From assembly GCF_017377875.1 (NCBI RefSeq), contig NZ_CP070975.1, forward strand, positions 2,232,001-2,296,000: a stretch of 64,000 nucleotides of DNA, in the 5' to 3' direction. The notes under the pieces were generated by a model. It worked only from the letters and a program-made list of their open reading frames with translations, ran no database searches and was not told where the DNA came from. Shown piece after piece: positions 1-64,000 of this stretch (its first letter is position 1; every line of letters begins with the position of its first letter). The DNA is from Alcaligenes sp. SORT26. GTDB taxonomy: Bacteria; Pseudomonadota; Gammaproteobacteria; Burkholderiales; Burkholderiaceae_B. The position numbers and the translations under genes were made by a program.

Positions 1-1
1 T

Positions 2-2212
2 CCCATGAGCCAGATCGTGCCCGGTGATATCGTGCGTCTGTCGGCAGGCGACATGATCCCGGCTGATCTGCGCCTGATTGAATCCCGCGATTTGTTCGTC
101 AGCCAGGCCGCCCTGACTGGGGAAGCACTGCCGGTTGAAAAATACGATGTCTTCAGTGCTGTCAGCAGTAAAAGTGCCACCGCCTCCAGTGATCAGGCTG
201 GGGTACTGGAACAAAACAATATGTGCTTTATGGGCACCAATGTGGTCAGCGGTACAGCCACGGCGGTCGTTATCGCCACGGGCTCCAAAACCTACTTTGG
301 TTCGCTGGCCAAAGCCATTGTCGGCTCACGCGCTGAAACGTCGTTTGACCGGGGCGTGAATAGTGTCAGTTGGCTGCTGATTCGCTTCATGCTGGTCATG
401 GTGCCTATCGTGCTGCTGATCAACGGTTTTTCCAAAGGCGACTGGACGGAAGCCTTCCTGTTCGCACTGGCTGTCGCCGTGGGCCTGACCCCCGAAATGC
501 TGCCCATGATTGTGTCCTCCAACCTGGCCAAAGGCGCGGTGGCCATGGCCAAGAACAAGGTGGTGGTCAAACGCCTGAACGCCATTCAGAACTTTGGTGC
601 GATGGATGTGCTGTGTACCGACAAGACCGGCACCCTGACACAAGACCGCATTATTCTGGAACACCACCTGGGCCTGGATGATCGCAATAGCCCACGCATT
701 CTGGAATTGGCCTTGCTAAACAGCCTGCATCAAAGCGGTGTCAAAAACCTGATGGATCAGGCTGTGCTGCGCTTTGCAGAAAAAACACCGTCTGCCCGCC
801 AGGCCATTGGCTCTTACCGCAAGATTGACGAGCTGCCTTTTGACTTTGTGCGTCGTCGCCTGTCGGTTGTCGTACAAGACACGCAGGGCGAACAGTTGAT
901 GGTGTGCAAAGGTGCGGTGGAAGAAATGCTCAGCATTGCCACCCACGTACAGGACGGTGATCAGCGCTTGCCTCTGGATACCGAGCAACGCGCCCGTCTG
1001 CTGAAAATGGCTTACCGCTACAACTCGGACGGCTTCCGTGTCTTGCTGATTGCCACTCGCTCCATTTCTGTTGAACAGGCCAAGAGCCGCTACGAAGCCC
1101 AGGACGAGCGCGAGATGACCGTGCAAGGTTTGCTGACCTTCCTGGACCCACCTAAAGAAAGTGCCGCCCAAGCCATTGCCGCCCTGACCGAGCACGGTGT
1201 AGCTGTAAAAGTGCTGACTGGCGATAACGAAATCATCACCGCGAAAATCTGCCGTGAAGTGGGTCTGGAACCTGGCAAGCCTTTGCTCGGCCCTGAGATC
1301 GAACTGATGCAAGAACCCGATCTGCGTTGCGCGGTCGAACGTCACTCGGTTTTTGCCAAGCTCACTCCACTGCAAAAATCGCGTGTTCTGAAAGCCTTGC
1401 AGGCCAATGGTCACACCGTCGGTTTTCTGGGTGATGGCATCAACGACGCCCCCGCCCTGCGCGATGCTGACGTCGGCATTTCGGTTGATAGCGGCACGGA
1501 TATTGCCAAGGAATCGGCAGACATCATCTTGCTGGAAAAGAACCTGCTGGTGCTGGAAGAAGGCGTGATCAAAGGCCGCGAGACCTTTGGCAACATCATC
1601 AAGTACCTGAACATGACGGCCAGCTCCAACTTTGGCAATGTGTTCTCGGTACTGGTGGCCAGTGCTTTCATCCCCTTCCTGCCCATGTTGGCCATCCACT
1701 TGCTGATTCAAAACCTGCTCTACGATATCTCCCAACTGGCTTTGCCCTGGGACCGCATGGACAAGGACTTTCTGCGCAAACCCCGTAAATGGGACGCCAA
1801 GAATATTGGCCGCTTCATGATCTGGATTGGCCCAACCTCATCTATTTTCGACATCAGTACCTTTGTCTTGATGTGGTACGTATTTGGCGCCAATACGCCT
1901 GAACTGCAATCGCTATTCCAGTCCGGCTGGTTCATCGAAGGCTTGCTCTCGCAGACCCTGGTGGTTCACATGCTGCGCACGCAAAAGATCCCCTTCATTC
2001 AAAGCACGGCCGCCCTGCCTGTCATGCTGATGACCTTGCTGATTGCCGCTGTGGGTATTTACCTGCCCTTCTCCGGTGTGGGCGCCATGGTGGGTCTGCA
2101 ACCACTGCCTTGGGAATACTTCCCCTGGTTGGTCGGCACCTTGCTGGCCTACTGCCTGGTCGCACAGGGTATGAAAATGCTGTACATCCGCCGCTTTGGT
2201 CAGTGGTTCTAA
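2..2212 (+). CDS. mgtA: Magnesium-transporting P-type ATPase, 5' truncated by window edge
   Basis: This is the C-terminal ~735 residues of a P3B-type ATPase that imports Mg2+ across the inner membrane at the cost of ATP. The visible part starts inside the actuator domain (VPGDIVRLSAGD, then LTGEALPVEK with the TGE loop). It continues with the phosphorylation motif DKTGTLT around visible residue 206, the hinge GDGINDAPALRDADVG, and a C-terminal block of several hydrophobic helices. MgtA proteins are usually about 900 residues, so roughly 160 are missing to the left of the window. The reading frame is open from base 2, so the first ATG at base 5 is internal. A leader that senses Mg2+, if present, lies outside the window. 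The family call is firm; MgtA versus MgtB cannot be separated here. Confidence 0.93.
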   Translation, partial: PMSQIVPGDIVRLSAGDMIPADLRLIESRDLFVSQAALTGEALPVEKYDVFSAVSSKSATASSDQAGVLEQNNMCFMGTNVVSGTATAVVIATGSKTYFGSLAKAIVGSRAETSFDRGVNSVSWLLIRFMLVMVPIVLLINGFSKGDWTEAFLFALAVAVGLTPEMLPMIVSSNLAKGAVAMAKNKVVVKRLNAIQNFGAMDVLCTDKTGTLTQDRIILEHHLGLDDRNSPRILELALLNSLHQSGVKNLMDQAVLRFAEKTPSARQAIGSYRKIDELPFDFVRRRLSVVVQDTQGEQLMVCKGAVEEMLSIATHVQDGDQRLPLDTEQRARLLKMAYRYNSDGFRVLLIATRSISVEQAKSRYEAQDEREMTVQGLLTFLDPPKESAAQAIAALTEHGVAVKVLTGDNEIITAKICREVGLEPGKPLLGPEIELMQEPDLRCAVERHSVFAKLTPLQKSRVLKALQANGHTVGFLGDGINDAPALRDADVGISVDSGTDIAKESADIILLEKNLLVLEEGVIKGRETFGNIIKYLNMTASSNFGNVFSVLVASAFIPFLPMLAIHLLIQNLLYDISQLALPWDRMDKDFLRKPRKWDAKNIGRFMIWIGPTSSIFDISTFVLMWYVFGANTPELQSLFQSGWFIEGLLSQTLVVHMLRTQKIPFIQSTAALPVMLMTLLIAAVGIYLPFSGVGAMVGLQPLPWEYFPWLVGTLLAYCLVAQGMKMLYIRRFGQWF

Positions 2213-2219
2213 GTCTGAC

Positions 2220-2259
2220 AGGCCTGGACTCCCGGCGCTCCTTTCGGGGGTCCGGGCCT
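2220..2259 (+). terminator. Stem-loop after mgtA
   Basis: AGGCCTGGAC (2220-2229) pairs with GTCCGGGCCT (2250-2259), with one wobble, and CCC/GGG extends the stem inward. There is no clear run of T after it, so it may be a weak terminator or an mRNA 3'-end stabiliser between mgtA and the kinase gene. Confidence 0.45.
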
Positions 2260-2333
2260 TGAAGCACGTTCTTAAAGAACCGCGGGTATATGATGGCCAC
2301 ACTACAGACTCAAGCCTGCAGCCTGGTCCATAC

Positions 2334-3422
2334 ATGAAAGACATGAAAGCACCCCTTCACTTCCTATCGAGCAAAACGTACCGAGCCCTGGCCTTGACCG
2401 GCATTTGTATTTTGATGGCGCTGGTCTTCATTGCCGATACCGTCACTAACTACGCTATCGCTGCCGCGGTGTTCCATACCCCGCTGCTGCTGATAGCGAT
2501 TCGTTTTTTATCGGCCCGGCAGGTTATTGCGCTAACCAGCATCAGCATGGTGCTGACCGTTGTCAGCTTTGTGCTGACTCGATCGGGTGACTACGATGTG
2601 GGGCTGGTCAATACCGGCATCAGCATTATTGCGATTGCCATCACCTCGTATCTAGGACTGAAGCTCAAGTCCGTGCAGGCAGCCGCTCATGAAACACGCG
2701 AGCACTTGCTGCGTCTGTCCCGTTTGACGACTCTGGGGCAGCTCAGCACCTCGATTGCTCACGAAGTCAGCCAGCCTTTGGCTGCCATCAATAGCAGTGC
2801 GGGTGCGTGTCAGCGCTGGCTGGAAGCCTCGCCGCCTAATGTAGAAAAAGCGCAAGCGGCCGCCCAGCGGATTGTGTACGACGCTCAGCGCGCTAAAGAT
2901 GTACTTGACCGGGTACGCAGCATTACCCGTAACGAAGCCCCTACCAGCAGCGCTTTTGATCTGAACCAGGCTTTGACGGAACTGCTGGGCCTGTCCGGTG
3001 GCGAGATGCGACGTCAGCATATTGATCTGCGCCTGGCCTTGCAGTCCGATCTGCCCCAGGTCTATGCCGACCGGGTCCAGATTCAGCAGGTCATGGCAAA
3101 TTTGCTGCTCAATGCCATCGAAGCCTTGTCGCCGCCTTCGGACTACCATGCGGCTCACATCACCATAGAAACCAGCCTCTTGCCGGGCGACAAGCCGCAA
3201 GCCAACAAGGTGCTGTTTTCCATTAAAGACAATGGCCCTGGCTTGTCGGGTACGCAGTTGTCGCAGTTGTTTGATACCTTCTGGACCACCAAGGCCAGCG
3301 GGCTGGGGCTGGGTTTGACCATCAGCCGCACAATTATCGATGCCAATAACGGCCATATCTGGGCCACTGACCAATCCGATGGCGGTGCTGCCTTTCATTT
3401 CACCTTACCTTTGGCGCCATGA
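2334..3422 (+). CDS. Membrane sensor histidine kinase (FixL/DctB-like core)
   Basis: A 362-residue two-component sensor. About four hydrophobic segments lie in residues 19-107, and no PAS domain is visible. The H-box is IAHEVSQPLAAI with phospho-acceptor His near residue 143, a variant typical of FixL/DctB-type kinases. It is followed by an N-box (LLLNAIEAL), G1 (DNGPGLS) and G2 (GLGLGL) of the HATPase domain. The frame stays open back to 2196 inside mgtA, but the ATG at 2334 (or 2343) puts the start just before the first membrane helix, and no strong ribosome-binding site marks either. The stop overlaps the start of the next gene by 4 bp, so kinase and regulator are surely co-translated partners. 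The signal sensed cannot be told from the sequence; proximity to mgtA is only a hint. Confidence 0.85.
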   Translation: MKDMKAPLHFLSSKTYRALALTGICILMALVFIADTVTNYAIAAAVFHTPLLLIAIRFLSARQVIALTSISMVLTVVSFVLTRSGDYDVGLVNTGISIIAIAITSYLGLKLKSVQAAAHETREHLLRLSRLTTLGQLSTSIAHEVSQPLAAINSSAGACQRWLEASPPNVEKAQAAAQRIVYDAQRAKDVLDRVRSITRNEAPTSSAFDLNQALTELLGLSGGEMRRQHIDLRLALQSDLPQVYADRVQIQQVMANLLLNAIEALSPPSDYHAAHITIETSLLPGDKPQANKVLFSIKDNGPGLSGTQLSQLFDTFWTTKASGLGLGLTISRTIIDANNGHIWATDQSDGGAAFHFTLPLAP

Positions 3423-4060
3423 CAGACAATCCGGATTCCTCTCTGAACACGCCCACGGTCTACATCATTGATGATGACCCTTCCGTTCGCGCCGCCCTGG
3501 ACGATTTATTGGCCAGCGTGGGCTTGAACGCACTTAGCTTTGCCTCTACGCGGGACTTTCTGGCGCACCCTCTATCCGACGCGCCAGCCTGTCTAGTGCT
3601 GGATGTACGCATGCCTGAACAAAGCGGCACGGACTTTCATTTGCAGATGGAGTCGCGCGGGCTGCATATGCCAGTCATCTTTATTACCGGGCATGGCGAT
3701 ATTCATATGGCGGTCAAGGCCATCAAGCATGGGGCCTGGGATTTTTTGACCAAGCCGTTTGTGGATCAGGCCCTGATTGATGCGGTGCAGTCGGCTCTGG
3801 CAGCCGATGCGCAGCGCAAGGAAGAAGCCAGAACCCGACTGACCTTGCAGCAGCGTTGGGACAGTCTGAACGCGGGCGAGCGTGATGTATTCATGCGTGT
3901 AGTGCAGGGTTTGCTGAACAAGCAGATTGCTGCCGAGCTGGATGTGAAGGAAGTAACCGTCAAGGTTCGTCGCGCCCGTGTGATGCAGAAAATGCAGGCC
4001 GGTTCGCTGGCGGAACTGGTGCGCCAGTTCGATCAACTGAATACAGAAACGGGGCATTAG
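3419..4060 (+). CDS. FixJ-type response regulator
   Basis: A 213-residue regulator with an N-terminal receiver domain and a C-terminal LuxR/FixJ-type helix-turn-helix. Visible receiver residues are the acidic pocket (IIDDDPS, residues 16-22), phospho-acceptor Asp62 (LVLDVRMPEQSG), Thr90 (FITGHGD) and Lys112 (FLTKPF). The output domain (about 145-205) contains LNAGERDVFMRVVQGLLNK and the recognition helix region VKEVTVKVRRARVMQKM. The start codon overlaps the kinase stop (ATGA), which ties the two together as one system. The targets are unknown; by family the phosphorylated protein binds DNA as a dimer and activates transcription. Confidence 0.9.
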   Translation: MTDNPDSSLNTPTVYIIDDDPSVRAALDDLLASVGLNALSFASTRDFLAHPLSDAPACLVLDVRMPEQSGTDFHLQMESRGLHMPVIFITGHGDIHMAVKAIKHGAWDFLTKPFVDQALIDAVQSALAADAQRKEEARTRLTLQQRWDSLNAGERDVFMRVVQGLLNKQIAAELDVKEVTVKVRRARVMQKMQAGSLAELVRQFDQLNTETGH

Positions 4061-4164
4061 GACACTTCTGCGCCGCCATTCTTTCCTAGTTGGCGGGCTG
4101 AGTTAAAATACGCAGATTCGGTCCCGTATCCGGGCGTCCCCAAGGTCAAGGCCACACACAAGTT

Positions 4165-5574
4165 ATGAGCACGTCTACTTCCAACGTCATTCGCACCCGT
4201 TTTGCCCCCTCTCCCACTGGGTATCTGCACCTGGGCGGTGCGCGCACGGCACTGTTTTCCTGGGCTTTTGCCCGTCATCATCAAGGCACTTTTGTGCTGC
4301 GTATTGAAGACACGGATCTGGAGCGCTCCACCCCCGAGGCGGTGCAGGGCATTCTGGATGGCATGCAGTGGTTGGGTCTGGATGCGGATGAAGGTCCGTT
4401 CTACCAGATGCAGCGTATGGATCGTTACCGCGAAGTCATCGCCCAGTTGCTGAAGGACGGCCATGCCTACTACTGCTACAGCAGCCCCGAGGAAGTGGAA
4501 GCCATGCGCGAGAAGGCGCGTGTTCAGGGTTTGAAGCCTCGTTATGACGGCACCTGGCGTCCTGAGGCTGGCAAGGAATTGCCTGCCATCCCGGCTGACC
4601 GCACGCCTGTGGTTCGTTTCAAGAGCCCGCAGTCCGGCGCAACGAGCTGGGACGATATGGTGAAGGGCCGCATCAGCTTTGATAACAGCGAGCTGGACGA
4701 TCTGGTGATTGCGCGTCCTGACGGCACCCCTACGTACAACTTCTGCGTGGTGGTGGACGATTGGGACATGGCCATCACTCATGTGATTCGTGGTGATGAC
4801 CACGTGAACAACACGCCGCGTCAGATTGTGATCTTGCAGGCCTTGGGTGCTACCTTGCCCGAGTACGGTCATGTCCCCATGATTCTGGGCCCTGATGGCG
4901 AGAAGCTGTCCAAGCGCCATGGCGCGGTCAGCATCATGGATTACGACAAGGACGGTTATCTGCCTGAAGCCATGATCAATTATCTGGCTCGTTTGGGCTG
5001 GAGTCACGGTGATGACGAGCTGTTCACCCGCGAGCAGTTGGTGGAATGGTTTGATACCCGCAGTCTGAGCAAATCTGCTTCGCAATGGGACCCCAAGAAG
5101 TTGAACTGGGTGAATGCGCATTACATCAAGGCCAGCGACAATGCGGATCTGGCCGAGCGTGTGGCTCCGCGTATTGAGGCTTTGGGTGGCAAGACGGATG
5201 GTCAGGATTTGCCCGGCATCATGGGCTTGCTGAAAGACCGCGCCGAGACCTTGAATCAGTTGGCTGAAGGTGCTTTGCTGTTCTGCCGTCCTTTCGAGCC
5301 TGCCAGTGATGAGCTGATGGCCGAGGTCTTGACGCCGGAAGCGCGTGTTTTGTTGCGGGACTTTGCCAGCAAGGCGATTAGCTTGCCACAGTGGAATACG
5401 GAGAATCTGGCTGCGTTGATCAAGCAGGTTCTGGCGGATCACGAGGTCAAGATGCCCAAGTTGGCTATTCCTTTGCGGGTGGCGGTGACGGGGCAGAAGC
5501 AGACACCTGCGGTGGATGCTGTGCTGGCTTTGGTTGGGCGCGATAAGGTATTGGGGCGTTTGGCTGGGCTCTAA
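4165..5574 (+). CDS. gltX: Glutamate--tRNA ligase
   Basis: A 469-residue class I aminoacyl-tRNA synthetase that charges tRNA-Glu with glutamate in the cytoplasm. The HIGH-type motif is [12 protein letters not shown] (residues 14-25) and the KMSKS-type motif is KLSKRHG near residue 246. The length is normal for bacterial GltX. It stands alone between the two-component pair and a gene-free region. A TAAAAT box at 4104-4109 could be part of its promoter, but no good -35 is apparent. A strong intrinsic terminator follows 20 bp after the stop. Confidence 0.97.
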
Positions 5575-5594
5575 GAGGGTTAGCTAATTGCTTG

Positions 5595-5625
5595 AAGGGC
5601 ATCTCATTCGAGATGCCCTTTTTGT
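5595..5625 (+). terminator. Intrinsic terminator of gltX
   Basis: AAGGGCATCTC (5595-5605) pairs perfectly with GAGATGCCCTT (5610-5620) across a four-base loop, followed by a T-rich tract. Confidence 0.92.
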
Positions 5626-5762
5626 TTTGTGCTTTGTTTTGTCCTGCAGAGTACTGGTTTGATCAGTGTTGGTTCTAATATCTTGTTGCGGCTTGAAGCA
5701 GCCTATTTAAAGCGTGGGGTTTGAGTGAGAACGGTTGGACACCATTAGGGGCTTGGTACCGC

Positions 5763-5945
5763 CTCTGGATTGAAGGAAGGCGTTCTGAAGACGTCGTTCG
5801 AGTGGGGGGGGCTCCGGCTGGGCTGATAGCTTGCCGGTGCTGTGCACCGGTGCCCTTGTCGAGTGATTGCTACGGGCGCGACCTGAACTCGCCCCGCCAG
5901 AGCACCACCCACTCGAACGACTCAGAATTACTTCAGATTCCAGAG
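5763..5945 (+). repeat. Structured element, copy 1 (internally deleted)
   Basis: Nested inverted repeats enclose a core shared with the copies at 57281 and 57763. The outer arms are CTCTGGA (5763-5769)/TCCAGAG (5939-5945), TCTGAAG (5784-5790)/CTTCAGA (5931-5937) and the 14-bp GTCGTTCGAGTGGG (5793-5806)/CCCACTCGAACGAC (5908-5921). Inside is the conserved hairpin around GCCGGTGCTGTGCACCGG (5833-5850), then CCCTTGTC and CTGAACTCGCC. The central hairpin and the whole 3' half of the core (CAAACAG, TGCGGCAA) seen in the other copies are missing, so this looks like a deletion derivative that kept its outer stem. Confidence 0.75.
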
Positions 5946-6094
5946 ACTGTTTAAAAAGGAACTCTTTTGGGTTGGATGACAATTCTCGAAGCTGGAAGCT
6001 GGGCTCGTTTGGGAAGCCGAAGAGGTCGGAGGGAAAAGCAAAATTTAAAACCAATTTCTGCTGCTTTGGCTTCATCTGAGTGGAGCACTACCAC

Positions 6095-6132
6095 CACAAA
6101 CAACAACAAACGACACACGACAAACGACAAAC
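6095..6132 (+). repeat. Short degenerate 7-bp tandem repeat
   Basis: CACAAAC (6095-6101), a three-base break, then four contiguous units AACAAAC, GACACAC, GACAAAC, GACAAAC (6105-6132). A longer array of the same unit length lies near the other two structured elements at 57590-57708. Confidence 0.65.
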
Positions 6133-6153
6133 AACCCAGCTACTCAAAAAGTT

Positions 6154-6225
6154 ATGACTCTGGAAAGAGTCATTAGTGACACTCTCACTAAAGGACGGGA
6201 TCAAGATAGAGGCTAGCTCTATCTT
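6154..6225 (+). other. Three consecutive perfect short hairpins
   Basis: ATGACTC/GAGTCAT (6154-6160 with 6167-6173), TTAGTGA/TCACTAA (6173-6179 with 6185-6191) and AAGATAGAG/CTCTATCTT (6203-6211 with 6217-6225). All arms are perfect and the loops are 5-6 bases. No coding sequence is present. It may be the 3' part of a small RNA or simply part of the repeat-rich stretch. Confidence 0.5.
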
Positions 6226-6277
6226 TAGGAGTATCAGTTTCTCTTCACTATGTGTGGTCTAACTATATTGACCCCCA

Positions 6278-6320
6278 GACCCATAAAACAAAGGCCGAGG
6301 GGGTTTACCCCTCGGCCTTT
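6278..6320 (-). terminator. Intrinsic terminator of the leftward catabolic operon
   Basis: On the minus strand AAAGGCCGAGGGG pairs with CCCCTCGGCCTTT (arms at 6308-6320 and 6290-6302) and is followed by TGTTTTATGG. It sits about 50 bp after the stop of the amidohydrolase gene. Confidence 0.88.
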
Positions 6321-6371
6321 GGCCCTCCTCCCCTTCTACTCTTTTATGTCAGCTTTTTTCTTATCCGCTTT

Positions 6372-7763
6372 TTATGCTGGCATCAGGCCCACTGGTTTCA
6401 GGACTCCCAGGCGGGTAATCAAGGCGGTGCAATGTTCTCTTGCTTTGGCCACGACTTCTTGTTTGGAGACGCATTGGCTTTCACCGTTTTTGTAGATGAC
6501 TTGGCCGTTCACGATGGTCATGGTGACGTCCCGGCCGCTGGCACAGTAGACCAGGCTGGCAACCACGTCGAAACAGGGGCTCAGGTGGGGTTGGTCCAGG
6601 TTGACCAGCGCCATGTCGGCCAGTTTGCCTTCGCTCAGTTGGCCTGCTTCTATGCCCAGCATTTCTGCGCCGCCTCGGGTGGCCAACCAGAAGGCGTCCT
6701 GGGCGTTGCTGGCTTGTGGATCCAGGCGTGCCAGGCGTTGGACGTAGACGGCTTGGCGCATGATCTGGAACAGGTCGACCTGGTGGCCTGCGGCTCCGTC
6801 AGCGCCTAGGCCTATGCGCACTCCGGCTTCCAGCAGCTCTTTTAAGCGGATGGGACCAGAGGCCAGGTATTCGTTGGACATGGGGTTGTGGGCGATGCTG
6901 CATCCGGCGCGGCCTGCGCGTTCGATTTCGTCGTCGTCCATCCAGATGGCATGGGCAAATCCTGCTCGTTCATCCAGCCAGCCTTGTTCGTCCAGCCAGC
7001 GGAAAGGGCGTGCGCCGTAGGCTTTCTGGAAGATGTCCGGGTCTACGGGTGCTTCTGAACAGTGGGTTTGCCAGCGTACGTCGAATTTGCGGGCCATCTC
7101 GGCGGAGCCTATGACCAGGTCCAGGTCGTTGTAGATAATGTTGATGGGCGATGGCCAGATTTGCACGCGGCCTTGCTGCCAGTTGCTCAGGCATTCGTGC
7201 ATGGTATCCAGCTCGTGTTTCACGCTATGGCGAAACAGGGTGTCCTGCAATCCGTTGTCGCGGGCGACGGGTGTGAAGGGGCCGAACATGCCACGGGCCA
7301 CGATGCCGCGCAGGCCGGTGTCTTGCAATGCCTGGGCAACAGCAAGGGTGGTTTCCGGGTCTGCGGGAGCGTAGTGGTTGTCCAGCACGGTGGTCACGCC
7401 AGAGGAAGCAGCTTCAAGCGCACCCAGGCGTACGGCGGCCAGCGCTTCTTGCGGACGGATATCGGCAGCGAGTGGCAGCATGAACTCACCCAGCCATTGC
7501 CACAGGGCCATGCCGTCACCCAGGCCACGTCCGGCCAGTTGAAACAGGTGGTTATGCGTATCAATCAGACCGGGAATCAGGGCCTGCATGGGGGCATGAA
7601 TGGTTTTTTTGCCCTGCCAGTGTTGCATGTCCTGGGCCTCGCCCACGGCACAGATTCTGTCACCACGGATGGCGACGACGCCGTTTTCGATCACCTCGTT
7701 CTGATCGTTCATGGTGACCACTTTGCCTGCGTGAATCACGATGTCGCATAGTTGGCTTGTCAT
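6372..7763 (-). CDS. ATZ/TRZ-type amidohydrolase (nucleobase or heterocycle deaminase-like)
   Basis: A 463-residue metal-dependent hydrolase of the amidohydrolase superfamily, in the branch with 8-oxoguanine, guanine and S-adenosylhomocysteine deaminases and s-triazine hydrolases. Visible metal ligands are H70 and H72 (DTHNHLFQ), H234 (QTHCSE, with E237), H271 (FAHAIWMD) and D322 (GLGADGAAG). It is the last gene of a leftward operon behind an NCS2 permease gene, which fits hydrolytic removal of an amino or other leaving group from an imported ring compound. A good ribosome-binding site (GGAGAG) precedes the ATG. The exact substrate cannot be told from sequence. Confidence 0.85.
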   Translation of the reverse strand: MTSQLCDIVIHAGKVVTMNDQNEVIENGVVAIRGDRICAVGEAQDMQHWQGKKTIHAPMQALIPGLIDTHNHLFQLAGRGLGDGMALWQWLGEFMLPLAADIRPQEALAAVRLGALEAASSGVTTVLDNHYAPADPETTLAVAQALQDTGLRGIVARGMFGPFTPVARDNGLQDTLFRHSVKHELDTMHECLSNWQQGRVQIWPSPINIIYNDLDLVIGSAEMARKFDVRWQTHCSEAPVDPDIFQKAYGARPFRWLDEQGWLDERAGFAHAIWMDDDEIERAGRAGCSIAHNPMSNEYLASGPIRLKELLEAGVRIGLGADGAAGHQVDLFQIMRQAVYVQRLARLDPQASNAQDAFWLATRGGAEMLGIEAGQLSEGKLADMALVNLDQPHLSPCFDVVASLVYCASGRDVTMTIVNGQVIYKNGESQCVSKQEVVAKAREHCTALITRLGVLKPVGLMPA

Positions 7764-7780
7764 TGTCTCTCTCCTTTTTC

Positions 7781-9169
7781 TTATCCTTGCGGTGTCACCC
7801 GCACAACGCTCAGGGGCGCTTCTTCCTGTGTTTCCATCATCAATGCTTCGGACTGCTGCCGTCCGCTGGTTCCGTTAAAGAACAGATTCAGCACGACCGA
7901 TGAAATGACCGTCAACAGTACGCCACTGTGCAGCAAAGGAATCAGATATTCGGGAAACTGATCAAAAAAGGTCGGGGCAACGGCAGGAATCAGGCCCACG
8001 CCCAGGCTGATCGCAAAAATGAAGGTGTTGTGCTTATTGGTTTTGAAGTCCACGGTCTGCAAGATACGCACGCCCGACGCCGCGACCATGCCAAACATCA
8101 CGATGGCTGCGCCCCCCAGTACGTAGTGCGGCACCAAGGCCACCACATGGGCAATACGCGGCACCAGTCCCAGCACAATCAGGATCAGGCCCGCGACCAG
8201 ACAGACGTAACGGCTGCGTACGCCCGTCACCCCGATCAGGCCGATGTTCTGGGCATAGGAGGAGTACGGGAAGGTATTGAATACGCCACCAATAACAGCC
8301 CCCAAGGCATCGGCACGCAAGCCGCGGGCGAAATCATCGTGGCTTAATGGGCGATTCAAAATAACGGCCAGGGCATAGAACAGACCAATGGCCTCGACCA
8401 TGGTCACGATGACCACCAGCAGCATGGTGAAGGTAGCGCTGAAGGAGAAGGTAGGCATACCAAAATGAAACGGGGTGACCAGTTCCAGCCAGGGCAATTC
8501 ATCCAGCCCTTCGACTGTGACCCGCCCCATCAAGGTAGCCAACAACATCCCTGCTGCCAGACCGACCAGCACAGCGATACTTCCGAAAAAACCACGCCCG
8601 AAACGGGCAACCAGCAAGGTCACCAAGAGCACGGTTCCGGCAATGCCCAGGTACACCAGGCTGCCAAAGTCTTTGGCACCATGGCCGCCGCCCGCCCAGG
8701 TAATGGCGACACCAAACAAGCCCACCCCCAGCGACACCAAGGTGGTGCCCGTGACCAAGGGCGGGAACAGCCACAGCAGGCGAATAATGACGGGCACCAT
8801 CAGCACGGCAATGAAACCGGCCGCAATAATGGCGCCATACAAGGCGGGCAAGCCCATGCCAGGTGTCAGCCCGATGGCAATCATGGGGGCGATGCCCGCA
8901 AAGGAAATTCCCATCATGACGGGCAGGCGTATGCCAAACCAGCGCCCGACTCCCATGGATTGAATGATGGAAATGATCCCACAGCACAAAAGATCCGCAT
9001 TGATCAGAATGGCGATGTCTTCCTGGCTCAATCCCAAGGCATTGCCCAGAATCAAAGGCACAGTGACGGCACCGGCATACATGACCAGCACATGCTGTAG
9101 ACCAAACAAGAAAGAGCGTCCAACAGGCAGCCGCTCGTCAATACTGTCCTGAATCTGACGGGTGTTCAT
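7781..9169 (-). CDS. NCS2-family nucleobase permease
   Basis: A 462-residue inner-membrane protein with about 14 hydrophobic segments, matching the nucleobase:cation symporter-2 family (xanthine, uric acid, uracil carriers). The family motif is visible as QNIGLIGVTGVRSR near residue 306, preceded by TFPYSSYA. The N-terminal PVGRSFLFGLQHVLVMYAG is typical of XanQ/UacT-like members. The gene sits between the alpha/beta hydrolase and the amidohydrolase in one operon and most likely brings the pathway's substrate into the cell. Purine-like versus other ring substrates cannot be resolved from sequence alone. Confidence 0.9.
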   Translation of the reverse strand: MNTRQIQDSIDERLPVGRSFLFGLQHVLVMYAGAVTVPLILGNALGLSQEDIAILINADLLCCGIISIIQSMGVGRWFGIRLPVMMGISFAGIAPMIAIGLTPGMGLPALYGAIIAAGFIAVLMVPVIIRLLWLFPPLVTGTTLVSLGVGLFGVAITWAGGGHGAKDFGSLVYLGIAGTVLLVTLLVARFGRGFFGSIAVLVGLAAGMLLATLMGRVTVEGLDELPWLELVTPFHFGMPTFSFSATFTMLLVVIVTMVEAIGLFYALAVILNRPLSHDDFARGLRADALGAVIGGVFNTFPYSSYAQNIGLIGVTGVRSRYVCLVAGLILIVLGLVPRIAHVVALVPHYVLGGAAIVMFGMVAASGVRILQTVDFKTNKHNTFIFAISLGVGLIPAVAPTFFDQFPEYLIPLLHSGVLLTVISSVVLNLFFNGTSGRQQSEALMMETQEEAPLSVVRVTPQG

Positions 9170-9265
9170 AGGTTTGTCTCCTCATCTTTTTCCCGTTATT
9201 TTTTTGCTCAGTACATCGGGTAGCGGACCCGTCCCCCTTATTGCCTGTCCGGGCCGCTGAATGAC

Positions 9266-9296
9266 ATGCCCCTGCCGGTGCAGGACCCAGGGGCAT
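9266..9296 (-). other. Intercistronic stem-loop
   Basis: ATGCCCCTG (9266-9274) pairs with CAGGGGCAT (9288-9296) in the 133-bp gap between the hydrolase and permease genes. No T-run follows on the minus strand, so it is more likely an RNA stability or processing element than a terminator. Confidence 0.5.
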
Positions 9297-9302
9297 GGTG
9301 CA

Positions 9303-10112
9303 TCAATTCCTTGTCAGAAAATCCTCCAAATAGGCGGCCACAAGCTCGGGTGCCTCCAGGGGCAATAAATGGCCTGTGTCGGGCAGTTCGTGCAAACCCG
9401 CCGGATGCCGTAATCGCTCCTGCATCTCCTTCATGATGGCCAGCCGCACAAAGCTGCATTCGCCATGCAATAACAAGGTCGGACAGCGCAGCTCCTCCAA
9501 CTGCGCCCAGACATCGTCATTGCGAAATGGCCACCGCGACAAGAAGTACGGGTCATGTCGCCGCTGCCACAGGTCTTGATCGACCTGATTAACAGACTCG
9601 TAGGCAAACTGCTGCAGCAAGGACTGCGGTGCTTGTGGATTGGCTTTACGCTCGTACTCCAGCACGGCATCCCGACTGGGGAAGTTGGCCGGTCGTGGCA
9701 TGACCTCGCGTTCACCTTGCAGGAAGCTGGGCTCTACATCCAGTACCGCCAGGCGGCGGACCCGTTCCGGATAACGGGCCGCATACTCCAGGCCGACCAG
9801 CCCCCCCCAGGACAAACCAGCCAGATCGTACTGTGGCAAACCCAAGGCATCGAGCAGGCAAGCCAGATCCTGCACATGGGCCGATGTGGCGTAGTCTTGC
9901 TGGCTACACCAGTCGCTCAAGCCATGCCCGCGCATGTCCAGCGCAATCACTGCCCGGTTCTGCGACAAGGCACAGGCCACCTGATGCCACAAACCAGCAT
10001 GGCCGGTGACGCCATGCATCACGATCAGGGGCACCTGTGCGGTACGGATAGCGCCGTACTGGCGGGCGTGCAACAAACCTGTGCCGCCCTGTACATAGAT
10101 GGACTGACTCAT
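9303..10112 (-). CDS. Alpha/beta hydrolase in the Rieske operon
   Basis: A 269-residue alpha/beta-hydrolase fold protein. The oxyanion-hole segment VMHGVTGHAGLW, nucleophile Ser101 (GLSWGG) and C-terminal His248 (DTGHLLPLE) are visible. At the usual position of the catalytic acid the sequence reads HGECSFV instead of the common GxxD pattern, so the acid may come from another residue. The start overlaps the Rieske oxygenase stop by 4 bp (ATGA), which points to translational coupling. It likely hydrolyses an ester, lactone or C-C bond made by the oxygenase step; the substrate is unknown. Confidence 0.85.
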   Translation of the reverse strand: MSQSIYVQGGTGLLHARQYGAIRTAQVPLIVMHGVTGHAGLWHQVACALSQNRAVIALDMRGHGLSDWCSQQDYATSAHVQDLACLLDALGLPQYDLAGLSWGGLVGLEYAARYPERVRRLAVLDVEPSFLQGEREVMPRPANFPSRDAVLEYERKANPQAPQSLLQQFAYESVNQVDQDLWQRRHDPYFLSRWPFRNDDVWAQLEELRCPTLLLHGECSFVRLAIMKEMQERLRHPAGLHELPDTGHLLPLEAPELVAAYLEDFLTRN

Positions 10113-11176
10113 CGCAAGCTCTCGACCTGCGCGACCAGGTCATTGAGCCAGCGGCGGTACTCCACCGTGACAATATCCGCACCTCGCACAGGTGTCTCGC
10201 GCTCTTCGGGCAAACCACCTTGCAAATTAATCCACACGGGTCGCTGCGATTCAATGATGGGTTTGTCCTGACCCAGCACCTCGTCCTCGAAGTCCATGAA
10301 GAAGTCGTCGTACATGGGTTCGGTCCCGAAATCGCGGGCCTGCCACCAGAAACTGCGCGTCGTGAACTCGTCCACTGGACAGGCCGCCATCAGCAATACG
10401 TAACGCTTGCCGTTGGGGAAAGTACGCTTCAAATGCACGGTGTGCGGCATGGTGACGTGGTACTCGTTAACTGGCTCGATCAGTTCTTCTTCAATACCCA
10501 GCAGTTTTTTCTTCAATCCTACGCCGGGTTCTTTGACGCCGCTGCGATCAAAGCGCAAGACATGCTCTTCGCGCCAAACCTTGACCGGCTCGACACGCGG
10601 ATTGTCGCGGCTGCCAATCGTACCGTCATGCACGTAGGCAAAATGGCTGAAGTCCACAAAGTTTTCCAGACGACGTGGCGAACTGGTGCGCCAGTCGTAA
10701 GTCTTGCCTTGCAGAACCCGGTAGCTAGGGTCATTCATTTCGGGGAACACGGGCACGGCCATTTGCGGGGTTTCCAGTGCAACCCAGACAATGCCACCGG
10801 ATTCAGTGACGTTAAAGCGTTTCACATTCACCCGCATGGCACAGGTCAGCTCTTCACGGGCTGGAATACGCACGCACTCCCCTTGGGCGTCAAAGCGCCA
10901 GCCATGGTAAGGGCACTCGATCGTGGCATCGACAATTTCACCCAAGGCCAGATTGGTCCCTTTGTGCGGACAGCGGCTGTCCATCGCCACCAGCTCGCCA
11001 TTCAGGCGTGCCAGCACCAGATCCTGACCCAGCAAACGTGCCCCGAAAGGCTTGTCCAGAACCTGACTGCTATAGGCCACGGGATGCCAGAAATGCGCCA
11101 GGGCGCGATACAGGGGATTGCTCTGCTCCTGCGGATGGCGGGCCTGGATCATTGGCACCTCATTCATGACTGTCAT
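10109..11176 (-). CDS. Rieske non-heme iron oxygenase, VanA-type
   Basis: A 355-residue terminal oxygenase. The Rieske [2Fe-2S] ligands are C69, H71 (CPH), C88 and H91 (CPYH). The mononuclear iron site is in NFVDFSHFAYVH, with D175, H178 and H183. The length and single-subunit form match the VanA group (aryl O-demethylases, N-demethylases, some ring hydroxylases). A ribosome-binding site AGGAG lies 6 bp before the ATG. It would take electrons from the reductase encoded two genes upstream. Next to an NCS2 permease and a deaminase-like enzyme, N-demethylation or hydroxylation of a nitrogen heterocycle is a fair guess, but this is inference only. Confidence 0.92.
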   Translation of the reverse strand: MTVMNEVPMIQARHPQEQSNPLYRALAHFWHPVAYSSQVLDKPFGARLLGQDLVLARLNGELVAMDSRCPHKGTNLALGEIVDATIECPYHGWRFDAQGECVRIPAREELTCAMRVNVKRFNVTESGGIVWVALETPQMAVPVFPEMNDPSYRVLQGKTYDWRTSSPRRLENFVDFSHFAYVHDGTIGSRDNPRVEPVKVWREEHVLRFDRSGVKEPGVGLKKKLLGIEEELIEPVNEYHVTMPHTVHLKRTFPNGKRYVLLMAACPVDEFTTRSFWWQARDFGTEPMYDDFFMDFEDEVLGQDKPIIESQRPVWINLQGGLPEERETPVRGADIVTVEYRRWLNDLVAQVESLR

Positions 11177-11208
11177 GATCTACTCCTGAAAATTCCAGCT
11201 AATTCTGT

Positions 11209-11964
11209 TTACAGAAAGTGGGCACCGCCGTTCACCAGCAGGCTCTGCCCCGTCACAAAGTCCGAACCACTGCCCAACAGAAACAAGGCAGCGCCCACCA
11301 TGTCTTCGGGTGTTTGGGTGCGTTGCAGACAACGGCCCGCCACGGTTCGGCGGTCGGCCTCGTCACCCTGGGTCGCGGTAATACCGGCATCGGGAATCAG
11401 GTCCGGGCACAGGGTGTTGACCTGGATATTGAAAGCCCCCACTTCACGGGCCATGGCACGGCTCAGACCCACCACCGCCGCTTTGGACGAGACGTAATGC
11501 AGGAAGTTGGGTACGCCCTTATAGGGAGTATTGGAGGAGACATTGATGATCTTGCCGCCCCCTTGTTGTTTCATGGCCGGGATCACAGCTTTGCAGCACT
11601 GCCACAAACCACGCACATTGATGGCATAGCAGCGATCCCATTCCTCGGCAGGAATGTCCATCAGCGAACCAAAAGTACAGCCACGGAAAAAGCCCGCGTT
11701 ATTGATGATGCCGTCGATAGAGCCAAAGGCATCCAGGGCAGCTTTGGCCATGGCCTGGGTATCGTCGTTATTGGACACATCTACTTTGACGGCAATGGCC
11801 TTGCCACCCTGATCGCGGTACTGCTGGGCCTTGTCGCTTAAATCGCCCAGGTCCGCCATGACCAGATTCGCGCCCTGTGCCACCAAGGCATCGCAGTACG
11901 CCAAACCAATCTGCCCCCCGGCTCCGGTGACGATAACCGTCCTGCCTTTCAATGAAGCATTCAT
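11209..11964 (-). CDS. Short-chain dehydrogenase/reductase
   Basis: A 251-residue classical SDR with the cofactor motif TGAGGQIG (residues 13-20), the NNAG stretch (88-91), a catalytic Ser in NVSS (143-144), and YxxxK as Y157/K161 (HYVSSKAAV). The C-terminus GQSLLVNGGAHFL is typical. An acidic residue (D38) at the end of beta-2 suggests NAD+ preference, by family rule. It lies between the reductase and Rieske genes in the same operon and probably oxidises an alcohol intermediate or a dihydrodiol. A strong ribosome-binding site GGAGGAG precedes the start. Confidence 0.9.
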   Translation of the reverse strand: MNASLKGRTVIVTGAGGQIGLAYCDALVAQGANLVMADLGDLSDKAQQYRDQGGKAIAVKVDVSNNDDTQAMAKAALDAFGSIDGIINNAGFFRGCTFGSLMDIPAEEWDRCYAINVRGLWQCCKAVIPAMKQQGGGKIINVSSNTPYKGVPNFLHYVSSKAAVVGLSRAMAREVGAFNIQVNTLCPDLIPDAGITATQGDEADRRTVAGRCLQRTQTPEDMVGAALFLLGSGSDFVTGQSLLVNGGAHFL

Positions 11965-12007
11965 TTTCCTATCTCCTCCGTATGTGGGCGTCGTTTGCGC
12001 CCTGCTC

Positions 12008-12973
12008 TTATAAATCCAGCGTCAGTGCCTCGCCGCGACTGCGGGAGACGCAAATCATCATGCTCTCTGACGCGGCCCGTTCTTGTTCGCTCAGAACGTG
12101 GTCGCGATGCTCGGGCGTGCCTGCCAGGACTTTGGTTTCACAGGAACCGCAAATCCCCTCGCGGCAGGAGCAGTACACCCGTATGCCCTGATCCAGCAGA
12201 CAATCCAGAATGCTGCGGCCTGCCGGAACCTCTATAGAGCCGCCCGTGCGAGCCAGGTGAACGGTAAACGCGCTGTCATCGCCCTGATCAGCCGCCGCCA
12301 GAGGCGCGGCAGCGAAGTACTCGAAATGCACGTGTTGATCAGGCAGGTCTGCACAGGCCTGCTTATAGGCTTGCAACATACCGGCCGGTCCACAGCAATA
12401 GAAATGGCTACCCTGGCTTTTATAAGGAGCCAGTGCGGCGTCCATATCCATGCGCGCACCATTCATTTCGTCTTCGATCAAGACATCCAAGCGCCCCAAG
12501 CCCTGACTGTTCGCTGCTAATTGTTGAAGTTCGTCCAGAAAGGCCGTTCGGCAACGGCTGCGCACACAGTAGAAAAGATGCCAGGGGCGGCCCAGGGCTT
12601 GTAGCCGCTGTGCCATGGCATGAATCGGTGTAATACCGATGCCACCTGCCAACAGAACGCTGGTAGCCGCTTGCGTTTCATCCAGTTTGAACAGATTGCG
12701 TGGCTCGGAAATCTCCAGCGCATCGCCCACGTTCAAAGCTTGATGAACGGCTCGGGAACCACCCCGGCTGGCCGGATCCAGGCTGACGCCGATCCGGTAC
12801 TGCCCTTCGTGGCTACCCGCCAGCAGTGAATACTGCCGGACCAAGCCCCCTGGCAAATGCACATCGATATGGGCCCCCGCCTCCACGGCTGGGAAGCGGC
12901 CTTCCTGTGGACAGAGCTCCAGTGAACGGATGCCCTCGGCCTCGATGCGTATGCTGCGTATCCAGGATTTCAT
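12008..12973 (-). CDS. VanB-type ferredoxin-NAD(P)H reductase for the Rieske oxygenase
   Basis: A 321-residue electron-transfer protein. Order of domains: FAD/FMN-binding barrel with RQYS (residues 46-49), NAD-binding domain (LLAGGIGITP), and a C-terminal plant-type [2Fe-2S] domain with YCSCREGICGSC and a last Cys in MMICVS. This is the phthalate dioxygenase reductase/VanB arrangement and supplies electrons to the Rieske oxygenase two genes downstream. The frame is open back to 13036, but the ATG at 12973 lies 10 bp after GGAGG; the ATG at 12982 has only one base of spacing. It is the first gene of the leftward operon. Confidence 0.92.
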   Translation of the reverse strand: MKSWIRSIRIEAEGIRSLELCPQEGRFPAVEAGAHIDVHLPGGLVRQYSLLAGSHEGQYRIGVSLDPASRGGSRAVHQALNVGDALEISEPRNLFKLDETQAATSVLLAGGIGITPIHAMAQRLQALGRPWHLFYCVRSRCRTAFLDELQQLAANSQGLGRLDVLIEDEMNGARMDMDAALAPYKSQGSHFYCCGPAGMLQAYKQACADLPDQHVHFEYFAAAPLAAADQGDDSAFTVHLARTGGSIEVPAGRSILDCLLDQGIRVYCSCREGICGSCETKVLAGTPEHRDHVLSEQERAASESMMICVSRSRGEALTLDL

Positions 12974-13036
12974 GATGCTCATGCCTCCTTTTCTTATCTG
13001 ACCTTTGCAGCCCCCGCTGCGGTCTATGGAAAACAT

Positions 13037-13097
13037 TTAAGCACCCGCTATTTGATAAAACAATTGAATTTATTTGATTTATTAGTAAGATAATCTG
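13037..13097. promoter_or_regulatory. Divergent LysR control region
   Basis: A short, very A+T-rich gap between the LysR gene and the catabolic operon. It contains the inverted repeat ATAAA-N9-TTTAT (13055-13059 with 13069-13073), the form expected for a LysR-type operator. LysR regulators usually act on the divergent operon from such a site. Confidence 0.55.
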
Positions 13098-14003
13098 ATG
13101 AATATAACCCTCAGACAACTTCGTGCTTTTGTCGCTGTGGCGGAAGCAGGCCAGTTCACCCAGGCAGCGCGCAATCTGCACGTCACCCAGTCAGCATTGA
13201 GCATGTTGATTCGGGAACTGGAGTCCCAGACCGGGCTACGGCTGTTCGATCGGCACACCCGCAAAGTGGTGCTCAGCGAACCGGGTCAGGAGTTGTTGGG
13301 TACAGCGCGGCGCGTACTGGCCGAGGTGGAAGAGGCCGTGCGCCATTCCAGGGAGTTGACCAGTCATCAACGTGGCCGGGTGTCCATTGCCAGTGGCACG
13401 GTGTTGTCCTCCAGCTTGCTGATTCCGTTTATTGCTCTGTTTCAGCAACGCTATCCCGGCATTCGGGTGGAGTTGCTGGATATGGCAGAGCAAGACATCA
13501 GCCGCCGCCTGGAGCAGGAGCCTATCGATTTTGGTTTGGGAACAGACTGGAATCGGCCCGACACGATTGAGGCGCATCCGGTCATGCAGGATCAATATCA
13601 GGCCCTGTTGCCCCACAACCATCCGCTAACGGCCAAATCACAAATACGTTGGCATGATCTGGCGGCGCATCCGTTTATAGCCTTGTCCTCGCACAGCCCC
13701 TTGGGACAGGCCATACAAAGGCAATTGACGGCCCTGGACATACGGTTTCCGCAGGTTCACGAAGTGTCCTTGCACACCACGGTACTAAGTATGGTCAGGC
13801 ATGGTTTGGGGCTGGCGATCCTGCCTGCCAACACCCAAAGCCTGCCCGAGGCGGCACAGATTATTTTTCGCCCTTTGAAGGCACCGGTTCTGCCCCGGCA
13901 AGTCAGCCTGATGCAATTGCGTCAGCGTTCACTGGCCCCGGCGGCAAGCTTATTCCGCAGCGAGTTGCTGGCCCATATCAAGCGGCAGCATTCAGGTGGC
14001 TGA
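13098..14003 (+). CDS. LysR-type transcriptional regulator of the catabolic operon
   Basis: A 301-residue LysR-family protein with the N-terminal winged helix-turn-helix (LRQLRAFVAVAEAGQFTQAA, then HVTQSALSMLIRELE, residues 6-45) and a C-terminal effector-binding domain (about 90-295). It is transcribed divergently from the Rieske operon with only a short intergenic gap, the classic layout for a regulator that senses the pathway substrate or an intermediate. Its 3' end overlaps the convergent yaeQ gene by 26 bp. Confidence 0.92.
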   Translation: MNITLRQLRAFVAVAEAGQFTQAARNLHVTQSALSMLIRELESQTGLRLFDRHTRKVVLSEPGQELLGTARRVLAEVEEAVRHSRELTSHQRGRVSIASGTVLSSSLLIPFIALFQQRYPGIRVELLDMAEQDISRRLEQEPIDFGLGTDWNRPDTIEAHPVMQDQYQALLPHNHPLTAKSQIRWHDLAAHPFIALSSHSPLGQAIQRQLTALDIRFPQVHEVSLHTTVLSMVRHGLGLAILPANTQSLPEAAQIIFRPLKAPVLPRQVSLMQLRQRSLAPAASLFRSELLAHIKRQHSGG

Positions 14004-14526
14004 CTTCAATAGTGGCTTCGCCCTTTTCACTGCTGGCCCAGACCGTACCATCCTGAACATTCAAATTGATTGTCATGCCTCGTTCAGCCAAGGCGGCTAA
14101 CGCGTCTGTACCCGCCACATCCAGCGCATAGACTTGCAGGTTACGGGCACGGCTGATCTTGTCTTTGATGCCATTCCACCAAACCGGGACGTTACGTCCA
14201 TAAGCCAGCACGGTCACCTTATCAGCGCGGCCACTGGCCTTGATCAAACGACGATCGTCGGGCAACCCCACTTCCAGCCAATGCAGCAGATTGCCGCCCA
14301 AATCATGTTCCCACAGGGCGGGCTCATCCGAATCGCTCAGACCGCGAGAAAAGCTCAGGGCCTCGTCTGATTGCACATACAAGCCATATGCCAGCAAACG
14401 AGCCATCAGACGCTCTTCGGTCTCCGAAGGATGACGGGCCAGCGTCAAGGTATGACTGCCGTAATAGGCCCGATCGTTATCGGCCACATTCAATTCAACT
14501 TTATAAATCGTCGCGCGCAAAGCCAT
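13978..14526 (-). CDS. yaeQ: YaeQ family protein
   Basis: A 182-residue cytoplasmic protein starting MALRATIYKVELNVAD and containing ARHPSETEERLMARLLAYGL, both hallmarks of the YaeQ family, which has a restriction-endonuclease-like fold in solved structures. The molecular role is not settled; E. coli YaeQ was reported to compensate for loss of RfaH. The ATG at 14526 gives the family's usual N-terminus; an upstream ATG at 14553 would add nine atypical residues. It overlaps the end of the LysR gene tail to tail. Confidence 0.88.
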   Translation of the reverse strand: MALRATIYKVELNVADNDRAYYGSHTLTLARHPSETEERLMARLLAYGLYVQSDEALSFSRGLSDSDEPALWEHDLGGNLLHWLEVGLPDDRRLIKASGRADKVTVLAYGRNVPVWWNGIKDKISRARNLQVYALDVAGTDALAALAERGMTINLNVQDGTVWASSEKGEATIEVSHLNAAA

Positions 14527-14551
14527 GGAGCGTCCAGCAAAAGAAACAGAC

Positions 14552-14580
14552 AAAAAACTGGCCGCCCCCAGGACGGCCAG
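14552..14580 (-). terminator. Intrinsic terminator of the lipoprotein gene
   Basis: On the minus strand CTGGCCG pairs with CGGCCAG (14574-14580 with 14558-14564) followed by TTTTTTG. It separates the lipoprotein gene from yaeQ. Confidence 0.82.
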
Positions 14581-14602
14581 GAATCATTCAACTACGCAGA
14601 GA

Positions 14603-15115
14603 TCAGAATGGCAGGCGGTAGCCAGGTGACATTCTGGTCAGGCGGTAAGTGGTACCACTTTGGTCACGCAGCACCAGATTGCGGGCTGTCAGACTGACGA
14701 TGTTGTAGTTGTTTTCGTAAATCGGATCGCCTGGTTCGGTAGTGACACCATTGGACTCTTGCGTGCTGATCTGCACATTACTGCCTTTACGTACCCAGCA
14801 ACCGCTTTCGTTCAAACCTTGTGACGGCTTGTTAGGGCGTTTGACCTGTTCGGTGTACGCCATGGAGCCATCCGTTTGCAAGGTGAACAAGGTACGAAGC
14901 TCGCCCACAACACCTTTCTGGCGGTGCTTGCTTAACCAGTTACCTGCCAGCTCATCCCCGGCAGCAGCAGGCTGGCAGGCAGGATGAACCGGCTTGGCGG
15001 CCGCGGTCTGCGCAGCAGGCTCGGGAGCCGGCGCTTTCACGGCGCAGGCGCTTAAAAAAACTGTAGCCAGCACAGCGACCCAGGAAGTGCGTCGCAAGAT
15101 ATTCGCCTTCGTCAT
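14603..15115 (-). CDS. Putative lipoprotein of unknown function
   Basis: A 170-residue predicted lipoprotein. The N-terminus MTKANILRRTSW is followed by a hydrophobic stretch and a lipobox ending LSAC, then an Ala/Pro-rich linker (APAPEPAAQTAAAKPV). The mature part holds two Cys (HPACQ and SGCWV) and a compact domain with WLSKHRQKGVVGELRTLF. I do not recognise the family. The start at 15115 places the signal peptide correctly; an earlier in-frame start at 15160 would bury it. It is followed by its own terminator. Confidence 0.75.
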   Translation of the reverse strand: MTKANILRRTSWVAVLATVFLSACAVKAPAPEPAAQTAAAKPVHPACQPAAAGDELAGNWLSKHRQKGVVGELRTLFTLQTDGSMAYTEQVKRPNKPSQGLNESGCWVRKGSNVQISTQESNGVTTEPGDPIYENNYNIVSLTARNLVLRDQSGTTYRLTRMSPGYRLPF

Positions 15116-15214
15116 AAAACCCCGTCCTTCATGCTTACATACCGACCCACGACAGGCCACCGAATCCTGAATATTCTACCTGAAGGCGCTTGTTTTACCC
15201 CATAACAAGATGCT

Positions 15215-15673
15215 TCAAAGTGGCAAAGGCAGGCGGGTCACGTTCTTGATTTCTCGCATGGCCACAATGGTGCGGGTTTGGCGCACGCCCGGCATATTAA
15301 ACAGAAAGCGGTGCAGGAAATCGTCGTAGGACTCGGCGCTGGGCACCATGATCTTCAGCAGAAAATCCGCATCGCCGGTCACGGCGTGGCATTCCAGAAT
15401 CTCGGGTGCATCGCGCACGGCACGGATGAAGTTGTCGACAATTTCACCCGAATGACGGTCCAGACTGATCTGGGTAAACATGCAACTTTGCAGGCCAACC
15501 TGACGGCGATCCACACGCGCATAATAGCCCTGGATGACCTTGTTTTTTTCCAGGTTTTTAATGCGCCGCCATACGGGCGCAGTGGACAAACCCACCTGCT
15601 CGGAGACCTGCTGAGCCGAGGCCCGACCGTCCAATTGCAAGGCATCCAGGATTTTTAAGTCAGTTTTATCCAT
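15215..15673 (-). CDS. Lrp/AsnC-family transcriptional regulator
   Basis: A 152-residue regulator with an N-terminal helix-turn-helix (LDGRASAQQVSEQVGLSTAP, then VWRRIKNLEK) and a C-terminal ligand-binding RAM domain. It begins MDKTDLKILDALQ, the usual AsnC/Lrp start, so the ATG at 15673 is preferred over upstream starts. It is divergent from the giant indolepyruvate oxidoreductase gene and probably controls it in response to an amino acid, likely an aromatic or branched one; that link is inferred from position. A perfect palindrome sits just upstream. Confidence 0.9.
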   Translation of the reverse strand: MDKTDLKILDALQLDGRASAQQVSEQVGLSTAPVWRRIKNLEKNKVIQGYYARVDRRQVGLQSCMFTQISLDRHSGEIVDNFIRAVRDAPEILECHAVTGDADFLLKIMVPSAESYDDFLHRFLFNMPGVRQTRTIVAMREIKNVTRLPLPL

Positions 15674-15687
15674 ATTTGAATATTTAC

Positions 15688-15701
15688 GAAATGAACATTT
15701 C
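15688..15701. promoter_or_regulatory. Candidate Lrp-type operator
   Basis: The perfect inverted repeat GAAATG-AA-CATTTC lies 15-28 bp upstream of the Lrp-type start codon and in the divergent promoter region. Lrp/AsnC proteins bind such short A+T-rich palindromes and often repress their own gene. Confidence 0.55.
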
Positions 15702-15785
15702 AAAGAATAGGGAATATCCGCAACTATAACGCAAAAAAAAGCGAGGACAGACTCTCTATCATGATCTCTATCTGGAGGTTTCATC

Positions 15786-18700
15786 ATGACGCAGTCCGTC
15801 GACACTCAATACAAGCTCAGCGACAACCTGACCGCACAATCAGGACGCATCTTTTTAACGGGCACACAGGCCCTGGTGCGCATGTTGCTGACCCAGGCTC
15901 GCCTGGATAAAGAACACGGTTTGAACACCGCTGGTTTTGTCTCTGGCTACCGTGGCTCGCCACTGGGTGGCGTGGACATGATCATGTGGAAGGCCCAGAA
16001 GCATCTGGACCAGGCCAAGGTACGTTTTCAACCCGCCATCAACGAAGATCTGGCCGCCTCCATGATTATGGGTACGCAGCAGGCCGGTGAACGTGCAGAC
16101 CGCACCGTCGATGGGGTGTTTTCCATGTGGTACGGCAAAGGCCCCGGTGTAGACCGCGCGGGCGATGCCTTGCACCACGGCCATGCCGCCGGTGCCTCCC
16201 AGCACGGCGGCGTGTTGATGATTGTGGGTGATGACCACGTGGCCTCGTCCTCGTCCATCCCCCACGCCAGCGAACAATCCCTGATTGCCTGGGGTATCCC
16301 GGTCGTCAATCCCTGTTCGGTCGAAGAATACGAACGCTTTGGTATCTGGGCCTGGGCCTTGTCGCGGTACTCGGGCTCCTGGGTCGCCTTCAAAGCCATT
16401 ACCGAAACGGTAGAAAGCGGCCGCTCTTTTGAAATTGCGCCCCTGGATGATCTGACCCCTGCGCTGGCGGACCAGCAAGGCGGCAAGTATCCCTACGACC
16501 CGAGCAAATTCCTGACCCCGTCCATGGAAGGCACCCTGGATGCCCGCCTGGATAGCGTGCGCGAGTTCGCTCATAAATACAGCCTGGATCGCATCCTGGA
16601 AGCCGCTCCTGATGCGCGTATTGGTATTGTCTCCACCGGCAAAGCCACACTGGATACGCTGGACGCGCTGGAACAGCTCAGCAGCCTGAAGGATCTGCCC
16701 GCCATTCGCCATCTGAAGATTGGTTTGAGCTGGCCTGTTAATCCGCAATCACTGAACGACTTTATTGAAGGCCTGGATCACGTTTTGGTCATTGAGGAAA
16801 AGGGCCCGATTATTGAAGACCAGTTAAAGAACCTGCTCTTTAACCGTGCCCAGCGTCCCACTGTCTCGGGCAAGCGCGATATTGAAAATGAAGTGCTGAT
16901 TCCTGCTGATGGTCAGCTCAGCCCCGCCCGTGTGGCTGTGGGCCTGCGCCGCTGGCTGGGTCACCATGCCAATGTGCAACTGCCTGCCTGTACGGTACAG
17001 AATCTGGCTCCCATTGATACCAATGGTCTGACTCGTCGCCCCTACTTCTGTTCGGGCTGTCCGCACAACACGTCCACCAAAGTCCCCGAAGGCAGCCAGG
17101 CCATGGCGGGTGTGGGTTGCCACTATATGGCGACCTGGATGGACCGCAAGACTCGTGGTCTGACTCAAATGGGGGGCGAAGGCACGGACTGGGTCGGCTT
17201 GTCTCCGTTTATTCAAACGGGCCACATGTTCCAGAACATGGGTGAAGGCACTTACTTCCACTCCGGCTATCTGGCAATTCGTCAGGCCATTGCGGCGGGC
17301 GCCAACATTACCTACAAGATCCTGTTCAACGATGCGGTTGCCATGACAGGCGGCCAACCCGTTGACGGCCCCATCTCTGTACCCCGCATTTGCCAACAAA
17401 CCATTGGTGAAGGTGCACGTCGTGTGGTCATCACCACCGATGAGCCCGAGCGCTATCGCGGCATCAGCCTGCCTGCCGGTGTGGATGTTCACCACCGTCG
17501 TGAACTGGACCGCCTGCAGCGTGAGCTGCGCGAGATCTCCGGCGTGACGATCCTGATTCACGACCAGACGTGTGCTGCTGAAAAACGCCGTCGCCGTAAA
17601 AAGAATGAGTATCCCGATCCTGCTCGCCGCCTCTTTATTAACAAGGCAGTCTGCGAAGGCTGTGGCGATTGCGGTGTGCAATCGAACTGTCTGTCGCTGG
17701 TTCCCGCCGAAACCCCGGAAGGCCGCAAGCGTCAGATCGACCAGTCCAGTTGCAATAAGGATTACTCCTGCGTGGATGGTTTCTGCCCCAGCTTTGTATC
17801 AGTGATGGGCGGTGCCTTGCGTCGTGGCGACCAGAACGGTCAAGCCGACATGAAGGCGCAATTGCTGGCCAAACTGGAAGGTCTGCCTCAGCCCGCCATT
17901 CACGCACAGGAATGCAATGTGATTGTGGCCGGTGTCGGCGGTACGGGTGTGATTACGATTGGTGCCGTGCTCTCCATGGCCGTGCACCTGGAAGGCCGTT
18001 CCAGCTCGGTACTGGACATGACAGGTCTGGCACAAAAAGGCGGTACCGTCATCAGCCACATTCGCCTGTCTGCGGATAAAGAAACAACTGGCGCAGTACG
18101 CGTTGACCCCGGTCAGGCCGACCTGGCTATTTTGTGCGACGTGGTTGCGGCTGCCCATCCGAACGCGCTGTCCTGCCTGCGCCCTGGTCATACCCACGCC
18201 ATCATCAACGAATACCTGGCCCCCACTGCAGAGTTCACCCGCAACCCGGATGCACCGTTGGATGCCCAACACTTGTTGAGCCAATTGAAAGCCACCGCCG
18301 GGGACAACCAGGTGCGCTCCTTCAATGCACACCAGGCCGCCACTTTATTGTTTGGCGATAGCTTGCTGTCCAATATGCTCTTGATGGGTATGGCCTGGCA
18401 ACAAGGCTCCATGCCGGTCAGCAGTGCCGCTATTGAACAGGCTATCCGTCTGAACGGCGTTGCCATTCAAGCCAACCTGGATGCCTTCCATTTGGGTCGC
18501 GTGCTGGCTCATGACGAAAAAGCGCTGAACAGCCTCCTGGCCCCCGCGGCTCAAGTCGTGACCTTGCAGCGCCGCGAAACGCTGGAACAAATCATGCAGC
18601 GCTGCACCAGCAGCCTGGAGCAGTATCAGAACGCCGCCTATGCCCAACGCTTTGCCAGCACCATCAATGCGCTGCGTGACGCCGAGCAAAAACTGCGTCC

Positions 18701-19244
18701 TGGTCAGCGCCCTGCCTTGACTGAAAAAGCCGCACGCAGCTTGTACAAGCTGATGGCTTACAAGGATGAGTACGAAGTCGCTCGCCTGTTCAGCTCGCCT
18801 GCTTTCCGCCAGGATCTGGAGCAACAATTTGAAGGCGACTTCTCCTTGCGCTTCCACTTCGCACCGCCTTTGCTGGCACGCCGTGATCCGGCTACCGGCC
18901 GCCCACGCAAGATCACATTGGGTCCACGCACGGCTACCTTGCTGCGCTGGATGGCTAAAGGCAAGGGTCTGCGCAACACCGCGCTGGATCCATTTGGCTA
19001 CACCCATGAGCGTCGTATGGAACGCCGCTTTTGGCGTGAGTACCAGAACCTGCTCAACAGCCTGAGCAAAAATCTGGATCAAGCCAACTATGCCAGCGCC
19101 CTGGAACTGGCCGAGCTGCCACAACAATTGCGTGGTTTCGGCCCAGTCAAAATGGAATCGGCCAAGAAATACGAAGCCCGTTTTGCAGAGCTGTCGCAAC
19201 AGTTGAAAAACACAGGACCGAACATTCAGGCGGTCCCCGCCTAA
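15786..19244 (+). CDS. Indolepyruvate ferredoxin oxidoreductase, single-chain fused form
   Basis: A 1152-residue protein that by family oxidatively decarboxylates aryl or branched 2-oxo acids to acyl-CoA, using thiamine diphosphate and passing electrons to ferredoxin or another carrier. It is a fusion of an IorA-like part (pyrimidine-binding domain near the N-terminus; YFCSGCPHNTSTKVPEG and the TPP-binding domain around 420-580) with a ferredoxin-like Cys cluster (CEGCGDCGVQSNC, near 620) and an IorB/gamma domain (GVGGTGVITIGAVLSM, from about 715), plus a long C-terminal region. In archaea the alpha and beta chains are separate; the fused form is common in proteobacteria. Its place next to an Lrp regulator fits a role in amino-acid breakdown. 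Confidence 0.92.
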   Translation: MTQSVDTQYKLSDNLTAQSGRIFLTGTQALVRMLLTQARLDKEHGLNTAGFVSGYRGSPLGGVDMIMWKAQKHLDQAKVRFQPAINEDLAASMIMGTQQAGERADRTVDGVFSMWYGKGPGVDRAGDALHHGHAAGASQHGGVLMIVGDDHVASSSSIPHASEQSLIAWGIPVVNPCSVEEYERFGIWAWALSRYSGSWVAFKAITETVESGRSFEIAPLDDLTPALADQQGGKYPYDPSKFLTPSMEGTLDARLDSVREFAHKYSLDRILEAAPDARIGIVSTGKATLDTLDALEQLSSLKDLPAIRHLKIGLSWPVNPQSLNDFIEGLDHVLVIEEKGPIIEDQLKNLLFNRAQRPTVSGKRDIENEVLIPADGQLSPARVAVGLRRWLGHHANVQLPACTVQNLAPIDTNGLTRRPYFCSGCPHNTSTKVPEGSQAMAGVGCHYMATWMDRKTRGLTQMGGEGTDWVGLSPFIQTGHMFQNMGEGTYFHSGYLAIRQAIAAGANITYKILFNDAVAMTGGQPVDGPISVPRICQQTIGEGARRVVITTDEPERYRGISLPAGVDVHHRRELDRLQRELREISGVTILIHDQTCAAEKRRRRKKNEYPDPARRLFINKAVCEGCGDCGVQSNCLSLVPAETPEGRKRQIDQSSCNKDYSCVDGFCPSFVSVMGGALRRGDQNGQADMKAQLLAKLEGLPQPAIHAQECNVIVAGVGGTGVITIGAVLSMAVHLEGRSSSVLDMTGLAQKGGTVISHIRLSADKETTGAVRVDPGQADLAILCDVVAAAHPNALSCLRPGHTHAIINEYLAPTAEFTRNPDAPLDAQHLLSQLKATAGDNQVRSFNAHQAATLLFGDSLLSNMLLMGMAWQQGSMPVSSAAIEQAIRLNGVAIQANLDAFHLGRVLAHDEKALNSLLAPAAQVVTLQRRETLEQIMQRCTSSLEQYQNAAYAQRFASTINALRDAEQKLRPGQRPALTEKAARSLYKLMAYKDEYEVARLFSSPAFRQDLEQQFEGDFSLRFHFAPPLLARRDPATGRPRKITLGPRTATLLRWMAKGKGLRNTALDPFGYTHERRMERRFWREYQNLLNSLSKNLDQANYASALELAELPQQLRGFGPVKMESAKKYEARFAELSQQLKNTGPNIQAVPA

Positions 19245-19287
19245 GCCTTAGTGGCTGCGGTTCTCCCAACGATTAACCTGCCCTTTC

Positions 19288-19313
19288 AGCCCTGCTTATG
19301 CAGGGCTTTTTTT
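19288..19313 (+). terminator. Intrinsic terminator of the indolepyruvate oxidoreductase gene
   Basis: AGCCCTGC (19288-19295) pairs with GCAGGGCT (19300-19307), followed by a run of T. Confidence 0.93.
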
Positions 19314-19717
19314 GGTCTGCACCCTATCCAGAAACGCGATGTACCACAGGCAAAACAGCAGCTTGATCACCGCTTTTTTCTGGCCCCATTTTGATGCCTC
19401 ACATCATTTTTTAAAACAGCAAAATATCAGCACAAGGCATCCAGCAATGCGTAAAAAATCAGGGACTTGGATGCGGCTTGCTATCAAGCAAGCGTGTCCA
19501 GAACGCAACTTATTGGAGACAGCCAGCACTGATTCCTAAATCCATAAGCCCCAAGCTATGATTAATGCTTGACTGTAGAGGGGCTTACGTTAGACTTCTA
19601 AGCGTATAAGGTATCGACCTTAAACGCCTGCGTCATTTGAAAAAGGCCATTGCAGTTTTCCAGGCCAGGTCAAATGGGTGTGGACAAACTAAAGACTTGT
19701 TCTCGAGGAGCATGATC
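19314..19717. other. Gene-free stretch upstream of the histone-like gene
   Basis: No credible gene is seen; a 75-codon frame at 19312-19539 has no ribosome-binding site or recognisable content. A perfect hairpin GCTTGC-TATCAA-GCAAGC lies at 19476-19493. TTGACT (19569-19574) and TATAAG (19605-19610) are possible promoter boxes but are not at the standard 17-bp spacing. The last bases carry GAGGAG (19705-19710), the ribosome-binding site of the next gene. Confidence 0.55.
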
Positions 19718-20632
19718 ATGGCAACAGCCAAGAAAGGCGCAGCAAAAGCAGCAAGCAGCAAAACCGTCAGCCCTAAAAAAGCAACACCAGCCAAACCAGC
19801 CGCAGCTCCAGTCAAAGCGACTGCTACCAAGACCAGTCCCAGCAGCAAACCCGCTGCCACAAAGTCCCCCGCTAAAACCACTGCCACCAAGACCAGCAAG
19901 GCTGCTGTAAAAGCCCCTGCCAAGTCTACGGCCAGCGCTGCCGCCAAGAAAACGGTTGCGAAAAAAGCAGCGGTAAAGAAAACCACTCCGGCAAAAACCA
20001 CGGCTGTTAAGGCCACCGCGACCAAGACAACTGCCACCAAAACCGTAGCCAAAAAAGCAGCCGCTAAAAAGACGGTCGCCAAAAAGGCCGTGGCCAAGAA
20101 AGCCGTTGCCAAAAAGGTCGTCGCTAAAAAAGCAGTAGCCAAAAAGGCTGTTGCCAAAAAAGCGGTTGCCAAGAAAGTCGTCGCCAAAAAAACAGTGGCT
20201 AAAAAAGTAGCTGCGCCTAAAACGGCCAGCACCAAAGCTGCCACTGCCAAGCCTGCCACCACGGCTGCCGCAAAAAAACCGGCTAGCACAAAGGCAAGCA
20301 AACCCGTGGCCAAAAAAGCCACTCCCAGCAAAGCGGCAGCAAAACCTGCCACTAAAACCAGCACCAAGGCAGCAGTAAAGACAGCGGCTAAAAAAGCCAG
20401 TCCTGCTACCAGTGCCAAGAAACCCGTAGCTCCAAAGAAGAAAGAAGTTAAATCCGTGACCGCAGAAACCAAGACCCCAAAGACCAGTACCACGACTAAA
20501 GCTGCCGCCAAGGTTGGCAATAAAACCGCTGCCCGCAAAGCGACTAAAACCGCCGCGGCTCCTGCCGAGCCTCGCCGCGAAGACGTCAACCCTGCTGGCT
20601 CCTGGCCCTTCCCGACCGGCAAGCGTCCTTAA
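19718..20632 (+). CDS. Histone H1-like DNA-binding protein (Lys/Ala-rich repeats)
   Basis: A 304-residue, extremely Lys/Ala/Thr-rich protein beginning [15 protein letters not shown]. Nearly the whole length consists of AKK-type short repeats (VAKKA, VVAKK, AAKKT), like the C-terminal tail of eukaryotic histone H1 and the Bordetella BpH1 class of nucleoid proteins. It should bind DNA without sequence preference and help compact the nucleoid. The ATG at 19718 is chosen because GAGGAG lies 7 bp before it; an ATG at 19712 is too close. There are no Cys and few hydrophobics, so no folded domain is expected apart from the short tail [19 protein letters not shown]. Copy number of the repeats may vary between strains. 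Confidence 0.88.
20040..20216 (+). repeat. Intragenic tandem 15-bp repeat (VAKKA units)
   Basis: Within the histone-like gene about a dozen five-residue units of the form xVAKK follow one another with only synonymous or A/V/T changes. The DNA unit resembles GCNGTNGCCAAAAAA. Such arrays change length easily by slippage. Confidence 0.75.
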
Positions 20633-20659
20633 TCGCACGCTGCTTTTATGTTTCTCCCC

Positions 20660-20689
20660 AAAGAGCCACCCTGATCAGGGTGGCTCTTT
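20660..20689 (+). terminator. Intrinsic terminator of the histone-like gene
   Basis: A perfect 30-bp palindrome with arms AAAGAGCCACCCTGA and TCAGGGTGGCTCTTT, ending in TTTGGTTTG. Confidence 0.88.
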
Positions 20690-20746
20690 GGTTTGTAGCA
20701 CTTGCATGCGACAATTCCCTCTCCTATCAATTCATACCAAGCCACT

Positions 20747-21310
20747 ATGTTCAGTGAAGTCGCCCTCTTCCTAATCCATATTGTTCTGTCGCTGCTGGGC
20801 ACAATTTTGCTGCTGCGTGCCTGGGTCTATGCGCTCAGAATTCATCCTTTCAATCCCTATTCGCAAGCCATGTTCAAAGTAACGGACTGGCTGATCATGC
20901 CCTTGCGGCGCGTGATCAAAAGCGGCAACCGTTGGGACTGGACGTCCTTGGTCGCGGCCTGGCTAAGCGCGCTGGTGTACCTGGTCCTCAGTGCCATGGT
21001 GCTGACCGGCTCGGTGTCCATGCTCTCGAACTTCCCCATGTTCTTGCTGGCCGCCGTCTTTACCGTGCTGCGCTGGAGCTTGAGCCTGATTTTCTGGGTC
21101 GTGCTACTGCAAGCCCTGCTGTCCTGGATTCAGCCACAATCGCCCAGCATGCCTTTGCTGCGTTCCATTACCGCCCCCTTGCTGGATCCGATCCGTCGTG
21201 TCTTGCCAGACCTGGGTGGCCTGGACCTATCGCCACTGGTAGTCCTGCTGCTGACCCAAGTGCTGAATATGGTCATCACCCGTACGGCTTTTAGCCTGGT
21301 GCCAATCTAA
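20747..21310 (+). CDS. YggT family membrane protein
   Basis: A 187-residue integral membrane protein with two YggT-type repeats: a hydrophobic segment followed by LRAWVYALRIHPFNPYSQ and a second with LLQALLSWIQPQSPSMPLL ending in ITAPLLDPIRRVLPDLGGLDLSPL. About four or five membrane helices are visible. Family members are linked loosely to osmotic or ion homeostasis and cell division, but the function is not settled. The ATG at 20747 gives the usual N-terminus just before the first helix. A terminator follows. Confidence 0.88.
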   Translation: MFSEVALFLIHIVLSLLGTILLLRAWVYALRIHPFNPYSQAMFKVTDWLIMPLRRVIKSGNRWDWTSLVAAWLSALVYLVLSAMVLTGSVSMLSNFPMFLLAAVFTVLRWSLSLIFWVVLLQALLSWIQPQSPSMPLLRSITAPLLDPIRRVLPDLGGLDLSPLVVLLLTQVLNMVITRTAFSLVPI

Positions 21311-21330
21311 GCACGACACGCTGCACACTA

Positions 21331-21361
21331 AAAAAACCTGGGTATAGCCCAGGTTTTTTTT
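21331..21361 (+). terminator. Intrinsic terminator of the YggT gene
   Basis: CCTGGG pairs with CCCAGG across TATAG, flanked by A6 on the left and T8 on the right, so it can work on both strands. Confidence 0.9.
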
Positions 21362-21448
21362 CACTCCGAATTCAAGAGCAAGAATCAGGGTGTCTTGTGC
21401 AGAAGCGAACTTTATACTGACTCCATCATCAATCTGCAGGCCGCTTCC

Positions 21449-22681
21449 ATGACTCACCTTCCATCAAAACCAGACCCAGCCAACCGCTACCGCGAGGCTG
21501 AACAATTCCTGGCCGCCCTGGACACGGACTGGCAAGCACTGGTCACCCATGTTGGCCCTTGCATCCATCAGCCACGTCCAGAACGCGACCCGTACGAAGC
21601 ATTGATTCGCTCCGTTGTGTATCAGCAATTGCACACCCGTGCTGCCGAACGCATCCTGCAGCGCCTGATTGATATCTATCCACATGGCCACTGTCCAAGC
21701 CCTGAGGAAGTGCTGGCGACGCCTTACGAAACCCTGCGCGCTTGCGGTTTGTCCGGTGCCAAGGCCACTAGCATTCTGGGTCTGGCTCAAGCCCGTTTGG
21801 ACGGCATCATTCCCGATCAGGCCACTGCCTTGCAAATGCCTGATGAGGAACTGATCAAGCAACTGACCACGCTACGCGGCATTGGTCGCTGGACGGTGGA
21901 AATGATGATGATGTACACGCTGGAGCATGAAGACATTCTGCCCGCGGACGACTTTGGGGTGCGTGATGGCTATCGCAATTTAAAACGTCTGGACACCGCA
22001 CCCACAGCCCGTGCCTTGCGTGAAATTGGCCAGGCCTGGGCACCGTATCGCAGCGTGGCTTCCTGGTACTTGTGGCGCATGCCCAAGCAAGCAGCCGCAC
22101 TTTCATCGCAAAGTGACGCACAGCACCAGCAAACCAAGATATTGCGTAAACAGGGCCAAAGCAGCCACATTCGTTTTGCCATTGCCCAATGCAGCCTGGG
22201 CGCATTGCTAGTCGCGGAAAACGAACGTGGGATTTGCGCCATTTCTTTGGGTGATGATACCGATGTTTTACTAGAGCAATTGCAGGACCGCTTCAAGGCA
22301 ACAGAATTGATGGAGGCCAACCCACAACTCAATCAGCGCGTCGCCCAAATTGTCGCCATGGTGGAAGAACCCGCCTTGGGTTTAAGCCTGCCTCTGGATA
22401 TTCAGGGCAGCGCCTTTCAACAAAAGGTTTGGGAACTGCTCCGTGATATCCCCGTGGGCCAGACCTTGAGCTATACCCAGATTGCCGAACGCCTGGGAAT
22501 GCCCAAAGGTGCACGTGCCGTTGCCCGTGCATGTGCCACCAATACACTAGCGATTGCGATCCCCTGCCATCGGGTCGTACGTCAAAGCGGCGATCTGGCA
22601 GGCTACCGCTGGGGCCTGGAACGCAAGAAAGCCTTGTTGGAACGTGAGCGCTCCAAGGCCACACGCAACAAACAGGCATGA
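21449..22681 (+). CDS. Fused DNA-3-methyladenine glycosylase (AlkA-like) and O6-alkylguanine-DNA alkyltransferase (Ogt/Ada-C)
   Basis: A 410-residue fusion of two alkylation-repair enzymes. Residues 1-215 are an HhH-GPD glycosylase, with helix-hairpin-helix RGIGRWT (143-149) and catalytic Asp168 (LPADDFGVRDGY), which removes alkylated purines. Residues about 240-400 are an alkyltransferase with an N-terminal RNase H-like part and the active site PCHRVV (Cys373), which takes alkyl groups from O6-alkylguanine in a suicidal reaction. The linker (215-240) is Gln/Ser-rich. The N-terminal regulatory Ada domain is absent. The ATG at 21449 is favoured over a TTG at 21395. In most bacteria these enzymes are separate, or AlkA is joined to AdaA, so this order is uncommon. 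Confidence 0.88.
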   Translation: MTHLPSKPDPANRYREAEQFLAALDTDWQALVTHVGPCIHQPRPERDPYEALIRSVVYQQLHTRAAERILQRLIDIYPHGHCPSPEEVLATPYETLRACGLSGAKATSILGLAQARLDGIIPDQATALQMPDEELIKQLTTLRGIGRWTVEMMMMYTLEHEDILPADDFGVRDGYRNLKRLDTAPTARALREIGQAWAPYRSVASWYLWRMPKQAAALSSQSDAQHQQTKILRKQGQSSHIRFAIAQCSLGALLVAENERGICAISLGDDTDVLLEQLQDRFKATELMEANPQLNQRVAQIVAMVEEPALGLSLPLDIQGSAFQQKVWELLRDIPVGQTLSYTQIAERLGMPKGARAVARACATNTLAIAIPCHRVVRQSGDLAGYRWGLERKKALLERERSKATRNKQA

Positions 22682-22710
22682 AAAAACCCGGCCAATGGCC
22701 GGGTTTTTTA
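22682..22710. terminator. Bidirectional intrinsic terminator
   Basis: AAAAACCCGGCC pairs with GGCCGGGTTTTT across AAT. It serves the AlkA-Ogt gene on the plus strand and the glycine-zipper lipoprotein gene on the minus strand. Confidence 0.92.
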
Positions 22711-22733
22711 TACACAAAGCCCTGAGGCTTTGA

Positions 22734-23225
22734 TTACATAGGCACCACGCGAGTTGGGCCGTTACCGCTAAGCATACGTACCCGCTGACCAGCGGACAGA
22801 GGTACGTCGGCTTCCTGGGCCACCACACGGGTTTCGCCGTTATCCAACTGAACCGTGATTTCCAGGCCCTGGGTCTTGCCCATGCGGTTTTCAACCGCAT
22901 TACCAACCAGACCACCCAGAATCGCACCACCGATACTGGCCAGGATACTACCGCGGCCACCACCAATGCTGCTGGCAGCCACACCACCCAAGGCAGCGCC
23001 ACCCACGGTGCCCACACCCGAGTTCTGATCTTCCTGAATAGTGACGGCGCGTACCGAAACAACGGTACCCAAACGCACGATTTGTTCGCGCTGAGCCTGA
23101 CCGTAGCTGTACACCGAGCTGGATGCCGATTTATTGGCACAACCTGCCAGCAAAAACACAGGTGCTGCCAGACTCGCCACTACCAGCAGACGTACTTTGG
23201 GACGATCGAAAAAAGAAACGTACAT
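22734..23225 (-). CDS. Glycine-zipper outer-membrane lipoprotein (SlyB/Pcp-like)
   Basis: A 163-residue predicted lipoprotein: signal peptide with lipobox LLAGC (Cys29), a central glycine-zipper segment (GGAALGGVAASSIGGGRGSILASIGGAILGG broken into two helices), and a C-terminal small beta domain (EITVQLDNGETRVVAQEAD). This is the SlyB/Pcp/OmpA-associated 17 kDa antigen pattern, found in the outer membrane. The ATG at 23225 gives a signal peptide of normal length. Family members help envelope integrity; SlyB in enterobacteria belongs to the PhoP regulon, but nothing here shows that link. Confidence 0.85.
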   Translation of the reverse strand: MYVSFFDRPKVRLLVVASLAAPVFLLAGCANKSASSSVYSYGQAQREQIVRLGTVVSVRAVTIQEDQNSGVGTVGGAALGGVAASSIGGGRGSILASIGGAILGGLVGNAVENRMGKTQGLEITVQLDNGETRVVAQEADVPLSAGQRVRMLSGNGPTRVVPM

Positions 23226-23282
23226 ACGGTTTACTCCAAAAAACGTAGCTGGCCGAATCATAAAAAATTGTCGAGCGCTCTC

Positions 23283-24224
23283 TTACAAGCTGCGCTCAAT
23301 ACCATAGTGCTCTTTTAGCATGGCCGAGATATCTGACCGTTTAAATTCATGATTTTGCGGGCCATCCGCCTGGATTTTAATACTGCCCATCAAGTTACCC
23401 AAGCTGCAAGCCTCCTGCCAGCTCCAGCCTTTTGTAAGCCCATATAACAGGCCCGCGCGATGCGCATCGCCGCAACCGGTGGGATCAACCACCCTTTCTA
23501 CAGGCACTGGTGCAATTTCGTAGGTCTGGCCGTTGTGGTAAAGCGTGCTGCCATGCTCTCCGCGCGTCACGATAGCGGCCTGCAAGCCTTGGGCAATCTG
23601 CGCCATGCTCTTGGAAGTGCGCTGCTCGATCACTTCGGCTTCGTATTCGTTAGCGGTAAGAACTTGACACAGTTCCAGCATCTCCAACAAGTCCGCACCT
23701 TCGTACAAGGGCATGGCCTGGCCCAGGTCAAAAATAAAGGGCGTGCCTTGCGCGTGCAGACGACGAGCATGAGCAAACATACCGTCTTTGGAGTCGGGAG
23801 CCACAATACCCCAGGCGGCTTCCTGACCGGACAAATCGATCTGGGCCGAGTTCGCCATGGCGCCTGGGTGGAACGAGGTAATCTGGCTAGCGGCCAAGTC
23901 AGTGGTGATAAAGCACTGGGGGGTGAACATTTCAGGCATCACACGCACCATGCTGGTATCAATACCCTGGTCCTGCATGTGCTGCACATAATCCACACCG
24001 TCACTACCAACGGCACCCACAGGAACAGGCTGGCCACCCAGCATGTTCAAGGTATAGGAAATATTACCTGCACAGCCGCCCCACTCTTTACGCAAGCTGG
24101 GTACAAAGAAGGACACGCTCAGGGTTTTAATGCTGTCGGGCAAGATGTGATCTTTGAAGTACCCCTCGAAAACCGCGATCGTATCAAACGCGATCGAACC
24201 ACATACCAGCACTCGCTCGGTCAT
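23283..24224 (-). CDS. PfkB-family sugar/nucleoside kinase (adenosine kinase-like)
   Basis: A 313-residue kinase of the PfkB/ribokinase fold. The N-terminal VLVCGSIAFDTIA and GGCAGNISYTLNMLGG are the first PfkB signature. The second signature is DPTGCGDAHRAGLLYGL near residue 250, with the catalytic base Asp in GCGD. The DPTG form resembles adenosine kinases of the ribokinase type more than ribokinase itself (DTTGAGD). It likely phosphorylates a nucleoside or sugar with ATP in the cytoplasm. It is 8 bp downstream of the zinc-ribbon gene in the same direction, so probably the last gene of that operon. Confidence 0.87.
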   Translation of the reverse strand: MTERVLVCGSIAFDTIAVFEGYFKDHILPDSIKTLSVSFFVPSLRKEWGGCAGNISYTLNMLGGQPVPVGAVGSDGVDYVQHMQDQGIDTSMVRVMPEMFTPQCFITTDLAASQITSFHPGAMANSAQIDLSGQEAAWGIVAPDSKDGMFAHARRLHAQGTPFIFDLGQAMPLYEGADLLEMLELCQVLTANEYEAEVIEQRTSKSMAQIAQGLQAAIVTRGEHGSTLYHNGQTYEIAPVPVERVVDPTGCGDAHRAGLLYGLTKGWSWQEACSLGNLMGSIKIQADGPQNHEFKRSDISAMLKEHYGIERSL

Positions 24225-24232
24225 AAATTACC

Positions 24233-25534
24233 TTATGGAAAAAAAGGGCTAATCTGGTAGCCATTAACTTGGAGCTGCCCTGTATTCAAAGGCAGGCGCA
24301 CCATGATTTCACTGCGCGCTGCAAAGGCAGGCTCACGTCGCTCGGAAGCCAAGTACTGAGCTGGCGTGATATTGCGCCTGGCGATCAAGGCTCCGGAAAA
24401 ATCTTTTAAATCTAGAACCAGCGTAGGCCATTCCTGGGGCCGCTCAAACTCGTTGCGCAGCGTGAAACCCAAGGTAGATTGCCCTGGCTGGTTGGGGGCT
24501 TTATGCAAGGCAGACGCCTGCACTCGAATCTGGTCCAGGCGGCGCTCGTAGGGCACCTTGCAGGACAAGGTTTCGCAGGTGCGCTCGAACACAGGACGCA
24601 GCATGGGGATTTGGCTAACAATCTGTACGCGATACACATACATCAGTTGCAGTACAAACAGCACAACTCCCAGGACGCACAAGCTGGTCCAGATCAGCGA
24701 ACCGACGCGCTGACCGAAGCTGGCCTCGCCTTCGTAACGGGTTTCGCGCTGCAAGGCAGGGTTGGGATCAATAAGCCATTCCTGCTGTACGGGATCGGTA
24801 TCATCGCCATGCGTGCCGTCGGCCTGACGCGAGGGGAAAGAGGCGCGCAAGGTACTGGCGCGGTCCCCCACACTAAATTCAGGCTCAGCCGCCGACCAGG
24901 AAGCCTGACCAATATGGTGATCCCCTTCTGGCTCTGCAGCAGAGCCGGTCGACACAAAAAAAGAGGTGTCCTGATCATCCTGCGACGCAGGCTCGGGTCG
25001 AGAGCGTGCGCGAATGACTGAGGGCTCGGGAGGCCGGATAGAGGGTTCAGTCGACACAACAGGAGGTTCGATAGACGGCTCGTCCAAGCGAACAAAAGGC
25101 TCTGCTGCGATGACAGAAGGTTCTGCAGGCGTGACGGAAGGCTGTGCCGGCGTGACAGGTGCCTGTGTCAGGATGGAATCGGGGAATTTGCGTACCTGCA
25201 AGGATTCGTGAGCAGTCCCTTCATCACGCGGCGGGGCGTGGCGGGAATGCTCTACAAACCGTGGCCCCGGAATGGGAGCCTGCAAATCCACTGTCTGCGC
25301 CTGCTCCTGTCGTGGAGATGGCGCTTGATCTTCTTCTATGGCAGGCTGAACCTGCACGGGGGCAGAAGGTGGGATATAGGAGGGCTCAGGGGCTTGCTCA
25401 TCAATGACTTCTTCAAAGCCATCAAAGATATGCGCACATTGAATGCAGCGGATATAGCCCCGGCGGCGTTGCAGCGCTTCCACACTGGCTGCAAACGATG
25501 TCCCGCAACGGGGGCAGCGAGTCTTTAGCTCCAT
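24233..25534 (-). CDS. Zinc-ribbon and DUF3426 membrane protein
   Basis: A 433-residue protein. The N-terminus is an MJ0042-type zinc finger (CPRC at residues 8-11 and CIQC about 22 residues later). A long Pro/Glu/Ser-rich disordered region follows, with degenerate repeats of the type xxEPSV near 120-175. There is one membrane helix (WTSLCVLGVVLFVLQLMYVY, about 280-300) and a C-terminal DUF3426 domain. This layout is typical of the protein encoded next to prmA in beta- and gammaproteobacteria. The function is unknown; the layout suggests an inner-membrane protein with a cytoplasmic zinc ribbon and a periplasmic C-terminal domain. Confidence 0.85.
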   Translation of the reverse strand: MELKTRCPRCGTSFAASVEALQRRRGYIRCIQCAHIFDGFEEVIDEQAPEPSYIPPSAPVQVQPAIEEDQAPSPRQEQAQTVDLQAPIPGPRFVEHSRHAPPRDEGTAHESLQVRKFPDSILTQAPVTPAQPSVTPAEPSVIAAEPFVRLDEPSIEPPVVSTEPSIRPPEPSVIRARSRPEPASQDDQDTSFFVSTGSAAEPEGDHHIGQASWSAAEPEFSVGDRASTLRASFPSRQADGTHGDDTDPVQQEWLIDPNPALQRETRYEGEASFGQRVGSLIWTSLCVLGVVLFVLQLMYVYRVQIVSQIPMLRPVFERTCETLSCKVPYERRLDQIRVQASALHKAPNQPGQSTLGFTLRNEFERPQEWPTLVLDLKDFSGALIARRNITPAQYLASERREPAFAARSEIMVRLPLNTGQLQVNGYQISPFFP

Positions 25535-25558
25535 GAACTCACCTTAGGTTCTGCCGTC

Positions 25559-26479
25559 TTACAACGGGCGTTGTCCAGCCAGACACACCCAGCCATCGCG
25601 CTCTTGCCAGACCGACAAAGGCAGGTAAGAGGAATAGACCTCGATCATTTCCTCGGCCTGCCAATCGTAAATGCCGGACAGGATCAGATGTCCGCCCGGT
25701 TTGACGCGGTTGGCCAGCATGGGAGCCAGCATACGCAGGGGATTGGCCAGAATATTGGCAACGACCAGATCGGTTTGCCCGGCGGGCATGGCATCGGGCA
25801 GCAAGCCTTCAACCTCGACCTGATTGACTTGCGCATTGTAGCGCGTGGCAATCACGGCTTGCTCGTCAATATCCACGCCGACGGTATGGCCTGCGCCCAG
25901 CTTGCGGGCCGCAATCGCCAGAATGCCGGAACCACAACCGTAGTCCAGCACGGTCTGACCGGCCTGCACATGGTGGGCCAGCCAATCCAGACACAGATGG
26001 GTCGTCGGGTGACTGCCGGTGCCAAACGCCAGGCCGGGGTCCAGTTCGATGCGAACCAGACCGTCATCACCCTCTTGGGCGACCGGCAGATCCTCATCGT
26101 CCTTGTGCCAACTGGGCACAATCAAAATACGGTCGCCCACCGGGATGGGGCCGAACTGCGATTGCGTCAAACGAACCCAATCCTGATCGGGCACTTCGCG
26201 CACGCTCCATTGGGCTTTTTCAGGTGTCAGCACACCGGCTTCAAAGAGCGGTTGCAGCAACTCTTCAGGCTCCAGCTCCTCGGGCAGCAAAGCGACAACC
26301 CGATTGCGATCCCAGGCCAGCACATCCGGTTCGATACCAGGTTCGCCAAACAGGGGCTTTTCCTGCTCGGTATCGCCGTCGGCATCTTCCACCGACACCG
26401 ACAAGGCGCCAGCTTCAAGCAAAGCATCGGACAAGCGCTCGGCCTCGTGCTCCTGGCAGCTCAGTAAGAGTTCACGCAT
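25559..26479 (-). CDS. prmA: Ribosomal protein L11 methyltransferase
   Basis: A 306-residue S-adenosylmethionine-dependent methyltransferase that trimethylates ribosomal protein L11. The N-terminal substrate-recognition domain starts MRELLLSCQEHEAERLSDALLE. The catalytic domain has motif I DYGCGSGILAIAA near residue 172 and the post-motif VVANILANPL. It is about ten residues longer than E. coli PrmA, within the normal range. It lies in the operon aroQ-accB-accC-prmA-DUF3426, an order widely conserved in betaproteobacteria. Confidence 0.95.
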   Translation of the reverse strand: MRELLLSCQEHEAERLSDALLEAGALSVSVEDADGDTEQEKPLFGEPGIEPDVLAWDRNRVVALLPEELEPEELLQPLFEAGVLTPEKAQWSVREVPDQDWVRLTQSQFGPIPVGDRILIVPSWHKDDEDLPVAQEGDDGLVRIELDPGLAFGTGSHPTTHLCLDWLAHHVQAGQTVLDYGCGSGILAIAARKLGAGHTVGVDIDEQAVIATRYNAQVNQVEVEGLLPDAMPAGQTDLVVANILANPLRMLAPMLANRVKPGGHLILSGIYDWQAEEMIEVYSSYLPLSVWQERDGWVCLAGQRPL

Positions 26480-26574
26480 ACATAGTTTCCATAAAGCAAA
26501 ACAGGGGCGAGCCCCTGTTTTACATAATCATCATTCTTGACAGGCCAGACCGGAGGTCTGACCTGTTGCCGCCC

Positions 26575-27924
26575 TTACTTGTTACGTTGGGCCAGCTTTT
26601 GTTCCAGGTAGTGAATGCTGGTGCCGCCTGCCTTGAAGCTGGCGTCCTTCATCAATTCCCGGTGCAGATCCACGTTGGTCTTGATCCCTTCCACCACCAT
26701 TTCGGACAAGGCAATGTCCATACGGGCAATGGCTTGCTCGCGCGTTTTACCGTAGGTAATCAGCTTGGCAATCATGGAATCGTAGTACGGAGGCACGGTG
26801 TAGCCGGTAAAGACATGCGAGTCGATACGCACGCCAGGGCCGCCGGGAGTGTGCCACTTGCTGACCAGGCCTGGGCTTGGTACGAAAGTGAACGGGTCTT
26901 CCGCGTTGATACGGCACTCGATCGAATGGCCTTCAAATTCAATGTCACGCTGGCGCAGCACGAATTTCTCGCCTGCCGCCACTTTGATCTGCTCTTGAAC
27001 CAGATCAATGCCGGTGATCATTTCAGTGATGGTGTGCTCGACCTGAATACGGGTGTTCATCTCGATAAAGAAGAACTCGCCGTTTTCGTACAGGAACTCG
27101 AAGGTACCTGCACCGCGGTAACGCATCTTGCGGCAGGCATCAGCACAACGCTCGCCAATACGTTCGATCAGGCGACGGGCAATACCAGGAGCCGGTGCCT
27201 CTTCAATCACTTTCTGGTGACGACGCTGCATGGAGCAATCGCGCTCGCCCAGCCAGATCGCATTGCGTTCACCATCAGCCAATACCTGAATTTCGATATG
27301 GCGTGGATTCTCGAGGTACTTTTCCATGTACACCTCGGGATTGTTGAACGCGGCTGCGGCTTCGGTTTTGGTCGTGGCAACCGCTGTCAGCAAGGCTGCT
27401 TCGGTGTAGACCACGCGCATGCCACGGCCACCACCACCGCCAGAGGCTTTGATGATGACTGGGTAGCCTACTTCACGTCCGATGCGAATGATTTCAGCCG
27501 GGTCGTCCGGCAAGGCGCCGTCCGAACCGGGAACCACAGGCACACCGGCCTCGATCATGGCTTTTTTGGCCATGACCTTATCGCCCATCGTACGGATGCT
27601 CTCGGGACGTGGACCGATAAAGACAAAACCGCTCTTTTCGACACGATCAGCGAAGTCCGCGTTTTCAGCCATAAAGCCGTAGCCAGGGTGAATGGCTTCC
27701 GCATCTGTGACTTCTGCTGCCGAGATAATGGCAGGCATGCTCAGGTAGCTGTCACGTGCCTGGGCGGGGCCAATACACACGGCCTCGTCAGCCAGACGCA
27801 CGTACTTGGCACCACGATCAGCTTCAGAATAAACGACGACTGTCTTGATACCCATCTCGCGGCAAGCGCGCTGGATACGCAAGGCAATTTCGCCCCGATT
27901 GGCGATTAGGATTTTTTCAAACAT
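26575..27924 (-). CDS. accC: Acetyl-CoA carboxylase, biotin carboxylase subunit
   Basis: A 449-residue ATP-grasp enzyme that carboxylates the biotin on AccB with bicarbonate, the first step of malonyl-CoA synthesis. It begins [17 protein letters not shown], has the glycine-rich ATP loop [10 protein letters not shown], the [14 protein letters not shown] active-site segment and a normal length. The ATG at 27924 is the canonical start; the open frame extends upstream into the accB 3' end without meaning. Only four bases separate it from accB, so the two are co-expressed. Confidence 0.97.
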
Positions 27925-27928
27925 ATCA

Positions 27929-28378
27929 TCAACCGATGACGAACAGAGTCTGACCGTATTCCACCGGTCCGCCGTTTTCAACCAGAATTTCTTTGATGAC
28001 GCCGGACTTGTCGGCTTCGATCTCGTTGAGCAGCTTCATGGCTTCGATAATGCACAGGGGCTCGCCTTCCTTGACCGATTGGCCAACTTCTACAAAGGGA
28101 GCGGCACCTGGGCTAGGAGCACGGTAGAAAGTACCGACCATCGGAGCCTTGACAGCATGGCCTTCGGGAACGGCGGGTGCAGCGGGAGCGGCAGGGGCAC
28201 CTGCGGCTGGGGCTACTACCTGGGCTACAGGAGCCTCGGGAGCATAGACCACGGGAGCTGCCGAGCTTTGCGAGAATTTAACAATACGAACCTTGTCATC
28301 ACCTTCAGTGATTTCCAGTTCGGCAATGCCAGACTCGGCTACCAGATCGATCAGGGTTTTGAGTTTTCTAAGATCCAT
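27929..28378 (-). CDS. accB: Acetyl-CoA carboxylase, biotin carboxyl carrier protein
   Basis: A 149-residue carrier protein. The N-terminal domain begins [13 protein letters not shown], an Ala/Pro-rich linker spans about 42-70, and the C-terminal biotinyl domain carries the biotinylated Lys115 in EAMKLLNEI. It shuttles carboxybiotin between AccC and the AccAD transferase. The ATG at 28378 is chosen because it gives the family N-terminus. It is followed at once by accC. Confidence 0.97.
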
Positions 28379-28464
28379 GCGTACTTCCCGCAACGCCGCA
28401 CTAGCCACTGACTGGGTCAGGACGGCATTAAAAAAATATTGGTCAAAAAAACGAAACGAACCGC

Positions 28465-28899
28465 CTAACTATTCAAAGCAAACCGCAGAGCGGCTTCATA
28501 ACCGTAGGCCCCCAAACCAACAATGACACCGCTAGCGATGTCAGAGAGATAGGAGTGGTGACGGAACGGCTCACGACGGTGAACATTGGACAGATGAACT
28601 TCAATAAACGGAATACCGACACCGGCAAGTGCATCCCGTATCGCCACACTGGTGTGCGTATAGGCCCCAGCATTGATAAGGATGTAATCGACGCCCTCGG
28701 CACGGGCTTGATGAATTCGGTCGACGAGCCCGCCTTCGTGATTGCTCTGAAAAAAATGACACTGCGCGCCATGCTGATCGGCCAGCACCTGTAAACCGCT
28801 GTTAATGTCATCGAGCGTCTGATGTCCGTAGACATCGGGTTCTCGTGTTCCCAGCAGGTTGAGGTTAGGCCCGTTAAGGACCAGGACATGTTTCGCCAT
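28465..28899 (-). CDS. aroQ: Type II 3-dehydroquinate dehydratase
   Basis: A 144-residue enzyme of the shikimate pathway that dehydrates 3-dehydroquinate to 3-dehydroshikimate. Typical features are [20 protein letters not shown] with the catalytic Tyr24, [25 protein letters not shown], and [18 protein letters not shown]. The length is normal. It lies upstream of accB in the same direction, an arrangement common in proteobacteria. Confidence 0.96.
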
Positions 28900-29060
28900 A
28901 GCGGATTTTTCGTCAAGACAGACCGCCTTTTTACGCTAAATAACGTCATTTGTCCATAAACCTGCTTGGCTTACAAACGGTTAGCATTGGTTCTATCCCG
29001 TTTTAAACAGGGACCCGGCTGAGCGGCAATTTGACGAAATTAAGCGAAAAAGTCGGCCAG

Positions 29061-29558
29061 TTAGCGTTGAGCCTTAATAACTTCGTCCAACTTTTCGGGA
29101 TCTATCTGGCCCAAAATGCGTTCGCTGACCCGGCCATTGCTGCCAAACACCACGGTAAAGGGCAAACCGCCCTTTTTATTACCCACGCTGCGCATTTGTT
29201 TCAGGCCACCTGAACCGGCCAGCAAGATGTCGTAGCTGACTGGCACGCGGCTCAAGAACTCCGTCACATTATCCAGCGAGTCCACGGCAATGCCGACAAA
29301 GCTCACGTCCGGATAGCGTTTATGCAATTCCTGCAGGTCCGGCATTTCCTTGACGCAGGGTGCGCACCAGGTCGCCCAGAAGTTGACCACCAGGGGCTTG
29401 CCTATATAAGTAGAGAGAGCGCGATCTTCACCTTGAAGATCCTTGAAGCTTTGTGCGAGAAAAGGGTCTGAAGGCAGCAAACTGGCCCAAGGGGCAGGAT
29501 GCAGGGCCACAAGACTGGCACACACTAGCGATTTCTGCAGAAAAAGACGCCTACTCAT
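29061..29558 (-). CDS. TlpA-like periplasmic thioredoxin
   Basis: A 165-residue thiol-disulfide oxidoreductase. A signal sequence (MSRRLFLQKSLVCASLVALHPAPWA) is followed by a thioredoxin fold with the active site WCAPC (Cys65 and Cys68) in NFWATWCAPCVKEMPDLQELH, and a cis-Pro region GGLPFTVVF. Such proteins act as reductases in the periplasm, often for cytochrome c or copper-site assembly. It is the most upstream gene of the leftward group ending in prmA and the PfkB gene, though a gap of about 160 bp separates it from aroQ. Confidence 0.88.
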   Translation of the reverse strand: MSRRLFLQKSLVCASLVALHPAPWASLLPSDPFLAQSFKDLQGEDRALSTYIGKPLVVNFWATWCAPCVKEMPDLQELHKRYPDVSFVGIAVDSLDNVTEFLSRVPVSYDILLAGSGGLKQMRSVGNKKGGLPFTVVFGSNGRVSERILGQIDPEKLDEVIKAQR

Positions 29559-29666
29559 ACCGGCTCACACCTGAAAAAATATCATCAGGGGATGATAGCA
29601 CCGGCTCTCACCAAAGCTCACGCATCAGATCAAACAGTCGTCTAGAATACAGGCCGGAGGATTGTC

Positions 29667-31031
29667 ATGCACATACATATACTAGGAATTTGCGGCACAT
29701 TCATGGGCGGTCTGGCCCTGATTGCCCGTTCGGCTGGCCATACAGTTACAGGTTGCGATGCCGGGGTCTACCCACCCATGAGCACGCAACTGGAAGAACA
29801 AGGCATTGCCCTGATTGAAGGCTTTGGTGCGGAACAAACCAGCCTGTCCCCTGATCTCTATATAGTGGGCAATGTGGTGACGCGCGGTAATCCTCTGATG
29901 GAAGCCATTCTGGATCAGGGCCTGCCCTACACTTCTGGTCCCCAGTGGCTGGGTGAAAACATCCTGCACAAGCAGCACGTTCTGGCGGTGGCCGGTACGC
30001 ACGGCAAAACCTCCACCAGCTCCATGCTGGGCTGGATTCTGGAACAGGCCGATCTGTCACCCAACTTCCTGATTGGTGGTGTGGCTCCCGGCCTGGGCGT
30101 ATCCGCCCGCTTCAACCCCGAACAATCCCTGTTTGTGATCGAGGCTGACGAATACGACACCGCCTTTTTCGACAAACGCTCCAAATTTGTTCATTACCGC
30201 CCCCGCACGGCCATTCTGAACAATCTGGAATACGATCACGCTGACATCTTCCCCGATCTGCACGCTATCCAGACCCAATTCCACCATCTGGTACGTACTA
30301 TCCCCTCCACCGGCCTGATTCTGCGCCCCACCCACACCCCCAGCCTGGACGAAACCCTGGCCCGAGGTTGCTGGACGCCGGTCGAGCAATTTGGCCCCGA
30401 AGGCGATTGGGACAGCAAGGCACTCAGCCCCACGTCTTTTGAAGTGATTTTCAAAGGACAGGTTCAAGGCATTGTTCAGTGGACGCTGACTGGCGAACAC
30501 AATCGCCTGAACGCCCTGGCCGCGATTGCTGCCGCCCACCATGCAGGCGTAAAGCCCCAGCAGGCTTGCGCGGCACTGAGCCAATTTGCCGGCATCAAAC
30601 GCCGTATGGAAGTGCGTGGTGTAGTCAATGACATTACCGTCTATGACGATTTTGCTCATCACCCGACTGCCATTGCCACCACGCTAGCCGGTTTGCGCAG
30701 CCAGACAGGTAAAGCAACCCGGATTCTAGCCGTGCTGGAGCCACGCTCCAACACCATGAAGCTGGGCGCGATGGCCGCCCGCCTGCCCGGTTCACTGGAA
30801 GAGGCTGATCTGGTGTTTTGCTATGGCGAAGCACAAGGCAAGCACGCGCTGGGTTGGGATGCAGCCCAAGTCCTGGCTCCTTTGGGTGATCGCGCCACAG
30901 CGTGGACTGATTTGGATAAAATGGTTCAGGCCATTGTTCAGGCCAGCCAGCCCGGCGACGCCATTGTCGTGATGAGTAACGGCAGTTTTGGCGGCATTCA
31001 TCAGCGCCTGCTGGATCAACTGTCACGCTGA
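29667..31031 (+). CDS. mpl: UDP-N-acetylmuramate:L-alanyl-gamma-D-glutamyl-meso-diaminopimelate ligase
   Basis: A 454-residue Mur-type ligase that recycles cell-wall tripeptide by joining it to UDP-MurNAc. It begins MHIHILGICGTFMGGLALIARSAGH, and has the ATP-binding P-loop GTHGKTSTSSM (about residues 111-121), NNLEYDHADIF and YDDFAHHPTAI. These are characteristic of Mpl as opposed to MurC. It opens a rightward run of genes and is closely followed by the YqiA-like esterase. Confidence 0.95.
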   Translation: MHIHILGICGTFMGGLALIARSAGHTVTGCDAGVYPPMSTQLEEQGIALIEGFGAEQTSLSPDLYIVGNVVTRGNPLMEAILDQGLPYTSGPQWLGENILHKQHVLAVAGTHGKTSTSSMLGWILEQADLSPNFLIGGVAPGLGVSARFNPEQSLFVIEADEYDTAFFDKRSKFVHYRPRTAILNNLEYDHADIFPDLHAIQTQFHHLVRTIPSTGLILRPTHTPSLDETLARGCWTPVEQFGPEGDWDSKALSPTSFEVIFKGQVQGIVQWTLTGEHNRLNALAAIAAAHHAGVKPQQACAALSQFAGIKRRMEVRGVVNDITVYDDFAHHPTAIATTLAGLRSQTGKATRILAVLEPRSNTMKLGAMAARLPGSLEEADLVFCYGEAQGKHALGWDAAQVLAPLGDRATAWTDLDKMVQAIVQASQPGDAIVVMSNGSFGGIHQRLLDQLSR

Positions 31032-31058
31032 CCCTCTCTATATATAGCAGGTGCTCCC

Positions 31059-31646
31059 ATGATCCTCTATCTACACGGCTTTCGTTCCTCGCCTTCGTCC
31101 TATAAAGCGCAGCGCCTGAAACAAACCCTGGAAGACAGAGACTTGTTGCACCTGTGGCGCTGCCCGCAGTTGCCCGCCAGCCCGGCCCAGGCCATTGCCA
31201 TGTGCAAGCGGATTGTGGACACGGAAATGCAGGCAGGTATGGGGGCTGATCAATTATGTGTGATCGGCTCCTCATTGGGCGGTTACTATGCCAGCCACCT
31301 GGCCCAGTTCTATCACAGCCGAGCCGTCTTGCTGAACCCGGTGGTCTACGCAGGACGGGATCTGGCTACGCAGGTAGGCGAGCATGTCTGTTATCACTCG
31401 CCCGACCCGTTTCACTTCCTGCCCGACTATGTGGATGAGCTTAACGACATTCACGTACCGCGCCCCAGCGATCCCCAGCGTTTTTACCTGCTGGCCGCCA
31501 AAGGTGATGAAGTCCTGAACTGGCGCGAGATGGCGGACTGGTACAAAGGCAGCCAAGGACACATTCTGGAAGGCGGAGACCACGGCCTGACCGACTTTGA
31601 TCCCTGGATCGACGAAATTTTGCGCTTTGCCCTGCAACAACCTTAA
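31059..31646 (+). CDS. YqiA/UPF0227-type esterase
   Basis: A 195-residue small alpha/beta hydrolase beginning MILYLHGFRSSPSSYKAQRL. The nucleophile is Ser72 in GSSLGGYYA and the likely catalytic His is in GGDHGLTDF near the C-terminus. It matches the YqiA esterase family in length and motifs. The natural substrate is not known. It lies 27 bp after mpl and 41 bp before the RNase II-like gene, so it is probably in the same transcript. Confidence 0.87.
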   Translation: MILYLHGFRSSPSSYKAQRLKQTLEDRDLLHLWRCPQLPASPAQAIAMCKRIVDTEMQAGMGADQLCVIGSSLGGYYASHLAQFYHSRAVLLNPVVYAGRDLATQVGEHVCYHSPDPFHFLPDYVDELNDIHVPRPSDPQRFYLLAAKGDEVLNWREMADWYKGSQGHILEGGDHGLTDFDPWIDEILRFALQQP

Positions 31647-31687
31647 CTATCTTTACCGGATGGCCAGCACCATCCAGATGGAAAATC

Positions 31688-33577
31688 ATGTACGTCCTTT
31701 TTGAAGACAGCGGTAATTTCAAAGCAGAAAAAATATTTTCTGACAGCGATACCACCATGCAGGTGGAATCCGCGTCTGGCAAACGCAGCAAAATAAAGAA
31801 AAACAGCGTTCTATTTACCTTCGAGCAACCTGCCCCGGCAGAGCTGCTGGAAAAAGCGCAAGCGCTGGCCGAATCCCTGGATATCAACTTTTTGTGGGAA
31901 TGCGCCCCCCAGGACGAGTTTGAGGCATCCACGCTGGCACAAGAATATTTCGGCCACGCACCCAGCGCCATCGAAAAAACCGGCACCATCTTTGCCCTGC
32001 ACAGCGCACCAGCCTACTTCCACCGCCGTGGCAAAGGTCTGTACCGCCCTGCTCCTCCCGACATTCTGCAAGCTGCCCTGGCCGCGATTGAAAAGAAGCG
32101 CCTGCAACAAGAACAAATCCAGACTTGGGCCGAGCAGATGATCAAGGGCGAGTTGCCGCCCGAAGTTGCCGAAAAAGCAGGCACCTTCCTGACCCAGCCA
32201 GACAAGAACACGCTGGAATGGAAAGCCTTTGATCAGGCCCAGAAAGAACTGGGCGTCAGCACCGAGAAACTGTTGCTGTCGCTAGGCGCCTGGTCCAATC
32301 CCCTGACCTTGCACCAACACCGTTTCCTGGCCTCCCATTTCCCCAAAGGAACAGGTTTCCCCGCTGTTGCCCTGCAAAGCTGGGGTCAGGACTTGCCTGA
32401 AGCCAATGTCACCGCCTACTCGGTGGACGATGCCAATACCATTGAAATTGACGATGCCCTGTCCGTCCAGCACCCGGAGCCGGGCCGTCTGCGTATCGGG
32501 GTTCATATTGCCGTGCCTTCGCTGGCGATGGCACGTGGCAATGAAATTGACCAGATCGCGCGCAACCGCATGGCTACGGTGTACACACCGGGCTACAAGA
32601 TCCCCATGTTGCCGCCCGAGCTGATTGCGCACTTTTCCCTGGATCAAGGGAAAACTCGCCCTACCCTGTCACTGTATGTAGACGCAGACGCCAGCACCGG
32701 CGAGATTCTGTCGCACCAGACCCGTCTGGAACGCATTACCGTGGCGGGCAACTTGCGTCAGCACGAACTGGACCCGCTGATCAGCGAAGAAGCCCTGGCC
32801 GACGAAAATGCCGAGCTGCCCTATGCAGAATGGCTGCGCCCGCTGTGGAATTTCTCGCGCCAACTGTCGGCCCAACGTGAAGCCGTGCGTGGCAAGCCTG
32901 AAAACAATAATCGCGTGGAATACAGCTTTGAACTGGATGGCCCGCACGATGACCCTAATTCCATCATTCGTCTGGTGCCTCGCGTGCGTAATGCGCCGCT
33001 CAGTCTGCTGGTGGCCGAATACATGATTCTGGCCAATCAACTGTGGGGGGGCTTGCTGGCCGAGCACAATGTGCCCGGTATTTACCGCTCCCAGCAGTTC
33101 ATGCGTACGCGCATGTCCACCACACCCGGCCCGCACGACTCCATCGGCGTACCGCAATACATCTGGTCCACCTCGCCATTGCGTCGCTATGTGGACCTGA
33201 TCAATCAGGGCCAGATTCTGGCGGCTGCCGAACACGGAATTTCTGCGCGTCTGGCCGCCCCCTTCCAGCCCAAGGATGCGGATTTGTACGCCATTATTGG
33301 CGCCTTTGAATCGCAATACACCCAGTGGTCGGATTACCAGTCCTCCCTGGAGCGCTTCTGGTGCCTGCGCTGGCTGCAACAAAACGACATCAAGCAAGTT
33401 CAGGCCAACTTCATCAAGGAAGACCTGCTGCGTTTGAGCAATGCACCTCTGGTACTGCATGTCCCCGGCCTGCCCGCGCTGGAGCGTGGTCAGGAAGTGA
33501 CGCTGGATCTGCTGTCTTTTGATGAGCTGGCTTTGACGGTGGAAGCTCGTTTACGCTCGGTCGCCACGGCTGACTGA
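31688..33577 (+). CDS. RNase II-family exoribonuclease (RNB domain)
   Basis: A 629-residue 3'-5' exoribonuclease of the RNase II/RNR superfamily. The N-terminus (MYVLFEDSGNFKAEKIF) is a small beta domain, followed by a helical region and the RNB catalytic domain. The metal-binding cluster is SVDDANTIEIDDALSVQ (around residue 250), with later motifs RNRMATVYTPGYKIPMLP and STSPLRRYVDLINQ. It has no obvious C-terminal S1 domain of standard length. It degrades RNA in the cytoplasm; it may differ in role from RNase R, which is usually longer. Confidence 0.88.
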   Translation: MYVLFEDSGNFKAEKIFSDSDTTMQVESASGKRSKIKKNSVLFTFEQPAPAELLEKAQALAESLDINFLWECAPQDEFEASTLAQEYFGHAPSAIEKTGTIFALHSAPAYFHRRGKGLYRPAPPDILQAALAAIEKKRLQQEQIQTWAEQMIKGELPPEVAEKAGTFLTQPDKNTLEWKAFDQAQKELGVSTEKLLLSLGAWSNPLTLHQHRFLASHFPKGTGFPAVALQSWGQDLPEANVTAYSVDDANTIEIDDALSVQHPEPGRLRIGVHIAVPSLAMARGNEIDQIARNRMATVYTPGYKIPMLPPELIAHFSLDQGKTRPTLSLYVDADASTGEILSHQTRLERITVAGNLRQHELDPLISEEALADENAELPYAEWLRPLWNFSRQLSAQREAVRGKPENNNRVEYSFELDGPHDDPNSIIRLVPRVRNAPLSLLVAEYMILANQLWGGLLAEHNVPGIYRSQQFMRTRMSTTPGPHDSIGVPQYIWSTSPLRRYVDLINQGQILAAAEHGISARLAAPFQPKDADLYAIIGAFESQYTQWSDYQSSLERFWCLRWLQQNDIKQVQANFIKEDLLRLSNAPLVLHVPGLPALERGQEVTLDLLSFDELALTVEARLRSVATAD

Positions 33578-33582
33578 CGACC

Positions 33583-34452
33583 ATGGCCACGCTCGACCGC
33601 CGCCACGCACCCAAAGATTATCTATGGTTGGCGGTCGCCCTTTCGGCCCTGATCCACCTTTTGCTGATTTTCTGGCCTGCTCGTGCGCCCTTGCCCGCCG
33701 CAGCCCAGAGTCTGGATGTGGCGCTGGTCAATTTCAGTACCGACTCGGTGCCACTGCACCCCCAACTGCTGGCCCAACTGAATCTGGACGGTGGCGGAGA
33801 GCATCAGCAAGGGCAAGCCAGCAACCCTCTTCCGCTCACTGATCCCAATCTGCCCAATCAATTAGTGCTGGAAGCCTTGCGCGCGCGCCAGCAAAGCCTG
33901 GAAGCGGAACAGCAGCGTCTGCTGGGCGAGCTGGAAAGTCAGGATAAAGCACCCCCCTCGACACCCAGCCCTGAATATATTGGTGCGTCCATTGAGCCTG
34001 GCCCCGACGACCACGATCTGGACCCGCAAGTTCAAAACAGCCAGCTGGCCATTTTGCGCGAGCAAATTCGTGAACAGCAACGCCAGCCCCGTTACCACTA
34101 CGTAGGCCCCAGTGCCAAAGCCAGTGATCAGGCTCAGTACCTGGATCAATGGCGTCAGAAAATTGAGCAGACCGGCACACGCCACTACCCCAAGCAAGCA
34201 GGCGAACAGCTCTATGGTCAGCTTCAGATGACCGTCTATATCCGGCGCGATGGCAGTCTTTTACGTGCCCAGATTACCCAGCCTTCTGAGCAGGCAGCCT
34301 TGAATCTGGCTGCCCGCCGCATTGTGGAACTGGCCGCCCCTTTTGCACCGTTGCCCGAACAATTGGCACCCGGCTCGGATGTGCTGGTGATCACCCGAAC
34401 CTGGAGTTTCACGCATGACAAACTCAGTATGCACAGCCCGGGCTCACCCTAA
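33583..34452 (+). CDS. TonB-like energy transducer
   Basis: A 289-residue protein with one N-terminal membrane helix (WLAVALSALIHLLLIFW), a long Gln/Glu-rich helical linker (85-180, with REQIREQQRQPRYHYVGPS), and a C-terminal TonB domain (GQLQMTVYIRRDGSLLRAQI, RRIVELAAPFAPLP). It would connect the proton-motive-force complex ExbBD to an outer-membrane receptor, but no exbB, exbD or TonB-dependent receptor lies nearby. It starts 5 bp after the RNase gene. The linker lacks the Pro-Lys/Glu-Pro runs of classic TonB, so it belongs to the broader TonB family. Confidence 0.82.
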   Translation: MATLDRRHAPKDYLWLAVALSALIHLLLIFWPARAPLPAAAQSLDVALVNFSTDSVPLHPQLLAQLNLDGGGEHQQGQASNPLPLTDPNLPNQLVLEALRARQQSLEAEQQRLLGELESQDKAPPSTPSPEYIGASIEPGPDDHDLDPQVQNSQLAILREQIREQQRQPRYHYVGPSAKASDQAQYLDQWRQKIEQTGTRHYPKQAGEQLYGQLQMTVYIRRDGSLLRAQITQPSEQAALNLAARRIVELAAPFAPLPEQLAPGSDVLVITRTWSFTHDKLSMHSPGSP

Positions 34453-34558
34453 GACCGTATTGTCCACAGCAAGCTCTAGTTAAAGCAGACCCTGGGGTAA
34501 AATACGTCCTTTCAGCCTCGGTGCTGACACCTCACAACAAGACAAGCATCGCTTAACC

Positions 34559-35410
34559 ATGCCCGACACGACTCCTGCCAAGCGCTACGGCGTTATTGGT
34601 CACCCTATCGAGCACAGCCGCTCGCCACAAATCCATACGCAGTTTGCCAGCCAGTTCAATCTGGCCCTAAGCTACGAACGCATTCTTGCACCCCTGGATG
34701 GCTTTAGCGCCACGGTGGAGGAGTTCTTCAAAGACGGCAGCGGCCTGAACGTGACCTTGCCGTTCAAAGAGCAAGCCTATGACCTGGTGGGCTCGAATCT
34801 GAGCCGCCGTGCCCGCATGGCCGGGGCCGTCAATACACTGTGGCTGGAAAATGGCCAGTTGCATGGCTGCAATACGGACGGCGTGGGCCTGTGCGCGGAC
34901 CTGCTGCGCGTCGGCCATAACCCGGAAGGCAAGCGCATCTTGCTGATTGGTGCGGGCGGTGCCTCGCGTGGGGTCGTGTTCCCCTTGCTGGAAGCGGGTT
35001 GCGAGCTGCTGCACATTATCAATCGCACCAGCGCCAAGGCCTACGACATCCGTGAACAAGTGGTTGCCCTGGACCCGGACGCCTCGCGTCGTCTGAGCGC
35101 AGGTGGTCTGGACGACCACTGTGGCGACTGGGACATTGTGATCAACGCTACCTCGGCCAGCCTGAACCAGAATCTGCCCGAACTGCCGGACGCCCGCTAC
35201 CGCAGCAACTCCCTGGCCTACGACATGTTCTACGCCAGCGAACCTACCGCCTTCATGCGCGCTGCCGAACAGGCTGGTGCCACCCATAGCAAAGATGGCC
35301 TGGGCATGCTGGTCGGCCAGGCCGCAGCCAGCTTTCAGATCTGGCATGGTGTCGAGGCCGATGTAGAACCCGTACTGGCCAGCTTGCGCCAGGCTATCGG
35401 ACAAGTCTGA
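34559..35410 (+). CDS. aroE: Shikimate dehydrogenase
   Basis: A 283-residue NADP+-dependent enzyme converting 3-dehydroshikimate to shikimate. It has the N-terminal substrate motif YGVIGHPIEHSRSPQIH, the catalytic Lys in NVTLPFKEQAY and Asp in NTDGVGLC, and the nucleotide-binding GAGGASRGV. The C-terminus DGLGMLVGQAAASFQIWHG is typical. It is closely followed by mtgA (one base between genes). With aroQ at 28.5 kb it is the second shikimate-pathway gene in this window. Confidence 0.96.
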   Translation: MPDTTPAKRYGVIGHPIEHSRSPQIHTQFASQFNLALSYERILAPLDGFSATVEEFFKDGSGLNVTLPFKEQAYDLVGSNLSRRARMAGAVNTLWLENGQLHGCNTDGVGLCADLLRVGHNPEGKRILLIGAGGASRGVVFPLLEAGCELLHIINRTSAKAYDIREQVVALDPDASRRLSAGGLDDHCGDWDIVINATSASLNQNLPELPDARYRSNSLAYDMFYASEPTAFMRAAEQAGATHSKDGLGMLVGQAAASFQIWHGVEADVEPVLASLRQAIGQV

Positions 35411-35411
35411 C

Positions 35412-36131
35412 GTGCGTCGCCTTCTGGCCCACCCCTGGAAACTGGCTGGCCTGGCCGTTCTGGCCGTGGCCGCTGGTGTCCTGCTCTATCAGATCGCCCT
35501 ATTTTTGATGGTGCTCTGGTATAGCGTGGTGCCGCCCCGCATGACCACCTTTATGGCGGCAGAACAGGGCCAGTTGCGCAGTACCAATGCGGACGCTGAA
35601 TTACGCTACCAATGGGTCCCCTACGACCAGATCAATGCGAACTTGAAGCGCGCGGTGATTGCATCCGAAGACTCGAACTTCCTGAACCATTCCGGAGTCG
35701 AATGGGATGCCATCCGTAAAGCCTGGGAATACAACCGTCGCCAGTCGGAAAAGGGCTCTGCCCGCCGCCGCGGTGGCTCTACTATTTCCCAGCAGTTGGC
35801 CAAGAATCTGTTTCTATCGGAATCACGCAGTTATTTTCGTAAAGGCCAGGAATTGATTCTGACCTATATGATTGAAATCGTCATGAGCAAGGAACGCATC
35901 CTGGAGCTGTACCTGAACGTGGCCCAATGGGGAGAAGGAGTCTTTGGCGCCCAAGCCGCTTCGCGCCATTACTTCAAGATTGATGCCGCTAAGCTCAGCG
36001 CCCTGCAAGCCGCCAAGCTGGCGGGCATGTTGCCCAACCCGGCCTACTATGACAAAAACCGTAACAGTCCCTATCTGCAATCGCGCACGCGCACCATCAG
36101 TCAACGTATGCGACAAGTCGCTATTCCCTGA
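35412..36131 (+). CDS. mtgA: Monofunctional biosynthetic peptidoglycan transglycosylase
   Basis: A 239-residue glycosyltransferase (GT51) that polymerises lipid II into glycan strands at the inner membrane. One N-terminal membrane helix (LAGLAVLAVAAGVLLYQIALFLMV in two parts) is followed by the catalytic Glu in VIASEDSNFLNHSG and the motifs RRRGGSTISQQLAKNLFL and KERILELYLNVAQWGEGVFG. There is no transpeptidase domain. The start codon is GTG at 35412, one base after the aroE stop, so translation is probably coupled. Confidence 0.95.
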   Translation: MRRLLAHPWKLAGLAVLAVAAGVLLYQIALFLMVLWYSVVPPRMTTFMAAEQGQLRSTNADAELRYQWVPYDQINANLKRAVIASEDSNFLNHSGVEWDAIRKAWEYNRRQSEKGSARRRGGSTISQQLAKNLFLSESRSYFRKGQELILTYMIEIVMSKERILELYLNVAQWGEGVFGAQAASRHYFKIDAAKLSALQAAKLAGMLPNPAYYDKNRNSPYLQSRTRTISQRMRQVAIP

Positions 36132-36184
36132 CTGCAATCCGCATTTTTGTTAAGCTAGCCACGTCTTTCCTGGGCCCTATTTTC

Positions 36185-37345
36185 ATGCGCACCGCTCGCC
36201 GCTATCTCGCTTCCGAAATCTATCGCTCCAGCGCCGTGGTGCTGATTGCCTTGCTTGGCCTGTTTACCTTTTTCGCCCTGATCGAAGAGCTGGACAAAGT
36301 CGGCTCCAAATTCACCTTGGCCAATCTGTTCTACATTCAGGCGCTGGAACTGCCCACCCGTTTGTACGACTTGCTGCCCATCGGTTTGCTGATTGGGGCC
36401 ACCCTGGCTTTGGCCAGCCTGGCCCAGCGCAATGAGCTGGTTATCTTGCGAGCCTCAGGCGTTAGCGGCCTGCACATGATGCTGATGCTCTGGACCATCA
36501 CGCTGCCCCTGGTAGGCGGTGCCTTTGTGTTGTCCGAGTATGTCACCCCCATGGCCGAGATCAAATCCAGCGAGCAAGGCATGGCCCTGCTGGGCCGCTC
36601 AGGGGGTGGGCGGCTCGAAAGTGGCTATTGGTTCAAAGAGAGCAATGACAGTGGTGGCGTACGCATCATCAATATTGCCAATCTGCAGGGCAATGGCAAC
36701 GTGACGGACGTCAGTGTGTTTGACTTCACTGACGGACAACGCCTGAACACCATGACGCAAGCGCCCACTGGCCAGTTCCACAAGAACCAACTGGACTTGC
36801 AGGACGTTACCGAAACCCATTTGAGTGAACAGTCCCACGAGGCCCTGGCGCAAGGCAAAGCACCGGATCAGCCTTTGGTCCGTATTGAAAAACGCCCGGA
36901 CCTGACGCTGACCACCACACTGACGCCCGACCGTCTGATTGCCCGTGTCGTCACCCCCGAGCGCATGTCCATTCTGGATTTGAAGGACTACATCGGCTAT
37001 CTGGACGCGAACAAGCTGCAAACCAAACGTCAGGTTGTGGCCCTGTGGCGAAAAGTAGCTTACCCCTTTACCTTGCTGGTCATGATTACCATTGCTGCAC
37101 CTATCGGCTTCATGCAAACCCGCCACGGCGGTGTGGGGACCAAGGTCTTTACCGGCATCTTGCTGGGCGTGGGCTTTTTCATGATCAACCAGCTTGCCCT
37201 GAACGTAGCCATGCTTAGCAATCTGGCGCCGTGGGTCACGGCACTGGTGCCGAACCTGGTCGCTATGGCTATGGCCTTGAGTGCTCTTATCATGATGGAA
37301 AACCGGCACAACCGACGACGTCGCAACTCCAGCACAACCAACTGA
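36185..37345 (+). CDS. lptG: Lipopolysaccharide export permease LptG
   Basis: A 386-residue inner-membrane permease with three N-terminal membrane helices, a large periplasmic beta-jellyroll (about 125-285) and three C-terminal helices. LASLAQRNELVILRASGVS is close to the LptG signature, and LDLKDYIGYLDANKLQTKRQ resembles the LptG pre-helix segment. With LptF and LptB it extracts LPS from the inner membrane. LptF normally lies directly upstream of LptG, but here the upstream gene is mtgA and no lptF is in the window. The Gly-rich GRSGGGRLESG sits in the jellyroll region. Confidence 0.88.
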   Translation: MRTARRYLASEIYRSSAVVLIALLGLFTFFALIEELDKVGSKFTLANLFYIQALELPTRLYDLLPIGLLIGATLALASLAQRNELVILRASGVSGLHMMLMLWTITLPLVGGAFVLSEYVTPMAEIKSSEQGMALLGRSGGGRLESGYWFKESNDSGGVRIINIANLQGNGNVTDVSVFDFTDGQRLNTMTQAPTGQFHKNQLDLQDVTETHLSEQSHEALAQGKAPDQPLVRIEKRPDLTLTTTLTPDRLIARVVTPERMSILDLKDYIGYLDANKLQTKRQVVALWRKVAYPFTLLVMITIAAPIGFMQTRHGGVGTKVFTGILLGVGFFMINQLALNVAMLSNLAPWVTALVPNLVAMAMALSALIMMENRHNRRRRNSSTTN

Positions 37346-37348
37346 ATC

Positions 37349-38185
37349 ATGTCCCTAGCAACTTCCCCCGCCATCTGGGCGATTGGTGATATTCAAGGCT
37401 GCTGCCGCCCCCTGGACAGCTTGCTCAGCCATCCTGATGTGGCGGCCGACAGCCAGGCCACCTTCTGGTTTGCGGGCGATCTGGTCAACCGCGGCCCGGA
37501 CTCGCTGGGTGCCCTGCGCCTGATCCGCTCTCTGGGTGATCGCGCTGTTTGCGTGCTGGGCAACCACGACATTCACTGTCTGGCAGTCGCTGCTGGAGTT
37601 CGTAAATCCGGCAAGCAAGACACCTTGCAGGAACTGCTGGCCGCACCGGACGCGCAAGAGCTGCTGGACTGGTTACGACACCAGCCCCTGGCTCATTACG
37701 AGCACGGACATTTGATGGTTCATGCCGGTGTGCATCCTGACTGGAGCCCGGAGCAAACGCTGGAATACGCTCACGAGCTGGAAGCTCTGCTGCGCGCCGA
37801 TGACTGGCAAGACAAGATCATTGAGTTGTTTGGCAATAACCCCGATCGCTGGGATGCCGGACTAGAGGGCTACGACCGTCTGCGCGCCATTGTCAGCACC
37901 CTCACCCGCATGCGCATGTGCGATATGAATGGCCGTATGGACTTCAAGCACAAGGGTGCGCCTGATACCGAGTCCGGCTTGCTGCCTTGGTACGAATTAC
38001 CGAATCGCGCCTGTGCCCAGGTACCTATTATTTTTGGTCATTGGTCTACGCTGGGCTTGCTGAACACGCCTACGGTGATCAGTCTGGATACAGGTTGTGT
38101 CTGGGGACGCCAGTTAAGCGCGGTCCGTTTGCAGGACCGGCATCTGGTACAAATCCATTGCCCGGAAAGCAAGAAGCCGACCTGA
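37349..38185 (+). CDS. apaH: Symmetrical bis(5'-nucleosyl)-tetraphosphatase
   Basis: A 278-residue metallophosphatase that splits Ap4A into two ADP. The metal motifs are clear: GDIQGC (near the N-terminus), GDLVNRGPDSL and GNHDIH, followed by MVHAGVHPDWS and FGHWSTLGL. Family length is normal. It begins 3 bp after the lptG stop, so it is the last gene of this rightward run. Ap4A levels affect stress responses and RNA cap-like modification in bacteria. Confidence 0.96.
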   Translation: MSLATSPAIWAIGDIQGCCRPLDSLLSHPDVAADSQATFWFAGDLVNRGPDSLGALRLIRSLGDRAVCVLGNHDIHCLAVAAGVRKSGKQDTLQELLAAPDAQELLDWLRHQPLAHYEHGHLMVHAGVHPDWSPEQTLEYAHELEALLRADDWQDKIIELFGNNPDRWDAGLEGYDRLRAIVSTLTRMRMCDMNGRMDFKHKGAPDTESGLLPWYELPNRACAQVPIIFGHWSTLGLLNTPTVISLDTGCVWGRQLSAVRLQDRHLVQIHCPESKKPT

Positions 38186-38204
38186 ACTCAGGCGGCTTGC
38201 TCCT

Positions 38205-38969
38205 TTAGACTTCTACTGCCAGCTCTGCAGGACACACAATGGCGCGGACTTGCTCCCTGGCCTGCTGCGCCGTCTGTGAACGCCCCAACTCCGTACAGGA
38301 CTGAGCGGGAATCAAGTCCAGAAAATGGCAATGCACGGACACGTTGCGGGCGCTTAACAAGACCCAGATATTCCCAACCAGGGACTGTTCGCCCACAAAA
38401 GCAAAACGCTCGGTGCGTTGCCCTGCGTGTTCAAACACCAAGGCCATAGGCTGAATATCCACATTCAGGGCAATGGCAGCCTCAAACAAACTGGCATGAA
38501 AGGGCCGCACATCCAGCCCTGTCGATGTTGTGCCTTCAGGAAAGAGCCCAACCGCATCACCCCGCTCGAAGCAGGTGGCCATTTGCTGGCTGACAATCTG
38601 AATGGCGCGACGCTGGCCACGCTCGATAAACACAGTGCCTGCACCAGCAACCAGCCAGCCGATGACAGGCCAGCGCCGAATATCGCTTTTGGCAATGAAA
38701 GAGGTGCAGCGCACGCTATTGATGACGAAGATATCCAGCCAGGAAACGTGGTTGGAGACATAGAGCACAGCGCGATCCTGAACGGCCTGACCATGCTGGA
38801 GAACGCGCACGCCACAGATCATCATCAATAGACGCGACATGCGCAGCACCATGACGCGACGTCCGCCTGGACGCAATACCGGAAAAAGCAGACCGACGCT
38901 TAACAAGCCGATCACGATCCATACAATCAGAACGACAGCGCGCCAGCTAAAACGAAATAAACTAATCAA
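38205..38969 (-). CDS. Lysophospholipid (1-acylglycerol-3-phosphate) acyltransferase-like, PlsC family
   Basis: A 254-residue membrane acyltransferase. The N-terminus is hydrophobic (WRAVVLIVWIVIGLLSVGLLF) and the HX4D catalytic motif is NHVSWLD, with the later FPEGTTSTG and the intermediate RGQRRAIQ. It probably acylates lysophosphatidic acid or a related lipid at the inner membrane. The 3' end faces apaH across a 19-bp gap. It is followed upstream (to the right) by ruvX, yqgE and rubredoxin genes in the same direction. Confidence 0.88.
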   Translation of the reverse strand: MISLFRFSWRAVVLIVWIVIGLLSVGLLFPVLRPGGRRVMVLRMSRLLMMICGVRVLQHGQAVQDRAVLYVSNHVSWLDIFVINSVRCTSFIAKSDIRRWPVIGWLVAGAGTVFIERGQRRAIQIVSQQMATCFERGDAVGLFPEGTTSTGLDVRPFHASLFEAAIALNVDIQPMALVFEHAGQRTERFAFVGEQSLVGNIWVLLSARNVSVHCHFLDLIPAQSCTELGRSQTAQQAREQVRAIVCPAELAVEV

Positions 38970-38992
38970 AAGGCTGCAACCTTATAGAGGGC

Positions 38993-39424
38993 TCAGGCCG
39001 GTGGCAGGCTGTCCAGATAACGCTGCAGGATTACGCAGGCTGCCATGGCATCATCATCGTCATTATTGCCCAGCAATTCTTGAGCCTCCATGCTGGAGCC
39101 CCGCTCATCGACCAGGTCTACTGCTACGCCGTAGCGACCATGCAGTTGGTTGGCAAAACGCCGACACCGCAGCGAAGCATACTGCTCGCCACCATCCAGG
39201 GTCAAAGGCAAACCCACCACGACGCGATCAGGCTGCCATTCTTTTAGCAAAGCCTCGATAGCCGCAAAGCGCTGTTCCCGCGTGACGGGCCGCAAAATCG
39301 TATAAGGGCGGGCCTGGCGCGTCAAGGTATTACCTAAAGCCACACCAATTTTTTTCAGGCCATAGTCAAAAGCCAGCAAGGTTTGCGCCGAGCTGACCGT
39401 TGACGGTGTTTCGTGTTCAGGCAT
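38993..39424 (-). CDS. ruvX: Holliday junction resolvase-like protein RuvX (YqgF)
   Basis: A 143-residue RNase H-fold protein with FDYGLKKIGVALGN, VVVGLPLTLDGGEQ, VDERGSSMEAQELL and a final acidic DDDDAMAACVILQRYL, which together match YqgF/RuvX. It is needed for 16S rRNA maturation in E. coli and has nuclease activity in some bacteria. The start at 39424 overlaps the end of yqgE by 8 bp, the usual yqgE-ruvX arrangement, which points to coupling. Confidence 0.94.
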   Translation of the reverse strand: MPEHETPSTVSSAQTLLAFDYGLKKIGVALGNTLTRQARPYTILRPVTREQRFAAIEALLKEWQPDRVVVGLPLTLDGGEQYASLRCRRFANQLHGRYGVAVDLVDERGSSMEAQELLGNNDDDDAMAACVILQRYLDSLPPA

Positions 39425-40007
39425 GGCCCGCAGCACCTGTCAGGGTAAAAGGACTGATTCCCAGCAGCGCCAGGGCGCGATCGTAGCGCTCGCCAACTGG
39501 CGTAGAGAACAGGATTTCATGGGTGGCTTTAATGCTCAGCCAGGCATTGTCAGCCATCTCGCTTTCCAACTGACCGGCACCCCAACCGGCGTAGCCCAGC
39601 GTGACCAGCATATGCACTGGTCCCTGGCCTTGAGCCACGTCCTGCAAAACATCGCGGGAAGTCGTCAGGGTCAGATCACCCACCCCCAGGCTGGAGGTAT
39701 AGGTTTTATCGGAGTCATGGAGAACAAAGCCGCGGTCCGTTTGCACAGGTCCGCCAAAGTAAACGGAGGTCGCGGCCAGATCCGCCCGGTTTTCTACGTC
39801 CACCTCGATACGAGACAGAAGCTCAACCAGGCTTAGATCCGTTGGTCGATTAATGACCAGACCCAAGGCGCCTTGTTCATTATGTTCACAGACATAAATC
39901 ACCGTGTCGGCCAAGCTGCCCGATACCACACCGGGCATGGCAAGTAACAGGTGGTGCGTTAAATCAGCGCTTTCTTGGATTAGCGGGGACTGGCTAGTGG
40001 CACTCAT
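39417..40007 (-). CDS. YqgE/AlgH family protein
   Basis: A 196-residue protein with HHLLLAMPGVVSGSLADTVIYVCEHNEQGALGLVINRP, split here as HHLLLAMP and GALGLVINRP, the YqgE signature. VLHDSDKTYTSSLGVGDLTLT and LGYAGWGAGQLESE are also typical. The ATG at 40007 has GGAGG 5 bp before it, better than a GTG at 40013. The function is unknown; in Pseudomonas AlgH was linked to alginate regulation. It is coupled to ruvX. Confidence 0.93.
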   Translation of the reverse strand: MSATSQSPLIQESADLTHHLLLAMPGVVSGSLADTVIYVCEHNEQGALGLVINRPTDLSLVELLSRIEVDVENRADLAATSVYFGGPVQTDRGFVLHDSDKTYTSSLGVGDLTLTTSRDVLQDVAQGQGPVHMLVTLGYAGWGAGQLESEMADNAWLSIKATHEILFSTPVGERYDRALALLGISPFTLTGAAGHA

Positions 40008-40050
40008 ACACACCTCCCGTCAAAACAACCCACCTTGGAACTTGAGATGA

Positions 40051-40215
40051 TCACACCTGGATCATTTCAAAGTCTTCCTTACGAGCGCCGCATTCGGGAC
40101 AGACCCAGTTTGGAGGGACATCTTCCCAGAGTGTGCCCGGCGCAATGCCTTCCTCAGGCAAGCCTGCTTCTTCATCATAAATCCAGCCGCAAATCAGGCA
40201 CATCCACGTACGCAT
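40051..40215 (-). CDS. Rubredoxin
   Basis: A 54-residue iron protein with two CxxCG-type pairs (CLICGWIYDEEAGLPEEG and WVCPECGARKEDFEMI), which bind one Fe. It carries single electrons in the cytoplasm. The ATG at 40215 gives the standard rubredoxin N-terminus MRTWMCLICG. It is the first gene of the leftward group with yqgE and ruvX and is divergent from the ThiD-like gene. Confidence 0.95.
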   Translation of the reverse strand: MRTWMCLICGWIYDEEAGLPEEGIAPGTLWEDVPPNWVCPECGARKEDFEMIQV

Positions 40216-40337
40216 AGTATTCCTACTGTATTTGTAAACATAGTCCGATCCGCGTGCAAATCGGGGCAATCCATTAAAATGGGGTTCATATTACTAAATT
40301 ACTCAACCCGTGACATCCAGAGCCGTGCTGGCCCTGC

Positions 40338-41165
40338 ATGTGTAACCAAAACAAGATGGCTGCTGAAATCAAAAATTCAAGTCCTGCCCTGGCCCTCGTG
40401 CTGGCTCCCTATGACCCCAGCGGTGGGGCTCACCTGCCTGCAGATGCGATCACTGGCGCTCGTCTGGGCTGCCATATTGTCAGCGTTCCGACCGCCTTGC
40501 TGGTACGCGATAGCGCCCAGCAGGAAAACATCCAGACTCTGGCCGAAGACATTGCCGACGACCAGGCGCGCTGCTTGCTGGAAGACATGAATATTCAGGC
40601 CATCAAGTGCGGCCCTGTCTACAGCCCCGAAATCGCCAGCATGGTGGCCGAGCTTTGCTCCGACTACCCCGAACTGCCTTTGGTCCTGCATTTAAGCGCC
40701 ATGCCCACCGGTCTGGACGAGCTGGATGCGGACGACGCCCTGGATGCCAGTTTACGCCTGCTGCTGCCGCTCAGTTCTTTATTATTGATCGACCACCCCA
40801 GCCTGGAGCGCTGGCAGGCCGACGAACTGCTGGGCGACACCCCCGACGCCGTGGAAACCCTGCTGAATAACGGCGCCAATGCCGTACTAGTAACGGGTGT
40901 ACCGGGTGCCGCCGGGCAGTGGCATACCCGTTTTCAGGGGCATCATGGTCGCCTGGACTACAGCATTCCGCTCGATGGCGGTGTGCGCCAGCAGGACAGC
41001 GATAGTTTGCTGGCTACGGCTTGCCTGAGCTTTCTGGCTCAAGGCCACGAGCTGGATAACGCGGTAGAATCAGCCTTGCTGCATCTACAGGCACGCGCCA
41101 CCGACACCTTCCAGCCCGGTATGGGCCACCGCCTGTTCAACCCTGTTGCTCCCCAAAATGACTGA
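40338..41165 (+). CDS. ThiD-like hydroxymethylpyrimidine kinase with altered active-site motif
   Basis: A 275-residue PfkB/ribokinase-fold protein related to ThiD, which makes HMP-PP for thiamine. The ThiD start motif SGSDPSGGAGIQAD appears here as APYDPSGGAHLPAD, and GDTPDAVETLLNNGANAVLVTG resembles the usual ThiD middle part. However, the C-terminal GTGC anion-hole/catalytic motif is replaced by QQDSDSLLATAC, so kinase activity is in doubt or relies on other residues. It overlaps thiE by 8 bp, which supports a thiamine role. The start could also be the ATG at 40356. Confidence 0.78.
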   Translation: MCNQNKMAAEIKNSSPALALVLAPYDPSGGAHLPADAITGARLGCHIVSVPTALLVRDSAQQENIQTLAEDIADDQARCLLEDMNIQAIKCGPVYSPEIASMVAELCSDYPELPLVLHLSAMPTGLDELDADDALDASLRLLLPLSSLLLIDHPSLERWQADELLGDTPDAVETLLNNGANAVLVTGVPGAAGQWHTRFQGHHGRLDYSIPLDGGVRQQDSDSLLATACLSFLAQGHELDNAVESALLHLQARATDTFQPGMGHRLFNPVAPQND

Positions 41166-41844
41166 CGCCACCACCCTGCGCTTTCCTGCCGGTCTCTACG
41201 GCATTACTCCCGAATGGGACGACACCGCCCGCCTGTTGAACGCAGTGCGCGCCGCTCACGAAGGTGGTTTGCAGGTCTTGCAGTTTCGTCGCAAGAACGG
41301 CCCGGAACCAATCCGCCAGCAACAACTCAAAGAGTTGATCAAGTTATGCCTGTCTTTGGATCTGCCGTTATTGGTGAACGATCATTGGAGTTGGGCGCAA
41401 GAGTTTGACGTGCAAGGCGCACACCTGGGTAAAAGCGATGGCGAACTGACCCAGGCCCGTCAGGCACTGGGGCCGCAAGCCCTGCTGGGACGCTCCTGCT
41501 ACAACAGTCTGGATCTGGCTCGCCAGGCCCTGGCGGACGATGCAGACTACATTGCCTTCGGGGCCATGTATCCATCCAGCGTCAAACCCGAAGCCCCACC
41601 GGCTGAACTGAACACCTTGCGACAAGCAAGACTGCTTTGCCAAGAACAAGAACACGAGGGACGGCGTGCTGCCATTGTGGCCATTGGTGGCATCACACCC
41701 GAGAAAATGCCCGAACTGCTGGAAGCCGGTGTTGATAGCGTTGCCGTTATCAGCAGCCTGTTTGAAACCAGCGATATACGCGCTACGGCGCAACGCTTTA
41801 CCGACTACTTTCACGCCCAGGACTCATCGCGCTTTGTGCGCTGA
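41158..41844 (+). CDS. thiE: Thiamine-phosphate synthase
   Basis: A 228-residue TIM-barrel enzyme that couples HMP-PP with thiazole phosphate. Features are [53 protein letters not shown] and [19 protein letters not shown], all at the expected positions. The start at 41158 overlaps the ThiD-like gene, so both are co-translated. No TPP riboswitch is seen upstream of this pair, unlike thiC. Confidence 0.93.
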
Positions 41845-41888
41845 TCCCTTGCCTGGCCTTGACCTTTTCACATCTGGATTCTTGCCTC

Positions 41889-43172
41889 ATGTCCCGTAAC
41901 TCCGAACTTTTTGAACGTGCCTGCAAAGTCATCCCCGGCGGCGTCAACTCGCCTGTCCGTGCCTTCGGTTCCGTGGGCGGTACACCTTGCTTTATCGAAC
42001 GCGCCCAAGGCCCTTACATCTGGGATGCAGACGGCCAGCAATACACGGACTACGTAGGTTCCTGGGGGCCGGCCATTCTGGGCCACTCCGATCCGGACGT
42101 TATCAAAGCCGTACAGGAAGCCGCCGTACACGGTCTGTCCTACGGCGCGCCTACCGAAGGCGAGGTCGTGCTGGCTGAAACCCTGACCAAGATGCTGCCA
42201 TCCATCGAGCAAGTGCGTCTGGTCAGCTCCGGCACCGAAGCCACCATGAGCGCCATTCGTCTGGCCCGTGGCTTTACCGGCCGCAACACCATCATCAAAT
42301 TTGAAGGCTGCTACCACGGCCACGCCGACAGCCTGCTGGTCAAAGCCGGTTCCGGCCTGCTGACCTTTGGCAACCCCACCTCGGCTGGCGTGCCCGCCGA
42401 ATTCGTGGCCCACACTCTGGTGCTGGACTACAACAAGCTGGACGCCGTACGCGACGCCTTCAAACAAAAGGGCGATGAAATCGCTTGCGTGATCGTTGAG
42501 CCCTTTGCAGGCAATATGAATCTGGTACGCCCTGCCCCCGGTTTCCTGGAAGGCTTGCGCGAACTGTGTACCGAATACGGTGCCGTGCTGATTTTTGACG
42601 AAGTCATGACCGGCTTCCGTGTTGGCCCCCAAGGCGTGCAAGGTCTGACCAACATCCGCCCCGACCTGACAACACTGGCCAAAGTCATCGGCGGCGGTAT
42701 GCCCGTTGGTGCCTTCGGTGGTCGCCGCGACATCATGCAATGCGTAGCCCCCGTAGGCGGCGTATATCAGGCAGGTACTCTGTCCGGTAACCCCGTAGCC
42801 GTGGCCGCCGGTCTGGCTACCTTGAAAAAACTGGCTCAACCCGGTTTCTACGACACCCTGACGGCCAATACCGCCAACTTGATCCAGGGCCTGAAAGCGG
42901 CTGCCAAAGAAGCAGGCATCCCGTTCACCGCCGACCACCAGGGCGGTCTGTTCGGTATCTACTTCAGCGAGAACGTCCCCACTTCCCTGGCCGAAGTCTC
43001 GGCTGGCGACATCGAACGCTTCAAGCAATTCTTCCACGCCATGCTGGACAAGGGCGTGTACTTTGCACCCTCGGCCTTTGAAGCCGGTTTTGTGTCGGTG
43101 CAGCACACCTCCGACATTACCGACGCAACCGTGCAAGCAGCCCGCGAAGTTTTTGCTAGCTTCAAAAACTAA
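41889..43172 (+). CDS. hemL: Glutamate-1-semialdehyde 2,1-aminomutase
   Basis: A 427-residue PLP enzyme that turns glutamate-1-semialdehyde into 5-aminolevulinate for heme synthesis. It begins [26 protein letters not shown], and the PLP lysine is Lys265 in [34 protein letters not shown] and [19 protein letters not shown] are also typical. It depends on glutamyl-tRNA, made here by gltX at 4.2 kb. A strong bidirectional terminator follows. Confidence 0.97.
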
Positions 43173-43185
43173 AAATGCCGGACAC

Positions 43186-43213
43186 AAAAAAGCGGGCCTA
43201 GGCCCGCTTTTTT
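43186..43213. terminator. Bidirectional terminator between hemL and the CoA ligase gene
   Basis: AAAAAGCGGGCC pairs with GGCCCGCTTTTTT across TA. It lies between two convergent genes and works on both strands. Confidence 0.93.
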
Positions 43214-43226
43214 ATTGCCTGATGAC

Positions 43227-44876
43227 TCAGTCCTGAGCCATCTGACGCAGCACAAAGCGCTGCAACTTGCCCGTTTCAGTACGAGGCAAGGAAGCTACAA
43301 ACTCGATGGCACGCGGGTATTTGTACGGAGCGGCATTCTCCTTTACAAAATCCTGCAGCTTTTTCTTGAGCTCGTCACTGCCAGTAAAGCCGGGTTTGAG
43401 CACAATGAACGCCTGCACAATCTGGCCACGCTCTTCATCCGCAGCACCCACCACGCCGCACTCGGCCACAGCCTCGTGCTTGAGCAAGGTGCCTTCCACC
43501 TCTGGACCAGCAATGTTGTAGCCCGAAGAAACAATCATGTCGTCGTTACGGGCCTGGTAGTAGAGGTAGCCGTCTTCGTCCATCTTGAAGGTATCGCCAG
43601 GGAAGTTCCAACCACCCTGCACAAATTGCTTCTGACGTTCGTCGTTCAGATACTTGCAGCCCGTTGGGCCTTTAACGGCCAAACGGCCTACCGTACCGAC
43701 CGGCACAGGATTCAGATCATCGTCCAGAATCGTGGCGACATAGCCAGGGACCACTTGGCCAATCGCACCAGCACGCACTTTTTCTGGCGGGCTGGACACG
43801 TACACGTGAATCATTTCCGTGCCACCAATACCGTCCGTCATCTCGATGCCGCTGGCCTGTTTCCAAAGCTGACGCGTCGCATCTGGCAAGGCTTCACCTG
43901 CCGACACGGTTGCACGCAAGCTGGCCAGGGAGTAACGATCCACCAAACCAGCCATCTGACGATAGAAGGTAGGTGCGGTAAAGCTCATGGTGACCTTGAA
44001 GCGATCAATCATGCCCAGCAAATCCGAGGGTGTCAGACGCTCCAGCAAGACGGTAGACGCACCCACGCGCAGCGGGAAGCACAGCAAACCACCCAGACCA
44101 AAGGTGAACGCTAAAGGAGGCGTACCGCAGACCACATCATCTGGCGTCAAACGCAGCACATGACGCGAGAAGGTGTCGCACATGGCCAGCACATCACGGT
44201 GAAAATGCATGCAGCCTTTAGGCTGGCCAGTCGTGCCGCTAGTGAATGCAATCAGGCAAATATCATCAGCCGCCGTATCGCAAGCGGTGAACTCTTCAGG
44301 CTTGTCAGCCAGCAAGGCCTCCAGACCTGTGGCGCTTTCATCGTTAAAGCACAGCAGTTGCTTCAGCACGGGCGCGTAAGAATCATGCGCGGAGTCCATG
44401 CAGTGCTCCAGCTCTTCACGCAGGCGCTCGTCACACAAGGCGGCATGAATCTCGGCCTTGTCCAGAATGGTCTTCAGTTCCACCGCACGCAGCAAAGGCA
44501 TGGTGGGAACCGTCACCAGACCGGCCTTGATGCTGGCCAGCCAGCAAGCGGCCATCATGGGGTTATTGGGGCCACGCAGCAAAATCCGGTTGCCGGGCAC
44601 CAGTTTCAGGTCCTCAACCAGGACATGCGCAATACGGTTGGTCAGCACGTCCAGTTGCTTGTAGCTCAGGCTGCGATTCTCATCGCCCTGTGCCCACTGC
44701 AAAGCCACGCGATCACCATGCCCCGCTGCTACCTGCTCCCCCAACAACGCAACAGCGCAATTAAGACGAGCGGAGTAGTCCACATCCGGATTTCCTTCCA
44801 GCAACATTTCCGGCCACCACTCCATGGGTGGCAGATTGTCGCGTGCAAAGGTATCAAGGTGCGCTGAACGTTCCAT
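43227..44876 (-). CDS. Aryl-CoA ligase, benzoate/2-aminobenzoate-CoA ligase family
   Basis: A 549-residue AMP-forming acyl-CoA synthetase. The ATP-binding loop is FTSGTTGQPKGCMHF (near 215), with the later GGTEMIHVYVSS, GWNFPGDTFKMDEDG and the C-terminal catalytic Lys in ETGKLQRFVLR. The N-terminus (FARDNLPPMEWWPEMLLEG) matches the benzoate/2-aminobenzoate-CoA ligase group. It activates an aromatic acid for degradation, but no other pathway gene lies beside it. The MarR gene to the right, across a long gap, probably controls it. Confidence 0.86.
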   Translation of the reverse strand: MERSAHLDTFARDNLPPMEWWPEMLLEGNPDVDYSARLNCAVALLGEQVAAGHGDRVALQWAQGDENRSLSYKQLDVLTNRIAHVLVEDLKLVPGNRILLRGPNNPMMAACWLASIKAGLVTVPTMPLLRAVELKTILDKAEIHAALCDERLREELEHCMDSAHDSYAPVLKQLLCFNDESATGLEALLADKPEEFTACDTAADDICLIAFTSGTTGQPKGCMHFHRDVLAMCDTFSRHVLRLTPDDVVCGTPPLAFTFGLGGLLCFPLRVGASTVLLERLTPSDLLGMIDRFKVTMSFTAPTFYRQMAGLVDRYSLASLRATVSAGEALPDATRQLWKQASGIEMTDGIGGTEMIHVYVSSPPEKVRAGAIGQVVPGYVATILDDDLNPVPVGTVGRLAVKGPTGCKYLNDERQKQFVQGGWNFPGDTFKMDEDGYLYYQARNDDMIVSSGYNIAGPEVEGTLLKHEAVAECGVVGAADEERGQIVQAFIVLKPGFTGSDELKKKLQDFVKENAAPYKYPRAIEFVASLPRTETGKLQRFVLRQMAQD

Positions 44877-45608
44877 CCTTATCTCCTGCGTAGATTACGC
44901 CCCACTCAGGCGTAGACCCTGCTCCGACAAAGGCGCCAGCCAAATTGGCAAGGTCTATATTGTTTAGTTCTAAAGGATATTAGCAAAAAAAACGTCCCAA
45001 CATCAGTAATCCCGACTACGGGTTATCCGCAGTAGCGCATCATCATCGGCTGTTTCAAGGGGTATCCTAACGAAGCCTGAAGATCCCTGCGGCCTGTGCC
45101 TGTGCATCAAAAAAAAGAATAAGAAATGTCAGGATATAAGAAATAAATCGATCCGTAGCATGGATTTTTTTCAATTAAGAAAAATTACGGCAAACATTAT
45201 TTTTGAAACAAAAAAAAATATCAAAAATAGCAGGAAAGTGATTAGGCAAACAGGCGATATCCAGGCAAATGCCTTATACTTCAACTAAATAATCACTTGA
45301 ATTTAGCCAGCTTATCGCCTCAGGTCCACGTCCGAGCGCAAGTAGGTCAATATTCAAAGCCGCGGCAGTGAAAGTAATAGCAGACAAGAGTTTGAATTTT
45401 TTTACCTAATGCTTTGCAAGCCCTGCCAGCGCTTTCCATGAAGTTGATTAATTTAAGCTTAAAAACGAATTTACTTTGATCTGTCGCAATGTCAAACTTC
45501 GATGCAGCCCCTAAGATACCCTCCAAGCTAACCCAGCTTGCTCATGGCTGCGGTCTGCGTCCTTCAAAGCTAAATATTTTGGACATGCACCATTAAGGCA
45601 AGCTATCT
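44877..45608. other. Long A+T-rich divergent intergenic region
   Basis: No gene is seen in this 730-bp gap. The part from about 45100 to 45500 is rich in A-tracts (runs of A at 45110, 45210 and T-runs at 45165 and 45400). It holds two palindromes of similar form, TTTAGTTCTAAA (44963) and TTTAAGCTTAAA (45452), each toward one of the two flanking genes. A nucleoid-protein target or long regulatory region is plausible. Confidence 0.5.
44963..44974. promoter_or_regulatory. Candidate MarR operator near the CoA ligase gene
   Basis: A perfect inverted repeat TTTAG-TT-CTAAA 87-98 bp before the ligase start. A related palindrome, TTTAAGCTTAAA, is at 45452-45463 toward the MarR gene. MarR proteins bind such short palindromes as dimers. 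Confidence 0.45.
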
Positions 45609-46139
45609 ATGATCATGAACGATATCCCCGCTTCCGCCGTCGCCGATGCCGCTCCCGACTTGGAAAGCCGTGCCCATAGCGACGACCACTTCGACACCCG
45701 TCTGTGGCTCCGCTTGATGGCCTGCACCAATCTGGTTGAAGGCGAAATTCGCAGCCGACTGCGCACCGAACACACCACAACCCTGCCCCGCTTTGACCTG
45801 ATGGCGCAATTGCAGCGTCAGCCCGCCGGCATGAAAATGAGCGAGCTGTCCCGCCACCTTATGGTTACCAACGGCAATATCACGGGCATTACCGATCAGT
45901 TGGAAAAAGAAGGCCTGGTCGAACGCATCAAGGTGCTGACCGACCGTCGCAGCTCCCTGATCCGCCTGACACCCAAGGGCAAGCGCCAGTTCAAGAAAAT
46001 GGCTGCCTCCCACGAACAGTGGCTACAAGAGATGTTTGCCAACCTGTCGGAAAAGGCTCGTTCCAGCCTGTTTGAAGCGCTGGGCGAACTCAAGCTGATC
46101 ACACGCAACAACGTGGCATTGGCCGCTCGCCAAAGCTAA
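45609..46139 (+). CDS. MarR-family transcriptional regulator
   Basis: A 176-residue regulator with the MarR winged helix: LMAQLQRQPAGMKMSELSRHLMVTNGNITGITDQLEKEGLVERIKVLTDRRSSLIRLT (given here only by its parts), including the DRR wing at about residue 117. The N-terminal 30 residues are an acidic extension. It is divergent from the aryl-CoA ligase gene and most likely represses it until an aryl-CoA ligand binds, as in BadR/HcaR-like systems; that is inferred from position. It has its own terminator. Confidence 0.88.
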   Translation: MIMNDIPASAVADAAPDLESRAHSDDHFDTRLWLRLMACTNLVEGEIRSRLRTEHTTTLPRFDLMAQLQRQPAGMKMSELSRHLMVTNGNITGITDQLEKEGLVERIKVLTDRRSSLIRLTPKGKRQFKKMAASHEQWLQEMFANLSEKARSSLFEALGELKLITRNNVALAARQS

Positions 46140-46166
46140 AAACGCCACGCGACCAAAGCTATGCTC

Positions 46167-46210
46167 AGGCGGCTCAAAGCAAGTATCATTACTGCTTTGA
46201 GCCGCCTTTA
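46167..46210 (+). terminator. Intrinsic terminator of the MarR gene
   Basis: AGGCGGCTCAAAGCA (46167-46181) pairs perfectly with TGCTTTGAGCCGCCT (46193-46207), followed by TT and a T-rich tract. Confidence 0.88.
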
Positions 46211-46232
46211 ACATTGTTTTCCGGATCGCGTC

Positions 46233-47459
46233 ATGGCCGTTAATCTGTTCATCCCCTCTGAATCTGATATTCACCCCGTTGCCGGTGTCAAAATCGGTAT
46301 TACCGAAGCCGGTATCCGCAAGGCCAACCGACGCGACCTGACCGTGTTTGAACTGGCCCCCGGCACTAGCGTGGCGGGCGTGTTCACCACCAATCGCTTC
46401 CGTGCCGCCCCGGTGCAAGTGTGCGAAGCGCACCTGGCTACCCACGATGGCATTCGCGCCCTGGTCATCAACACCGGCAATGCCAACGCCGGTACTGGTC
46501 AGCTTGGCCTGGAAAAAGCCCAGCAAACGTGTAAAGAAGCGGCCCGTCTGCTGAACATTCTGCCCCAGCAAGTGCTGCCTTTCTCCACGGGCGTGATTCT
46601 GGAACCCCTGCCTATGGATCGCCTGCTAGGCGCTCTGCCCGCAGCGGTGAATGATCTGTCCGACAACAACTGGTTCAATGCTGCCCACAGCATCATGACC
46701 ACCGACACGCAGCCAAAAATCGTATCGCGTCAGATTGAACTGTCCGGTAAAACCGTCACCCTGACAGGCATCAGCAAAGGCGCGGGCATGATTCGCCCCA
46801 ATATGGCCACCATGCTGGGTTACCTGGCCACTGACGCCGGTATTGCTCCCGAACTGCTGCGCGATATGTGCCGTCTGGCGGCTGACCACTCGTTCAACCG
46901 TATTACGGTTGATGGCGACACTTCCACCAACGACTCTTTCATCATCATGGCAACCGGCCAAAGCGGTGTGACGGTGGAATCCATTGCGGATCCTAACTAC
47001 AACGCCTTGCTGGATGCCCTGGTCGACGCCTCGCGCGAACTGGCCCAGAAAATCGTGCGTGACGCTGAAGGCGCCACCAAATTCATGACGGTTCAGGTCG
47101 ATGACGCCGGTTCCAGCGAAGAAGCCCTGAAAGTGGCATACGCCATCGCCCATTCGCCTCTGGTGAAAACGGCGTTCTTTGCCTCCGACCCGAACCTGGG
47201 CCGTATTCTGTGCGCTATCGGTTATGCCGGTATCACCGATCTGGACGTCAACAAGCTGCGTCTGTGGCTGGGTGATGTGCTGGTAGCGGTAGACGGTGGT
47301 CGCAACCCCGACTACCAGGAAGAAGACGGCCAGCGCGTCATGAAGGAAGCCGAAATTCTGGTGCGTGTTTCCCTGGGCCGTGGTCAACACAGCGAAACGG
47401 TCTACACCTGCGACTTCTCGCACGAGTACGTGACCATCAACGCCGACTACCGCTCCTGA
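46233..47459 (+). CDS. argJ: Bifunctional ornithine acetyltransferase/N-acetylglutamate synthase
   Basis: A 408-residue enzyme of the cyclic arginine pathway. It self-cleaves before Thr193 in [13 protein letters not shown], which becomes the nucleophile of the beta chain. Other family motifs are [27 protein letters not shown], and [12 protein letters not shown]. It transfers the acetyl group from acetylornithine to glutamate. It stands alone with a terminator on either side. Confidence 0.96.
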
Positions 47460-47460
47460 T

Positions 47461-47530
47461 AAAAAAACCGCTTTCACCTAATCGGTAAAAGCGGTTTGGC
47501 ACTTCAGACAGGCCCGCCCCTAGCGGGCCT
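47461..47530. terminator. Two stem-loops between convergent argJ and DUF1328 genes
   Basis: AAACCGCTTT/AAAGCGGTTT (47465-47474 with 47488-47497) and AGGCCCGC/GCGGGCCT (47510-47517 with 47523-47530). On the minus strand the first ends in a T7 run, so it is a good terminator for the leftward gene; on the plus strand it can still end argJ. Confidence 0.75.
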
Positions 47531-47533
47531 GTT

Positions 47534-47695
47534 CTATTTCTTGCCCATGCCCTTGACCAGCGAAAGCACCGCCAGAATCAAGAACACCACAAACAGAATT
47601 TTGGCAATGGACGCAGCACCGGCGGCAATACCGCCAAAGCCCAATACAGCAGCCACAATAGCAACAATAAAAAAGATGACGGCGTAGTAAAGCAT
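47534..47695 (-). CDS. DUF1328 small membrane protein
   Basis: A 53-residue protein with two membrane helices ([20 protein letters not shown] and [18 protein letters not shown]), the YtjA/DUF1328 pattern. The ATG at 47695 gives the family's MLYYA start; longer frames to the right have no support. Function is unknown. It neighbours a CsbD-type gene in the same direction, and both small families are often stress-linked. Confidence 0.9.
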
Positions 47696-47800
47696 ACGAT
47701 TCTCCTCATTATCAGTACGTACAGGATCAAGGCTTTGTCTGGCGGGCCGTTTTTTACGGCTCAAGAAATAGGCATCAGACAAAAAACAGGTCCCACCTCA

Positions 47801-48004
47801 CTAACGGTCGTACTTGTCGTAGAAATCTTTTACTTCGCGCTCCGCTTCTTCGCGGGTACGGCCATAACGCTCTTGCACCAGGCCCGCCAATTGGGTGGCA
47901 TCACCTTTGACCTTGGCCCAGTCGTCATCCGTAATTTCGCCCCAAACGCTGCGAGCCTTGCCAGCCAGTTGTTTCCATTTGCCTTCGATCGTGTCCTTAT
48001 TCAT
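47801..48004 (-). CDS. CsbD-family stress protein
   Basis: A 67-residue protein MNKDTIEGKWKQLAGKARSVW followed by ITDDDWAKVKGDATQLAGLVQERYGRTREEAEREV, the CsbD/YjbJ signature. Family members are abundant small cytoplasmic proteins induced in stress or stationary phase; their molecular role is unclear. It lies about 100 bp before the DUF1328 gene in the same direction. Confidence 0.93.
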   Translation of the reverse strand: MNKDTIEGKWKQLAGKARSVWGEITDDDWAKVKGDATQLAGLVQERYGRTREEAEREVKDFYDKYDR

Positions 48005-48258
48005 ACGTTTCCCCTTAGTCAGGTTCGAAAAATAAATGACTTACGCTTCAGTGAACGCAACAGCTCTACCGTAACGAAAGGACGGCAACGCAAAGGCCAC
48101 AGATTGAGGGGAAATGTAACAAGTTAGCTTCTGCCCGGATCCGGGGAATCTCCCGCTCTGACCTGCCTGACACAGTCTGCGTCCCTGCCCGCCCCTCTGT
48201 TGCCCAGTGAAAACGAAAGGATTGGATGCAAAATACTGACAGGGCCAGCCCCAAGCCA

Positions 48259-48287
48259 TTGACAGCAAAGCCTTTTTATCCTATTAT
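48259..48287 (+). promoter_or_regulatory. Sigma-70 promoter of rplU
   Basis: The -35 box TTGACA (48259-48264) is a full consensus match; a 17-base spacer separates it from TATTAT (48282-48287). Transcription would start near 48294, giving a leader of about 100 bases before rplU, which is in keeping with a regulated L21 leader. Confidence 0.88.
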
Positions 48288-48395
48288 CTTTTGCTTGGCA
48301 TTTTGCGTGTCAAGATTTTTTTATGTTAGATGGCATTGCAAGGGGCAGTAATCAGCCTTTGCGCGATGCCTGTTTGACTCTTTAAGGGATTCCCT

Positions 48396-48707
48396 ATGTA
48401 CGCGGTTATAAAAACCGGCGGTAAGCAATATCGCATTACTGCTGGCCAAAAACTCAAAATAGAACAGATACCGGCAGACATTGGGCAAGAAATTTCGCTT
48501 GACCAGGTTCTGTCCGTCGGCGAAGGTGAAGCACTGCAAATCGGTGCTCCTTTCGTTGCTGGTGCTGTGGTCAAGGCTACCGTTCTTGCGCAAGGCCGTC
48601 ACGACAAAATCAAGATTTTCAAAATGCGCCGTCGCAAGCACTACCGCAAAACGCAAGGCCATCGTCAAAACTACACCGAAATCCGCATCGAAGCGATCAA
48701 CGCCTAA
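48396..48707 (+). CDS. rplU: 50S ribosomal protein L21
   Basis: A 103-residue ribosomal protein: [25 protein letters not shown], then [19 protein letters not shown] and the C-terminal [23 protein letters not shown] that binds 23S rRNA. Length is normal. A strong promoter lies about 110 bp upstream. It is co-transcribed with rpmA 50 bp downstream, the universal order. Confidence 0.98.
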
Positions 48708-48757
48708 GTTGTTGCTAAAAGCGAATTTGGTATTTTCTTCATCTAGGAGCTAAAGAA

Positions 48758-49018
48758 ATGGCACAGAAGAAAGGCGGCGGCTCTACGCGGAACGGCCGTG
48801 ACTCACAGGCCAAACGTCTGGGCGTTAAAGTCTACGGCGGTCAGGTAATTTCGGCTGGCGGCATCATTGTTCGTCAGCGCGGTACTCAGTTTCACCCCGG
48901 CGTGAACGTGGGCATTGGTAAAGACCACACCCTGTTCTCCCTGGTCGATGGCAAAGTCAAATTTTCCATCACTGGTGCTCTGAACAAGCGTACTGTTTCG
49001 GTCGTTGCTGGCGAATAA
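48758..49018 (+). CDS. rpmA: 50S ribosomal protein L27
   Basis: An 86-residue ribosomal protein beginning [22 protein letters not shown], which places its N-terminal tail at the peptidyl-transferase centre; no N-terminal propeptide of the Firmicutes type is present. AGGAGCT lies 7-13 bp before the ATG. A terminator follows, so obgE may have its own promoter or rely on readthrough. Confidence 0.98.
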
Positions 49019-49046
49019 GCCCCTCGATCAAAACGTAGTCGCTACG

Positions 49047-49081
49047 AAAAAGCCCTGCCGCCATAGGCAGGGCTTTTTTTA
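49047..49081 (+). terminator. Intrinsic terminator of rplU-rpmA
   Basis: AGCCCTGCC pairs with GGCAGGGCT across GCCATA (49051-49059 with 49066-49074), followed by a run of T. Confidence 0.94.
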
Positions 49082-49234
49082 TGTATGGCCATTGTGCCAT
49101 TTGCAAACCCACACACCCGGCTTAGCCAGTCTCCCTACGGCCACAGCAAGAGATTAAAAATCGGCCACTATCACGGCACATACCGGCAGATAAGCCAATC
49201 TCCTATACACTAAGCAATTGGGGTTTTTGTTTAA

Positions 49235-50392
<1,158 letters not shown>

Positions 50393-50525
50393 TCGTGCTA
50401 CACAGGTCCAGGGTCTCGGCCCTGAGACTGAACCCCAAAATGCCCGGAAGACGCGGTTAAACCAGCCGCCCTACTCCTGGCATTTTCTCTATTTACACGC
50501 CAAGCGATGGATTTCTGAACTCGTC

Positions 50526-51683
50526 ATGCAGCACTCTTCTCATTCTGAATCGGCCGTAGCGCAATCGCGCCGACTGGTTATTAAAGTAGGTTCTTCTCTG
50601 GTCACCAACGAGGGCAAAGGGATTGACCTGGATGCCGTAGAGCAATGGGCTACCCAGATTGCTCAACTGCATGCCCAAGGCAAGCAATTGGTGCTGGTTT
50701 CCAGCGGCGCCATTGCCGAAGGCATGGCCCGCCTGGGCTGGCCGCGCCGACCGAAGGCCATGAATGAGTTGCAAGCAGCAGCGGCCGTCGGCCAGATGGG
50801 CTTGATTCAAGCCTATGAAGTGGCCTTTGCCCGCCATGGCGTGCGCACGGCCCAGATCCTGCTGACCCACGAAGATCTGGCAGACCGCCATCGCTACCTG
50901 AATGCACGCGGCACCATAAATACCCTGCTGGATCTGGGTGTAGTGCCCATCGTGAATGAAAACGACACCGTGGTAACCGACGAAATCCGCGTTGGCGACA
51001 ATGACACCTTAGGTGCCCTGGTCACCAACCTGATCGAAGCCGAGACCCTGATTATCCTGACAGACCAGGCTGGCCTGTACAGCGCCGACCCTCGCAGCAA
51101 CCCCGATGCGCAGTTCATCTCGCTGGGACAGGCGGGCGACCCGACGCTGGAAGCCATGGCAGGCGGTTCAGGCAGCAATATCGGCACCGGCGGCATGATT
51201 ACCAAAATCCTGGCCGCCAAACGTGCAGCCCAAAGCGGCGGCCACACCATTATTGCCTCTGGTCGGGAAAAACAAGTCCTCTCGCGTTTGTCGGAAGGCG
51301 AACGCATTGGCACCGAACTGCGCGCCACCCTGCCCGTGCGTTCAGCCCGTCAGCGTTGGCTGGTCGACCAGTTGCGTGTGCGTGGTCGCGTATCGCTGGA
51401 CGAAGGGGCTGTACGTGCACTGGTAGATGGCCACAAGAGCCTGTTGCCCGTGGGCGTCACCCATGTAGAAGGCGAATTTGACCGGGGCGATGTCGTCGCT
51501 TGCGTGGACAAGCACGGCGTGGAATACGCTCGTGGCCTGATCAACTACTCCTCCGACGACACACGTCGCATCATGGGCCAGCCCAGCCATTTGATCAACG
51601 AGCTGCTCGGTAGCGAGCACGATACGGAACTGATCCACCGCAACAATATGGTGTTTCCGCGCAGTGTCCCGGAACAAGACTAA
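50526..51683 (+). CDS. proB: Glutamate 5-kinase
   Basis: A 385-residue enzyme for the first step of proline synthesis. The kinase domain has [33 protein letters not shown] and [23 protein letters not shown]-terminal PUA domain (about 290-380) starts near [14 protein letters not shown] and is typical of long ProB forms. The ATG at 50526 gives the normal N-terminus; the frame is open back into obgE but has no family match there. Confidence 0.95.
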
Positions 51684-51812
51684 TCCTTGACCCCTACCCT
51701 GCCCGCCTGTTGAAATAGACGGATAAAACGTATCGAATTGCGACAGCAAGCGCGGTCTTGCCGCGCCTGATCGCAACACTCTCCCTCTCGGGTGATGCTC
51801 CCAAGGAACCGT

Positions 51813-53066
51813 ATGAAGATCCTCGTGCTAGGTGCTGGAGTAGAAGGTGTAACCAGCGCTTATTATCTTGCTCGCCAAGGACATAGCGTGACGGTCGTTG
51901 ACCGCATGTCCGGGCCTGCTCTGGAAACCAGTTTTGCCAACGCCGGTCAGCTCTCTTTTGGTTATGCCTGCCCGTGGGCCGCGCCAGGTATCCCGCGCAA
52001 AGCCATCAAGTGGATGTTCGACAAGCACCCTCCCCTGACGATTCGCCCGGACGGCACGCTGACCCAAATCAAATGGCTGCTGGCTATGTGGCGCAATTGC
52101 ACGGCCGATCGCTACGCTACCAACAAAGAACGCATGGTCCGCTTGGCAGAGTACAGCCGCCATTGCATGGCCGAGCTGCGCGCCCAGACCGATATTCAGT
52201 TCGAGCACCGCTCCCAGGGCACCTTGCAGGTATTCCGTACGCAAAAGCAACTGGACGGTATTGCGGCAGACATCGAAGTGCTGAAAGAAGCCGGTGTGCC
52301 CTACGAGCTCCTGTCTGCCTCCGAACTGCACACGGTTGAACCCGCTCTACGTCATGTGGAGCACAAATTAAGCGGTGGCCTGCGTTTCCCCGAAGATGAA
52401 ACCGGCGACTGCCAGATGTTCACGCGCCGCCTGACCGAGCTGGCCGAGCAAGAAGGCGTGGAATTCCGCTGGAACCAGAATATTCAGCGTATCCACAGTA
52501 GCGGCAATGAAATCAGCGGCGTACAGTCCTCCGACGGCTTGCTGACGGCAGATGCCTATGTCGTGGCCCTGGGCTCGTGGTCTACCGGCCTGATGAAAGA
52601 TCTGCAGGCCATTCCGGTCTACCCTCTGAAAGGCTATTCAATTACCGCGACGATTGCGGACGAGTCCAGAGCGCCCCACTCCACCTTGCTGGATGAGAGC
52701 TACAAAATCGCCCTGACGCGCTTTGACAAGCGTATTCGGGTCGGTGGTATGGCCGAAGTGGTGGGTTTTAGCAAACACCTGAACCCGCGCCGTGAACAGA
52801 CTTTGCTGATGGTTCTGAACGATTTGTTCCCTGGCAGCTACCAGAGCGATGCGGATCTGCACTTCTGGACGGGTCTGCGTCCCAAGACGCCAGACAGCAC
52901 CCCCATTGTGGGCCGTAGCCGATATTCCAACCTGTTCCTGAATACGGGTCACGGAACCTTGGGCTGGACTCTGGCAACCGGTAGTGCGCAGTTGCTGGCG
53001 GATCTGATCAGCAACAAGGAACCTGCCATCCGCGCAGACGACTTGTCGGTGCAGCGCTACTACTAA
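51813..53066 (+). CDS. dadA: D-amino acid dehydrogenase
   Basis: A 417-residue FAD-dependent dehydrogenase that oxidises D-amino acids, mainly D-alanine, and passes electrons to the respiratory chain. The dinucleotide-binding motif is [16 protein letters not shown] near the N-terminus. [33 protein letters not shown] and [23 protein letters not shown] are DadA hallmarks. AAGGA lies 6 bp before the ATG at 51813, which is preferred over the ATG at 51792. No alanine racemase gene (dadX) is nearby. Confidence 0.93.
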
Positions 53067-53089
53067 GCCCCTGCCCCCGCAGCATGAAC

Positions 53090-53126
53090 AAAGGCTCTGC
53101 CCGGTTTTACTGGCAGAGCCTTTTTT
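53090..53126. terminator. Terminator shared by dadA and the convergent regulator gene
   Basis: AAAGGCTCTGCC pairs with GGCAGAGCCTTT across a ten-base loop, with T-runs on both strands. Confidence 0.92.
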
Positions 53127-53136
53127 GTTCCCGACT

Positions 53137-53913
53137 CTAATGACGCACCGGCTCCGCTAGCAACTGGCACGTCGCGGCAAACATATAGCCCCAGTTATGG
53201 ATTGATCGGATGGGCAAGATCGTCCCACCCTGGTTGAACTTGCGCCGCATACGGCTGACCAGGACACCTAGACGATTAATATGCAACGCACCGGGCGGAT
53301 TGGTAATGACATCCGTTTTACTGGCAACCGCGCGCATCAATTCGTAATGGCTGGCCCGTCTGTCCTCCTCCCTCAACAAACGGACAATAAAAGCACGCTC
53401 GGTACTGGTCAGGCCAAAGGAAATACCGACAGGCGATATCAAGGTCCAGCCTTCCTGATCCAGCACCCACTCTTGTGTCAGGGAAGGCTCGGGAATCATG
53501 GGCATCTGCATCAACCGTCGCTGCAAGCTGTGCAAACTGGCGGCCAGCAACTCCAAAGAGGCGTTCTTGGGGCAAAACTGATCTCCCCCGCTATGCAAAG
53601 CTTGCAGCATGGCCGAGTCTGTCGCATCAGACTGCATCAAAATCCCGATCTGTGGACACAGGATACGCAGGCGTACCGCCGCCGAGCAGATCTCTGCCAA
53701 GGTCCCGCCCAGCCAGGCAATACATACCGAACCCGCGTAACGGCCCCGCGTCTGGGCCAACTGCAATAAAGCGGTGGCATCCGGGCAGAAAATAAGGCGA
53801 TAACCTCGCTCTGCCAAGGCCTGAATTTTTTGTTCCAACAAGCTTCGATCAGGAATAGCACTGGCCAGGTACAGCACAACAGGACCGCCAGCAATTTCAT
53901 TTGCAACCGACAT
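53137..53913 (-). CDS. Atypical response-regulator-like protein with OmpR-type winged helix
   Basis: A 258-residue protein. The N-terminal 130 residues look like a receiver fold (VVLYLASAIPDRSLLEQKIQ, VCIAWLGGTLAEICSAA, GILMQSDATDSA, DQFCPKNAS) but lack the acidic pocket and the phospho-acceptor Asp; only a Lys in FCPKNAS matches. The C-terminus (about 160-250) is a winged helix of the OmpR/PhoB type, with FGLTSTERAFIVRLL and VSRMRRKFNQGG, ending IRSIHNWGYMF. It is probably a DNA-binding regulator that works without phosphorylation. No partner kinase is nearby. A palindrome overlaps its start codon. Confidence 0.8.
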   Translation of the reverse strand: MSVANEIAGGPVVLYLASAIPDRSLLEQKIQALAERGYRLIFCPDATALLQLAQTRGRYAGSVCIAWLGGTLAEICSAAVRLRILCPQIGILMQSDATDSAMLQALHSGGDQFCPKNASLELLAASLHSLQRRLMQMPMIPEPSLTQEWVLDQEGWTLISPVGISFGLTSTERAFIVRLLREEDRRASHYELMRAVASKTDVITNPPGALHINRLGVLVSRMRRKFNQGGTILPIRSIHNWGYMFAATCQLLAEPVRH

Positions 53914-53955
53914 AGTTGATACCTTAACTATAATGACATCTGATGACTATGTCGG
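53907..53955. promoter_or_regulatory. Palindromic control region over the start of the regulator gene
   Basis: CCGACATAGT (53907-53916) and ACTATGTCGG (53946-53955) are perfect inverted repeats. TAGTT/AACTA (53913-53917 with 53926-53930) and GACAT/ATGTC (53935-53939 with 53949-53953) are nested in the same stretch. The left arm covers the start codon of the leftward gene, so autorepression is likely. Confidence 0.6.
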
Positions 53956-53962
53956 ACAGTAT

Positions 53963-53980
53963 AAATCACGACCGTGATTT
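53963..53980. promoter_or_regulatory. Perfect operator-like palindrome before the first XRE gene
   Basis: AAATCACG-AC-CGTGATTT is a perfect 18-bp inverted repeat about 45 bp before the GTG start at 54026. It sits between two divergent regulator genes and has the size of an XRE or winged-helix dimer site. Confidence 0.55.
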
Positions 53981-54025
53981 TTAATTAAAACCATCGTGTT
54001 TGGCTTTACATCAACAATCTGTTGT

Positions 54026-54400
54026 GTGAAACATTTCTCCGAACGCCTTCGCCACGCACGTCAATATCGCGGTCTTTCTCAGGCAGATTTGGCACGTCTA
54101 TGCGGTTTGACCCAGAGCGCCATATCCAACTACGAAAATGGCACTCGTCGGGATGCCCGTGAGATTCTGGAGTTGGCTAGAGCCTTGAATGTCAGCGCTT
54201 TGTGGTTGCGCAAAGGTGTTGGCAATATGGAATTCACGAAGGACAGCTACACACTGTCCGAACCCCAGGATGGTCCTCCCATTGTCTCCTGGCCCTTCCG
54301 TCTGTTTTCCGTCGATGAAGTCGTCGCTTTGGCCGATAGCGAACGGGATTTGCTCGATCGCACTTTGCGTCATTTACTGGACGGCATGAAAAAGCGGTAA
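54026..54400 (+). CDS. XRE-family helix-turn-helix regulator, first of a tandem pair
   Basis: A 124-residue protein with a Cro/C1-type helix-turn-helix at the N-terminus (LRHARQYRGLSQADLARLCG, then TQSAISNYENGTRRDAREIL) and a short C-terminal domain (PPIVSWPFRLFSVDEVVAL, RHLLDGMKKR). The GTG at 54026 is chosen because the paralogue at 54614 has exactly the same start, leader and N-terminus (KHFS). Between the two, the N-terminal 70 residues are nearly the same. It may repress its own promoter. No phage genes are nearby, so it is not obviously a prophage repressor. Confidence 0.85.
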   Translation: MKHFSERLRHARQYRGLSQADLARLCGLTQSAISNYENGTRRDAREILELARALNVSALWLRKGVGNMEFTKDSYTLSEPQDGPPIVSWPFRLFSVDEVVALADSERDLLDRTLRHLLDGMKKR

Positions 54401-54613
54401 GCCAGCTCCCTTTCTGCCTGCAAATGCCACCTGCGTCATTGAGCAATAACGACGCTCGGCAGACACACTGCAAACTGATCACGGCAAATCTGCGGCGACA
54501 CCCATTCTACGCTCCGCCTTACCCCATCAAGTCGACTAAACCGGAGCTATTTATCACATACGACATTTTTGTTCAAAACCATCGTGCAGAGCGTTCCATG
54601 AACAATCTGTAGT

Positions 54614-54991
54614 GTGAAACACTTCTCTGATCGCCTCCGCCACGCCCGCCTGCAACGCGGCTTTTCCCAAGCCGAACTTGCACGCCTATGCAACCTCAGC
54701 CAAAGCGCCATCTCCAACTACGAGAGCGGCACTCGGCGTGACGCGCGCGAGATTCTGGACCTGGCAAAAGCCCTTAATATCAGCGCCCAATGGCTCAAGA
54801 ATGGCCTGGGCAACATGGAATTGAGTGCGACCCACGCAGCAACACTGCAGGACTCCGGTGAAGGCCCACCCATTGTGACCTGGCCCTTCAACCGCTTTTC
54901 CGTGGACGAGATTGTGGCTTTACCGGGTAAAGAGCGTGATCATCTGGATCAAACTATCCGCCACCTGCTCAACGGCATGAAAAGAAAATAA
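54614..54991 (+). CDS. XRE-family helix-turn-helix regulator, second of a tandem pair
   Basis: A 125-residue paralogue of the preceding gene: KHFSDRLRHARLQRGFSQAE, SQSAISNYESGTRRDAREIL and the C-terminal PPIVTWPFNRFSVDEIVAL, RHLLNGMKRK. The start codon is GTG at 54614. The leader segments AAAACCATCGTG and AACAATCTG occur before both genes at identical distances (39 and 13 bases before the start), so gene and leader were duplicated together. Target genes are unknown; the TPP-controlled thiC gene follows but has its own riboswitch. Confidence 0.85.
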   Translation: MKHFSDRLRHARLQRGFSQAELARLCNLSQSAISNYESGTRRDAREILDLAKALNISAQWLKNGLGNMELSATHAATLQDSGEGPPIVTWPFNRFSVDEIVALPGKERDHLDQTIRHLLNGMKRK

Positions 54992-55036
54992 GCCTTATAC
55001 GTCCACAAGCAGCTCCAAGATACCTATACTTGTCAG

Positions 55037-57098
<2,062 letters not shown>

Positions 57099-57167
57099 TG
57101 CCTGTTTGATTCAAACGTAGTTCAAGCTCGATGCTGGCTGGTTTGCTGGCATCGGCTTTGATGGATG

Positions 57168-57207
57168 AAAAGCCCTGAGTGGACTGTATGTCTGCTTAGG
57201 GCTTTTT
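57168..57207 (+). terminator. Intrinsic terminator of thiC
   Basis: AAAAGCCCTGAG (57168-57179) pairs with CTTAGGGCTTTT (57195-57206) with one wobble, followed by T-rich sequence. Confidence 0.82.
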
Positions 57208-57280
57208 CCTTTTTGAAATGTAAGGGCTCAAGTAAAGAAAAAGTCTTGTTTGCAGGCAGAAGAGATCGTTGCAGGAGACG

Positions 57281-57511
57281 CCAGTTAAGCCTAGCCTCCG
57301 GGTGTCCGGGCTGAGCGTTTGCCGGTGCTGCGCACCGGTGCCCTTGTCAGAAGATAGCTACGGGCGCATCCTGAACTCGCCGGGTACTTGGTCCCCCGGA
57401 CCAAGTACAAGCGTCCGGCTCAAACAGCAGGATGCTTGCACCCCTACGCTATCTCCCGACTGCGGCAAACCCTCTGAACCGCCCGGACACCCGGAGGCTA
57501 GGCTCAACTGG
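57281..57511 (+). repeat. Structured element, copy 2 (full length)
   Basis: A 231-nt unit closed by a 31-bp outer stem (57281-57311 with 57481-57511, one mismatch). Inside, 5' to 3': hairpin CCGGTGC-TGC-GCACCGG (57322-57338); AGATAGC/GCTATCT (57352-57358 with 57448-57454); GCATCCTG/CAGGATGC (57366-57373 with 57428-57435); GCCGG/CCGGC (57379-57383 with 57415-57419); and the apical GTACTTGGTCC/GGACCAAGTAC (57384-57394 with 57398-57408). Segments CCCTTGTC, AACTCG, AAGCG, TCAAACAG and CTGCGGCAA match copy 3 outside the helices. It follows the thiC terminator in the thiC direction. Confidence 0.88.
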
Positions 57512-57589
57512 CTCACAATCGTTTTCTTTTGCATGACTTCAAACTGCATCCTTGAATGGCGTATGACACTTTCCTGGTCTGCGTCGAAT

Positions 57590-57726
57590 CTCTGACCTCT
57601 GACCTATTACCTCCGACCTATCACCTCAGTCCTTTCACCTCAGTCCTTTCACCTCAGACGTCAAACGTCAAACCTCAGATCCGAGATCCGAGACCCCAGA
57701 TCTCAGACCCAGACCCAGACCCAGAC
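57590..57726 (+). repeat. Heptamer tandem array (17 units) with three terminal hexamers
   Basis: Seventeen contiguous degenerate 7-base units such as CTCTGAC, CTATCAC, CTCAGTC, CTTTCAC, GTCAAAC and CCGAGAT fill 57590-57708 exactly, followed by three CCAGAC hexamers to 57726. Most units end in AC, TC or AT. It lies between the two full structured elements. Confidence 0.85.
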
Positions 57727-57762
57727 CCTCAATACATGATTTCTTGAATAGCCACGGTATGA

Positions 57763-57994
57763 GCCCTTGGGGGCGGTGGGGACCCGGAGGGGCGATTCAG
57801 AGTACTTGCCGCAGGCGGGGGCATCATCCGGGGTTCAAGCACTCTGCTGTTTGAGCGGGGCGCTTGTGGTTCGTCCGGGGGACGAACCACCCCGCGAGTT
57901 CAGAGTGCACCCGGATGATGTCCTCGACAAGGGAACCGGTGCGCAGCACCGGCAAGTGCTCAAGCCCCTCCGGGTCCTCACCGCCCCAAAGGGC
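57763..57994 (-). repeat. Structured element, copy 3 (full length, inverted)
   Basis: A 232-nt unit, read on the minus strand, with outer arms 57964-57994 and 57763-57793 (29 of 31 pairs match, one more is a wobble). Inner helices: hairpin CCGGTGC/GCACCGG (57936-57952); CATCATCCGGG/CCCGGATGATG (57822-57832 with 57910-57920); GCACTCTG/CAGAGTGC (57839-57846 with 57901-57908); GCGGG/CCCGC (57855-57859 with 57891-57895); apical GTGGTTCGTCC/GGACGAACCAC (57866-57876 with 57880-57890). Helix sequences differ from copy 2 except in the small hairpin, but loops match. It follows the ompA-like gene's terminator in that gene's direction. Confidence 0.88.
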
Positions 57995-58157
57995 GTGTTC
58001 ACTACCTGGTCCTACTCAATAATCAGCGCTAACTCCCAAGCAACGGTAACGCCCTCAACGACAACAGATAACCGCCAATTGGCAGCTCGCGGCTAACAAC
58101 AGACAACAAGCAAAGAACACTGCCCTCAAACCGCGCCATTACTCCCCAATCGAACAC

Positions 58158-58190
58158 AAAAAAAAGCCCGGCTAAAAAACCGGGCCTTTT
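58158..58190 (-). terminator. Intrinsic terminator of the OmpA-like lipoprotein gene
   Basis: On the minus strand GCCCGG pairs with CCGGGC across an eight-base loop, followed by a run of nine T. Confidence 0.92.
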
Positions 58191-58222
58191 GTCAGCACAC
58201 CCGTGGGTATGCAAGCAGAGAC

Positions 58223-58885
58223 TTACTTCTGCGGAGCGTACAGATACAACTCCACGCGGCGGTTCATGGCACGGCCTTCTGCCGTCGCATTATCACCAAT
58301 AGGAGCATTCGGGCCACGGCCTTCAACCATCAAACGACCTTGCCCCACACCTTGCTGCGTCAGGTAATTGGTCACAGCGCTTGCGCGATTAACCGACAAA
58401 GTCTGATTAGTCTGTGCCGAACCAGTGCTATCAGTATGACCAACAGACTTCGCGCGCAGCTCAGGATGCTGATTCATGGCGCGTGCCACGCTATCCAGAA
58501 CTGGCAGCAAAGCTGGCTTCAACTGAAAACGCCCCGTATCAAAAGACACGCTGCTTGGGATATTGACCCGCAAGCTGCCATCCGGCATTTCAGTGACATC
58601 CACACCCAAACCTGTTGCACCAGACTGCTGTACATCTTTCTTGATACCAGACCAGTTATACGCCGCAATACCTCCAGCCAGTGCACCGATACCTGCACCG
58701 ATCATGGCTGCCTTGCTGCTATCGCCAATCAAGGCCCCAATACCAGCCCCCACAGCAGCACCACCACCCGCACCCACTGCGGTGCGACCGCCTGTGCTCA
58801 TATTGTCCATTGTGCCGCAAGCGGCCAAGAGGGAAAGAGCACCAGCACATGCTGCTAATTTTGCAGAACGAATGGAAATTGTCAT
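58223..58885 (-). CDS. OmpA-family lipoprotein with glycine zipper
   Basis: A 220-residue outer-membrane lipoprotein: signal peptide with lipobox LLAAC (Cys23), a glycine-zipper pair (AVGAGGGAAVGAGIGALIGD, AAMIGAGIGALAGGIAAY), and a C-terminal OmpA domain (about 110-215) with SVGHTDSTGSAQTNQTLSVNRASAV and GRAMNRRVEL, which binds peptidoglycan. It anchors the outer membrane to the cell wall. The YiaD/Pal-like group is the best match. The gene stands alone with its own terminator. Confidence 0.92.
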   Translation of the reverse strand: MTISIRSAKLAACAGALSLLAACGTMDNMSTGGRTAVGAGGGAAVGAGIGALIGDSSKAAMIGAGIGALAGGIAAYNWSGIKKDVQQSGATGLGVDVTEMPDGSLRVNIPSSVSFDTGRFQLKPALLPVLDSVARAMNQHPELRAKSVGHTDSTGSAQTNQTLSVNRASAVTNYLTQQGVGQGRLMVEGRGPNAPIGDNATAEGRAMNRRVELYLYAPQK

Positions 58886-59067
58886 TATTGGCTCCGTAAT
58901 CTCAAATTAAGTACCAGGACCGCTTGAATGCCTCTAATACTAGCAAGAGGCACTGCAAGCAGGTACTTCAAAACAGACTTCACTGCCTTCTTTAACAATT
59001 CTTGATCTTGCGAGCGGCTATGCAGACCCTAGTCACTCATTGCCTGGGGGCTTAAGTCCTTGAAAGC

Positions 59068-60057
59068 TTAGAACAACTCGGCGCCCGAGTCAGCAACGAC
59101 TTCTTTGTACTTCTTAAGATCATTGCTGACAAGCTCGCTGAATTCGGCCATGGTGCCTGGCTCTACATCCGAACCCATTGTGGCCAGCGCTTCACGTACA
59201 GCAGGATCCAGCAAGGCTTTGGCGTAAGCCGCATACAGCTTGTCCAGCACAGGCTGTGGAGTACCACCCGTGGCGAACACGCCAAACCAGGTTCCCAGAT
59301 CAAATGGCTTTACGCCTGCCTGTTCCATCGTCGGCACGTCGGGCAGGAAGCTGGAGCGCTCCAAAGTCGTCACAGCCAGGGCCTTGACGGTATCTGCCTT
59401 GATCAACGGGGAAGCCGAAGCCAGGTTATCGAACATGAAATGCACTTGGCCAGCCAGCAAAGCTGTCTTGGCGGGGTTGGCACCAGCGTAAGGAACGTGC
59501 ACGGAATTGATCTGGGCACGGGTATTCAGCACTTCACCGGCCAGATGACCAGCACTGCCATTACCACCCGACGCAAAGTTCATCTGACCGGGGTGTTCTT
59601 TCGCATAGCTGATCAAATCCTGCACGGAAGCAATCTTGTTTTCCGCAGCAAATTCTTTGTTCACGATCAGGATGTTAGGTACCGAGGCAACCAGGGCGAT
59701 AGGCGCAAAGCTCTCGACCGGATCAAAAGGCACGCTCTTGTACAACCAGGGGTTGATGGAGTTGATCGCCACCGCGCCCATCATCAAGGTGTAGCCATCC
59801 GGGGCAGCCTTGGCCACGATGCTGGCACCGATATTGCCGCCCGCGCCAGATTTGTTCTCCACCACAACCGTGCCCAGATCGCCTTTGACGCGTTCGGCCA
59901 GCAAGCGAGCCATGCTATCCAAAGGGCCGCCCGGTGGGTAAGGCACCACAAACTGAATAGGTTTGGAGGGATAAGAATCCTCTGCCATCACAGCAGGCGC
60001 AGCCACGACAGCAGCGACACCCGAGACAGCCAGCAGCCACTTACAGACACGAAACAT
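59068..60057 (-). CDS. Bug/TctC-family periplasmic solute receptor
   Basis: A 329-residue secreted binding protein of the tripartite tricarboxylate transporter receptor family, very common in Bordetella and relatives. A signal peptide ends near APAVMAEDSYPSKPI, then come IQFVVPYPPGGPLDSMARLLAERV, VENKSGAGGNIGASIVAKAAPDGYTLMMG and YAGANPAKTALLAGQVHFMFD. It likely binds a carboxylate or similar small molecule. The ATG at 60057 gives a normal signal peptide. No TctA/TctB membrane genes are nearby, the usual state for Bug orphans. Confidence 0.92.
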   Translation of the reverse strand: MFRVCKWLLAVSGVAAVVAAPAVMAEDSYPSKPIQFVVPYPPGGPLDSMARLLAERVKGDLGTVVVENKSGAGGNIGASIVAKAAPDGYTLMMGAVAINSINPWLYKSVPFDPVESFAPIALVASVPNILIVNKEFAAENKIASVQDLISYAKEHPGQMNFASGGNGSAGHLAGEVLNTRAQINSVHVPYAGANPAKTALLAGQVHFMFDNLASASPLIKADTVKALAVTTLERSSFLPDVPTMEQAGVKPFDLGTWFGVFATGGTPQPVLDKLYAAYAKALLDPAVREALATMGSDVEPGTMAEFSELVSNDLKKYKEVVADSGAELF

Positions 60058-60127
60058 CACTTTTTTCCTTGAAATTAAAATGCATATGGGCTGCACAAGG
60101 CAGCCCATTCAGAGCAGCCGCTAATCC

Positions 60128-60865
60128 TTAATGAATGATCTGGCTTAAGAACTCACGGGTTCTTTCACTGCGCGGCGAGTCAAAGAACGCATCAGGCGTA
60201 TTTTGCTCGATGATTTCGCCCTGATCCATAAAAATGACCCGATCAGCCACTTTACGCGCAAAACCCATCTCGTGGGTCACGCACAGCATGGTCATGCCGG
60301 TATGAGCCAGTTCAACCATGACTTCCAGCACTTCCTTGACCATTTCCGGGTCCAGCGCCGAGGTTGGCTCATCAAACAACATGATTTTAGGCTCCATGCA
60401 CAAGGAACGTGCAATGGCAACGCGCTGTTGTTGTCCACCCGAAAGCTGTCCGGGATACTTGTTGGCCTGCTCTGGGATACGAACGCGCTCCAGATACTGC
60501 ATGGCCAGTTCCTGCGCCTGAGCCTTGGTCTTGCGACGCACCCACATCGGTCCCAAGGTCAGGTTTTCCATCACGGTCAAGTGCGGAAACAGGTTGAAGT
60601 GCTGAAATACCATGCCCACGTCGCGCCGAATGGCCTCGACCTGACGCACATCGTTGGTGAGCTCTTCGCCCGCCACAATAATCTGCCCCTTCTGGTGCTC
60701 TTCCAGGCGATTGATACACCGGATCAGGGTAGATTTACCCGAGCCAGAAGGCCCGCAAATAACGATGCGCTCGCCGGAGGCCACATCCAGATTGATGTCG
60801 CGCAGCACATGGAACTGCCCGTACCATTTATTGACGTTCTTTAGCTGAATAATGGCGTCTGCCAT
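60128..60865 (-). CDS. aapP: Polar amino acid ABC transporter, ATP-binding protein
   Basis: A 245-residue ABC ATPase. Walker [10 protein letters not shown], signature [15 protein letters not shown], Walker [15 protein letters not shown] and the H-loop CVTHEMGFA are all visible. It is of the GlnQ/AapP class and would drive the two permeases encoded upstream (to the right). The Bug receptor gene downstream is probably a separate unit, though only 70 bp separate them. Confidence 0.94.
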
Positions 60866-60925
60866 GCAAAACTCCTTGTCTGGCCAGCAAGGCTAGCGGT
60901 GTCACCCAAAGCCTTGCTACCTGTG

Positions 60926-62020
60926 TCAGCGTTCATAACCCGTTTGCAAACGTCGCTCCAGCGAACGACTGTAGCGAGAGATGGAGTAGCAGAACACAAA
61001 ATAAATCAGTGCGATGAACAGATAGGCTTCCCGGCTGAAACCGCGCCAGGCGGCATCGGCCAAGGCCACTTTGGCTGCCTGGGTCAAATCGAAGATACCG
61101 ATAATAACGACCAGGGAGGTGTCCTTGAACAGGGAAATAAAGATGCCTACCAGTGGCGGAATCACGATCTTGAGGGCCTGCGGCAAGATGATCTGACGCA
61201 TGGTGCGCCAGTAGCTCAAGCCCAGCGAGGCTGCTCCTTCGTACTGCCCTTTGGGAATGGCTTGCAAGCCGCCCCGCACGGTTTCCGCGATGTAGGCCGC
61301 CGCAAACAAAATGATAGCGATCTGGGCACGCAGCAGCTTGTCGATGTTAAAGCCCTCGGGCATGAACAAGGGCAGCATCACCGAGGACATGAATAGCAGG
61401 CTGATCAGCGGCACGCCACGAATCAGCTCGATGTAGACCACGCAAACAGCTTTGACAGCAGGCAAACGCGAGGTCCGGCCCAAAGCCAGCAACAGTCCCA
61501 GGGGAAAGGCGAAAGCGATACCGAAAGTAGCCAGAATCAGGGTCAGCGGCAAGCCACCCCACAAGCTGTTTTCCACGTAGCTCAGGCCCAGCACACCGCC
61601 CCACATCAGCACACCCACGACGGTCAGGCCGACCAGCCACAGCAAAGGCAACCAAGGCTTCCAGAACCAGCGTACGCAACTACAGACAATCAGCAGAGTC
61701 AGCAGGATAGAGGCCAGCAAGGGCCGCCATTGCTCGTCATAGGGGTAGATACCGAACAGGATAAGGCGGTGCTTTTCACGAATGAAAGCCCAGCACGCAC
61801 CTGCACTGGCCCGACAGTCCTGCGCAGTTTGCGCATCGAAATTGGCTTTGATGAACAGCCAGTCGATCATGGCTGGCACGGTCATCAGGAGCAGCCAGGC
61901 CGACAGCGCTGTCAGAATGGCATTCAAAGGGGATGAAAACAGGTTCTGGCGCAGCCAGCCCAAGGTGCCCCGCTGCAATGGCGGTGGCCCACTGATGGTG
62001 GATGTAGGCGTATGACTCAT
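60926..62020 (-). CDS. aapM: General L-amino acid ABC transporter permease AapM
   Basis: A 364-residue inner-membrane permease with an N-terminal extension typical of AapM (cytoplasmic start, a first helix, and a periplasmic segment with DAQTAQDCRASAGACWAFIREKH), followed by the HisM/GlnP core with ELIRGVPLISLLFMSSVMLPL and the EAA-like loop GQYEGAASLGLSYWRTMRQIILPQAL. The start codon follows the aapQ stop directly (TAAATG), so translation is coupled. Confidence 0.93.
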   Translation of the reverse strand: MSHTPTSTISGPPPLQRGTLGWLRQNLFSSPLNAILTALSAWLLLMTVPAMIDWLFIKANFDAQTAQDCRASAGACWAFIREKHRLILFGIYPYDEQWRPLLASILLTLLIVCSCVRWFWKPWLPLLWLVGLTVVGVLMWGGVLGLSYVENSLWGGLPLTLILATFGIAFAFPLGLLLALGRTSRLPAVKAVCVVYIELIRGVPLISLLFMSSVMLPLFMPEGFNIDKLLRAQIAIILFAAAYIAETVRGGLQAIPKGQYEGAASLGLSYWRTMRQIILPQALKIVIPPLVGIFISLFKDTSLVVIIGIFDLTQAAKVALADAAWRGFSREAYLFIALIYFVFCYSISRYSRSLERRLQTGYER

Positions 62021-63208
62021 TTAGCGCTCCACCAAGGCAATACGGTTGTTGTACCAGTTCATGAAGACCGAGATCGACAGGCTGACTGTCAGATAAGCCG
62101 CCATGATGATCAAAATGCCTTCAATCGCCTGCCCGGTCTGGTTCAGAGTGGTATTCACTACAGACACAATATCCGGATAGCCAATAGCCACCGCCAGGGA
62201 GCTGTTCTTGGTCAGATTCAGGTACTGGCTGGTCATGGGCGGCACAATCACACGCAATGCCTGGGGCAGGACCACCAGACGCATCATGCGACCACGCGAC
62301 AAACCCAGTGCTTGTGCGGCTTCCCACTGTCCTTTACCTACAGACTGGATACCGGAGCGCACCACTTCAGCCACGAAAGCCGAGGTATAGGTAATCAGAC
62401 CGGCCAGCAACGCTGCAAATTCAGGTGATAAGGTCAGACCACCAACAAAGTTGAAGCCTTGCAAACGCGGGACATCCAAAGCTAAAGGCCCGGGACTCAG
62501 GAGCAAACCCAAGGCTGGCATCAACACCAGCAACAGCAGGCCAACGCGAATCGTGGGGAAAGGACGGCCCGTTTTTTCCAGACGGCGACGCGCCCAGTGT
62601 GCCATCACTACCCACAGCACCACGGCCACGCCTAGACCCATAAAGATCCAGTCCATGCCGTCGCCCTGCAAGGTAGGCAACTTCAAACCACGATTAGATA
62701 GGAATACGCCGCCTATAGGATTCAAAGCCTGCCGGGGTCCGGGCAAGGTTTCGGTAATCAGGGCGTACCAGAAGAACAGTTGCAGCAGCAGTGGCACGTT
62801 GCGCATCACTTCCACGTACAAGCCCGCCAGCCGGGAAATCAGCCAGTTCTTGGACAAGCGTGCAATGCCCAGCAAGGTGCCAAACACAGTGGCGGCAATG
62901 ATGCCGATGACCGCTACTTTCAGCGTATTGACCAGACCGACCAGAATGGCCCGCCCATACGTATCCGAAGGTTTGTATTCCAGGGCCGATTCGCCAATGG
63001 CGAAACCTGCCTCTCGATTCAGAAAGTCAAAACCGGTAGAAATATTGCGAACAGCCAGATTGTGCAGGGTATTGGAGACCAGATACCACACACAAAAACC
63101 GAGCACACCCAAAATCAGCACCTGGTAAATAATGCCGCGTGTGAACGGATCATTCCAGGACAAGCGCCGTTTAGGGGGGGCTGGCGCGGCAGGTGTATTT
63201 TGTGCCAT
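62021..63208 (-). CDS. aapQ: General L-amino acid ABC transporter permease AapQ
   Basis: A 395-residue permease with an N-terminal helix (GIIYQVLILGVLGFCVWYLVS), a motif YVEVMRNVPLLLQLFFWY and the loop GQWEAAQALGLSRGRMMRLVVLPQALRVIVPP that contacts the ATPase. The insertion between the first core helices is typical of AapQ. It pairs with AapM and receives substrate from AapJ. It lies downstream of aapJ after a stable hairpin. Confidence 0.93.
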   Translation of the reverse strand: MAQNTPAAPAPPKRRLSWNDPFTRGIIYQVLILGVLGFCVWYLVSNTLHNLAVRNISTGFDFLNREAGFAIGESALEYKPSDTYGRAILVGLVNTLKVAVIGIIAATVFGTLLGIARLSKNWLISRLAGLYVEVMRNVPLLLQLFFWYALITETLPGPRQALNPIGGVFLSNRGLKLPTLQGDGMDWIFMGLGVAVVLWVVMAHWARRRLEKTGRPFPTIRVGLLLLVLMPALGLLLSPGPLALDVPRLQGFNFVGGLTLSPEFAALLAGLITYTSAFVAEVVRSGIQSVGKGQWEAAQALGLSRGRMMRLVVLPQALRVIVPPMTSQYLNLTKNSSLAVAIGYPDIVSVVNTTLNQTGQAIEGILIIMAAYLTVSLSISVFMNWYNNRIALVER

Positions 63209-63258
63209 AGCGTAAAACCCATGGATGCAGCACTACGCGTAGCCCTGCGAGGTGGCGC

Positions 63259-63280
63259 GCGTCTGGCCGAAGCCAGACGC
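63259..63280 (-). other. Stable hairpin with UUCG loop between aapJ and aapQ
   Basis: On the minus strand GCGTCTGGC-TTCG-GCCAGACGC forms a nine-bp stem with the very stable C(UUCG)G loop. No T-run follows, so it probably protects the aapJ mRNA 3' end, keeping the receptor more abundant than the membrane parts. Confidence 0.7.
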
Positions 63281-63306
63281 AACAACAAACAGTGAAGATC
63301 GAAATC

Positions 63307-64000
63307 TTAACGCACTGGCCAGCCGTACATCACACCACCGTCACGCCATTGTGCATTCAAACCGCGATCCAGCTTCAATGCAGTCGATTTACCGAGGTTC
63401 CGATCAAAGCTTTCGCCGTAATTGCCGACCTGTTTAATTATGTTGTAGGCCCACTTGTTATCCAGCTTCAGACCTTTGCCCAGCTCGCCGGACACGCCCA
63501 AAATACGCTGAATATTCGGATTATCGCTCTTGGTCTTTTCATCCACGTTAGCGCTGGTGATGCCGTACTCTTCGGCTTCCAGCATGGCGTTCAGAGTCCA
63601 GCGCACCAAGGTGAACCAGTCCTCGTCACCCTGACGCACGAACGGGCCCAGAGGTTCTTTGGAGAAGTCTTCGGGCAGGATGTCGAACTCATCAGGTGTA
63701 GCCTGGGCGGCACGCATGGCAGCCAACTGAGATTTATCGCTGGTAAAGCCGTCGCAACGACCGGAGGTGAAGGAGCGCATCGCCTCTTCAGGGTTGTTGA
63801 TCACCACAGGGTTGAACTTGATGCCTTGACCTCGGAACCAGTCGGCCAGATTCAGCTCAGTCGTGGTGCCAGGCTGTACGCATACAGCGGCCCCATCCAG
63901 TTCTTTAGCGCTTTTCACGCCCAGGGATTTTTTAACCATCACGCCCTGGCTGTCATAGTAGTTAATGCCAGTGCTGACCAAACCCAAGGTCGTATCGCGA
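63307..64000 (-). CDS. aapJ: General L-amino acid ABC transporter periplasmic receptor AapJ, 5' truncated by window edge
   Basis: The C-terminal ~230 residues of a periplasmic amino-acid-binding protein. Visible are GINYYDSQGVMVKKSLGVKSAKELDGAAVCVQPGTTTELNLADWF, SFTSGRCDGFTSDKSQLAAM, EPLGPFVRQGDEDWFTLVRW, and the final LNAQWRDGGVMYGWPVR, all typical of AapJ/BztA. The gene starts beyond the right edge of the window. The order aapJ-aapQ-aapM-aapP is the classic one. Confidence 0.93.
   Translation of the reverse strand, partial: RDTTLGLVSTGINYYDSQGVMVKKSLGVKSAKELDGAAVCVQPGTTTELNLADWFRGQGIKFNPVVINNPEEAMRSFTSGRCDGFTSDKSQLAAMRAAQATPDEFDILPEDFSKEPLGPFVRQGDEDWFTLVRWTLNAMLEAEEYGITSANVDEKTKSDNPNIQRILGVSGELGKGLKLDNKWAYNIIKQVGNYGESFDRNLGKSTALKLDRGLNAQWRDGGVMYGWPVR

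Follow-up and report, generated by a model that had tools for sequence, protein, structure and literature searches.

In the chromosome of Alcaligenes sp. SORT26, two inverted copies of a structured module of about 230 nt, located between convergent terminators, are the two ends of one composite unit. We propose, with a probability of about 45%, that the module is borne by an old MITE and that what selection has maintained is a folded single strand, most likely RNA, which leaves the unit and has a role at the exit. From the data below we infer that this strand is RNA and not single-stranded DNA, that it acts at the exit (from the geometry of the unit), that the window copy was once mobile and that an enzyme moved it. 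Here, the window is the entire stretch of 64,000 nt that was analysed, and all coordinates refer to it.

A composite unit between thiC and a yiaD-like gene

Copy 1 of the module spans positions 57281..57511 and copy 2, inverted with respect to copy 1, spans 57763..57994 (231 and 232 nt, respectively), as reported in an earlier note on this DNA. Judging from sequence, arm pairing and fold energy, the strand that folds is probably the minus strand in copy 1 and the plus strand in copy 2. Copy 1 consists of a 31-bp outer stem, a long inner helix (P3), an 8-bp helix (P4), a 5-bp helix (P5), an 11-bp apical helix (P6, with the loop GGG on the minus strand) and a side hairpin. The previously described 31-bp outer stems were recovered: 57280-57311 pairs with 57481-57512 in copy 1 (32 nt, 97% complementary), and 57763-57793 pairs with 57964-57994 in copy 2 (31 nt, 94% complementary). 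The 8-bp, 5-bp and 11-bp helices are readable in both copies as described, and the unpaired stretches CCCTTGTC, AACTCG, AAGCG, TCAAACAG and CTGCGGCAA are indeed identical in the two.

The modules are separated by a spacer of short tandem repeats (57512..57762), including the repeat D1 at 57590-57673, in which five overlapping 28-nt copies follow each other at a spacing of 14. The whole composite unit is predicted to extend over 57208..58160, with limits set by the terminators that bound it. On the left, a terminator-like hairpin on the plus strand (57167..57207) follows thiC, the gene for phosphomethylpyrimidine synthase (55095..57098, plus strand); with an A-run on one side and a T-run on the other, this hairpin is possibly a bidirectional terminator. 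On the right, the unit is bounded by the terminator-like hairpin (58161..58190, minus strand) of a convergent gene encoding a YiaD-family glycine-zipper/OmpA-like lipoprotein (58223..58885, minus strand). The earlier note missed that both copies are ends of one unit. No clear terminal repeats or target duplication were seen by eye in the window unit, and no sigma-70-like promoter was recognised in this unit or in two loci of G005, a relative from the same genus.

A third copy in the window (L027, 5820-5893, plus strand) is truncated, with P4-P6 deleted between the imperfect direct repeats TGAACTCGCC and TGAATCGCC. This deletion looks like slippage across the hairpin; the orthologue in G008 (L120) is whole.

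Covariation and the strand that folds

The claim that the helix bases vary and still pair was borne out across the genome. Over 29 aligned own-genome cores (55 pairs in six helices), 96.0% of the 1591 cells are paired, compared to 74.2% after shuffling, and both sides have changed in 339 cells, compared to 95; slid structures pair in no more than 40.7% of the cells. Many of the unpaired stretches are nearly fixed while the helices differ between copies. The folding z-scores are -12.4 (copy 1) and -10.5 (copy 2) on the strands originally read, and -13.0 and -13.4 on the complementary strands, with 0 of 200 shuffles as good in each case. Part of the covariation is exchange of whole inner modules, not independent compensatory mutation: in at least four pairs of loci (L012/L097, L014/L092, L004/L107 and L011/L129), the inner module has been exchanged as a whole and the outer stem is orthologous.

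The earlier note probably chose the wrong strand as the sense of the element (its choice is hereafter called the original sense). In the inner helices P3-P6 of the 135 unique, model-aligned rows of alignment A3, there are, in the original sense, 187 A·C cells versus 20 G·T cells (31:2 in the own genome, 83:12 in G005 and 73:6 in other genera of the family). These cells are distributed over 18 versus 2 distinct pair-columns in the own genome, 24 versus 10 in G005 and 27 versus 6 in the other genera. Because A·C cells in the original sense are G·U wobbles on the complement, we take the complement as the folding strand; the folded strands of the two modules thus probably point outward from the spacer.

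The same asymmetry emerged from a count made with no model, in which the loops AACTCG and CTC-CA served as anchors for aligning the arms, with symmetric scoring. In P3 and P4 combined, the anchored A·C:G·T counts are 19:1 in the own genome (23 of 29 rows anchored), 24:5 in G005 (25 of 39), 49:2 in other genera (51 of 67), 20:4 in alignment A4 (30 of 34) and 26:9 in alignment A5 (52 of 54). The outer stems yield 19:3 in the own genome, 12:3 in G007, 18:0 in G008 and 14:2 in G004, these being orthologs and not independent. Folding energies point in the same direction, with -161.0 kcal/mol on the minus strand versus -141.8 on the plus strand for copy 1 (a difference of 19.2), and -170.2 kcal/mol on the plus strand versus -151.8 on the minus strand for copy 2 (a difference of 18.4). 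The RNAalifold consensus reaches -108.4 kcal/mol with 60 pairs on the complement, compared to -96.0 kcal/mol with 55 pairs in the original sense. By arithmetic from the pair counts, reading the complement raises the fraction of paired cells to 98.2%; when the complement was realigned and scored with the mirrored structure, the value was 95.6%, not higher, because gaps shifted in two helices.

On the complement, the sequences combine covariation beyond chance with wobble pairs, as would be expected of a structured non-coding RNA, and tandem G·A pairs could arise within the conserved UUUGA/GAGUU internal loop. G·U makes up 2-5% of the complement-strand pairs, which is low for RNA. The near-absence of G·U had at first suggested a DNA-only mechanism, an idea given up once the A·C mismatches were recognised as wobbles on the opposite strand.

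Several observations complicate the choice of strand. The asymmetry could also be produced by a mutation bias: the G>A and C>T rates at conserved unpaired positions are 5.4% versus 3.0% overall and 7.1% versus 1.4% in G005, where such a bias may enlarge the effect. The outer helices of A3 have 5 A·C cells versus 2 G·T cells in the own genome and 14 versus 5 in G005, and the order is reversed in the distant rows (3 versus 45). There is no A·C excess in the model-aligned inner helices of the distant sets A4 (41 versus 41, with 103 other mismatches) and A5 (39 versus 54, with 138 other mismatches), and for these two alignments the anchored count contradicts the model-aligned one.

Dispersal, age and spread of the repeat

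A covariance model built and searched against relatives, as the earlier note had suggested, brought out many further copies with compensatory changes. The own genome (4.08 Mb, one contig) contains 30 places identified by DNA search, from 32 rows, the two surplus rows being arms of copy 1 that match each other; the covariance model also gives 30 matches, of which 29 are strong and one is weak (36 bits). The truncated copy is on the DNA-search list and absent from the covariance-model list. In G005, there are 82 matches. The family is a set of dispersed non-coding copies without a transposase, as is typical of MITEs. A PF01610 search of the own genome found no matching transposase, yielding a single weak match with an internal stop.

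Six convergent pairs (plus, then minus) account for 12 of the 30 own copies, and 25 such pairs account for 50 of the 82 matches in G005, where 14 of the 25 have an offset of 360-363 nt and no divergent pair was found within 1 kb. Of 18 loci from other families of the order, 12 have a second match on the opposite strand, and in 11 of these the plus match precedes the minus one. The units of G005 are about 0.73 kb long (732-736 bp in six paired units), with short inverted repeats, GGTTCTTCG at the start and CGAAGAACC at the end; both ends are found within two mismatches in 15 of 30 loci. They are flanked by A/T-rich target duplications of 8 bp: on average, the 8-mers on the two sides agree at 5.8 of 8 positions, compared to 3.0 when partners are shuffled (reached in 0 of 20,000 shuffles), and they agree at seven or more positions in 5 of 15 loci. 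By eye, these units sit in T- or A-runs, many of them adjoining terminator-like hairpins; in the own-genome copies inspected, no terminal inverted repeats or duplications were recognised by eye. The dispersed copies, the inverted-repeat ends and the 8-bp duplications in a relative support a mobile repeat. The earlier note had offered a structured RNA and a mobile repeat as two possible readings; the second of these is supported, but they are not alternatives, the module riding in a MITE-like unit.

Under a simple ORF rule, 24 of the 30 own copies have an upstream gene that runs in the same direction as the copy, and 21 have a T-run of at least 5 between gene and module; the right-hand gene is convergent in 16. 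No gene recurs in the flanks of many copies when the 30 own loci, each about 3.2 kb long, are compared. L022 and L023 share 868 nt at 98%, and the remaining shared stretches, of up to 382 nt, are the element and its arms. Tandem repeats also lie beside L017, L018, L005 and L025 in the own genome, with units that vary between loci (for example, CACCACGT, AAACGGC and TGACC).

Altogether, 23 own copies were grouped with same-site copies in stretches from G004, G007 or G008. Over 50 ortholog comparisons involving 22 own copies (the truncated copy was excluded), divergence is 5.6% at unpaired core positions (loops), 7.1% in core stems and 10.1% in outer stems; when the eight comparisons with swapped modules are left out, the values for core and outer stems are 3.8% and 8.0%. 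The modules, at 4-10%, are thus far less divergent than the 200-nt flanks, at 24%. Because low divergence in outer stems that are specific to their locus is hard to obtain by conversion from other copies, selection likely acted after insertion. Between own loci and those of Alcaligenes faecalis AU14 and A. pakistanensis, matches of more than 700 nt are 82-94% identical. Selection on folding, suggested in the earlier note, is supported by the covariation, the constraint on orthologs and the wobble asymmetry, which a purely double-stranded DNA mechanism is not expected to yield.

In the pairwise ortholog count, from which the own non-Watson-Crick cells (46 outer, 98 core) were dropped, double changes that preserve pairing number 77 in the outer stems and 51 in the core, and one-sided changes number 71 and 27, respectively. 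The orthologs also differ by clustered double changes and a few symmetric indels. Both are what template switching, if it keeps the arms complementary, could leave behind, which makes this proposal plausible but not proved; outer-stem gaps are one-sided in 30 cells and two-sided in 4.

Searches over more than 40 genomes were run with stricter filters and few candidates scored per genome, so the counts that follow are lower bounds. Model R1 has matches in at least 24 of 61 genomes; among nine other same-genus genomes, G006 is the sole one where no R1 match passed the stricter filters. Model R2 was built from R1 matches, which puts its most distant matches at risk of model drift; it matches at least 78 of 250 genomes and 26 of 43 genera in the family, at least 39 of 300 genomes in the order and at least 16 of 369 in the class (the own genome is included in all these counts). 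Copies in relatives number in the hundreds, and distant members are often inverted pairs. The loop AACTCG is kept in 30 of 34 rows of A4 and 56 of 58 rows of A5, and CTCARACA in 28 of 34 and 54 of 58, respectively. Many of the distant flanks inspected contain a further hairpin, of the type GTTACTTTTTCTTGCTTCGCCAAGAAAAAGTAACC, which adjoins modules from several families (for example, at L269, L294 and L301) and overlaps spurious-looking ORFs. The window module had no match in either the plasmid or the phage collection, and one distant module had no match in plasmids.

In some other genera, the spacers contain genes, with the following examples, which are not a census: a PaaA2-type antitoxin with ParE (G010), two GNAT proteins (G028), a DUF2971 protein (G036), and an 8xMP protein with proteins that have no Pfam match (G399). 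Because the arms are inverted, any gene in a spacer points toward a module that is read in the folding strand. At L069 (1905-2626, G010), the PaaA2/ParE pair lies between two modules, with repeated spacer sequence on its flanks; the sister unit L156, with stretches 90% and 97% identical, lacks this pair. L269 and L270 (G399) are units of about 1.4 kb with similar modules that bracket different genes, one of which encodes the 8xMP protein.

Possible function and relation to known systems

According to the explanation we prefer, the window unit would be one old, decayed MITE-like composite with the two copies as its arms. In the distant past, it would have entered the T-tract of an intrinsic terminator between thiC and the yiaD-like gene, which converge. 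Each arm would be a module of about 230 nt that works as a folded single strand, the outward one, most likely as RNA. A transcript leaving in either direction, from promoters in the spacer or in the cargo, would pass one module in the folding sense and then the neighbour's terminator, since the arms are inverted; transcripts entering from the neighbours would read the module complement. Given this outward-only geometry of folding, the most likely job of the module would be a transcript-exit structure, predicted to be a 3'-end block or stabiliser needed by the unit. Hosts may have kept the module because antisense transcription into the neighbours was limited. Selection on folding would keep the arms complementary, assisted by template switching and by gene conversion that transfers entire modules from one copy to another.

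The main rival of the RNA reading is recognition as single-stranded DNA, in which the outward strand would fold during replication or transfer and be recognised, similarly to attC, by a recombinase or an HUH-type enzyme, with the modules serving as recombination sites that bound small gene cassettes. Strand-specific folding fits this possibility too, and single-stranded DNA tolerates G·T better than A·C. The conserved asymmetric unpaired bases and the cassette-like cargo of some spacers (PaaA2 with ParE, two GNAT proteins, DUF2971, 8xMP) also count in its favour, but we regard it as unlikely: the ends of the G005 units are transposon-like, with 8-bp duplications, the modules are inverted rather than arranged in direct arrays, and the plasmid and phage searches described above gave no match.

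Under another reading, which appears improbable, the repeat is an old MITE that passively forms DNA hairpins and has no folded product under selection; the complementarity of its arms would be due only to gene conversion and template switching. The clustered double changes, some symmetric indels and the module swaps are compatible with this scenario, as is the predominance of two-sided over one-sided ortholog changes in the core (51 versus 27) with near parity in the outer stems (77 versus 71); paired changes of this kind are known to arise by template switching (PMC8794818). However, the asymmetric unpaired bases persist while the helices turn over, with AACTCG and CTCARACA kept in nearly all rows of A5, orthologous sites diverge far less than their flanks, and one-sided gaps exceed two-sided ones; the excess of A·C over G·T further weakens this reading. 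That excess is also not expected of double-stranded DNA sites for topology or protein binding between convergent genes, comparable to BIME/REP (gyrase, IHF, cruciform), because a cruciform folds both strands at once. The location downstream of genes, often convergent (16 of 30 right-hand genes), the 30 chromosomal copies and the low divergence after insertion are in line with such sites, but the location is also accounted for by insertion at terminator T-tracts, and we rate this possibility as quite improbable.

The family, unrecognised in the earlier note, has no Rfam counterpart: no match reached the gathering thresholds in the window or in 12 loci from other genomes, and at E up to 10, there were just two microRNA matches, both outside the elements. 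Among the matches listed in a search of open-access papers, none describes this repeat family. Dispersed structured repeats or MITEs are a known kind of element; within this kind, the anatomy, the breadth and the strand-biased signature appear to be new. Like MITEs and paired REPs (REPINs), the window family is non-coding, dispersed and intergenic, occurs in inverted pairs and lacks its own transposase; unlike them, it has multi-helix arms of about 230 nt with conserved asymmetric loops and strand-biased mismatches, its spacers can carry genes, and it is recognisable beyond the order. REP/REPIN elements proper (palindromes of 20-40 nt with a GTAG or CGTC tag) are set apart from the module, with its several helices, by size alone. 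In P. fluorescens, repeats are biased to tail-to-tail gene neighbours, according to PMC2718517. By their description in PMC1590033, the Ype, Efa, NEMIS and ERIC elements resemble the window family in being stem-loop repeats near gene 3' ends, possibly cotranscribed; the Bordetella repeats in that source are 26-30 bp long and are not this family.

The ISL3 family has GGCTCT ends and 8-bp duplications (by eye at L231, L233 and L234), resembling the GGTTCTTCG ends and 8-bp duplications of G005. The resemblance is confined to the start GGyTCT and the duplications, the sequences differing beyond the first bases. An ISL3 element may have been the mobiliser, although the ends of the ISL3 copies compared in relatives differ from the unit ends, no ISL3 gene was seen inside a unit and the own genome has only the weak PF01610 match mentioned above. 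In integron attC sites, the stems are variable, the unpaired bases are conserved and one strand folds, and the sites lie 3' of cassette genes such as those for toxin-antitoxin pairs and acetyltransferases. The window family shares the variable stems, the conserved unpaired bases and, probably, the folding of one strand. An attC site was nevertheless rejected, given that GTTRRRY and RYYYAAC occur near both ends in only 1 of 30 own copies and that the arrangement is inverted, not direct; the ends of the own copies instead show GACGC on the 5' side (11 of 30) and a GGCTCA-type motif on the 3' side (14 of 30).

An element that covaries deeply, reaches tens of copies in some genomes, can be recognised outside the order and is absent from Rfam amounts to a large unexplained body of shared sequence. 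Counting A·C against G·T is a cheap test of which strand of a covarying repeat folds; it also separates selection on a folded strand from template switching, and here it reverses the strand first assumed. With same-site copies in several Alcaligenes-type genomes and rapid change in the helices, the contributions of compensatory mutation, template switching and gene conversion become measurable. The genes within some units raise the question of cassettes. It is conceivable, albeit improbable, that mobile gene cassettes bounded by two inverted folding modules are spread through Burkholderiales and into other orders of its GTDB class, and that their enzyme recognises the modules in a folded form, either RNA or single-stranded DNA, and not as duplex; empty cassettes would then appear as paired repeats, and full ones would carry toxin-antitoxin, acetyltransferase and other genes at terminator T-tracts.
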